A stretch of 33,854 nt of DNA from Lachnospiraceae bacterium. GTDB lineage: Bacteria > Bacillota > Clostridia > Lachnospirales > Lachnospiraceae. How positions within the stretch are numbered: the first letter of the stretch is position 1; the number at the start of each line of letters is the position of its first letter. Positions 1 to 33,854 of the stretch are shown here, piece by piece. The stretch lies in the NCBI GenBank assembly GCA_014804785.1, contig JAAUZD010000026.1, positions 153,919 to 187,772 on the forward strand, given 5' to 3'. The notes under the pieces are model-generated. The model was not told the origin of the DNA. It saw only the letters and a list, made by a program, of their open reading frames with translations, and did no database searches. The translations under genes were made by a program, and so were the position numbers.

Positions 1-3000
1 CACGTGGCGGTTGTATACCGTGATGTAAAGATTTCTTATAAGGAACTGGATGAAATCACAGACCGTATCGGCGCATATCTGGTCAAAAAAGGTCTGGGCG
101 CGGAGGATCCCGTTGCGATTCTGATTCCGAGAAGTGAATACATGGCGGTAGCATCCATTGGCGTATTAAAGGCGGGCTGCGCTTATCAGCCGCTGGATCC
201 GACTTACCCGAAAGACCGGCTTTTGTTTATGTTGGAGGATTCCGGTGCGCAGGTATTGATTGCGGACGAGTCCATGCTTGAACTTGTACCGGATTTTGGC
301 GGGGAAGTTCTGCTGACCAGCGAGATTGGCAAACTGCCTGCAGTGGACGTGGAACTGCCTTTGGCAAAACCGGAGGATCTGTTCGTCTTGCTGTATACCT
401 CCGGTTCCACCGGCGTACCGAAAGGATGTATGTTGGAGTATGGCAATATTACCGCATTTTGCAGATGGTATCACCGTTACTATCAGCTGACAGAGGAAGA
501 CCGGATTGCTGCATATGCTTCCTTTGGTTTTGATGCAAGTATGATGGATATTTTCAGCACGTTGACAAGAGGCGCTGCGCTCTACGTGATTGCAGAAGAT
601 ATCCGTCTGGATTTCATGGAATTAAACCGTTATTTTGAAGAAAACGGTATTACAAACAGCTTTATGACCACGCAGGTAGGGCGGCAGTTTGCAATGGAGA
701 TGAAATGTAAGACGTTAAGACACCTGTCTGTGGGCGGTGAAAAGCTGGTTTCCATGGAACCGCCCAAAGGGTATCGTTTTTATAATTTATATGGACCGAC
801 AGAAAGTACGGTATGTGTTACCGCTTTATGTGTAGACCAGTATTACGATAATATTCCTGTCGGGAAAGCGCTTGATAATGTGAAATTATACGTTGTGGAC
901 GAACAGGGGCACAGGCTTCCGGCAGGTGCATGCGGTGAACTTTTGGTTTCCGGTATTCAGGTTGCAAGAGGCTATTTGAACCGTCCGGAAAAAACGGCAG
1001 AAAGCTTCTCTTCTAATCCGTACACAGATGAAAAAGACTATCAGCGTATGTATCGTACAGGGGATGTTGTACGGCAGCTTCCGGATGGTATGATTCAGTT
1101 TGTAGGACGGCAGGATGCACAGGTAAAAATCCGCGGCTTCCGTATTGAATTATCTGAAATAGAAGAAGTCATCCGCAGATTCCCGGGAATCAAGGATGCG
1201 ACGGTGGCAGCTTTTGATGAAAATGGCGGAGGAAAGTATATTGCGGCATACGTTGTTTCAGATCAGAAGATTGATGTAGAAGCATTAAACAGATTTATCC
1301 TTGAGACAAAGCCTCCTTATATGGTTCCGGCAGTTACGATGCAGATTGATGCGATTCCGCTTAACCAGAACCAGAAGGTAAATAAGCGTGCGCTCCCTAA
1401 ACCGGAGAAACAGGCGGAAGAACTGGTTGCACCGGAAACAGAAATCCAGAAGCGTATTTTTGAATGTGTGGCAGAGGCTGTAGGACATCGTGAATTTGGT
1501 ATTACGACGGATATATACTATGCCGGACTGACTTCAGTCAGTGCGATCCGTTTGAATGTCCTGCTTGCCAAAGAGTTTGATATCGTCATAAAGACTGCGG
1601 ATTTAAAGAAGAATGCGACGATCATACAGTTAGAGCGGTTTATCCTCGGAAGTGAAGCGGCTAAGGGGCATGACGTGCAGGAGATTTATCCGCTGACCAA
1701 TACACAGCTCGGCGTGTTTATTGACTGTACAGCAAATATGGGTACAACCATATATAATATTCCATATTTACTGAAACTGAGTGACAAGATTGATATAGAC
1801 CGGTTGAAAGAGGCAGTCCGGCAGACGATCGAAGCGCATCCCTATTTAAAGGTTCAACTGTTCCTGAATGATGACGGAGAAGCAAAGCAGAGAAGAAATG
1901 ATGATCTGCCGGCAAATGTGGAGATTGTAGAAGGTCTGGATATGGAGAATCTTGTCCGTCCGTACGGATTGTTTGGCGAACCGTTATACCGGTTTGAGAT
2001 CCATCAGACTGTAGAGGGCAATTATTTGTTTATTGATCTCCATCATTTGATTGCCGATGGAACCTCTCTTGATATATTGATTGACCATATCAATCAGGCT
2101 TATAATAATGAGAGCCTTTCACCGGAAAGTTATACCAGCTATGATGCTGCGCTGGATCATGAGGCGGCATTAAAATCGGATACCTACAAAACGGCAGAAG
2201 AATTTTACCGCTCGGAATTTGAGGACTGCGGCGGCGATACCAGTTTTTATCCGGATAAAAATGACGGAAAACCGGCGGTGGGAACGGTTAGTATTGTGGA
2301 TGAAGATCTGTCACCAGAATTTGTCCATGCGCTTTGCGAAAAATTTGGAATTACGGAAAATGTATTTTTTATCGGCGCTTTTGGTATTCTGCTTGGAAAA
2401 TATAATTTTAAAGAGGAGGCCGTCTTTACTACCATTTACAATGGCAGGAACGATTCGCGCTTAGCTGAGACGATTGGAATGTTGGTTAAGACGCTCCCTG
2501 TCTGTTGCCGCATAGAAAATGATATGGAAAGTTATTTCCAGACGCTTAGGCGGCAGCTGATGAACGCTATGGATAACGATATTTATCCGTTTTTTGAAGT
2601 CAGCAGGAACTATAACGTACAGCCCAACGCTATGTTCGTATATCAGGGAAGCCAGTTCTCATTTGACTGCATCGGGCAGGAGCCGGCTGAGCAGATTCCG
2701 CTGTACCTGAACGCAGCAAAAGCTCCAATATCGCTTGTTGTCAGCATACAGGACGGCAAATTCGAATATGAACTGGAATACCGGAAGGATATGTTTGAAG
2801 AAGAATCCATACAGTTCATTTTAGAGAATTTCTCAAAGATAGCAAATGGACTTGCGCAGGAAAAAACACCACAGGACATCCAGCTTCTTTTTGAAGAATC
2901 AAAAGAAATGGTAGATGATCCGGCTTATACGGGCAAGACATTTGTGGATCTGTTTAGGGAAGCAGTAGAGCAATATCCGGACAGACCGGCAGTGCGTGAC

Positions 3001-5853
3001 TGTCAGGGAACCATTACCTACCGCGAATTAGATAGAATTTCTGATTATGTGGCAGCAAAATTAAGTGAGAACGGATTTGGACCGGAACGGGTGGCAGGAA
3101 TCCTTTGCGGCAGGACGAAGGAATTTGTAGCAGGCTATGTCGGTGTTATGAAAGCCGGCGGGGCGTATGTGCCGCTGGATCCGGAGTATCCGCAGGATAG
3201 GCTTGAATATATGCTGGAAGATTCCGGCGCTGATAACCTTCTGATGGTGAGGGAATATGCAGATTTGATGAAGTTTTATGATGGAAATGTACTGTGGCTG
3301 GATGATATGGTAAAAGAAGGTGAAAATTATCATCTGACCGCAGAACTTACAGATCCTAAGCCGGAGAATCTTGCATACATGATTTATACCTCCGGTTCCA
3401 CAGGAAAACCCAAAGGGGTTATGATTGAACAGAGAAATCTTGTCAATCTGATTATGCACATAAACTCCTTCCTTAAAATCGTTCCTGAGGATATTTGCTC
3501 GGAGTTTGCAAGTTTCTGCTTTGATGCCTCTGTCCATGATTTGTTTGCACCCCTTACGGTAGGAGCTCTTTTGTATATCTTCCCGGAATCTATCCGAAAG
3601 GATGCCCTGCAAGTGGCAGAAACCATCAAAAAAGAAAAAATCACCATGGGAACATTCCCTACCCAGATGGGTGAACTTGTGGCAGAGATCCTGACAGAGC
3701 CGTGTGATATGCGCGTCATGACGCTGGGCGGTGAGAAATTTAAGCGTTATTATAGCCGCAGCTACACCATGATCAATGGTTATGGACCCACTGAAAATAC
3801 AGTATCATCCACAGAGTTCGTGGTGGATAAGGAGTATAAGAACATCCCTATAGGCAGGTCGCAGATGAATGTGCGCAGCTATATTGTGGATGAAAAGTTG
3901 AACCGTCTGCCGGTGGGCGCACCTGGAGAACTGTGTCATGCAGGCAGACAGATTGCAAGAGGATATCATAATCTGCCTGAAAAGACAGCGGCAAGCTTTG
4001 TGGAAAATCCTTTTAGAACCTGTGCGGATGATGCAAGAATGTATCACACCGGAGATATGGTTCGCATGAAAGGCGACGGAAATATAGAATATATCGGAAG
4101 AATCGATTCCCAGGTGAAGATCCGCGGCTACAGAGTAGAATTAAGTGAAATTGAAGGAACCATCCTGTCCTATGAGGGAATTAAAGAAGCGGCAGTGACA
4201 GTTATAGAAAAGAGCGGAAACAAGTATATCGTGGCATATTACACAGGGGCATCACCGGATACGCAGATCTGGCAGGAATTTTTAAAGCCGCTGCTGCCGG
4301 AATATATGATTCCAGCCTTCTATGTATATCTCGACAGTATGCCTGTTACACCGGGCGGAAAAATTGACAAGCGTTCTCTTCCTGCGCCCAGCGTGGAGAC
4401 GGAAAGAGACGAATATGAACCTCCGGTTAATCCGATACAGGAGCAACTCTGTGAAGTATTTGAAAAAGCACTTGGAATGGAGAAGATAGGAATCAATGAT
4501 AACTTCTTTGAATTAGGAGGCACCTCACTGACAGCATCCAAGATAGCAGTGCTGTGTTTGGCGAAAAAGCTTCCTGTGGTATATGCTGACATTTTCAAAT
4601 ACCCTACAGTGAGACAGCTTGCAGCGTGGGTGTATGAAGATTCGGTAGAGGAAACAGTGGAAAAAGATGAAATATCCTCTTATAATTATGATAAGGTCAG
4701 CCGCATTCTGCTTCCCAACAGAGCAAAGAATGCAGATCTGGTGAAGAAAGAGGAATTGGGCGATATCCTGTTGACAGGTGCTACGGGCTTCCTTGGAATT
4801 CATGTGCTGAAAGCATTCCTTGATTCTTATGAAGGAAAAATCTATGCGCTGGTAAGGAAAGGGAAATATCCTTCCTCCGAAAAACGGCTGATGAATATGC
4901 TGATGTATTATTTTGATGATCCCCTTGAGGAACTTTTTGGGAAGAGAATCTTCTGTATCGACGGAGATATTACAGACCAGAAGTCCTTAGAAAGTCTGAA
5001 AGAATATCCATTTAAGACTTTGATCAACTGTGCGGCATGTGTAAAGCATTTCTCCTCAGATGATACGCTTCAGAAGATCAATGTAGACGGTGTGAGAAAT
5101 CTGATTGCGCTTTGCAGTGAACTGAACAGGAGACTGATTCAGATATCCACGGTATCTGTTGCGGGAGAAGGAACGGGTAATAAACCCGGTATTGACAGGG
5201 ATCTTTGCGAACATGAGTTGTATATCGGTCAGAGAATCACAAATGAATATATCCGGACCAAGTTCCTGGCAGAGCGTTATGTACTGGAAGCAGTTCATGA
5301 TGGACTGGATGCCAAAATCATTCGTGTGGGCAATCTGATGAGCCGTAATTCGGATGGTGAATTCCAGATTAACTTTGTCACCAATGGATTCTTGCGGGGT
5401 GTCCGCGGATATGTGGCGGTGGGAATGTTCCCTATAAGCGGCATGAATGAGAGCGCTGAATTTTCACCTATCGATTCTACCGCAGAAGCAATTTTAAAAC
5501 TGGCAGGAACAGATAAGAAGTTCACTGTTTATCATGCATGCAACAGCCATCACATTTTCATGGGAGATTTAATTTATGCAATGCAAAATCATGGATTTGA
5601 AATTCAGATTGTAAATGATGAGCAGTTTGATAAAGGGGTCAATGATTATGCTGCATCCCATGAAGACAGCGAGGCTGTGTCCGGATTGATTGCATATGCG
5701 TCAAGAGACGAAGACCAGATTTACACCGTAGGATACAAAAATCAGTTTACCACAGAGGTGTTATATCGCCTGGGTTATAAGTGGCCGATTACAGATGACG
5801 ACTATCTGGAACATGCCATAAATGCACTGGATAAGCTGGGATTTTTTGAATAG
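1..5853 (+). CDS. Non-ribosomal peptide synthetase with terminal reductase (5' end outside window)
   Basis: The reading frame is open from base 1, so the start lies upstream; 1950 residues are visible. Numbering from base 1, the domains are: adenylation 1 (about 1-475, P-loop-like YTSGSTG at 132), thiolation 1 (Ser512 in GLTS, where GGHS is usual), condensation (about 560-970, intact HHLIADG at 681-687), adenylation 2 (about 980-1460, YTSGSTG at 1129), thiolation 2 (LGGTSL, Ser1509) and a thioester reductase of SDR type (GATGFLG at 1593-1599, Tyr1750/Lys1754). There is no thioesterase, so the chain should leave by NAD(P)H-dependent reduction as an aldehyde or alcohol. Known gut Clostridia NRPSs of this layout make dipeptide aldehydes that cyclise to pyrazinones; that this one does so is inference. 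The gene is followed at once by its PPTase. Substrates are not known. Confidence 0.92.
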   Translation, partial: HVAVVYRDVKISYKELDEITDRIGAYLVKKGLGAEDPVAILIPRSEYMAVASIGVLKAGCAYQPLDPTYPKDRLLFMLEDSGAQVLIADESMLELVPDFGGEVLLTSEIGKLPAVDVELPLAKPEDLFVLLYTSGSTGVPKGCMLEYGNITAFCRWYHRYYQLTEEDRIAAYASFGFDASMMDIFSTLTRGAALYVIAEDIRLDFMELNRYFEENGITNSFMTTQVGRQFAMEMKCKTLRHLSVGGEKLVSMEPPKGYRFYNLYGPTESTVCVTALCVDQYYDNIPVGKALDNVKLYVVDEQGHRLPAGACGELLVSGIQVARGYLNRPEKTAESFSSNPYTDEKDYQRMYRTGDVVRQLPDGMIQFVGRQDAQVKIRGFRIELSEIEEVIRRFPGIKDATVAAFDENGGGKYIAAYVVSDQKIDVEALNRFILETKPPYMVPAVTMQIDAIPLNQNQKVNKRALPKPEKQAEELVAPETEIQKRIFECVAEAVGHREFGITTDIYYAGLTSVSAIRLNVLLAKEFDIVIKTADLKKNATIIQLERFILGSEAAKGHDVQEIYPLTNTQLGVFIDCTANMGTTIYNIPYLLKLSDKIDIDRLKEAVRQTIEAHPYLKVQLFLNDDGEAKQRRNDDLPANVEIVEGLDMENLVRPYGLFGEPLYRFEIHQTVEGNYLFIDLHHLIADGTSLDILIDHINQAYNNESLSPESYTSYDAALDHEAALKSDTYKTAEEFYRSEFEDCGGDTSFYPDKNDGKPAVGTVSIVDEDLSPEFVHALCEKFGITENVFFIGAFGILLGKYNFKEEAVFTTIYNGRNDSRLAETIGMLVKTLPVCCRIENDMESYFQTLRRQLMNAMDNDIYPFFEVSRNYNVQPNAMFVYQGSQFSFDCIGQEPAEQIPLYLNAAKAPISLVVSIQDGKFEYELEYRKDMFEEESIQFILENFSKIANGLAQEKTPQDIQLLFEESKEMVDDPAYTGKTFVDLFREAVEQYPDRPAVRDCQGTITYRELDRISDYVAAKLSENGFGPERVAGILCGRTKEFVAGYVGVMKAGGAYVPLDPEYPQDRLEYMLEDSGADNLLMVREYADLMKFYDGNVLWLDDMVKEGENYHLTAELTDPKPENLAYMIYTSGSTGKPKGVMIEQRNLVNLIMHINSFLKIVPEDICSEFASFCFDASVHDLFAPLTVGALLYIFPESIRKDALQVAETIKKEKITMGTFPTQMGELVAEILTEPCDMRVMTLGGEKFKRYYSRSYTMINGYGPTENTVSSTEFVVDKEYKNIPIGRSQMNVRSYIVDEKLNRLPVGAPGELCHAGRQIARGYHNLPEKTAASFVENPFRTCADDARMYHTGDMVRMKGDGNIEYIGRIDSQVKIRGYRVELSEIEGTILSYEGIKEAAVTVIEKSGNKYIVAYYTGASPDTQIWQEFLKPLLPEYMIPAFYVYLDSMPVTPGGKIDKRSLPAPSVETERDEYEPPVNPIQEQLCEVFEKALGMEKIGINDNFFELGGTSLTASKIAVLCLAKKLPVVYADIFKYPTVRQLAAWVYEDSVEETVEKDEISSYNYDKVSRILLPNRAKNADLVKKEELGDILLTGATGFLGIHVLKAFLDSYEGKIYALVRKGKYPSSEKRLMNMLMYYFDDPLEELFGKRIFCIDGDITDQKSLESLKEYPFKTLINCAACVKHFSSDDTLQKINVDGVRNLIALCSELNRRLIQISTVSVAGEGTGNKPGIDRDLCEHELYIGQRITNEYIRTKFLAERYVLEAVHDGLDAKIIRVGNLMSRNSDGEFQINFVTNGFLRGVRGYVAVGMFPISGMNESAEFSPIDSTAEAILKLAGTDKKFTVYHACNSHHIFMGDLIYAMQNHGFEIQIVNDEQFDKGVNDYAASHEDSEAVSGLIAYASRDEDQIYTVGYKNQFTTEVLYRLGYKWPITDDDYLEHAINALDKLGFFE

Positions 5854-5881
5854 GAAAAAGAAGAAAGACGGTACATTTAAG

Positions 5882-6526
5882 ATGGTACATTTATATGCAA
5901 CGGATATCAGGAATCTGCCGGATCCTAAAGAAGATCCCGTGCTGCTTGATAAACTGAGTGCCGAAAGAAAATGCAGAATCATGAAATTTCTTAAGGCGGA
6001 GGATAGAAAACGGAGCCTTGGGGCAGGTCTTTTAGTAAACGAGATCCTGCCCCGTCATGGGGCGTCACCTGCCGAAATCCGGGTAGGAGAAGATGGAAAG
6101 CCGGTAGTGGAAGGAATTTTTTTTAATCTGTCACATTCTGATAACATGGTCATCTGTGCGACAGCAAAGAAGGAAGTGGGATGTGATGTGGAAAAAATCG
6201 TAAGAGCACCGAAGGGGGTAGCGGAGCGTTTTTTTCACCCCAGCGAGGCAAAGTATGTAAAAGCAGGCATAGGAGAAGAGAGAGATCACAGATTTTTCCG
6301 AATCTGGACAATGAAAGAAAGTTATATAAAGATGACTGGGGAAGGAATGAGTCTTTCCTTTGATCGTTTTGAGTTTCTTTTAGATTCTGAAAAGACAAGG
6401 GTGCGCCGGGACGGTAAAATCCTCTCCTGCCATGTTATGGAGTATGGTATTCCAGGATATAAGGTATCCGTATGTGCGAAGGAAGAGAAATTTGCTAAAT
6501 TTATAGAATTTGTTGACCTTGGATGA
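5882..6526 (+). CDS. Sfp-type 4'-phosphopantetheinyl transferase
   Basis: The enzyme transfers the phosphopantetheine arm of coenzyme A to the carrier-domain serines of the NRPS just upstream. The frame is open further upstream, into the NRPS end, but I chose the ATG at 5882. With it, the Mg-binding acids fall at Asp102, Glu104 (GCDVE) and Glu146 (WTMKESYIK), each exactly five residues before Sfp D107, E109 and E151. The substrate-binding FNLSHS motif is also present. At 214 residues it is close to the usual Sfp length. It lies 28 nt after the NRPS stop with only a weak purine-rich ribosome site, so translation is probably coupled within the operon. Fatty-acid ACP could be a second target. 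Confidence 0.9.
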   Translation: MVHLYATDIRNLPDPKEDPVLLDKLSAERKCRIMKFLKAEDRKRSLGAGLLVNEILPRHGASPAEIRVGEDGKPVVEGIFFNLSHSDNMVICATAKKEVGCDVEKIVRAPKGVAERFFHPSEAKYVKAGIGEERDHRFFRIWTMKESYIKMTGEGMSLSFDRFEFLLDSEKTRVRRDGKILSCHVMEYGIPGYKVSVCAKEEKFAKFIEFVDLG

Positions 6527-6576
6527 TAATGAGGTTAGAATAAAAATAATGATAAAAAGAAAGGTATGGGTATAAA

Positions 6577-6876
6577 ATGACAATTACAAAAAGCACAGAA
6601 AATGCAGTACTTACGTTGGAACTGGAAGGAAGACTGGATACGAATACGGCACCGGAACTGGAAAAAGAAATCAGTACAGATCTGACAGATGATGTACAGA
6701 CTTTGATTCTGGACTTAAAAGAACTTGAATATATTTCTTCTGCCGGACTGCGCGTTCTTCTTGCTGCACAGAAGAAAATGAACAAGCAGGGGAATATGGT
6801 TATAAAAAATGTAAATGATATGATTATGGATGTATTTCAGGTGACTGGGTTTGTAGATATTTTAACCATTGAATAA
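6577..6876 (+). CDS. Single-domain STAS protein, anti-sigma factor antagonist type
   Basis: The protein has 99 residues and is one STAS domain. It matches SpoIIAA/RsbV-like proteins in length, in the early LEGRLDTNTAPELE segment, and in the ISSAGLRVLL stretch. There, Ser54 (next to Ser55) aligns with the serine that is phosphorylated in SpoIIAA. Such proteins switch partners by phosphorylation, usually freeing a sigma factor from its anti-sigma kinase. No kinase, phosphatase or sigma gene is visible nearby. It starts 50 nt after the PPTase stop with an AAGAAAGG ribosome site and no clear promoter of its own, so it is probably the last gene of the NRPS operon. A regulatory link to the NRPS is inference. 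Confidence 0.88.
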   Translation: MTITKSTENAVLTLELEGRLDTNTAPELEKEISTDLTDDVQTLILDLKELEYISSAGLRVLLAAQKKMNKQGNMVIKNVNDMIMDVFQVTGFVDILTIE

Positions 6877-6933
6877 ATAATGAAAAAAAAGAAGAGTACT
6901 TTAGTTCAAAACTGTTCATTTAGAAATTTTAGG

Positions 6934-6991
6934 AGTCAGCCTCGCAGAGACAGAAGTTTTTACGGAATGTCATAATTATGCGGGGCTGATT
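6934..6991 (+). terminator. Stem-loop after the NRPS/PPTase/STAS genes
   Basis: Arms 6934-6946 and 6979-6991 form a 13-bp RNA stem with two G-U pairs. The 32-nt loop contains a further GACA/TGTC pairing (6949-6952 with 6968-6971). A T-rich run (6997-7018) follows. It probably ends the NRPS operon transcript, but the long structured loop also fits a small RNA. The rest of 6877-7139 shows no gene and no clear promoter. Confidence 0.4.
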
Positions 6992-7139
6992 GTCGCATTT
7001 ATTCCTTTTTTCCTTTTTTGATTAAAGACGGTAAAATAATAGCAGACAAGGCAAGAAAATTATGATACAGTTAAAAGAACCTGTAAAGATCTATCAAGGG
7101 GTTCGTAATAAAGATTATGAATAGAAAGAAGGCAGGGAA

Positions 7140-7703
7140 ATGGAGGAAGCATTTCTTGAGAAAGTAAAAGAGCAGGCGAATCAGGCGGCTGAGGAACTGA
7201 TTGGTAAAGCGCATCTGTCTGAAGGAGATATCCTTGTGGTAGGGTGTTCTTCCAGTGAAGTGACAGGAGAGAGGATAGGAACATCCTCAAGCATTGAGAC
7301 GGCTGAAGCGGTATTTGAGGGAATTTATGAAGCTGTCAGGAAAAATGGTCTTTATCTTGCTGCACAGTGCTGTGAACATTTAAACAGAGCGATTATCATG
7401 GAAGAGGAACTTGCAAAAAGAGAGAGGCTTCCTATTGTCAATGTGATTCCCCAGCCTAAGGCAGGCGGTTCCTTTGGCACTACAGCCTATAAACGGTTTT
7501 CGCATCCTGTGGCAGTGGAACATATAAAGGCGCAGGCAGGCATGGATATCGGGGATACGTTGATTGGTATGCACCTTACAGAAGTGGCGGTTCCTGTCCG
7601 CATTTCGGTTAAGGAAATAGGGCAGGCACATCTGGTGTGCGCCAGAACGAGAGGGAAATTTATCGGCGGCGAGAGAGCCGTTTACGATCAGGATATGCTG
7701 TAG
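7140..7703 (+). CDS. UPF0340 / TIGR01440 family protein (YwlG-like)
   Basis: The 187 residues cover the whole family length and carry its conserved blocks: VGCSSSEVTGERIGTSSS near the N-terminus, CCEHLNRA, VNVIPQPKAGGSFGTTAY, the GMDIGDTLIGMHL segment, and a C-terminal IGGERAVYD. The family is widespread in Firmicutes (B. subtilis YwlG), is cytoplasmic and has no established biochemical role. The ATG at 7140 follows the purine-rich GAAGGCAGGGAA. The next gene starts 45 nt after its stop with no promoter or terminator visible, so the two may be cotranscribed. I am sure of the family, not of the function. Confidence 0.9.
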   Translation: MEEAFLEKVKEQANQAAEELIGKAHLSEGDILVVGCSSSEVTGERIGTSSSIETAEAVFEGIYEAVRKNGLYLAAQCCEHLNRAIIMEEELAKRERLPIVNVIPQPKAGGSFGTTAYKRFSHPVAVEHIKAQAGMDIGDTLIGMHLTEVAVPVRISVKEIGQAHLVCARTRGKFIGGERAVYDQDML

Positions 7704-7748
7704 ATAAAATACAGAAGAAGCAGAAAATAAAGGGAAACGGAGGAAACT

Positions 7749-8864
7749 ATGGAAAACGAAAACCAAAGCTATGAGCAGGGAGTATATGGATATAGTGGGA
7801 ATCCATTTGAACAGATGGAGTACGGTCTTTGTAAAAAATGCAGACGCAGAACAATCGATCGGAGCGAAAATCCCAATTCTGAACTGTGTAGAGAATGCCG
7901 GAAAGAACTGATTAAATTAAAGATACCGCCTGTATTTTACATATGCGCCGTATTGGTGGTTCTCCTTATAGTCTTTACAATGGTACCTTCTGTAGATGGA
8001 TTGGAAAATGTATTTTCTTATGAAAGCGCGCAGGAGAATTCCGAGGAAGGTTATGTGATAACCGTCATGGATGATCTGGTTTCTATCTTAGATGAAAATC
8101 CCGACAATATTGATGCTGCGATAGAGCTTACGGATGTTGCTATGAAGTACAGCTATTATGAATACGCCACTTATGCCATTGAAAATTTTTTGGTGGGAGA
8201 AGAAGTTTCGGACAAAGTATATTACAGAATCAAGGGTTACATAAATGAACTTAATACTTATTATGATACCATTGATTTAAGTGACAGTATATGGGAAGAA
8301 CTTGGTGAGGATTGGGAAGAGGATGATGATCCATATGTATTGCTGGATACTTATTGTGAAAAGATATCGCCGTATATTGGAAATTCAAAATATGACCAGG
8401 CTTTGCTCTATTATTATCTGGGAAGCATGACACAGGATGGGGAGCAGAGAAATGCCTATCTTGAAAAATGCGTAGAAATAAATCCCTGCTATTATGAAGC
8501 CCAAGCACAGATTGCGGTTTATTATCGCAGGCAGGGAGAATTAGATAAGGCAAGGGAAATTCTTGAATCTGTTTATGAAACGAATAAAGAGGACTATTCC
8601 ATACTGAGAGCTTATGCAACCTTGGAGCTTGTTGAGGGAAATTTGGAGGATGCTCTTGACTTTGCATACAGGGCTTACGAAATGTATCCTGAGGGAGATT
8701 ATGTGGTGGATACTTATGCTGTTGCGCTGGCAGCAAGCGACAGGCTGGAGGAAGCAAGAAACCTTGTCAGAAGATATGAGGATGCTGATAATAGCTTTGA
8801 TGATGATTTCTATGATTTCCTTGATGGGAAAATGACACTGGAAGAATATTACATAGGAGAATAG
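7749..8864 (+). CDS. Membrane-anchored zinc-ribbon / TPR protein
   Basis: The protein has 371 residues. Two CxxC pairs (Cys28/31 and Cys47/50) form a probable zinc ribbon at the N-terminus. One membrane span follows (about residues 61-79, rich in V, L and I). The rest is helical, with tetratricopeptide-like repeats clearest at about 205-340 (for example ARE, YRRQGELDKA and LEEARNLVRR segments). Acidic residues dominate around 175-190. TPRs bind other proteins; the expected topology is zinc ribbon inside and TPRs outside, but this is not certain. A good GGAGG lies just before the ATG. The stop is 10 nt before the start of the next membrane gene, so the pair probably acts together. No specific function is recognised. 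Confidence 0.84.
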   Translation: MENENQSYEQGVYGYSGNPFEQMEYGLCKKCRRRTIDRSENPNSELCRECRKELIKLKIPPVFYICAVLVVLLIVFTMVPSVDGLENVFSYESAQENSEEGYVITVMDDLVSILDENPDNIDAAIELTDVAMKYSYYEYATYAIENFLVGEEVSDKVYYRIKGYINELNTYYDTIDLSDSIWEELGEDWEEDDDPYVLLDTYCEKISPYIGNSKYDQALLYYYLGSMTQDGEQRNAYLEKCVEINPCYYEAQAQIAVYYRRQGELDKAREILESVYETNKEDYSILRAYATLELVEGNLEDALDFAYRAYEMYPEGDYVVDTYAVALAASDRLEEARNLVRRYEDADNSFDDDFYDFLDGKMTLEEYYIGE

Positions 8865-8874
8865 GGGGATAAGG

Positions 8875-9444
8875 ATGATTATACCGGGAATAGTAATATC
8901 AGTTTTGACCTTTCCAGGGGTTGCCGTATATCAACTGGCGCACCAGATCTGCTGTAGAATCTGCAAGATACCGGTTTACGAGGTGAAATATTTTCAAGTA
9001 AAAAATCCCTGCGGTTATGTTTTGCATGAGGCCACGTCCAATCCGTGGAAAAATCTGCTGACGAGTTTTGGTCCCTTTTTTATCAACACGATTCTGGGCA
9101 TGCTGATTACACTGCCTGCTTATGCCAATGTTTTTGGCTATAATTATATTGGCGGAACGCTGGGGATTTGTGTGACCATGAGCAGCTGGCTGCTCTACTG
9201 GCTTGGCGTGTCCATTCTGATGCATGCGTTTCCCAGTACGGGAGATGCGAAGACATTGGTGGAGAGCGTACTTAAAAACAAAGAAGTCGGTCTGTTTGCT
9301 AAAGTTGTGACAGCGCCGTTTATCGGGCTGATTTATCTTGGCGCGTTTGGTTCTATGATTTGGCTGGATTTGCTTTATGGCATAGGGATGTCAATGTTAC
9401 TTCCCAAGTTGTTTCCTGGTTTGTTTAGATTTTTGTTATTTTAG
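8875..9444 (+). CDS. M50-like membrane protein with a broken HExxH site
   Basis: The protein has 189 residues with several hydrophobic spans. The N-terminal FPGVAVYQLAHQ segment aligns with the FPGVxVHELAHQ zinc-protease motif of a membrane metalloprotease family, but His and Glu are replaced by Tyr19 and Gln20 while His23 remains. A later HAFPSTGDAK segment, which in the family carries a further metal ligand, is kept. The fold is therefore probably retained while proteolysis is lost. Each change needs one base (CAT to TAT, GAA to CAA). It is tightly linked (10 nt) to the upstream TPR gene and has a GGGGGATAAGG ribosome site. It may serve as a membrane scaffold. The family assignment is from memory of the motifs. 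Confidence 0.68.
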   Translation: MIIPGIVISVLTFPGVAVYQLAHQICCRICKIPVYEVKYFQVKNPCGYVLHEATSNPWKNLLTSFGPFFINTILGMLITLPAYANVFGYNYIGGTLGICVTMSSWLLYWLGVSILMHAFPSTGDAKTLVESVLKNKEVGLFAKVVTAPFIGLIYLGAFGSMIWLDLLYGIGMSMLLPKLFPGLFRFLLF

Positions 9445-9452
9445 TAAAATTC

Positions 9453-9481
9453 TTGAAAATCTCATATGCTTTTGTTACACT
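9453..9481 (+). promoter_or_regulatory. Sigma-A promoter for pgi
   Basis: TTGAAA (9453-9458), a 17-nt spacer, and TACACT (9476-9481) preceded by TG at 9473-9474 make an extended -10 promoter. Transcription should start near 9488. An AAAGGAG ribosome site lies before the pgi ATG at 9537. Confidence 0.5.
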
Positions 9482-9536
9482 AAAAGCTGGGTAATATAGT
9501 TAAAAATAATTTTTTAATACAAAAGGAGCGAATATT

Positions 9537-10883
9537 ATGAACAAAGTAACGTTTGATTATTCCAAAGCTGCTTCCTTCGTTCAGGATCATGAAGTAGAAT
9601 CCATGAAAAAGCTGGCTATGGACGCAAAAGATTTACTGGTTTCCAAAACCGGAGCAGGCAATGATTTTCTTGGATGGATCGATCTTCCTGTAGATTACGA
9701 CAAAGAAGAATTCGACAGAATCAAGAAAGCAGCTGCTAAAATCCAGAGCGATTCAGAAGTCCTTCTGGTAATCGGCATCGGCGGATCTTATCTTGGAGCA
9801 AGAGCTGCCATTGAATTCTTAAGACACAGCTTTTACAACACAGTAAGCAAAGAAGTGAGAAAGACACCTGAAATTTATTTTGTAGGTAATTCCATCAGCT
9901 CCACTTACATTAAGCATCTGATGGACGTAATTGGTGACAGGGATTTCTCCATCAACATGATCAGTAAATCTGGCACTACTACAGAGCCTGCCATTGCATT
10001 CCGTGTATTTAAAGAAATGATGGAAAAGAAATACGGCAAGGAAGAAGCAGCAAAGAGAATCTATGCTACCACAGATAAGGCAAAGGGCTCTTTAAAGAAT
10101 CTTGCCACAGAAGAAGGCTACGAAAGTTTTGTAGTTCCTGATGATGTAGGAGGACGTTTCTCTGTTCTCACAGCCGTTGGTCTGCTTCCTATCGCAGTAA
10201 GCGGCGCTGATATCGACAAGCTGATGGAAGGTGCACAGGCAGGACGCAAGGCTGCTTTGGAAGCTCCTTTTGAAGAAAATGATGCAGTGAAGTATGCTGC
10301 ACTGCGTAACATTTTGCTTAGAAAAGGAAAAGGAATTGAAATTCTGGCAAACTATGAACCCAGCGTTCATTATGTTTCCGAATGGTGGAAACAGCTCTAC
10401 GGTGAGAGTGAAGGAAAGGATCAAAAGGGTATTTTCCCTGCAAGCGTTGATTTGACCACAGATCTGCATTCTATGGGTCAGTTCATTCAGGATGGTTCCA
10501 GAAACTTGTTTGAAACGGTTATCAATATTGAAACCAGCAGAGAAGAAATCATTCTGCAGGAAGAGCCGGTGGATCTTGACGGACTGAATTATCTTGCAGG
10601 CAAGAGCGTTGATTTTGTGAACAAGAGTGCCATGAACGGTACCATTCTTGCCCACACAGACGGTCAGGTACCTAACTTTATGGTTACTGTTCCGGAAGTG
10701 AATGAATTCTATTTAGGACAGCTGTTCTACTTCTTCGAATTTGCCTGCGGTGTCAGCGGATACCTGCTTGGAGTAAATCCTTTCAACCAGCCCGGTGTGG
10801 AAAGCTACAAGAAGAACATGTTCGCCCTTCTTGGAAAGCCCGGTTATGAAGCACAGAGAGAGGAACTGCTTAAGAGATTATAA
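9537..10883 (+). CDS. pgi: Glucose-6-phosphate isomerase
   Basis: This cytoplasmic enzyme interconverts glucose-6-phosphate and fructose-6-phosphate in glycolysis and gluconeogenesis. The 448-residue length is that of the short Firmicutes form. Visible signatures include [13 protein letters not shown] (sugar-phosphate binding), [24 protein letters not shown] and the [15 protein letters not shown] active-site block. The start is an ATG behind an AAAAGGAG ribosome site, with its own promoter just upstream. A hairpin follows the stop. Codon choice looks more regular than in the neighbours, as expected for a highly expressed gene. It is functionally unrelated to the genes around it. Confidence 0.97.
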
Positions 10884-10912
10884 AATTAACTGACATAAAT
10901 CAGTGACGGATG

Positions 10913-10934
10913 CCCGGAGGAGTCTTCTTCCGGG
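10913..10934 (+). terminator. Hairpin after pgi
   Basis: CCCGGAGGA pairs with TTCTTCCGGG across a GTCT loop, giving nine pairs with one G-U. The downstream sequence (TATTGTTATAT) is only moderately T-rich, so termination may be partial, letting some transcripts enter the next gene. A small ACTGA/TCAGT hairpin precedes it at 10889-10904. Confidence 0.5.
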
Positions 10935-10970
10935 TATTGTTATATGGGAAAGAAATAAGGAGAAGGAAGC

Positions 10971-11561
10971 ATGTCGCAAAATATGGAGGAGATAATAATC
11001 AAAAAATTGAGATTAACGGGACTTACTATACTGTTAGCAGTATTGCTTCTGCTGCCGTGGGATTATCCGCTTATCAAGATGTATTTGTTCGGAACAACTG
11101 AGTTTGAAAGTCTGGAGCTGGATGAGATTAAGGCTGGTTTAATTGTAGATGCATCAGTCGATATCAATTTTGGATCTTATGCATACACCAAAGAGGATGA
11201 ATATTATGTTATATGGACGGGTGGCGCTTATGCAGAAAATTATAAGTATATGGGAATTAAAGTGCCTGGTTCCGAAAGGTCTGTCATGGGGAAAATAGCA
11301 GAGGCAGCAAGTAATGGGGAATATGTAGAACCTGTTAAATATGTGGGAATTATTAGAGAGATGTCATACGACGAATATCCACTATTTAAAGCGTTCTTTC
11401 AGGATGCAGGATGGACAGACGAGGAAATAGAGGAGGATACATTGCCATATATAATCGATGTTAGTTACATAGAGGATGCGAAGCATTCTAAACTATATTT
11501 ATATGTGTTGATTTGCCTCCTGCCGGCTGTTATTGCAATCTGGTGTAGTAAATGGAATTAG
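10971..11561 (+). CDS. Unknown two-TM membrane protein
   Basis: The 196-residue protein is not recognised. Hydrophobic spans at about 14-31 and 175-193 flank a 140-residue acidic, beta-rich central part that would lie on one side of the membrane, probably outside. There is no cysteine-based lipobox or known catalytic motif. The start is the ATG at 10971, eight nt after a good AAGGAG; a shorter overlapping frame beginning at 10910 has no such support. The gene stands alone between the pgi hairpin and a strong terminator at 11591. Confidence 0.7.
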   Translation: MSQNMEEIIIKKLRLTGLTILLAVLLLLPWDYPLIKMYLFGTTEFESLELDEIKAGLIVDASVDINFGSYAYTKEDEYYVIWTGGAYAENYKYMGIKVPGSERSVMGKIAEAASNGEYVEPVKYVGIIREMSYDEYPLFKAFFQDAGWTDEEIEEDTLPYIIDVSYIEDAKHSKLYLYVLICLLPAVIAIWCSKWN

Positions 11562-11590
11562 GCTCCGCTCAATACTGCGCAAAGCAGCAA

Positions 11591-11651
11591 AAAAAACCGA
11601 TGTAAAATGCACATTCTTGTGGTAGAAGATACATTTTACATCGGTTTTTTT
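11591..11651 (+). terminator. Strong Rho-independent terminator
   Basis: Arms 11591-11609 and 11632-11650 are perfectly complementary (19 bp, including the flanking A and T runs). The loop holds a small CACA/TGTG hairpin, and an eight-T run ends the element. Because A runs precede the left arm, it could work in both directions. It separates the upstream membrane gene from the SPFH/TIR operon. Confidence 0.78.
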
Positions 11652-11716
11652 AACAACAAATAAAATAAAAAACATTACAACCAAAGACAGGTCACCATGA
11701 GGATCTACAACTATTA

Positions 11717-11745
11717 TTGACGTAAGAATACATTTGTAATATAAT
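11717..11745 (+). promoter_or_regulatory. Consensus sigma-A promoter of the SPFH/TIR operon
   Basis: TTGACG (11717-11722), a 17-nt spacer and a perfect TATAAT (11740-11745). The expected start of transcription is near 11752. That would leave only five nt before an ATG at 11757, and favours the TTG start at 11772 for the first gene. Confidence 0.72.
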
Positions 11746-11771
11746 AGTATTCACGAATGGAGGTACATATT

Positions 11772-11960
11772 TTGGGAGATAAAAAACTCATTATTCATCC
11801 GCAGAAGTATACAAGCGAATCCAAGGTCATTTCTATGAGACTGCCAATCGATATGCTTGTAGAAGTGGATCGTGTCGCCAAGGAGACAGGTAGAACCCGC
11901 AATGAGATTATGCAGCTATGTCTTGAGTTTGCATTGGAGAATATGATCATAGAAGAATAA
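11772..11960 (+). CDS. Small ribbon-helix-helix protein
   Basis: The product has 62 residues. After a short basic N-terminal arm comes a CopG/Arc-like pattern: a beta strand (VISMRLPIDM), helix 1 (LVEVDRVAKETG), a turn (RTRNEI) and helix 2. Such proteins bind DNA as dimers and often repress their own operon. I chose the TTG at 11772 because GGAGG (11759-11763) lies eight nt before it. An in-frame ATG at 11757 overlaps that ribosome site and lies only about five nt after the predicted transcript start. As first gene of the SPFH/TIR unit it is the natural candidate regulator. A toxin-antitoxin role is possible but no toxin partner is evident. Confidence 0.72.
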   Translation: MGDKKLIIHPQKYTSESKVISMRLPIDMLVEVDRVAKETGRTRNEIMQLCLEFALENMIIEE

Positions 11961-12001
11961 GAGATGAAGGTTCATTTGTAAGGAGAAAAGAGCAGATTGA
12001 T

Positions 12002-13240
12002 ATGGATCAGCAGATAAAGAGAGAAGGTCTTGTAAGTATTATCAAATATGATGGGGACAATGAGGCGCTTGTTTGGAAACATCCGGCAGAGGATTTTAAA
12101 ATGGGCACCCAGCTGATTGTCCATGAGAGTCAGGAGGCAGTATTTTTCAAGGATGGACGCGCATTGGACGTGTTCGGGGCAGGACGCTACACGCTGGAAA
12201 CTCAGCGGCTGCCGCTTTTAGAACAATTTTTTAAACTTCCTTCTGACGCAGAGAAAACTTTTCATTCAGAAATATATTACGTCAATATGGCGACGTTGAT
12301 GGGAATTAAATGGGGAACAGATTCTAAAATCCGGCTGCTCGATCCTGTTTCGGGTCTTCCCATTGAGATAGGCGCCTGCGGCGAATTTAATATCCGTGTA
12401 AGTAATTCCAGAAAATTATTGCGGAAGGTTGTTGGTACTGCATCCGGCTTTGAGCCGGGGAAGCTGTTTGGTGAAAACGGAGAGAAGGGATATTTCCGTT
12501 CACTAGTGATAACACAGGTCAAAAGCAGCCTTGCGCAGATCATCAAGGAAGAGAACATCAGCATTTTAGAAATTGACGCTGAGCTTTTACGGCTTTCTGA
12601 TATATTAAAATCAAGAATCAACGGCATGTTTGAGGAGTATGGGCTGACTATGCCGGACTTTTTTATTAACCGGATGATAACGCCGGACGAAGATCCGAGT
12701 TATCGCCGGATGAAGGAACAGTATGCACAACAGTACCTTCTCATCAGGCAGGAAGAAATCAAACGCATGGAAGCAGAAGCTGCAGCAGAGCGCAAGGCAG
12801 TGGAAGCGCAGGCGGAGGTAAGACTTAAGGTTATAGAAGCGCAGGGCAGAGCAGAGATTCTGAAGATTCAGAAGAGCGCTGAGGCGGAGGGATATAGGAT
12901 GCAGGCAGCCGCAGAGGCAGCGGAGATGCAGATGAAGGGATATACCTATCAGCAGGAGACTTCCCGCCTTGTGAGTATGGAAGCCATGAAAAACGGGATT
13001 GGGAACAGCGCAGGAGGCGCATCGGTACTAGGGGACCTTGCCGGACTTGGTGTAGGTCTTGGAGCCATGAACGGCGTAATGAACATGACAAAAGACGCTC
13101 TGTCACCTATGGCGGAGCAAGGCATGCAGATGGGACAGACCATAGAAGACCTATTGAAGACTTCCTGGGACTGTTCCTGCGGACAAGTTGAAAATACCGG
13201 TAATTTTTGTAGTAACTGCGGCAAGAAAAGGAGCAAATAG
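12002..13240 (+). CDS. SPFH-domain protein with C-terminal zinc ribbon (YdjI-like)
   Basis: The protein has 412 residues. The first 215 or so form an SPFH/Band-7-like domain of the YdjI ('virion core protein') type, without an N-terminal membrane span. A long helical, Ala/Glu/Lys-rich segment follows (about 230-325, probable coiled coil for oligomer assembly), then a Gly/Met-rich linker, and finally a zinc ribbon with Cys391, Cys393, Cys403 and Cys406. Relatives in Bacillus sit in a membrane-stress operon with a PspA-like protein. Here the partners are a four-TM protein (5 nt downstream) and a TIR/LRR protein that also carries a zinc ribbon. An AGGAG lies 16 nt before the ATG, a long spacing. 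It probably forms membrane-associated rings or scaffolds. Confidence 0.85.
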   Translation: MDQQIKREGLVSIIKYDGDNEALVWKHPAEDFKMGTQLIVHESQEAVFFKDGRALDVFGAGRYTLETQRLPLLEQFFKLPSDAEKTFHSEIYYVNMATLMGIKWGTDSKIRLLDPVSGLPIEIGACGEFNIRVSNSRKLLRKVVGTASGFEPGKLFGENGEKGYFRSLVITQVKSSLAQIIKEENISILEIDAELLRLSDILKSRINGMFEEYGLTMPDFFINRMITPDEDPSYRRMKEQYAQQYLLIRQEEIKRMEAEAAAERKAVEAQAEVRLKVIEAQGRAEILKIQKSAEAEGYRMQAAAEAAEMQMKGYTYQQETSRLVSMEAMKNGIGNSAGGASVLGDLAGLGVGLGAMNGVMNMTKDALSPMAEQGMQMGQTIEDLLKTSWDCSCGQVENTGNFCSNCGKKRSK

Positions 13241-13245
13241 AGAAC

Positions 13246-13929
13246 ATGGATAAAAAATATCTGCATGGCTATATCATGATTCTGTTCGTGTTGATCATTT
13301 ACGGCGCAGCAGCCATACCGTTCCCCAAAACAATCATTTTCACCATTGCTTTTGCTTTCTCCTTACTGGCAATTGTGGCACAGATTTATATGGTACATAC
13401 TGTGATAAAAAGTCAGGTTCTCATGAAAGATAGAATATACGATTTCCCTTTGCTCAGGATCAGTGTATCGTATCTGATTGTACAGCTTTTAGTTAGTCTT
13501 TTGCTTATGGAATTTTCTGCGAGAATTCCGGTTTTTGCAGCGGTGCTTGTTGAGGTAATCATCCTGGCGGCGGCAGTTCTGGGATTTGTTGCTGTAGGGG
13601 CGGCAAAGAGAGAAGTGATCCGGCAGGATATACAGTTAAAAAAGGAACTGGCGAAAATGAAAGAACTGCAGACAAGGATAAACCTGCTTGTCAGTCAATG
13701 TGAAGAGGAGCAGATTAAGGATATACTTCAAAAGTTGTCGGAAGAGGTTCGATACAGCAATCCGGTTTCCAGGGAAATCTCGGAGGAGATTGAAGATGAA
13801 ATAGCCGTTTTGTTTACGGAGGCGGAAGCGGCAGCGCTTGACGGGGATGAGGAGAACACAGCAGAGGTGTGTAACCGGATGAAGGAACTTTTAAAAGAAA
13901 GAGACAGAATATGCAAGTACGGGAAATGA
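13246..13929 (+). CDS. Four-TM protein with cytoplasmic coiled coil
   Basis: The 227-residue protein is not a recognised family. Four hydrophobic spans lie at about 8-24, 27-48, 66-88 and 93-118, followed by a charged helical tail (about 120-225) with heptad-like KKELAKMKELQTRINLL and two further helices. The tail resembles an interaction arm. It starts five nt after the SPFH stop; its AAGGAG lies inside the SPFH 3' end, so the two are translationally linked. The TIR/LRR gene begins 14 nt after its stop. The likely role is membrane anchor for the SPFH and TIR proteins. This is context-based inference. Confidence 0.76.
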   Translation: MDKKYLHGYIMILFVLIIYGAAAIPFPKTIIFTIAFAFSLLAIVAQIYMVHTVIKSQVLMKDRIYDFPLLRISVSYLIVQLLVSLLLMEFSARIPVFAAVLVEVIILAAAVLGFVAVGAAKREVIRQDIQLKKELAKMKELQTRINLLVSQCEEEQIKDILQKLSEEVRYSNPVSREISEEIEDEIAVLFTEAEAAALDGDEENTAEVCNRMKELLKERDRICKYGK

Positions 13930-13943
13930 GGAGAGCATAGAAA

Positions 13944-16643
13944 ATGTCTATATTGATATGTAAAATGTGCGGCGGTGATTTGGATGTCAGAGAGGGAATG
14001 ACCACCGCAAGATGTCCCTACTGCGGAACCAATCAGACATTGCCAAAGTCCTATAATGAGCAGCGGCTCAGGCTTTATGACCGGGCAAATCATTTTCGGC
14101 GCAGCAGTGATTACGATAAGGCGATGGCAGTGTATGAGCAGATTTTAAATGAAGATCTGACGGACAGTGAAGCTTACTGGTCTATCCTTTTATGCCGCTA
14201 TGGAATTGAGTATGTGGAGGATCCAGCGACACACAAAAGAATCCCGACTGTCAATCGCACGCAATATACTTCTGTTTTGGCGGATGAGGATTACAAGGCA
14301 GCTCTCCGATACGCTGACGCTGCTCAGGCAGAAATCTACGAAGAGGAAGCGAAAGCCATCGATGCAATTCAAAAAGGAATTCTTTTGGTATCGCAGAAGG
14401 AAGCCCCTTATGATGTTTTTATTTGTTGTAAGGAGGCGGATGAAGGCGGAAACCGGACAAAGGACAGTGTACTGGCTGACGAACTTTATTACGAACTGAC
14501 GCGAAACGGTTTCAAGGTATTTTTTGCAAGAATCACGCTGCAGGATAAATTAGGTGCGGCATATGAACCATACATATTTGCTGCCATTCACTCTGCCAGA
14601 GTCATGGTCGTTGTAGGAACCACACCGGAAAATTTTGAAGCGGTGTGGGTGAAAAATGAGTGGAGCCGGTATCTTTCTTTGATTAAACAGGGCGAAAAGA
14701 AAATGTTGATTCCGGCATACCGCAATATGGATCCTTATGATCTGCCAAAGGAATTTTCACATTTACAGGCACTGGATATGTCCAGGCTTGGATTTATACA
14801 GGATTTAACACATGGAATAAAAAAGGTTCTGGTAGAACCAGAGATGTATAAGACAGGGGGGAAGCCTTACGGCAGGAGAATAGTGGTCGCTTTTGGGATT
14901 GCTTTGGTTCTGATGATTGTGCTTTTGGATATTAAGTATGCATATCAGCGGTGGATAGATTATGAGGAAAATGGGAAGATTTCTGTAGAGGTAGAAGAAA
15001 AAAATGAACCTTCTTTTTCAATGAATATGGATATAAGGCGGGAGCAGGACATTTCTCAGACAGATCATGCAGACGGAGATACTGAGTTTACCGGCGTCCT
15101 GGAACAGTTTGTTTCATGGGTTTACCAGTACCCGGCAAAAAATGTTTCTGACGAACAGTTAGGAAAGATACAGCAGCTCGTGATAAATTGCAACGGGGAA
15201 TTTTGTGAGATAGGTTATAGCTTTGAAGCACCCACGGAAAATGCAATTAAAGGTTTCGAAGAAGATTTGAAGGATTGCTTCGGGGAGGGGTTTGTGTGGA
15301 TAACATTACCAACAGAGGAGGAACTGGATCTGAGCAGTCTGCGGCGGTTTTCAAATCTGAAAAGGCTGGATGTAAATAGTAGGGTTACGGCAGAAGATAT
15401 CAAAGGGTTGCCGCTGGAGTGCATCAGCGCATATTTTGATGATCCGGCGCAGGCGGCGGAGGCATTGGAGAATCCGAAGAATGTCAGGGAATTAGGATTT
15501 ATTGGTGGAGCAGATAGTCTGAAGGGAATCGAATTATTCGAAAATCTGGAAACACTTTACATTGGCTATACAGAACTTGACAATATTGATGAGTTGATCC
15601 ACTTGAAGCATTTAAAGAATTTTACGCTGGGGTACAGTGATAGTCTGACGGATTTTTCAGTTCTTGGAAAACTTTCAGAATTAGAAAGAATTTCCCTGGT
15701 GGCGGAGGGACTGAAAACCCTTGATTTTATCAGTGGATTAGAACATCTGGACACTCTGGATATTTCATGGGCAAAACTCCAGACGCTCTCTGGTTTAGAG
15801 GACTGCACCACATTAAGGTCTTTATCAGTTACATGTTGTATGGAGCTTAAAGATATGAGTGCAGTGACAGAGCTTAAGAATTTACAAGAGCTTGCTCTTG
15901 AAGTGCCTTATGGATGTCCGCAACCGAAATTAGACGGGTTTACAGGGCTAAAGAAATTATCACTTGAGCAGTTTCAGGATTGTTCTTTTTTAAAGGATAT
16001 GATAAATCTGACAGAACTTGAGCTGAGGGGATGTAATCTTACAAAGGAAATAGATTTGTCAAACCTTACTTCCCTGACAACGCTTTCATATACTTCCTAT
16101 GTAGGTTTCCAGATGGAAATCGATACGATAGAAAATTTTGAGATGTTAGAATGCCTGGATCTGCAGGGCTCAGAGACTTATGATGATATATCGGGACTTT
16201 TCCGGATGCCAAATCTCAGGGAATTAGATATCAGCGGTATGCAATGTGAAATTGATTTTGATGCCATTGAAGAAAATCCTACGTTGGAAATTCTGCGTAT
16301 GGATGATATGTATCTGTACGAAAATGTGCACATGGATTACAATTCAGGGATCATTTTTGGAAATTGGGATGAAGTGACATTAGATGAGCATATGGATTTC
16401 CTTAAGAAATTTCCAGAACTGAAAGAATTATATGTGAGAGGAAACGGGCTGACAGATCTTTCTTTCGCTGAAGGACTGTCTGCATTGCAGGTTCTGGATA
16501 TTTCGGAAAATTATATTACGCAGCTTAGACCCCTTGCAGGTCTCCCTTCGCTGCAAAAAGTGATTTGTGCTGATAATCCGCTCATAAATGAAAAGGTGCT
16601 TAAAGATTCTGTACTGATTATCAGGGAGACAGATGATTTTTGA
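13944..16643 (+). CDS. Zinc-ribbon / TIR / transmembrane / leucine-rich-repeat protein
   Basis: The 899-residue protein has, in order: a zinc ribbon (Cys6, Cys9, Cys24, Cys27); a TPR-like helical region (about 45-150) that includes a DYDKAMAVYEQIL repeat; a TIR domain (about 156-300, starting YDVFICCKEAD); one membrane span (about 312-332); an acidic linker; and some 400 residues of irregular leucine-rich repeats (about 455-890). The TIR domain keeps Glu239 in WVKNEW, at the position of the catalytic glutamate of NAD-cleaving TIR enzymes, so activity is plausible. The LRRs lie on the other side of the membrane from the TIR and could be an external sensor. Related zinc-ribbon/TPR/TIR proteins are common in gut Firmicutes, to my knowledge without a known role. 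Start: ATG 14 nt after the previous stop, behind GAGGAGAG. Confidence 0.87.
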   Translation: MSILICKMCGGDLDVREGMTTARCPYCGTNQTLPKSYNEQRLRLYDRANHFRRSSDYDKAMAVYEQILNEDLTDSEAYWSILLCRYGIEYVEDPATHKRIPTVNRTQYTSVLADEDYKAALRYADAAQAEIYEEEAKAIDAIQKGILLVSQKEAPYDVFICCKEADEGGNRTKDSVLADELYYELTRNGFKVFFARITLQDKLGAAYEPYIFAAIHSARVMVVVGTTPENFEAVWVKNEWSRYLSLIKQGEKKMLIPAYRNMDPYDLPKEFSHLQALDMSRLGFIQDLTHGIKKVLVEPEMYKTGGKPYGRRIVVAFGIALVLMIVLLDIKYAYQRWIDYEENGKISVEVEEKNEPSFSMNMDIRREQDISQTDHADGDTEFTGVLEQFVSWVYQYPAKNVSDEQLGKIQQLVINCNGEFCEIGYSFEAPTENAIKGFEEDLKDCFGEGFVWITLPTEEELDLSSLRRFSNLKRLDVNSRVTAEDIKGLPLECISAYFDDPAQAAEALENPKNVRELGFIGGADSLKGIELFENLETLYIGYTELDNIDELIHLKHLKNFTLGYSDSLTDFSVLGKLSELERISLVAEGLKTLDFISGLEHLDTLDISWAKLQTLSGLEDCTTLRSLSVTCCMELKDMSAVTELKNLQELALEVPYGCPQPKLDGFTGLKKLSLEQFQDCSFLKDMINLTELELRGCNLTKEIDLSNLTSLTTLSYTSYVGFQMEIDTIENFEMLECLDLQGSETYDDISGLFRMPNLRELDISGMQCEIDFDAIEENPTLEILRMDDMYLYENVHMDYNSGIIFGNWDEVTLDEHMDFLKKFPELKELYVRGNGLTDLSFAEGLSALQVLDISENYITQLRPLAGLPSLQKVICADNPLINEKVLKDSVLIIRETDDF

Positions 16644-16712
16644 GAATAGCTTGTAAATATGTTTAATAAAGCGGCAAAAATCTATGCCGTTTAGGATAAG
16701 GAGGGAAGAGAA

Positions 16713-16817
16713 ATGTACGAAGCAGTAGAATTAATTGTCACTATTGTTCTTCTTGTGACCGTGGTAATTACTGTTGTCAAAAACGTCCAGAAGAAGAAAA
16801 AAGGTGATGATAAGTAA
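16713..16817 (+). CDS. 34-residue single-span membrane microprotein
   Basis: A perfect AAGGAGGG lies seven nt before the ATG. The product has a short acidic N-terminus, one hydrophobic span rich in Val, Ile, Leu and Thr (about residues 7-22), and a Lys-rich tail ending GDDK. It sits between the TIR/LRR stop (69 nt upstream) and a strong terminator eight nt after its stop, so it is the last gene of the SPFH/TIR unit. Its function is unknown; it could modulate the TIR or four-TM protein. A small GCGGCA/TGCCGT hairpin (16671-16690) precedes it and may adjust its expression. Confidence 0.7.
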   Translation: MYEAVELIVTIVLLVTVVITVVKNVQKKKKGDDK

Positions 16818-16824
16818 TTGGGGG

Positions 16825-16853
16825 TGCCCTGCCGGAAACGGCAGGGTATCTTT
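16825..16853 (+). terminator. Terminator of the SPFH/TIR operon
   Basis: CCCTGCCG and CGGCAGGG pair perfectly around a GAAA tetraloop; an outer G-U and T-A pair extend the stem to ten. TCTTT follows. It marks the end of the unit begun at 11717. Confidence 0.75.
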
Positions 16854-16923
16854 CATTCAAGATTTTTGCATATTTTGTGGCAAAGCGGATAAAAAGCGTT
16901 GAGCAAAATGTTTAGAGGAATAA

Positions 16924-16977
16924 TTGACTCATAAGTGTAAAAATGTTATTCTTACAATAGTATTACATAAAATAGTA
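16924..16977 (+). promoter_or_regulatory. Autoregulated promoter of the BlaI/BlaR1-like operon
   Basis: TTGACT (16924-16929), a 17-nt spacer and TATTCT (16947-16952) with TG at 16944-16945 form an extended -10 promoter. TGTAA (16936-16940) and TTACA (16952-16956) make a dyad over the -10. A second site at 16961-16977 matches, at 13 of 17 positions, the perfect palindrome at 18997-19013. TACA/TGTA dyads of this kind are bound by BlaI/MecI-type repressors. Confidence 0.6.
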
Positions 16978-16995
16978 CGCAAAGGAGTGGACAAG

Positions 16996-17379
16996 ATGAA
17001 ATTTACAGAGTTATCGGATTCTGAATTGGAAGTTATGGAGGTGTTATGGGAAAAAGATGAGCCCATGTCGTTTGGAGAGTTGCTGGATTATTTTAATGTC
17101 CATACAGAAAAAAACTGGAAAAAACAGACTTTGAACACTTTTTTATTTAGGATGCAGCAAAAGAATTCATTGCAGATTATAGCAGATGGCAGGTATAAGC
17201 AATACATTCCTGCGATGACCAAGGAGGAGTATTTGATGGAAGAGTCAAAAGCCTTTTTAAATAAAAATTATCAAGGCTCAATTGTGAAAATGTTTGCAGC
17301 TTTTAGCGGCGGTGACGCATTGGGAAAAGACGAAATTGGTGAACTGAAGCGATTATTGGAGGAATGGGAGAAGGAATGA
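16996..17379 (+). CDS. BlaI/MecI/CopY-family transcriptional repressor
   Basis: The 127-residue protein has the family length and layout: an N-terminal winged helix (LSDSELEVMEVLWEKDEPMS onward, with the KKNWKKQTLNTFLFRM-like recognition region) and a C-terminal dimerisation part. Family members repress until their membrane sensor triggers cleavage of the repressor. The frame is open further upstream, but the ATG at 16996 is preceded by AAAGGAG and starts at the point where homologues start. It overlaps the sensor gene by ATGA. The dyads in its promoter suggest autoregulation. No beta-lactamase or penicillin-binding gene is present, so the response is probably not to beta-lactams. Confidence 0.9.
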   Translation: MKFTELSDSELEVMEVLWEKDEPMSFGELLDYFNVHTEKNWKKQTLNTFLFRMQQKNSLQIIADGRYKQYIPAMTKEEYLMEESKAFLNKNYQGSIVKMFAAFSGGDALGKDEIGELKRLLEEWEKE

Positions 17380-18731
17380 GATTATACGTATGCATGGTCT
17401 TAGGCGGAAGTATCTGCACACTCTTGTATATCTTCTTTAACAGTATATTGCCTTATGAACTTTCATTAAAATGTAAGAATATATTTTTAAGGATCAATGT
17501 CATTTTATATTTACTGCCTTTCCCATGGATAGCAGCAGAGGTGAAAGGAGTTCTGAAAGAGTTGTTGGAAAAGGCAGGTGCCGTTTTTCCCAGAACCAGT
17601 AGAGGAGATATCGTGCATCCCAAGTGTATATGGGAAAGTATGATTATTAGAGATAGCAATAATGAGATTTTGTATATTACAGGATATCAAAAATGGTTTC
17701 CTGCTATTTTGGCAGGATGTGCTGTTTTTGGCATATTGCTAGTGGGGTGGATGATAGCCTATCTGACAACAGGGTACAGATATAAAAAGGACATGGTAAG
17801 TCTTGATGCGGACAGATACCTGAAAGGCAGCAGAGATGAAAAAAGAAGGGTACGAATGGGTGTCTCTCCGAATGTTGATTCACCTGTCACAATAGGAATG
17901 GTGAAACCAGTTATATTATTTCCTTTGGATAATGAGAAGTATTCGGCTTCGGAAAGAGGAATAATAAGTCATGAATTGAACCACATAACCAATATGGATG
18001 GATTATTCCGTTTATTAACTGTTATCATTATAGCGATGGAATGGTACAATCCGCTGACATATTATCTGTTTAAAGAAAATATAGCCGTAAGTGAAATGCT
18101 CTGTGATGAGGCAGCCGTGGAGAGCATGAGTAAGGAAGAAAAGCTTGATTATATGCGGTGTATCATTACGGCTGCTGAAAGATCCCAGAATGCAAAAAAA
18201 GTAATTATGACTCTGGGAGCAACAAAAGGATTAACAAAGGAAAGGATGATGAGAATTATGGGAAAGAATGAGAAAAAGATATGGAAACGAGGACTGGCAG
18301 CAGGTATTATGATACTCTGCTTTGTATTTAGCAGTATTCCGGCGCTGGCTTATAAAGAACCGTTGGGGATGGAAATTATGGACGTAGATGCTATAGAAGA
18401 ATGGAAGAGGGCGGATATGACAATGGCAGTTGCGGAAGAAAATCTTGAGACGAACTATATTAAAGAGATAGACTTTAGTCAGAGTGATGGTATGCTTGTT
18501 AATGAGGCAGGAGAAGCAAGCCCTTACGATGAAAATATTGGGAACGCAAACCAGAAACAGGTGTTTTGCACACATAATTATGAACCCCAAATTTATGTAC
18601 AGCATGAAGCAAATGGCGATGGAGGCTGTACGGTTATCAACTACAATGCTCAGAAATGTTCTAAATGCGGATATGTAAGTGTAGGTTCAAGAATATCAAC
18701 GACTATATTTTATGTTTGTCCCCATAAATAA
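17376..18731 (+). CDS. BlaR1/MecR1-like M56 membrane metalloprotease sensor
   Basis: The protein has 451 residues. Spans lie at about 4-25, 40-55, 108-130 and 297-318. The zinc-protease site HELNH is at 199-203, followed by the family's EMLCDEAAVE block. Sensors of this type cleave or inactivate their BlaI partner. The C-terminal external part (about 319-451) is not a penicillin-binding domain. It is short and ends in a Cys/His-rich module (CTHNYE, CSKCGY and CPHK segments) that resembles a metal-binding fold, so the signal sensed differs from BlaR1. I chose the ATG at 17376, which overlaps the BlaI stop as ATGA; an ATG at 17364 is also in frame but has its GGAGG one base away. Confidence 0.88.
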   Translation: MRLYVCMVLGGSICTLLYIFFNSILPYELSLKCKNIFLRINVILYLLPFPWIAAEVKGVLKELLEKAGAVFPRTSRGDIVHPKCIWESMIIRDSNNEILYITGYQKWFPAILAGCAVFGILLVGWMIAYLTTGYRYKKDMVSLDADRYLKGSRDEKRRVRMGVSPNVDSPVTIGMVKPVILFPLDNEKYSASERGIISHELNHITNMDGLFRLLTVIIIAMEWYNPLTYYLFKENIAVSEMLCDEAAVESMSKEEKLDYMRCIITAAERSQNAKKVIMTLGATKGLTKERMMRIMGKNEKKIWKRGLAAGIMILCFVFSSIPALAYKEPLGMEIMDVDAIEEWKRADMTMAVAEENLETNYIKEIDFSQSDGMLVNEAGEASPYDENIGNANQKQVFCTHNYEPQIYVQHEANGDGGCTVINYNAQKCSKCGYVSVGSRISTTIFYVCPHK

Positions 18732-18755
18732 TTTTTCTATGCATTGTTGGTGGAA

Positions 18756-18845
18756 TGCAAAAGTAAACTTTTCATATTTATTTTTTGATTTATCTGTTAG
18801 GTTATGGAAGGAAAGATAAGATTATAAATGGAGTTTACTTTTGCA
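18756..18845. repeat. Inverted repeat, possible MITE or terminator
   Basis: TGCAAAAGTAAACT (18756-18769) and its exact complement at 18832-18845 bound 62 nt. Inside, TTATC and GATAA and further AT-rich segments can also pair, so the whole can fold into one long hairpin. No clear target-site duplication is seen and no second copy occurs in the window. It could be a small non-autonomous element or the end of the sensor transcript. Confidence 0.6.
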
Positions 18846-18885
18846 GCCGATTGCATATAATGATTTGATGGAGATGCAATTAAAC

Positions 18886-18950
18886 TGTAGCAATTGTAAT
18901 CAGGTGTGCCATAATCTCTTAATGGGCTGCTACAAATTAAAATATTTTTT
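18886..18950 (+). terminator. Weak terminator-like hairpin
   Basis: TGTAGCA (18886-18892) pairs with TGCTACA (18928-18934), with a 35-nt loop, and a six-T run follows at 18945-18950. It may end transcripts from the BlaI/M56 genes. The long loop makes this uncertain. Confidence 0.3.
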
Positions 18951-18959
18951 CTATTATCC

Positions 18960-18989
18960 TTGACAATTTATAGCAAATTGCTGTATATT
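18960..18989 (+). promoter_or_regulatory. Sigma-A promoter of the small-ORF transcript
   Basis: A perfect TTGACA (18960-18965), an 18-nt spacer and TATATT (18984-18989). The BlaI-like operator starts eight nt after the -10, over the expected transcript start. Confidence 0.65.
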
Positions 18990-18996
18990 ATTTATG

Positions 18997-19013
18997 TACT
19001 ACATATTGTAGTA
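18997..19013. promoter_or_regulatory. BlaI-like operator
   Basis: TACTACA and TGTAGTA are perfect inverted arms around TAT. The sequence is very close to known mec/bla operators (TACTACATATGTAGTA type). Its place just after the -10 mirrors the site at 16961-16977 in the repressor gene's own promoter. The neighbouring BlaI-type repressor is the obvious ligand. Confidence 0.62.
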
Positions 19014-19052
19014 TATAATTTGAATTTATATAAATCGCTAGGAGATAATACC

Positions 19053-19148
19053 ATGGATAAATATTTAATGGGAGATCAACTGAGACCATGGAAAAGTGGA
19101 GTGGCTCAGACCATTACATTTGTAATTACTCAAGAAAAGAAGGGATGA
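19053..19148 (+). CDS. 31-residue ORF, probable N-terminal remnant of a radical SAM enzyme
   Basis: The ATG follows an AGGAG at good distance, below a strong promoter and operator. The reading ends with the segment TITFVITQE followed by Lys-Lys-Gly and stop. In radical SAM peptide maturases a TITFVVTEDC-like segment leads straight into the CxxxCxxC cluster motif. Here the sequence breaks off just before the first cysteine, as if the rest had been deleted. The preceding LRPWKSGVAQ also fits the start of such enzymes. Its stop overlaps the next start as ATGA. Alternatively it is a genuine short peptide or coupling leader. The family link is from memory and moderate. Confidence 0.45.
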   Translation: MDKYLMGDQLRPWKSGVAQTITFVITQEKKG

Positions 19149-19384
19149 TATTTATGATTAAGTTTTTAACGGTATTTCAATATTGTGCAAGCATTATTAT
19201 CCTTATAACAGGAATCGCATTCTCATACAAGGATTACATATCCTTAAAAAAACATCCTGAGTGGAGTGCCCCTTTATATGTCTCTATTTTAAATTTTTTG
19301 ATTTTTGTTTTAGTCGCTATTTTTATTTTTGTATTTGTTTCAACCATAAAAAGGGTTTCTAAAAAGAACAGATTACCCCAATGA
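19145..19384 (+). CDS. Small two-TM membrane protein
   Basis: The 79-residue protein is not recognised. Two hydrophobic spans (about 6-24 and 42-66) are separated by a short polar loop, and the C-terminus is basic (KRVSKKNR). The ATG at 19145 overlaps the stop of the 31-residue ORF and has GAAGGG just before it; an ATG at 19154 is also possible. It should be expressed from the operator-controlled promoter at 18960, and a terminator follows at 19434. A role as immunity or transport protein for a lost peptide system is possible but unsupported. Confidence 0.55.
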   Translation: MIFMIKFLTVFQYCASIIILITGIAFSYKDYISLKKHPEWSAPLYVSILNFLIFVLVAIFIFVFVSTIKRVSKKNRLPQ

Positions 19385-19433
19385 CAGTAATTCTGGACTC
19401 TTCAGATGGAAGGCATAAAGATGTTGGACAAAG

Positions 19434-19458
19434 TCCCGGGTTTTAACCTGGGATTTTT
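19434..19458 (+). terminator. Rho-independent terminator
   Basis: TCCCGGGTT pairs with AACCTGGGA (one G-U pair), with the innermost bases forming the loop, and TTTTT follows at 19454-19458. It closes the small-ORF transcript. Confidence 0.65.
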
Positions 19459-19490
19459 CATGAGTAGCCGCGTGCACGTTTGGCTAAAAA

Positions 19491-19580
19491 TGTAATGAAA
19501 TCTTGTAATATATCTTTCTTCACAGGTCGATAAAACATAAGAAACTATAAACCTTTTCACTAGAAAAGGATTTCAAAATT
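19491..19580 (+). repeat. Duplicated leader, copy A
   Basis: This 90-nt segment aligns without gaps to 23481-23570 at 75 of 90 positions. Both copies precede a gene of unknown function. Each includes the sigma-D-like promoter and a hairpin, here CCTTTTC/GAAAAGG with loop ACTA (19552-19569). The coding sequences after the two copies are not similar. Confidence 0.75.
19506..19533 (+). promoter_or_regulatory. Possible sigma-D (sigma-28) promoter, copy A
   Basis: TAAT (19506-19509), 16 nt, then GTCGATAA (19526-19533). The sigma-D consensus is TAAA, about 15 nt, GCCGATAA. The hexamer-like CGATAA core is shared with copy B. No flagellar gene is present in the window to support this. Confidence 0.4.
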
Positions 19581-19608
19581 GGCAATTGTAAAAACATGGA
19601 GGGTAAAA

Positions 19609-20157
19609 ATGATACGGGCAGATTTAAACAGTTGTTTAGCCGAAAATAATTATACTACAGGAATAATAGAAAAAAGCATGGAGAATGTAAGAGAGAAAAA
19701 GTATAGCACTGTGTCAGAATATTACGACTATCTAAAGAAAGAGTATAAATGCTTAAGCGATGGAAATTATACAGTAAATATTTCACCCGAATATTTAGAA
19801 AAATGTATTAAGGACCCTAAAATTGCGGAAATGCTAGAAAAAAATTTGGCACATTTACCGATAGACCATCAAAACATGAATACTTTTTGGAACGCTCGAG
19901 GAGCAGAACTTAAGAATGAAGAATGGAACTTTGATGCAAATGGTAATGTAGGGGGAAGTCCTTGTATGTATGTGGTTAGCAAGGATGCTGGTGAAATTAA
20001 TAATGATGATAAAGGAAAGAAAGTAAGGAAAAAACCAAATCCTCAGGGAATTTATGAGAGGAAAAAACAGATAAGAGAACAATTTGAGGCTCGGCAAGAA
20101 AGAAGCAGCTGGAAAAGCAATTTGAAGAAAAGCAAATGCAAAAAGAAATGGACGTAG
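19609..20157 (+). CDS. Unknown protein, C-terminus altered by frameshift
   Basis: The 182-residue protein is not firmly recognised. Segments such as STVSEYYDYLKKEYKCL and ISPEYLEKCIKDP resemble an uncharacterised Lachnospiraceae family that I recall only loosely. It has no signal peptide or membrane span. I start at the ATG at 19609, which has GGAGGG six nt before it, although the frame is open upstream to a TTG at 19579. The last 17 or so residues are Lys/Ser-rich and look out of frame. Another frame from 20106 continues with a helical, charged sequence to 20225. Expression is probably from the duplicated leader upstream. Confidence 0.6.
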   Translation: MIRADLNSCLAENNYTTGIIEKSMENVREKKYSTVSEYYDYLKKEYKCLSDGNYTVNISPEYLEKCIKDPKIAEMLEKNLAHLPIDHQNMNTFWNARGAELKNEEWNFDANGNVGGSPCMYVVSKDAGEINNDDKGKKVRKKPNPQGIYERKKQIREQFEARQERSSWKSNLKKSKCKKKWT

Positions 20158-20225
20158 AGGTGGTAAAAAAGAATATGGCATTAAGAAAACAAAATGTGGA
20201 TAGGTTGTTAGAAAATTTCTTTTAA
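20106..20225 (+). pseudogene. Out-of-frame C-terminal tail of the preceding gene
   Basis: This frame reads QLEKQFEEKQMQKEMDVEVV and on through NVDRLLENFF to a TAA at 20225. It has amphipathic, coiled-coil-like composition with no start codon or ribosome site at its head. It fits as the original C-terminus of the gene at 19609, displaced by a one- or two-base indel in the purine-rich GCAAGAAAGAAGC just before 20106. A sequencing error would look the same. Confidence 0.42.
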
Positions 20226-20270
20226 AAAGATATTATTTTAACAGATGATTTATAAGTGGAGGAGTCAATA

Positions 20271-21161
20271 ATGAGTATAAATTTACATGGCGCTGCATTT
20301 AACAAAGACATTTACATAAGCAGAAGACAAATGGTAATAAATACACTATTAGGCGGAAGTGGAGTTAAAGGGAAAAAAATGCGGGATGAATTCCTGCCAA
20401 CATATGATAAGAATTTGGTATACAAGTCAGAGATTTATACATCAAATATGGGGAAAAAGATAAAGTATATTTCGCAGGATCTTTTAAGTATCATTAATAA
20501 TGATATATCACAGGTTATACAATCAGGGGATATATTTGAATGCGCAGGAGAAACATTTACTGCAGAGCAAATTCCACAAATAAATTCCAATAACCTTAAA
20601 GAGATTAAGGCAGAAAAGAATATTTTGAATTTTGGAAAGAATCAATATTTTAAATACATTTCTAAAAATGGCGAGGAGCATTCTTTATACACAGATAATA
20701 ACTTAATAGGTTCGATTTATTCTGAAATTATGCGGGGAGCACCGTATGATCGAGAATTGGAACGTTATGCAAGATTTTGGAATTATTTGATGAAATCAAA
20801 AGATCCTATTTATATCTCTTTGGAGTATTCCAGGGATGAAATGAAAAACTATTTGGACGAGGCAGGAATAGAGCCAGGCTTTTTTACGATTAATATGGGT
20901 GATAAAGAAAACACGCATTTTTATTCTACAGGAAAGAATAGTGTACTTGTTTATTCTAAAGGCAGATATGATGAAAGATATAAAAAAATGACAGAAAAAG
21001 GTTCCACATTTTTTAGGAATTATGAGCCAGGGGATGTTTGGAAAATTGGCGGGAAGGAATATACATTAAGCGATGATCGTACATTAAATATACCATATGG
21101 AGAAGATATTTATGATGTAGAAGCTCCAAGCAATTATAGAGCCGGAGTAAGAATAAATTGA
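20271..21161 (+). CDS. Unknown 296-residue protein
   Basis: The protein is not confidently recognised. It is mostly hydrophilic, with no signal peptide or membrane span, an N-terminal MSINLHGAAFNKD and a C-terminal part with alternating Gly/Tyr/Asp segments (YSKGRYDERYKK, GDVWKIGGKEYTLSDDRT). I choose the ATG at 20271, preceded by GGAGG; a GTG at 20256 lies before the ribosome site. It follows the frameshifted gene by 45 nt with no promoter, so both probably share the transcript from the leader at 19491. The next ORF is in the same frame after the stop, which suggests a recombination junction near 21161. Confidence 0.75.
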   Translation: MSINLHGAAFNKDIYISRRQMVINTLLGGSGVKGKKMRDEFLPTYDKNLVYKSEIYTSNMGKKIKYISQDLLSIINNDISQVIQSGDIFECAGETFTAEQIPQINSNNLKEIKAEKNILNFGKNQYFKYISKNGEEHSLYTDNNLIGSIYSEIMRGAPYDRELERYARFWNYLMKSKDPIYISLEYSRDEMKNYLDEAGIEPGFFTINMGDKENTHFYSTGKNSVLVYSKGRYDERYKKMTEKGSTFFRNYEPGDVWKIGGKEYTLSDDRTLNIPYGEDIYDVEAPSNYRAGVRIN

Positions 21162-21191
21162 TTATTCATAATTTTGTTTAGTGGATTCGTT

Positions 21192-21734
21192 ATGTTAGAT
21201 GCATCTGTTATTTTAATTTCAGCAATGAGTAAAAAATCGATGTATTCGTTTATTGTAATATTAGGAATTGTAAGTATCGTGAACGGTATATGCACCTTCT
21301 TTGAAAAAGAAGATAAAGATAAAACTGTTATATACATTTATGATTTGGCGAAAAAGAAGCTGACCACTTTAACTGTTCCGATGAATGTGAGCAACCCAAT
21401 CAGTAATGGAGAAATTTGTATATGGTTAAAGGGAGAGAACTATTATGACAGAGAGATGCTATATGTATATAATCTCTTAGAGGGAAGCCTTGAGCAAATA
21501 GATGTTTCATATGCATTTTCGTATGGAATTCTGGGTGAATATATCATAGTAAATCGACATGATTATGACGCATATCGCAATGACGAACTTCTTTGCTATG
21601 ATGTGAAGAGTAAGACTTATTTTCCGATTACCTCCTCTGAGAATGTGTCTTATGGATTTACTCGCCATGGATTGCCGGATAATATTTATGCGGATAAATG
21701 GATTTATAATAAAGAAAATGGTAAGGAAATTTGA
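21192..21734 (+). CDS. Truncated membrane / propeller-like protein, probably a remnant
   Basis: The 180 residues start with hydrophobic spans (about 1-38) followed by repeats of the kind IYDLAKKKLTTLT, VYNLLEGSLEQID and CYDVKSKTYFPIT. These look like three blades of a TolB-like beta-propeller, fewer than the usual six or seven. There is no ribosome site before the ATG, and the open frame continues upstream to the stop of the gene at 20271 (a TTG at 21174 is the other possible start). Both ends therefore look truncated. Expression is doubtful. Confidence 0.45.
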   Translation: MLDASVILISAMSKKSMYSFIVILGIVSIVNGICTFFEKEDKDKTVIYIYDLAKKKLTTLTVPMNVSNPISNGEICIWLKGENYYDREMLYVYNLLEGSLEQIDVSYAFSYGILGEYIIVNRHDYDAYRNDELLCYDVKSKTYFPITSSENVSYGFTRHGLPDNIYADKWIYNKENGKEI

Positions 21735-21775
21735 TTAAGGCATTGTTGATTTAATCTATATGAGCAGTTCAATAA

Positions 21776-21898
21776 GAGAAGCGAAATGATGAGGGCACTT
21801 TTGCTGGAAGGCATAACCGTGGAATTAATTTGATATATACAGATATTGCCAAAATTAAGGCGACTATGGAACAAGAATTAGAAAATATTGGATGTTAA
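21776..21898 (+). pseudogene. Start-less coding fragment
   Basis: The frame between stops reads about 40 residues, including NRGINLIYTDIAKIKATMEQ and ending ENIGC. It has helix-like composition but no ATG, GTG or ribosome site at its head. It looks like the C-terminal scrap of a deleted gene. Its parent is not recognised. Confidence 0.28.
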
Positions 21899-22012
21899 TG
21901 ATGCCATTGCTTGTAGAAATGTGAGTAATGGTATTTTTTTGTGAAATAGTTTGCATTTAATTCAGCAGCAATATTTATTTTAGTAAAAAGGGATTTTAGA
22001 TAAATATTATAT

Positions 22013-22040
22013 TTGAAATTATTATAATTTAAAGTATAAT
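22013..22040 (+). promoter_or_regulatory. Possible promoter of the ATPase gene
   Basis: TTGAAA (22013-22018), a 16-nt spacer and TATAAT (22035-22040). The transcript would start at about 22047, almost on the ribosome site, which is a drawback; another TATAAT at 22023-22028 lacks a good -35. Confidence 0.38.
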
Positions 22041-22062
22041 AATAAGGAGGAGGGAATTGGTA

Positions 22063-23451
22063 ATGAAAGAATTTGTAAACAGGCAAGAAGAACTTGATTT
22101 TTTGGAAAAAGAATATCAGCGTGATACATCTTCCCTTGTTATTTTGTACGGACGCAGAAGAGTGGGAAAAACAGAGCTTACAAACGAGTTTATGAAGAAT
22201 AAGCAGGCCGTCTATTTTTTGGCTACGGAAGAAAACGAAACTCAAAACAGGATTTCCTTTAAAAATATCGTCGCAGATCAGACAAACAATGAACTGCTGA
22301 AAAATGCTAATGTAGATAGCTGGGATATTATTTTTAATGTCTGGATCGATGCTCCTTCCAACGAAAAAAAGCTGATGGTCATTGACGAATTTCAGTATCT
22401 TGGAAAAGCAAACCGTGCTTTCCCATCTGTTTTTCAACGGATATGGGATATGATGCTGAAGGACAGAAATGTTATGGTGATTCTTTGCGGCTCTCTGATA
22501 TCCATGATGGAAAGCCAGACGCTTGCTTATTCCAGTCCTCTCTACGGGCGCAGAACCGGACAGATTAAGTTAAAGCAAATCCCTTTCCGGCATTATCATA
22601 AGTTCTTTCCGAATAAGAGTGAAAAAGAGCTGATTGAATATTATTCAATAACAGGAGGTATACCCAAATATATTGAACTTTTTTATGATTCAAAAGATAT
22701 TTTCGAGGCAATCGAAAACAATGTATTATCAAAATCAAGTTTCTTATATGATGAACCTAATTTTCTGCTGCAGCGTGAGGTCAGCGAGGTCGGAAGCTAT
22801 TTTTCGGTGATTAAAACTATTGCTGCCGGCAATCAGAAACTTTCCAAAATAGCGACCACTCTCGAGTTAAAGCAGACCGGACTTACGAAATATTTAAAAA
22901 CCCTGATGGATCTTGATATTTTAGAGAGGGAGGTTCCCATCACAGAGGACAATCCGGAAAGCTGCAAAAGGGGATTATATAAAATCAGGGATAATTTCAT
23001 GTTGTTCTGGTTCAAATTCATTTTTCCAAATTTAAACTATATTGAATCAGGACATACTGAACTTGCAATGAAAAAGATACAAGCAAACCTCGTGGATGCA
23101 CATATCGCCTATGTATATGAGGATGTATGTATGGAAAAAATGTGGGAGCTTAACGTTGGTGGCACATGGGATTTTCATTTTGATAAAGTCGGCAGATGGT
23201 GGGATAACAATACCGAGATTGATATTGTGGCACTGGACAAAGAGGGGGGTAATATCATCTTTGGGGAATGTAAATACAGGACAGGCAAAGTCGGTGTGGA
23301 TGTATTGCGGGAGCTGGAAGTGAAATCTGAACAGGTTGCGTGGAAGAAGGGGATACGGCAAAGTTACTTTATTCTGTTTTCTATCAATGGATTTACAGAT
23401 GAACTGACGGAGTTTTCCAAAACAAGAACAAATTTGATCTTGATGTCCTAA
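22063..23451 (+). CDS. AAA ATPase fused to a DUF234-type nuclease-like domain
   Basis: The 462-residue protein has an N-terminal P-loop ATPase of the archaeal-type family (Walker A GRRRVGKT at 30-37, Walker B VIDE at 106-109), a winged-helix middle (about 255-305, KLSKIATTLELKQTGLTKYL) and a C-terminal restriction-endonuclease-like domain with Asp387 and Glu402-x-Lys404 (EIDIVALD, then GECKYR). Proteins of this kind are widespread orphans in bacteria and archaea, often in mobile or defence-rich patches. Their role is unproven. I start at the ATG at 22063 behind AAGGAGGAGGG; a TTG at 22057 is in frame. It stands alone between two gene-remnant regions. Confidence 0.9.
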   Translation: MKEFVNRQEELDFLEKEYQRDTSSLVILYGRRRVGKTELTNEFMKNKQAVYFLATEENETQNRISFKNIVADQTNNELLKNANVDSWDIIFNVWIDAPSNEKKLMVIDEFQYLGKANRAFPSVFQRIWDMMLKDRNVMVILCGSLISMMESQTLAYSSPLYGRRTGQIKLKQIPFRHYHKFFPNKSEKELIEYYSITGGIPKYIELFYDSKDIFEAIENNVLSKSSFLYDEPNFLLQREVSEVGSYFSVIKTIAAGNQKLSKIATTLELKQTGLTKYLKTLMDLDILEREVPITEDNPESCKRGLYKIRDNFMLFWFKFIFPNLNYIESGHTELAMKKIQANLVDAHIAYVYEDVCMEKMWELNVGGTWDFHFDKVGRWWDNNTEIDIVALDKEGGNIIFGECKYRTGKVGVDVLRELEVKSEQVAWKKGIRQSYFILFSINGFTDELTEFSKTRTNLILMS

Positions 23452-23480
23452 GATATAATCAAACTTTGTGGATAAGGCAA

Positions 23481-23570
23481 TGTAATGAAATGTTGTAATA
23501 TATCTTTCTTTATAGACCGATAAAATATATGTAGCTATAAACTTTTCCACCAGAAAAGGATTTCTGAGTT
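23481..23570 (+). repeat. Duplicated leader, copy B
   Basis: The second copy of the 90-nt leader at 19491. The hairpin is kept (CTTTTC/GAAAAG, loop CACCA, 23542-23558), and the similarity stops just before the ribosome site of the following gene. Confidence 0.75.
23496..23523 (+). promoter_or_regulatory. Possible sigma-D (sigma-28) promoter, copy B
   Basis: TAAT (23496-23499), 16 nt, then ACCGATAA (23516-23523), seven of eight matches to the sigma-D -10. Spacing is identical to copy A although the ten bases around the element have diverged most. Confidence 0.42.
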
Positions 23571-23592
23571 GGCGATCAAGGAGGATAGGCTT

Positions 23593-24693
23593 ATGAATAT
23601 AGTAAACAACTTGTATTCTGACGGAATCTATAGTCAGTTTTACAAAGGAACGGAGCCGCTTAAGACATATGGTTCTTACGATGGAGCAGGGAAGAAGGAT
23701 ACACTGGTAAAGTATGAGTTTTCCACGACGGATGCGCAGGGAAACAAGATTATGGATCCAATGTCCAAAGAAGAAGCATTGAAAGCTATGGAGGATGTTC
23801 GTTCCCAGTACGGAGATAATGTACTCTTAGTATTTTCCGGCGACGGGCTTTCCGCATTGGCGGAAAGTATTAAAGCGCAGAGCAAAAAAAATGGCATGGA
23901 ATTGACGGAAGAGGAAAAAGCCATAAGGGCGCAGCAGCAGGCGGAATTTGAAAAATGTATTGTACATATGGAAAATACTCATAGATTGATAATACCTAAT
24001 ATCCAGACCAACGCGAAGCTTTATGATAGCCTTGAAAATGCAGATGAAGAAGTGATTAAAGCATCGAATGGTATTATTAGAAATTATCTGATGCCCAGCA
24101 ATATAGGGGAAATGTCTGAGACACAGCGCAGAGAAATGATTGCATTTGGGCTGGAAGAGGCAAAGTATCTGGCAGAAAATTATCTGGATGAAGAGCATGG
24201 GCGGGATTTTTTGTCCGCTATGGAGATGATTGCAAAGTATGGTTTAAATGGAACGGTGTCGGAGAATGGCAAAGTAACCTATCATGTTGAAAAGGGACCT
24301 ATGGTAGGAGCGCCCGATGACTATGTGAGTGCACAGGATATAATTAAAGAAAAAGCGCCCGACTTGTATTTGGAAATGCAGGATTTGAACCGCAGAATTA
24401 TTAAGGGAGAGACAGGCTGGGGAAGAAGATTCATAGAATTGCAAAATCGGATCAATCAGGTGTTGAATACAAAATCAAGTCCCGGTCTTACATACTATGA
24501 GGAATCCGCTTCTAAATATAAGAACTGGAAGAATCAAATGGCGAAGACGGAACTGCCATCTGTCTTCCAAAATGTACAGTATCAGGATTTCCAGCTATTT
24601 ACGACCAGCTTGCAAAAGCAAAGCAGTTTATCTAATACATGGATAAACGATCAAGTAAACCGAATGGTAAAATGGTTAACAGAATCTGTTTGA
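23593..24693 (+). CDS. Unknown 366-residue protein
   Basis: The protein is not confidently recognised. It is soluble-looking, rich in Glu, Lys and Ala, with no signal peptide, and mostly helical after residue 55. A segment around residues 40-75 (GNKIMDPMSKEEALKAMEDV, then YGDNVLLVFSGDGLSAL) looks like a conserved N-terminal module. The ATG at 23593 has AAGGAGG 7-8 nt before it; an in-frame TTG at 23569 lies within the leader. The gene is monocistronic, between leader copy B and the hairpin at 24749. Sharing its leader with the gene at 19609 implies common control. Confidence 0.75.
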   Translation: MNIVNNLYSDGIYSQFYKGTEPLKTYGSYDGAGKKDTLVKYEFSTTDAQGNKIMDPMSKEEALKAMEDVRSQYGDNVLLVFSGDGLSALAESIKAQSKKNGMELTEEEKAIRAQQQAEFEKCIVHMENTHRLIIPNIQTNAKLYDSLENADEEVIKASNGIIRNYLMPSNIGEMSETQRREMIAFGLEEAKYLAENYLDEEHGRDFLSAMEMIAKYGLNGTVSENGKVTYHVEKGPMVGAPDDYVSAQDIIKEKAPDLYLEMQDLNRRIIKGETGWGRRFIELQNRINQVLNTKSSPGLTYYEESASKYKNWKNQMAKTELPSVFQNVQYQDFQLFTTSLQKQSSLSNTWINDQVNRMVKWLTESV

Positions 24694-24748
24694 TTATGCT
24701 TTGGCATGACTATAAATAAAGGGAAACACTAGAAATATTGATGATACA

Positions 24749-24776
24749 GGGCTCTGAGGAATTATCCTCAGAGCCC
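24749..24776. terminator. Perfect hairpin between convergent genes
   Basis: GGGCTCTGAGGA and TCCTCAGAGCCC pair over 12 bp around ATTA. It lies between the plus-strand gene ending at 24693 and the minus-strand trpA ending at 24805, so it could end both transcripts. Neither side has a strong T run. Confidence 0.6.
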
Positions 24777-24804
24777 ATTGGTATGTTACAAAATGCATTC
24801 TAGG

Positions 24805-25584
24805 TTATATGGCATCTTTCATTTTCTTTACATATTCTCCAACCGGTCCGGATGCATCTTTTCCATACTGAGTCACCAGTTTAATGATAGCAGATCCCAC
24901 GATTGCACCGTCGGATATTCCTGCCATCTTAGCTGCTTGTTCAGGAGTAGAGATTCCAAAGCCCACGGCGCAGGGGACAGAAGCATTTTCCCGTACCAGT
25001 TTTACGAGGGAAGCGATATCCGTTTTGATTTCGCTGCGCACACCGGTGACGCCCAGGCTGGAAACGATGTAAATAAAGCCCTTTGCCTCTTTTGCAATCA
25101 TTGCCACCCGGTTTTCGGAGGTGGGGGCAATCAATGAGATAAGGTCTATATCATATTTTCTGCAGATTTCGTCAAATTCTCCTTTTTCCTCAAAGGGAAG
25201 GTCGGGGAGAATCAGTCCGTCGATGCCGATTTCCCGGCATGTGCGGATAAACTTTTCTGCATCATAAGAAAATACCACGTTGGCATAGGTCATGAACACC
25301 ATGGGCAGGCTTATGGGATGGGCAGAGTCTGTTCGCAGCTCCCTGACCATATCAAAAATCTGATCGGTGGTCACGCCATTTTTTAATGCCCGCAGGTTGG
25401 CGCCCTGAATCACAGGACCTTCTGCGGTAGGGTCGGAAAAAGGAATGCCTAGTTCAATCAGATCAGCGCCGTTTGCAGCCATACTGCGTACGATTTCCTT
25501 GGTGGTTTCAAGATCCGGATCACCGCAGGTGATAAATGGAATAAAGGCTTTGCCCTTGGCAAAAGCATCAGCAATTTTACTCAT
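24805..25584 (-). CDS. trpA: Tryptophan synthase alpha subunit
   Basis: This subunit cleaves indole-3-glycerol phosphate to indole and glyceraldehyde-3-phosphate, passing indole to the beta subunit. The 259 residues are a full-length TIM barrel. The catalytic Glu44 ([11 protein letters not shown]) aligns with Salmonella Glu49. The residue matching Asp60 is Glu55 (TAEGP instead of ADGP), an acidic but longer side chain. I start at the ATG at 25584, inside the trpB end (8-nt overlap, coupled), with GGAGG before it. The frame is open further upstream within trpB, which is coincidental. It is the last gene of the trp operon. Confidence 0.96.
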
Positions 25585-26767
25585 GGATATCCTCCCCTCT
25601 GTAACGCGCAATAGCAGCGCAGTCTTTGTCGCCGCGTCCTGAAATAGTGATGACGATGATCTTGTCTTTATCATACTTCGGGGCAATTTTTATGGCGTGG
25701 GCAACGGCATGGGCGCTCTCTATGGCGGGAATGATACCTTCCGTGCGGGAAAGATATTCAAAGGCGTTTACCGCTTCTTCATCTGTGACAGGAACATAGC
25801 TTGCCCTTCCCTGATCGTGGAGCCATGCATGTTCGGGACCGATGCCGGGATAATCCAGCCCTGCGGAGATGGAGTAGACGGGAGCAATCTGCCCGTATTT
25901 ATCCTGACAGAAGTAAGATTTCATTCCGTGGAAAATACCAAGCCTTCCGGTGTTAATGGTAGCAGCTGTCTCAAAGGTATCAATTCCCCGTCCCGCAGCT
26001 TCACAGCCAATCAGTTCTACATCTTTATCTTCAATAAAATGGTAAAAGGTTCCCATGGCATTGCTGCCGCCGCCCACACACGCCATGACTACATCCGGTA
26101 GGCGCCCTTCCTTTTCCTGAATCTGCTGCTTGATCTCCCGGGAAATGACAGCCTGGAAATCTCTCACAATGGTGGGGAAGGGATGGGGACCCATAACCGA
26201 TCCGAGGCAGTAATGGGTGTCGTCAATCCGGCTGGTCCATTCACGCATGGCTTCGGAAACGGCGTCCTTTAAGGTTGCTGTTCCTGTTTTTACAGGAATG
26301 ACTTCCGAACCTAAAAGACGCATCCGGTATACATTAAGTGCCTGCCGTTTCGTGTCTTCCTCACCCATAAAGACCACACACTCCATGCCAAGGAGTGCAG
26401 CGGCAGTAGCGGTAGCAACGCCGTGCTGACCGGCGCCGGTTTCGGCAATCAGTCTGGTTTTGCCCATCTTCTTTGCAAGAAGCGCCTGTCCTAAGACATT
26501 GTTGATCTTGTGGGAACCGGTATGGTTTAAATCTTCCCTCTTTAAATAGATTTTTGCGCCGCCTAAATCTTTCGTCAGTTTTTCTGCGTAGTACAGACGG
26601 CTGGGACGTCCCGCATATTCATTGAAAAGAGCGGTGAGCTCCTTGTTAAATTCCGGATCATCCTTATAATGATTGTATGCTTCCTCCAGTTCAATGACGG
26701 CATTCATGAGGGTTTCAGGAATGTATTGCCCGCCGTGAACTCCGAAGCGTCCTTTTGAATCTGACAT
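25577..26767 (-). CDS. trpB: Tryptophan synthase beta subunit
   Basis: The enzyme condenses indole with serine to form tryptophan, using pyridoxal phosphate. The 396 residues match the usual length. Lys87 in HTGSHKINN is the cofactor lysine, the same number as in Salmonella; the GGGSNAMG phosphate-binding loop and the ETGAGQHG segment are intact. The N-terminus ([16 protein letters not shown]) is typical of TrpB1. An AGGAGG lies just before the ATG. It follows trpF by 44 nt and overlaps trpA by eight. Confidence 0.97.
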
Positions 26768-26811
26768 GTTTTCCTCCTATTGATTCCTAAAATAATGTTG
26801 AGAATTAGTTT

Positions 26812-27414
26812 CTAGCCTTCCTTTCGGACTGCATCGATAAATGCTTTTATTTTGGCATAATCTTTGCACCCATCTGTCTCTACCCCGGAGCTGGTGTCCA
26901 CTCCGTAAGGATGGATCAGGGATATGGCATCTTTGACATTCTGGGGCGTCAGCCCGCCTGCCAGAAAAAAGGGTCTTTGGATATCCTGTATCAGTGACCA
27001 GTCAAAGGTTTCTCCTGTTCCAAGTCCGTTGTCCAAAAGCAGATAGTCACAAGGATAGGCGAGGGCTTTTTCTATGTCTTCTCTGGTTTTAATGATAAAG
27101 GCCTTGATGATGGGTTTATGGCACAGGCACTTTAGCCTTTGCGCATAATCGGCATCCTCCTGTCCGTGGAGCTGTGCTGCCTGTATGGTTCCATTCTGTA
27201 AAAGAGCGGCTACATTTTCAAGGGGCTCATTTACAAAGACGCCCACACTTTGAATGGCAGGATCCAGAAGGCTTTTCAAATGAGCAGCCCTTTCAGGAGA
27301 GACATAACGCGCCCTCCCTTGCAGAAAAACAAATCCAATATAGTCAGGTCTTAATTCATTGACATAGGAAATATCGTCTTCTGACTTCAGACCGCATATT
27401 TTTATCTTTGTCAT
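26812..27414 (-). CDS. trpF: Phosphoribosylanthranilate isomerase
   Basis: The enzyme converts phosphoribosylanthranilate to the carboxyphenylamino-deoxyribulose phosphate, the step before ring closure. The 200 residues form a TIM barrel with the catalytic-Cys motif KICGLKSEDD at the N-terminus, QLHGQEDADY, LLDNGLGTG and the GGLTPQNV phosphate-binding segment. Its start overlaps the trpC stop as ATGA, so translation is coupled. It is a separate gene here, unlike the trpCF fusion of enteric bacteria. Confidence 0.96.
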   Translation of the reverse strand: MTKIKICGLKSEDDISYVNELRPDYIGFVFLQGRARYVSPERAAHLKSLLDPAIQSVGVFVNEPLENVAALLQNGTIQAAQLHGQEDADYAQRLKCLCHKPIIKAFIIKTREDIEKALAYPCDYLLLDNGLGTGETFDWSLIQDIQRPFFLAGGLTPQNVKDAISLIHPYGVDTSSGVETDGCKDYAKIKAFIDAVRKEG

Positions 27415-28211
27415 GATGTGCCTCCGTTTATTCCTTTAAGTTCATCCAGCATGGCTTTCTTGTTGGGGGAGCGCATAAGGGTCTCGCCAATTAACACAGC
27501 ATTCACGCGGGATTGTTCCAAAGATACAATATCGTCCCGGTAGCGGATGCCGCTTTCTGCAACAAATAAAATGGATTCCGGCACCAGTGAGCGGAGGCGG
27601 GCGCTGTTGTTTATATCCACCGAAAAGTTTTTAAGGTTCCGGTTGTTTACACCTATAATGCGAGCGCCTGCTTCGATGGCGGAAGCAATTTCCGCTTCAT
27701 CATGTGCTTCCACAAGGGCTGAGAGTCCAAGCCGGTCACAGATTTCAATATAGCGCTTTAAGGTGTCGGTGGAAAGCAGGGAACAGATTAGCAGGACAGC
27801 GCTTGCGCCTAACAATTTTGCCTCGTAAATCATGTATTCGTCCACCGTAAAATCCTTACGGATGCAGGGAATGGAAACAGTCTCTGCAATTTCTTTCAGA
27901 TATTCATCTTTTCCTAAAAACCATTTTGGCTCTGTCAGCACGGAAATGCAGGATGCCCCTGCTTCTTCATATTCTTTAGCGATGGAAAGATAGGGAAAAT
28001 CCTCTGCAATCAATCCCTTGGAGGGAGACGCCTTTTTGCATTCGCAGATAAAGCTGATACCTTCTGTGGATAATGCTTTTTCAAAGGGAAATCCTGTCTG
28101 GCAGTCCATGGAAAGGGCAAGTTCTTTTATTTCTGCAAGAGGACGGACGGCATTTGCTTCCTCCACTCGCTTTTTGGCATAATCTGCTATGGTTTCTAAT
28201 ATGGTTGCCAT
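27411..28211 (-). CDS. trpC: Indole-3-glycerol phosphate synthase
   Basis: The enzyme closes the indole ring with loss of carbon dioxide and water. It has 266 residues. The family signatures are present: CECKKASPSKG near residue 55-65 with the catalytic lysine, the CIRKDFTVDEYMIYEA segment, the GVNNRNLKNFSVD block and a C-terminal LIGETLMRS. The ATG at 28211 has a weak AAAGG 12 nt upstream. It follows trpD after 76 nt and overlaps trpF by four. Confidence 0.97.
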   Translation of the reverse strand: MATILETIADYAKKRVEEANAVRPLAEIKELALSMDCQTGFPFEKALSTEGISFICECKKASPSKGLIAEDFPYLSIAKEYEEAGASCISVLTEPKWFLGKDEYLKEIAETVSIPCIRKDFTVDEYMIYEAKLLGASAVLLICSLLSTDTLKRYIEICDRLGLSALVEAHDEAEIASAIEAGARIIGVNNRNLKNFSVDINNSARLRSLVPESILFVAESGIRYRDDIVSLEQSRVNAVLIGETLMRSPNKKAMLDELKGINGGTS

Positions 28212-28287
28212 TTTATATTAAACCTTTCTGTAATCGTTAAATTTTCTCAGCGCTTTAGCTTACTTCTATCCAATTTGTTTATGAAGC

Positions 28288-29316
28288 TTAAGCATTGCTT
28301 TCTGTTTTGAAAGCTTCCAGTACTGCAAGTGCCTTTCCGTTGTCAATCAGTTCTGCGGCAAGGGTGATGCCATCTTTAAAGGAATCCGCCTTTCCTGCAA
28401 TGTAAAGGGCAGCTCCGGAATTTAAAAGTACAGCATTGCGTTTGGGACCTTTTTCTCCATTTAAAATAGAGAGTGTGATTTCTGCGTTTTCAGAAGGAGT
28501 GCCGCCTGTCAGGTCTTCCTTTTTACAGGAGGCAAGACCGAAATCTTCTGGAGTAATCGTATAGTTTTTGTATGCACCCTCATGAAACTCACAAATCATG
28601 GTGGGCGCGCTGGCTGAAATTTCATCCATTTTATCCGTTCCGTAGACCACCATTCCGTGTTTTACACCCAAGCTGGTAAGGACTCTTGCAAGAGGCTCTA
28701 CCAGAGATTCATCGTAAACGCCAAGGAGCTGCCTGTTTGGGGAAGCGGGGTTGGTCAGGGGACCTAAAATATTGAACACCGTGCGGATGCCCAGTTCTTT
28801 GCGGATAGGACCTACATATTTCATGGAAGTGTGATATTTCTGTGCAAAGAAGAAGCAGATGCCGGCTTTTTCAAGAAGGGAGATACATTTTTCCGGTGAC
28901 TGTTCGATATTGACGCCGAGAGCCTCCAAGCAGTCCGCCGTTCCGCACTTAGAGGAAGCGGCACGGTTGCCATGCTTGGCGACTTTAACGCCGCCGGCGG
29001 CAGCTACCAGTGCGGAGGTAGTTGAAATATTAAAGCTATGAGCGCCGTCACCGCCGGTTCCCACGATTTCCATGACATCCATGCTGTGGGGCACCTTTGT
29101 AGCGTGATCCCGCATGGCGGCAGCACAGCCTGCAATTTCATCTGTAGTCTCCGCCTTTGTGCTTTTGGTGGACAAAGCCGCCAGAAAAGCTGCGTTTTGT
29201 GTAGGAGAGGTCTCGCCGCTCATGATTTCATTGATAACGGCATAAGCCTCGTCATAAGTCAAGTCCTGTTTGTCAACGATTTTTACGATTGCTTCTTTGA
29301 TCATTTTAATCACCAT
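28288..29316 (-). CDS. trpD: Anthranilate phosphoribosyltransferase
   Basis: The enzyme joins anthranilate to phosphoribosyl pyrophosphate. It has 342 residues; the PRPP-binding [15 protein letters not shown] motif, the [15 protein letters not shown] segment and the GPLTNPASP block are intact. It stands as a separate gene, not fused to trpG. The start may be the ATG at 29316 or that at 29304; AAAGGA lies close before the first and 14 nt before the second. It follows trpG by 57 nt. Confidence 0.96.
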
Positions 29317-29373
29317 GTTCCTTTCTGTTATTGGTGTATATGTTTGCTATTCCTTTTTTATTGATACTGAAAC

Positions 29374-29946
29374 TCATGCTATCTGTTCCAGAAAATTTTT
29401 TACAATTGTTTTTCCGTCCGGTGTAAGAATGGATTCAGGATGAAACTGCAAACCATAAACCCTATAGTCCTTATGCTTCACCGCCATCACTTCACCGTCC
29501 TGCGTCCTGGCAGTTATGGAAAGGCATTTGGGAAGCGTATTTTCCAGCAGGGCAAGAGAGTGATATCTGGCAACCGGTATGGTTTCCGGGAGGTTCTTGA
29601 AAATAGGGCACTCCTTGTCAAGTGCGGTCAGAGACTGCTTTCCATGCATCAGTTCTTTGGCATAGGAGACTGTTCCTCCGTAAGCTGTGCAGATGGACTG
29701 ATGTCCCAGGCACACGCCTAAAATAGGAAACTGGCTTCCCAACTCTTTTACAAGACTGACGCATATGCCTGCGTATTCCGGTTTTCCGGGACCGGGAGAA
29801 AGAATGATGGCATCAGGTTTCATTTCTTTTATTTCTTCTACGGAATAAGCATCATTCCGAACCACCTTAATATCCGGATTTAATGATCCTACCAGCTGAA
29901 ACAGATTATAAGAAAAGCTGTCATAATTATCGATTAATAAAATCAT
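29374..29946 (-). CDS. trpG: Anthranilate synthase component II (glutamine amidotransferase)
   Basis: This subunit releases ammonia from glutamine for TrpE. It has 190 residues with the class I amidotransferase triad Cys79 (GVCLGHQ), His169 and Glu171 (LQFHPES), and the SPGPGKP oxyanion-loop segment. Its ATG overlaps the trpE stop (ATGA), keeping the two subunits in step. In some Firmicutes the same protein also serves as PabA in folate synthesis; no other pab gene is in the window. Confidence 0.96.
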   Translation of the reverse strand: MILLIDNYDSFSYNLFQLVGSLNPDIKVVRNDAYSVEEIKEMKPDAIILSPGPGKPEYAGICVSLVKELGSQFPILGVCLGHQSICTAYGGTVSYAKELMHGKQSLTALDKECPIFKNLPETIPVARYHSLALLENTLPKCLSITARTQDGEVMAVKHKDYRVYGLQFHPESILTPDGKTIVKNFLEQIA

Positions 29947-31406
29947 TGGTCTATCTCCTTAGCAGTTTTTAATGCATTTACAACGGCAGCAGCTTTGTTA
30001 AGGCATTCCTGGAACTCCTTTTCAGGAACGGAATCCGCCACGATGCCGGCGCCGCTTCTGACAAATACTTTGCCATTCTTTTTATAAGCGATTCTGATAG
30101 CAATGCAGGTATCTAAGTTGCCGGTAAAATCCAGATAACCGATGGCACCGCCGTAGATACCCCGCTTGTTATTTTCCAGATCGTTGATTAACTGGCAGGC
30201 CTTGATTTTTGGTGCGCCTGAGAGGGTTCCGGCGGGAAGGATTGCATCTATAGCGGAAAGTGCATCTTCATTTTCACGGATTTCGCCCCGGACCGTGGAA
30301 CCGATGTGCATCACGTGAGAGTATCTTTCAATACAATGATATTTTTCAACTTCTACGGTTCCGAACTTGCTGATTTTTCCAATGTCATTTCTGCCAAGGT
30401 CTACCAGCATATTATGCTCTGCTAACTCTTTTGGGTCAGCAAGCAGTTCCTCTTCTAAGGCTTTGTCCTCTTCCTCTGTCTTTCCTCTGGGTCTTGTTCC
30501 TGCCAATGGGAAGGTGTGGAGAATGCCGTCTTCCAGTTTGACTAAGGTCTCCGGGGAGGCGCCTGCCACTTCCATATCGCTGCTGGAAAAATAAAACATA
30601 TAAGGAGAGGGATTCATAGTGCGCAGCACCCGATAGGTGTTTAAAAGACTTCCCTCAAAGTTTGCTTCTAAGCGGTTGGAGAGAACGATTTGGAAAATGT
30701 CCCCCTCTTTAATGTGATGCTTTGCCTTTTCCACCATGGCACAATACTCTTCCTGTTGGAATAAAGGGCGGAAGTCGGTGGTGCACTTACCGGGATCCTC
30801 TGCTATGGGAGTGCCGTTTTTGATCAGATCGGACAGCTGCTTTAATTCCAGAATGGCTCTGTTATACTCTGTTTCAAGATGCTCGAGGCTGATATTGACA
30901 ATTAAAATAATCTTCTGCCTGAAGTTGTCAAAGGCAATCACTTTGTCAAAAAGCATCAAGTCTACATCTTTGAACCCTTCCGTATCAACAGCATTCAGAT
31001 TTAAAGAGGGTTCTGCATATTTCAGATAATCATAGGAAAAATACCCCACCAGACCGCCTGTAAAAGGAGGAAGGTAGGAGAAGCGGGGGCTTTGGTGCTC
31101 CTCAATTACCTGCCGGATGTATTTACCGGGCTCCGTGGTTTCAAATGAGAGTGCGCCCACTTTCATCTGCCCATTCTGACAAGTGATTTCCAGGCTGGGG
31201 TCATAGCCTAAAAAGGTGTAACGTCCCCATTTTTCATGGTCAGAAACAGATTCCAGCAGATAACAATGGCTGGAAACATTTTTCAGGATTTTCAGAACTT
31301 CAATGGGTGTCCTTACGTCAGAAAGAATTTCCATACTGACAGGAACTGTTTTATATTTATTTTCCTGTTGAAGTTCTTTTAAAATTTTAAGTTCGGGTTG
31401 AATCAT
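29943..31406 (-). CDS. trpE: Anthranilate synthase component I
   Basis: The enzyme forms anthranilate from chorismate with ammonia from TrpG. It has 487 residues with the chorismate-binding C-terminal half (NPSPYMFYF, GASPETLV, GTRPRGKTEEED, AGTLSGAPKI, GAGIVADS). The LLES motif near residue 50, which binds tryptophan in feedback-inhibited enzymes, is present, so end-product inhibition is expected. I start at the ATG at 31406 behind AAAGGAAAAAT. The longer open frame upstream runs through the T-box leader and is not coding. First gene of the operon. Confidence 0.96.
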   Translation of the reverse strand: MIQPELKILKELQQENKYKTVPVSMEILSDVRTPIEVLKILKNVSSHCYLLESVSDHEKWGRYTFLGYDPSLEITCQNGQMKVGALSFETTEPGKYIRQVIEEHQSPRFSYLPPFTGGLVGYFSYDYLKYAEPSLNLNAVDTEGFKDVDLMLFDKVIAFDNFRQKIILIVNISLEHLETEYNRAILELKQLSDLIKNGTPIAEDPGKCTTDFRPLFQQEEYCAMVEKAKHHIKEGDIFQIVLSNRLEANFEGSLLNTYRVLRTMNPSPYMFYFSSSDMEVAGASPETLVKLEDGILHTFPLAGTRPRGKTEEEDKALEEELLADPKELAEHNMLVDLGRNDIGKISKFGTVEVEKYHCIERYSHVMHIGSTVRGEIRENEDALSAIDAILPAGTLSGAPKIKACQLINDLENNKRGIYGGAIGYLDFTGNLDTCIAIRIAYKKNGKVFVRSGAGIVADSVPEKEFQECLNKAAAVVNALKTAKEIDQ

Positions 31407-31440
31407 ATTTTTCCTTTCCGCCCGTAGGCTATTGGGATTT

Positions 31441-31766
31441 CTTATGTTAATAAAAAAACGCCCTCGACAGAAATTAACTTCTGCCAAGGACGAATATAAA
31501 CTATCCGCGGTGCCACCTTGATTTACAGCCTGCGCTGTACACTTAACAGGATACCAACATATCCCCGGCAACTGACGTGTGCCTTACGTTGCAGAATACT
31601 TGATAGCTTACGAAGTAAGCTGATAGATTTACGAAGTAAGCTATTGTTCACTGCACCCTCTGCGGTCCATTTGATGACTTGTTTTCCGCCCGTTTCCAGC
31701 AATCCGGGCTCTCTGTGGGAGCATCATCACCTTTATCTCCGCGTCAACGGTTTAGGTTTCAAATTT
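31441..31766 (-). promoter_or_regulatory. T-box riboswitch, tRNA-Trp specific
   Basis: On the minus strand the leader holds a Stem I in which TGATGA pairs with TCATCA and GCGG with CCGC. Between them, the specifier loop places TGG (31667-31669), the Trp codon, right after the stem, with an AGATA-type segment opposite. The T-box sequence AAGGTGGCACCGCG lies at 31506-31519. A terminator hairpin (31459-31492) followed by seven T comes next. Uncharged tRNA-Trp should pair with the T-box and prevent termination, switching on trpEGDCFBA. Confidence 0.95.
31601..31641 (-). repeat. Tandem 20/21-nt repeat inside the T-box leader
   Basis: Two adjacent units (31601-31620, 31621-31641), each holding a self-complementary TTACGAAGTAA core, lie between Stem I and the antiterminator. 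The first unit has CTTACGAAGTAAG, the second TTTACGAAGTAAG. They would form one or two small hairpins in the linker. Confidence 0.7.
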
Positions 31767-31771
31767 CCTTT

Positions 31772-31800
31772 ATCATAGCGCAGTGATAAAGGATTGTCAA
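31772..31800 (-). promoter_or_regulatory. Sigma-A promoter of the trp operon
   Basis: On the minus strand TTGACA (31795-31800), 17 nt, TATGAT (31772-31777). Transcription should start near 31765, just before Stem I. Confidence 0.8.
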
Positions 31801-31839
31801 ATGTTTTTTAATTTTTATTTTGTATATTGCTTTAAGTAC

Positions 31840-33144
31840 TTACTTTGCGTGTTCACTTACATAAATTGAGGCTTTGTTCTGTATGATTTCCGTAGCCTCC
31901 TCTAATGTCTTGTCGCCATCAAAATAGCTATAGGCTTCCTCCATGATAATGTCATACAGTTGATGATCAAAAGCATCATTAATTTGAGTGGACTCGATAA
32001 GCTGTACCAGTCTTTGCGCCTGTTCGGTTGTCAGGCAATAAATATCAATCGGATTGCTGTCCCCTTCAAAGCGCACCTGACTTTTTACGATCGGTACTTG
32101 CTCTCCATTTTCAATAGTGTATTCAATTGTCAGGTTTTCTGTAAGTTTTTCTTCCATAGCACTGCGGCTTATAGGAAGCCCCAGCGTTTTTTGATATTCC
32201 TTATCAAGGTACTGGCTGATAAATTCCCAACAGATTTCTTTATGTTTGCTTTTGCTGCTGATTGCGAGCATAGAGGAAGCCGGTGAAATCACAGTTCCAC
32301 TCACATTTTCTACCGGATAGCCAATATAGGAAATGTCATTATCATCAAATATATATTCCGAATCGGCAATCCCATATATTCCCATGATATGTTTGGGTAT
32401 AATCAATGCTTTGCCATCAAGAAATGCCTGCTTAACCGAAAAATCTTCATCTAACTCCAAACTATCGGGAAACAAATTTGCAAAAGAAAGTACCTGCGCA
32501 AATTCATCCTGATTAAAACTGCATGTGCCGTTTTCCCAGTCAATGTAGTACTCCATGCTTCCTGTAAGAATACGGCTTAAAACATCATATTTGGTTTCTC
32601 CCGGATACAACATGGTACCCTCCGGCTGCTCTTGGTAACATGCCATCATTTCCTGAATATTCCAATGATCACGTCCGTCTAAAGCTTTTTTGCTGCCCGC
32701 AAAGGTATCTAATGTATAGCTTACAGGAAGAGCATACAAATTGCCTTTATAATAAAAGGATTCCAGTATATTGGTAAAATATTTTTCTTGGTTTTCTGCT
32801 GATTCCGCTTCAAGATAAGGAAGAAGATTTTCGGTATAGCCCCCCATAATATCTGTATTTGAATAATAGTCTCCAAAATCAATTAAATCAGGACCGCTTC
32901 CAGCTATGATTTCTCTCTGAATCTGGGCAATACCATCATCTTCCGACTGAGATGACCTTTGGTAGCCTTTTATCTCAATCATGTAATCTTTATGATTCTG
33001 GTTGAACAAGTCCACCTGTTTATGTAGTTCTGAATTTTCCTGAAAGGTAGCAAGTATGAGTACGGTCTGTCCCTTATTTTCCTGTCTGCCGCAGGAAGTT
33101 AAACATAAAGCTAAAATAAGCAATAGGATAATTTTTTTTTTCAT
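31840..33144 (-). CDS. Extracellular solute-binding lipoprotein (family 1 type)
   Basis: The 434-residue protein has a lipoprotein signal (basic MKKK, hydrophobic core, lipobox LTSC with Cys at about residue 18) and a mature part of the ABC sugar-binding type: VLILATFQENSELHKQVDLF near the start, GPDLIDFGDYY, LYALPVSYTLDTFAGSKKAL, and a C-terminal helical lobe. It would bind a ligand, likely a sugar, outside the membrane. I choose the ATG at 33144, eight nt after AAGGAG; one at 33150 is too close. No permease or ATPase gene lies in the window. It follows the partial gene by 47 nt and probably shares its operon. Confidence 0.85.
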   Translation of the reverse strand: MKKKIILLLILALCLTSCGRQENKGQTVLILATFQENSELHKQVDLFNQNHKDYMIEIKGYQRSSQSEDDGIAQIQREIIAGSGPDLIDFGDYYSNTDIMGGYTENLLPYLEAESAENQEKYFTNILESFYYKGNLYALPVSYTLDTFAGSKKALDGRDHWNIQEMMACYQEQPEGTMLYPGETKYDVLSRILTGSMEYYIDWENGTCSFNQDEFAQVLSFANLFPDSLELDEDFSVKQAFLDGKALIIPKHIMGIYGIADSEYIFDDNDISYIGYPVENVSGTVISPASSMLAISSKSKHKEICWEFISQYLDKEYQKTLGLPISRSAMEEKLTENLTIEYTIENGEQVPIVKSQVRFEGDSNPIDIYCLTTEQAQRLVQLIESTQINDAFDHQLYDIIMEEAYSYFDGDKTLEEATEIIQNKASIYVSEHAK

Positions 33145-33191
33145 TTGCATATCTCCTTTGTATTAATGCGTAATTACAAATATAATGTATT

Positions 33192-33854
33192 TTATTTACC
33201 TGCAGGAATGTAATAAAATGTGTGGTCACCTGTTTTATAATCATCAACCATCAGGAAAAACCTTCCATCATTGAGAAATCCGTGACTATGGGCATATTCG
33301 CCGGATGCAGGTAGATTATCTATTGAAATGCGCTGTTCCACGGTTCCGGAATCAGAATTATATGCATATACACCACCCTCTATATTAAAAATAAGAAGTT
33401 CCGTATCTGTTCCTGGCGCAATGGTGTCATATTGTGCGTTAAAATGCGGTAAAACAATCTGATACTCTGCCATGCCGTCATGCTGAAGAACAGCTAATAT
33501 ATCTTCGTGTTGCTTTTGATAAATGCAGTATACATTTCCGGATTTGCCGCATCCGATAGCTTTTACTTCACTACCATCACAGACCCAACGCATATCCATA
33601 TCACCATCTGGATTTAATTTGATAATTGAATTTTTGTTTTCAAAATAGTAGTTACCATTAAAGTCTACTGCAAAACAAAAAGGAGGTCTTCTCTCTTCAG
33701 CAAGTATATTTGTGACATCCAGTTTTCTCTCAATCGTTCCATCGGGGGTAATTGTCCAGATAAAACAATTTTTATAGGAAATTTCGTCAAGTTTTACGCC
33801 GTTTATCATGACTTTTTTCGTTCCCATAGTTAATAAGTGATACTTTCCCTGATG
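33192..33854 (-). CDS. Partial protein with propeller-like repeats (5' end outside window)
   Basis: The visible 220 codons are open to the right edge; an internal ATG at 33827 has no ribosome site, so the gene very likely begins outside. Repeats such as TITPDGTIERKLD, IIKLNPDGDMDMRW and VYAYNSDSGTVEQRIS, spaced by 40-50 residues, look like beta-propeller blades. It sits upstream of the solute-binding lipoprotein. It may be an extracellular or surface domain; the family is not recognised. Confidence 0.7.
   Translation of the reverse strand, partial: HQGKYHLLTMGTKKVMINGVKLDEISYKNCFIWTITPDGTIERKLDVTNILAEERRPPFCFAVDFNGNYYFENKNSIIKLNPDGDMDMRWVCDGSEVKAIGCGKSGNVYCIYQKQHEDILAVLQHDGMAEYQIVLPHFNAQYDTIAPGTDTELLIFNIEGGVYAYNSDSGTVEQRISIDNLPASGEYAHSHGFLNDGRFFLMVDDYKTGDHTFYYIPAGK

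Follow-up and report, generated by a model that had tools for sequence, protein, structure and literature searches.

What does a TIR domain, a signalling domain familiar from animal and plant immunity, do in a Lachnospiraceae bacterium that carries it on a membrane protein, joined to LRRs and encoded directly behind an SPFH gene and a gene for a protein with four membrane spans (4-TM)? The window, by which we mean the whole stretch of 33,854 nucleotides that was analysed, contains a unit of four genes with one strong promoter upstream, as read from the ORF calls and the sequence: a ribbon-helix-helix (RHH) gene, the SPFH gene, the 4-TM gene and a gene for a zinc-ribbon-TPR-TIR-TM-LRR protein. 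The answer that we favour, with somewhat better than even confidence, is that this cassette makes an outward-facing, SPFH-scaffolded membrane TIR receptor with ligand-triggered TIR output, probably repressed by the RHH protein. The features are as follows.

11717..11745, forward strand: promoter TTGACG-17-TATAAT, 11 of 12 consensus matches
11727..11751, no strand: inverted repeat AATAC...GTATT in the promoter spacer, with inner dyad TACATTTGTA (11729-11738); candidate RHH operator
11757..11960, forward strand: RHH protein, 67 aa as called; RHH_1 E 0.012, below the Pfam cut-off
12002..13240, forward strand: SPFH protein, 412 aa, with a C-terminal zinc ribbon; Pfam Band_7_1 E 2.7e-38
13246..13929, forward strand: 4-TM protein, 227 aa; four spans by hydropathy, and a family alignment
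13944..16643, forward strand: TIR-LRR protein, 899 aa; Pfam TIR_2 and several LRR families. Its parts are a zinc ribbon (residues 1-34), TPR (about 40-84), TIR (about 152-297, with W235 and E239), membrane span (313-331) and LRR ectodomain (about 470-890)
16713..16817, forward strand: ORF for a 34-aa microprotein with one membrane span, without conservation and probably outside the unit
16821..16852, forward strand: strong hairpin (-26.5 kcal/mol, z -5.7) with a weak U tail; probable end of the operon

The genes are closely spaced in the window's ORF calls (41 bp between RHH and SPFH, 5 bp between SPFH and 4-TM, 14 bp between 4-TM and TIR), and the single consensus promoter of the original prediction holds up: nine other LRR-form loci have the promoter arranged alike, and an extended version of its pattern has one match in the window's 3.97-Mb genome and 0 in the reversed control. 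Eight LRR-form loci, the window among them, have a TACAWWTGTA dyad in the promoter spacer, and L101 and L106 differ from it by one base. In RHH loci of other forms, L136, L256 and L257 have the exact dyad, L062 and L163 a variant, and L080 and L122 at best a weak likeness. Both the recurrence of this dyad and the single match of the extended pattern fit an RHH protein that probably represses its own operon, with the inverted repeat in the spacer as its probable operator. Translation of the RHH gene probably starts at the TTG at 11772, giving 62 aa, since the ATG at 11757 overlaps GGAGG and is absent from L102. A fifth gene, for the microprotein, had also been counted into the operon, and this part of the prediction fell: downstream of the TIR gene L108 has an unlike 51-aa ORF, and a search of 700 bp downstream for hydrophobic ORFs with ATG starts returned no counterpart in 9 of 9 LRR orthologue loci, so that we treat the unit as four genes. 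The predicted terminator survives as a strong hairpin, but its U tail is weak and it was not among the calls of the terminator scan. Rfam gave zero matches over 11400-17200. Upstream (10971-11561) lies a gene for a DUF6709 protein with two spans, with a hairpin seen by eye (about 11589-11653) standing between; downstream (16924-18731) is an ordinary pair of BlaI-type repressor and M56 peptidase.

By a simple hydropathy scan the TIR-LRR protein has a single span, following the TIR domain, whose E239 lies within the motif WVKNE. W235 and E239, which frame this WxxxE motif, are each found in 118 of 119 family rows, and no row of the 119 departs from the four zinc cysteines, D157, E208 or R242. 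The TIR domain with its catalytic-type glutamate, the membrane span and the LRRs had all been proposed from the window alone and are borne out by the Pfam matches, the hydropathy scan and the family alignment; the two proposed zinc ribbons, at the C-terminus of the SPFH protein and the N-terminus of the TIR protein, can be followed by eye as Cys pairs, but the Pfam zinc-ribbon match is sub-threshold. Where a single span follows the TIR domain (92 members), Lys and Arg flanking the span average 6.4 on the N-terminal and 2.1 on the C-terminal side, with the N-terminal side richer in 86; the bias in the window's own protein is weak, 4 versus 3. From this family pattern we infer, in agreement with the original prediction, that the C-terminal (LRR) half faces outside. 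E239 aligns with the glutamate of the RUN1 WxxxE motif, which we take to be the catalytic glutamate of RUN1. In the PDB the TIR profile matches TLR15 best (E 8.8e-6, with TLR15 and TLR2 on top), and since TLR15 has a glutamate at the aligned place, Glu239 alone is no proof of NADase activity. Comparison with G035 gives dN 0.09 and dS 0.71 for the TIR and dN 0.13 and dS 0.68 for the LRR part, and throughout the LRR form dN is well below dS in both parts and highest in the linker (some dS values are saturated); judged by these values, the window's LRR is under purifying selection. The window's own genome encodes a second TIR protein (L274:5443-6549), in another gene context and with no span by hydropathy.

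Sequence comparison places the TIR protein in a large family with exchangeable ectodomains, built from a constant inner module (zinc ribbon, TPR and TIR), one hydrophobic span and an exchangeable C-terminal domain, and the constant inner half is far wider spread than the LRR form. Among 4042 pairs whose N-terminal parts are 60-98% identical (a few genomes enter twice), 3008 have no C-terminal alignment over 60% of the shorter member; two adjacent genes, L078_8/9, are 88.5% alike in their inner parts and have zero outer match. Pfam recognised DUF6273 in 42, LRR_8 in 14, LRR_4 in 10, RCC1_2 in 8, BspA-type LRR_5 in 7 and List_Bact repeats in 5 of 82 C-termini (from 88 listed, some with starts trimmed past the TPR stretch), and WG repeats occur in 1 of 32 full-length members, so that the kinds of ectodomain seen are lectin-like DUF6273, LRR, RCC1, BspA-LRR, InlB and WG. 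On a quick tree of 119 rows, from which L100 (same genome as L092) and identical, short and edge ORFs had been dropped, the ectodomain label changes 44 times (minimum 6), or 25 times without the rows labelled 'other'; these labels rest on simple motifs, which leave 44 rows as 'other' and give two different labels to a pair of identical rows. The labels are still clustered (44 changes versus a shuffled mean of 63.5), and if strongly supported branches alone are counted, fewer changes are required (DUF6273 7, RCC1 4, multiTM 4, InlB 2). In one pair of loci, L102 and L103, synonymous change is 0.01 in the LRR part and 0.10-0.17 in the cytoplasmic half; such near-identity at synonymous sites of the LRR beside a differing cytoplasmic half suggests recombination of the ectodomain.

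Two relatives carry a retroelement of the DGR type. In L115, from a MAG of an uncultured Eubacterium sp., genes for a bAvd-like protein and a reverse transcriptase, with a template repeat between them, lie downstream of a TIR-DUF6273 gene, and all mismatches between variable and template repeat (21/21) fall at template adenines, which make up 34 of the 126 positions (hypergeometric P 2e-15). L146 and L197, contigs of the same genome, place 16 of 17 mismatches at template adenines (P 4e-9), with Avd seemingly split between the contig ends. Reverse transcriptase, Avd and A-specific repeats are shown together for L115 and L146/L197 only, where Pfam puts RVT_1 above its cut-off and bAvd below; fragments of reverse transcriptase or Avd lie in L121 and L126, and reverse transcriptase relatives (E <= 1e-20) in 10 of 49 genomes searched, some of them away from the TIR gene. 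The codons point further. Of 36 proteins labelled DUF6273, 19 TIR-DUF6273 proteins match the block pattern, and in these the 14 columns aligned to template Asn have a mean entropy of 2.96 bits, against 0.79 for the other 28 columns, with NNY codons in 248 of 264 cases; elsewhere in the block the figure is 340 of 532. That this bias is a product of residue choice was controlled for by restriction to residues that leave the third codon base free: of 113 such codons 104 are NNY, where the usage of these residues in other parts of the genes predicts 68.7, and Arg alone has no excess (7/13). The 19 proteins are related, so that P-values from them are overstated. Their NNY fingerprint suggests that diversification is not confined to the two loci where a retroelement can be seen. 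For the window's LRR gene, no near-copy template turned up in the window or beside four reverse transcriptase genes of its genome.

We hypothesize that the receptor would work in the following way. The 4-TM protein would anchor the SPFH assembly, on the model of YdjG/YdjH, which YdjI of B. subtilis requires to reach the membrane, and the SPFH protein would gather or cap receptors through their zinc-ribbon/TPR part; binding of an outside ligand by the LRRs would cluster the TIR domains, which would then cleave NAD+ or make a signal, leading to growth stop or cell death, with the RHH protein repressing its own operon and so setting the dose. The outer domain is swapped among relatives and hypermutated in some of them, which favours recognition of changing ligands; on the same grounds a foreign surface is the probable ligand, be it a phage particle, a competitor or a host molecule. 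The 4-TM protein is the probable membrane anchor of SPFH, and since SPFH-4-TM pairs also occur beside zinc-ribbon genes without TIR, we infer that the pair is a general membrane platform whose client is marked by the zinc ribbon. The window's SPFH protein has no span by simple hydropathy scan; of the 73 complete SPFH ORFs in the family, 57 have CxxCG near the C-terminus, and a hydrophobic span is present in 14. The 4-TM family (13246-13929 in the window) has a conserved C-terminal RYSxP motif and R219, C223 and K227, perhaps a contact for SPFH. Counting against a receptor of this kind are the purifying selection on the window's LRR, the weak charge bias around the window's membrane span, the glutamate shared with TLR15, the 26 of the best 78 loci that have no SPFH gene, 15 of them with at least 3 kb of sequence upstream, the RHH gene in only 12 of those 78, and the outcome of the defence and mobility searches given below.

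It is tempting to go further and see here a Clostridia counterpart of the Toll-like receptors, an SPFH-scaffolded family of single-pass TIR proteins with swapped ectodomains and a lectin-like branch hypermutated by a retroelement, acting through NAD+ as an adaptive surface immune repertoire. We offer this tentatively, with confidence well short of even. In its favour, the recognition part appears to change as the signalling part stays, with targeted mutation in one branch; against it stand flanks without defence enrichment, the lack of copies in phage and plasmid records, and a TLR TIR with a glutamate at the same place as best PDB match. In PADLOC the cassette flanks gave 26 families (140 proteins) versus 43 families (133 proteins) in the control. 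The flank set covers 140 of 285 near-flank proteins from L100-L178, mechanical ORFs of at least 120 aa that include false ones, for instance an ORF on the strand opposite the L115 reverse transcriptase. For the control, 133 of 175 proteins of at least 150 aa were taken from nine further contigs with the cassette, in 18 stretches that keep a distance of about 14 kb or more to the TIR gene matched there; the genomes of control and flanks were not paired. ThsA had no match among the four operon proteins, nor among the families from the flanks of relatives, 25 of the 26 being covered, and the window's TIR alone hit no PADLOC family at 0.001. The TIR family had zero matches in 50,697 phage and 72,556 plasmid records; viral contigs gave 25 pattern matches, of which 2 encode a relative. 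L179, an IMG/VR contig filed as viral, has matches to SPFH, 4-TM and TIR-DUF6273, and may be virus, prophage or misfiled host DNA.

Alternatively, the cassette could be an envelope-stress device, in which SPFH, 4-TM and zinc ribbon would sense membrane or wall damage like YdjGHI, the TIR and LRR parts only tuning or scaffolding it, with no foreign ligand. We consider this unlikely. In its favour, the SPFH-4-TM pair also exists with partners that lack a TIR domain: in L256, L257 and L260 the gene after RHH-SPFH-4-TM encodes a zinc-ribbon protein that has three hydrophobic spans, in L262, L263, L266 and L267 the pair stands with other zinc-ribbon genes, and in the window's own genome a second SPFH gene adjoins the gene of a zinc-ribbon protein. 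In B. subtilis, YdjI requires YdjG and YdjH to form membrane foci, according to the accessible text of PMC8581546. Flanks without defence enrichment and an LRR under purifying selection would likewise suit a stress device. However, PspA is absent among the operon proteins scanned, and such a device would have no need of 25 or more switches of outer-domain class along the tree ('other' rows left out) or of retroelement fingerprints in those domains.

A role in surface adhesion, or in recognising host mucosa or other cells on contact, in which the TIR would be a non-enzymatic assembly domain, strikes us as quite improbable. BspA LRR, InlB repeats and DUF6273, all among the outer domains here, occur in surface proteins; many record titles name gut or rumen samples, and the best PDB match of the TIR profile belongs to a TLR. 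Set against this, the WxxxE motif in 118 of 119 rows suggests signalling or catalysis and not adhesion alone, though TLRs show that it is no proof.

The original prediction named two outcomes that would refute it, and one of them, that the genes are neighbours in this strain only, does not hold: they are neighbours in many genomes. GTDB contigs gave at least 594 pattern matches, at least 536 of them encoding relatives; the best 79 loci were kept, and gene order was counted in the best 78 with a usable TIR ORF, some of which share a genome (L131/L138; L137/L145/L149; L092/L100). SPFH is found in 52 and the 4-TM gene in 51 of these 78, always on the TIR strand (52/52 and 51/51), with SPFH-4-TM-TIR order in 45, the TIR gene first in 4, and a median SPFH-4-TM gap of 5 bp over 49 pairs; where at least 3 kb is available upstream (62 loci), 44 have both genes, 3 SPFH alone and 15 neither. 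RHH was counted in only 12 of the 78, 8 of them LRR-form (ORFs below 55 aa were not called, and a stricter spacing rule retains 7 loci). It is a constant of the LRR form, with HMM matches in L092 and L102-L108 and a gene readable through masked bases in L101. At least 10 Lachnospiraceae/Clostridia genomes, the window's included, have the LRR form among the matches listed, and its rows with the window make one clade of 10 on the quick tree (SH-aLRT 100). Closer to home, 60 relatives including the window's own genome hold a full close match to the TIR-LRR protein, besides the window, only in G035 (77%); G042, from another family, has the same N-terminal 301 residues and a different C-terminus, and G001, G021 and G023 match in the LRR part only. 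These 301 residues match in 25 of 391 class genomes, own included (E <= 1e-8), 20 at 48% identity or more and five weakly at 26-39%, two of those TIR-only. The 4-TM family is present in 27 of the 391, below 1e-40 in 19, and by hand count 16 of these 19 also have the TIR family, G068 being included only by a weak TIR match on another contig. That the genes are unrelated chance neighbours in one strain, as the rarity of the full TIR-LRR protein within the genus (2 of 36 genomes, counting the window's own) might suggest, is practically impossible and ruled out by the gene order recurring across the best 78 loci, the more so with at least 10 listed LRR-form genomes that have the promoter dyad in common. 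One TIR gene, L144, comes from a MAG named as a planctomycete and falls among Clostridia rows, probably by an error of naming or binning.

Among known systems, the Toll-like receptors likewise combine TIR, one membrane span and LRR, with the TIR probably inside and the LRR probably outside in the cassette by charge bias (weak in the window). Unlike here, where the TIR is N-terminal and the LRR C-terminal, their ectodomain is N-terminal and their TIR C-terminal, and the cassette adds a zinc ribbon, TPR and an SPFH partner; we do not claim the likeness of whole architecture as common descent. Bacterial TIR defence proteins (Thoeris ThsB and others) share the TIR with its WxxxE glutamate, and weak PADLOC matches join some family members to them (PDC-S66 15/24, ThsB 12/24; none for the window's TIR), whereas the cassette is a membrane protein with an outer domain and no defence neighbours. 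With PspA-YdjGHI (PMC8581546) the cassette has in common a Band_7_1 SPFH protein with zinc-ribbon and membrane partners, its own zinc ribbons being read by eye, and Pfam Band_7_1 also matched the B. subtilis control; however, the operon proteins scanned include no PspA, the cassette's zinc-ribbon protein carries TIR and ectodomain, and a PDB search with its 4-TM protein gave no credible relative (best E 0.12). The putative antigen sensors of Thiohalocapsa are also DGR-diversified in a C-type-lectin variable domain, with some TIR targets and a proposed sensor role, but as far as the accessible text goes (PMC10907252) they are STAND and MoxR systems of multicellular bacteria; the cassette has single-span TIR proteins with SPFH in Clostridia, and LRRs in the window's member. 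Tentaclins, whose C-type-lectin-like DUF6273 is a DGR target, are receptor-binding proteins of phages, and the accessible text does not mention TIR (PMC10743442).

Each component has precedents, in TIR defence proteins, in DGR-diversified sensors and in YdjI-type SPFH modules, and we did not find TIR, DGR-diversified sensing and an SPFH module united in a single-span cassette in the open-access literature, searched mostly by title. A study on DGRs in cyanobacteria (PMC7517822) reportedly contains the term 'TIR domain'. For SPFH and TIR with a zinc ribbon or operon, the same literature yielded PMC7159879 alone, in whose accessible text SPFH stands in the reference list only. If the receptor reading is true, gut bacteria would have outward-facing TIR receptors, in the layout of animal innate immunity and with change of specificity built in, and SPFH assemblies would gain a concrete candidate client. 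DGR-diversified proteins of bacterial cells would gain a testable signalling output, because variable domain and putative enzyme sit in one protein. Lastly, L080 (7548-9131 and 11124-13049), L081 and L082 carry a second type of TIR protein in tandem with the main TIR gene, 30-39% alike in the TIR and with a span and outer domain of its own, as if receptors were paired.
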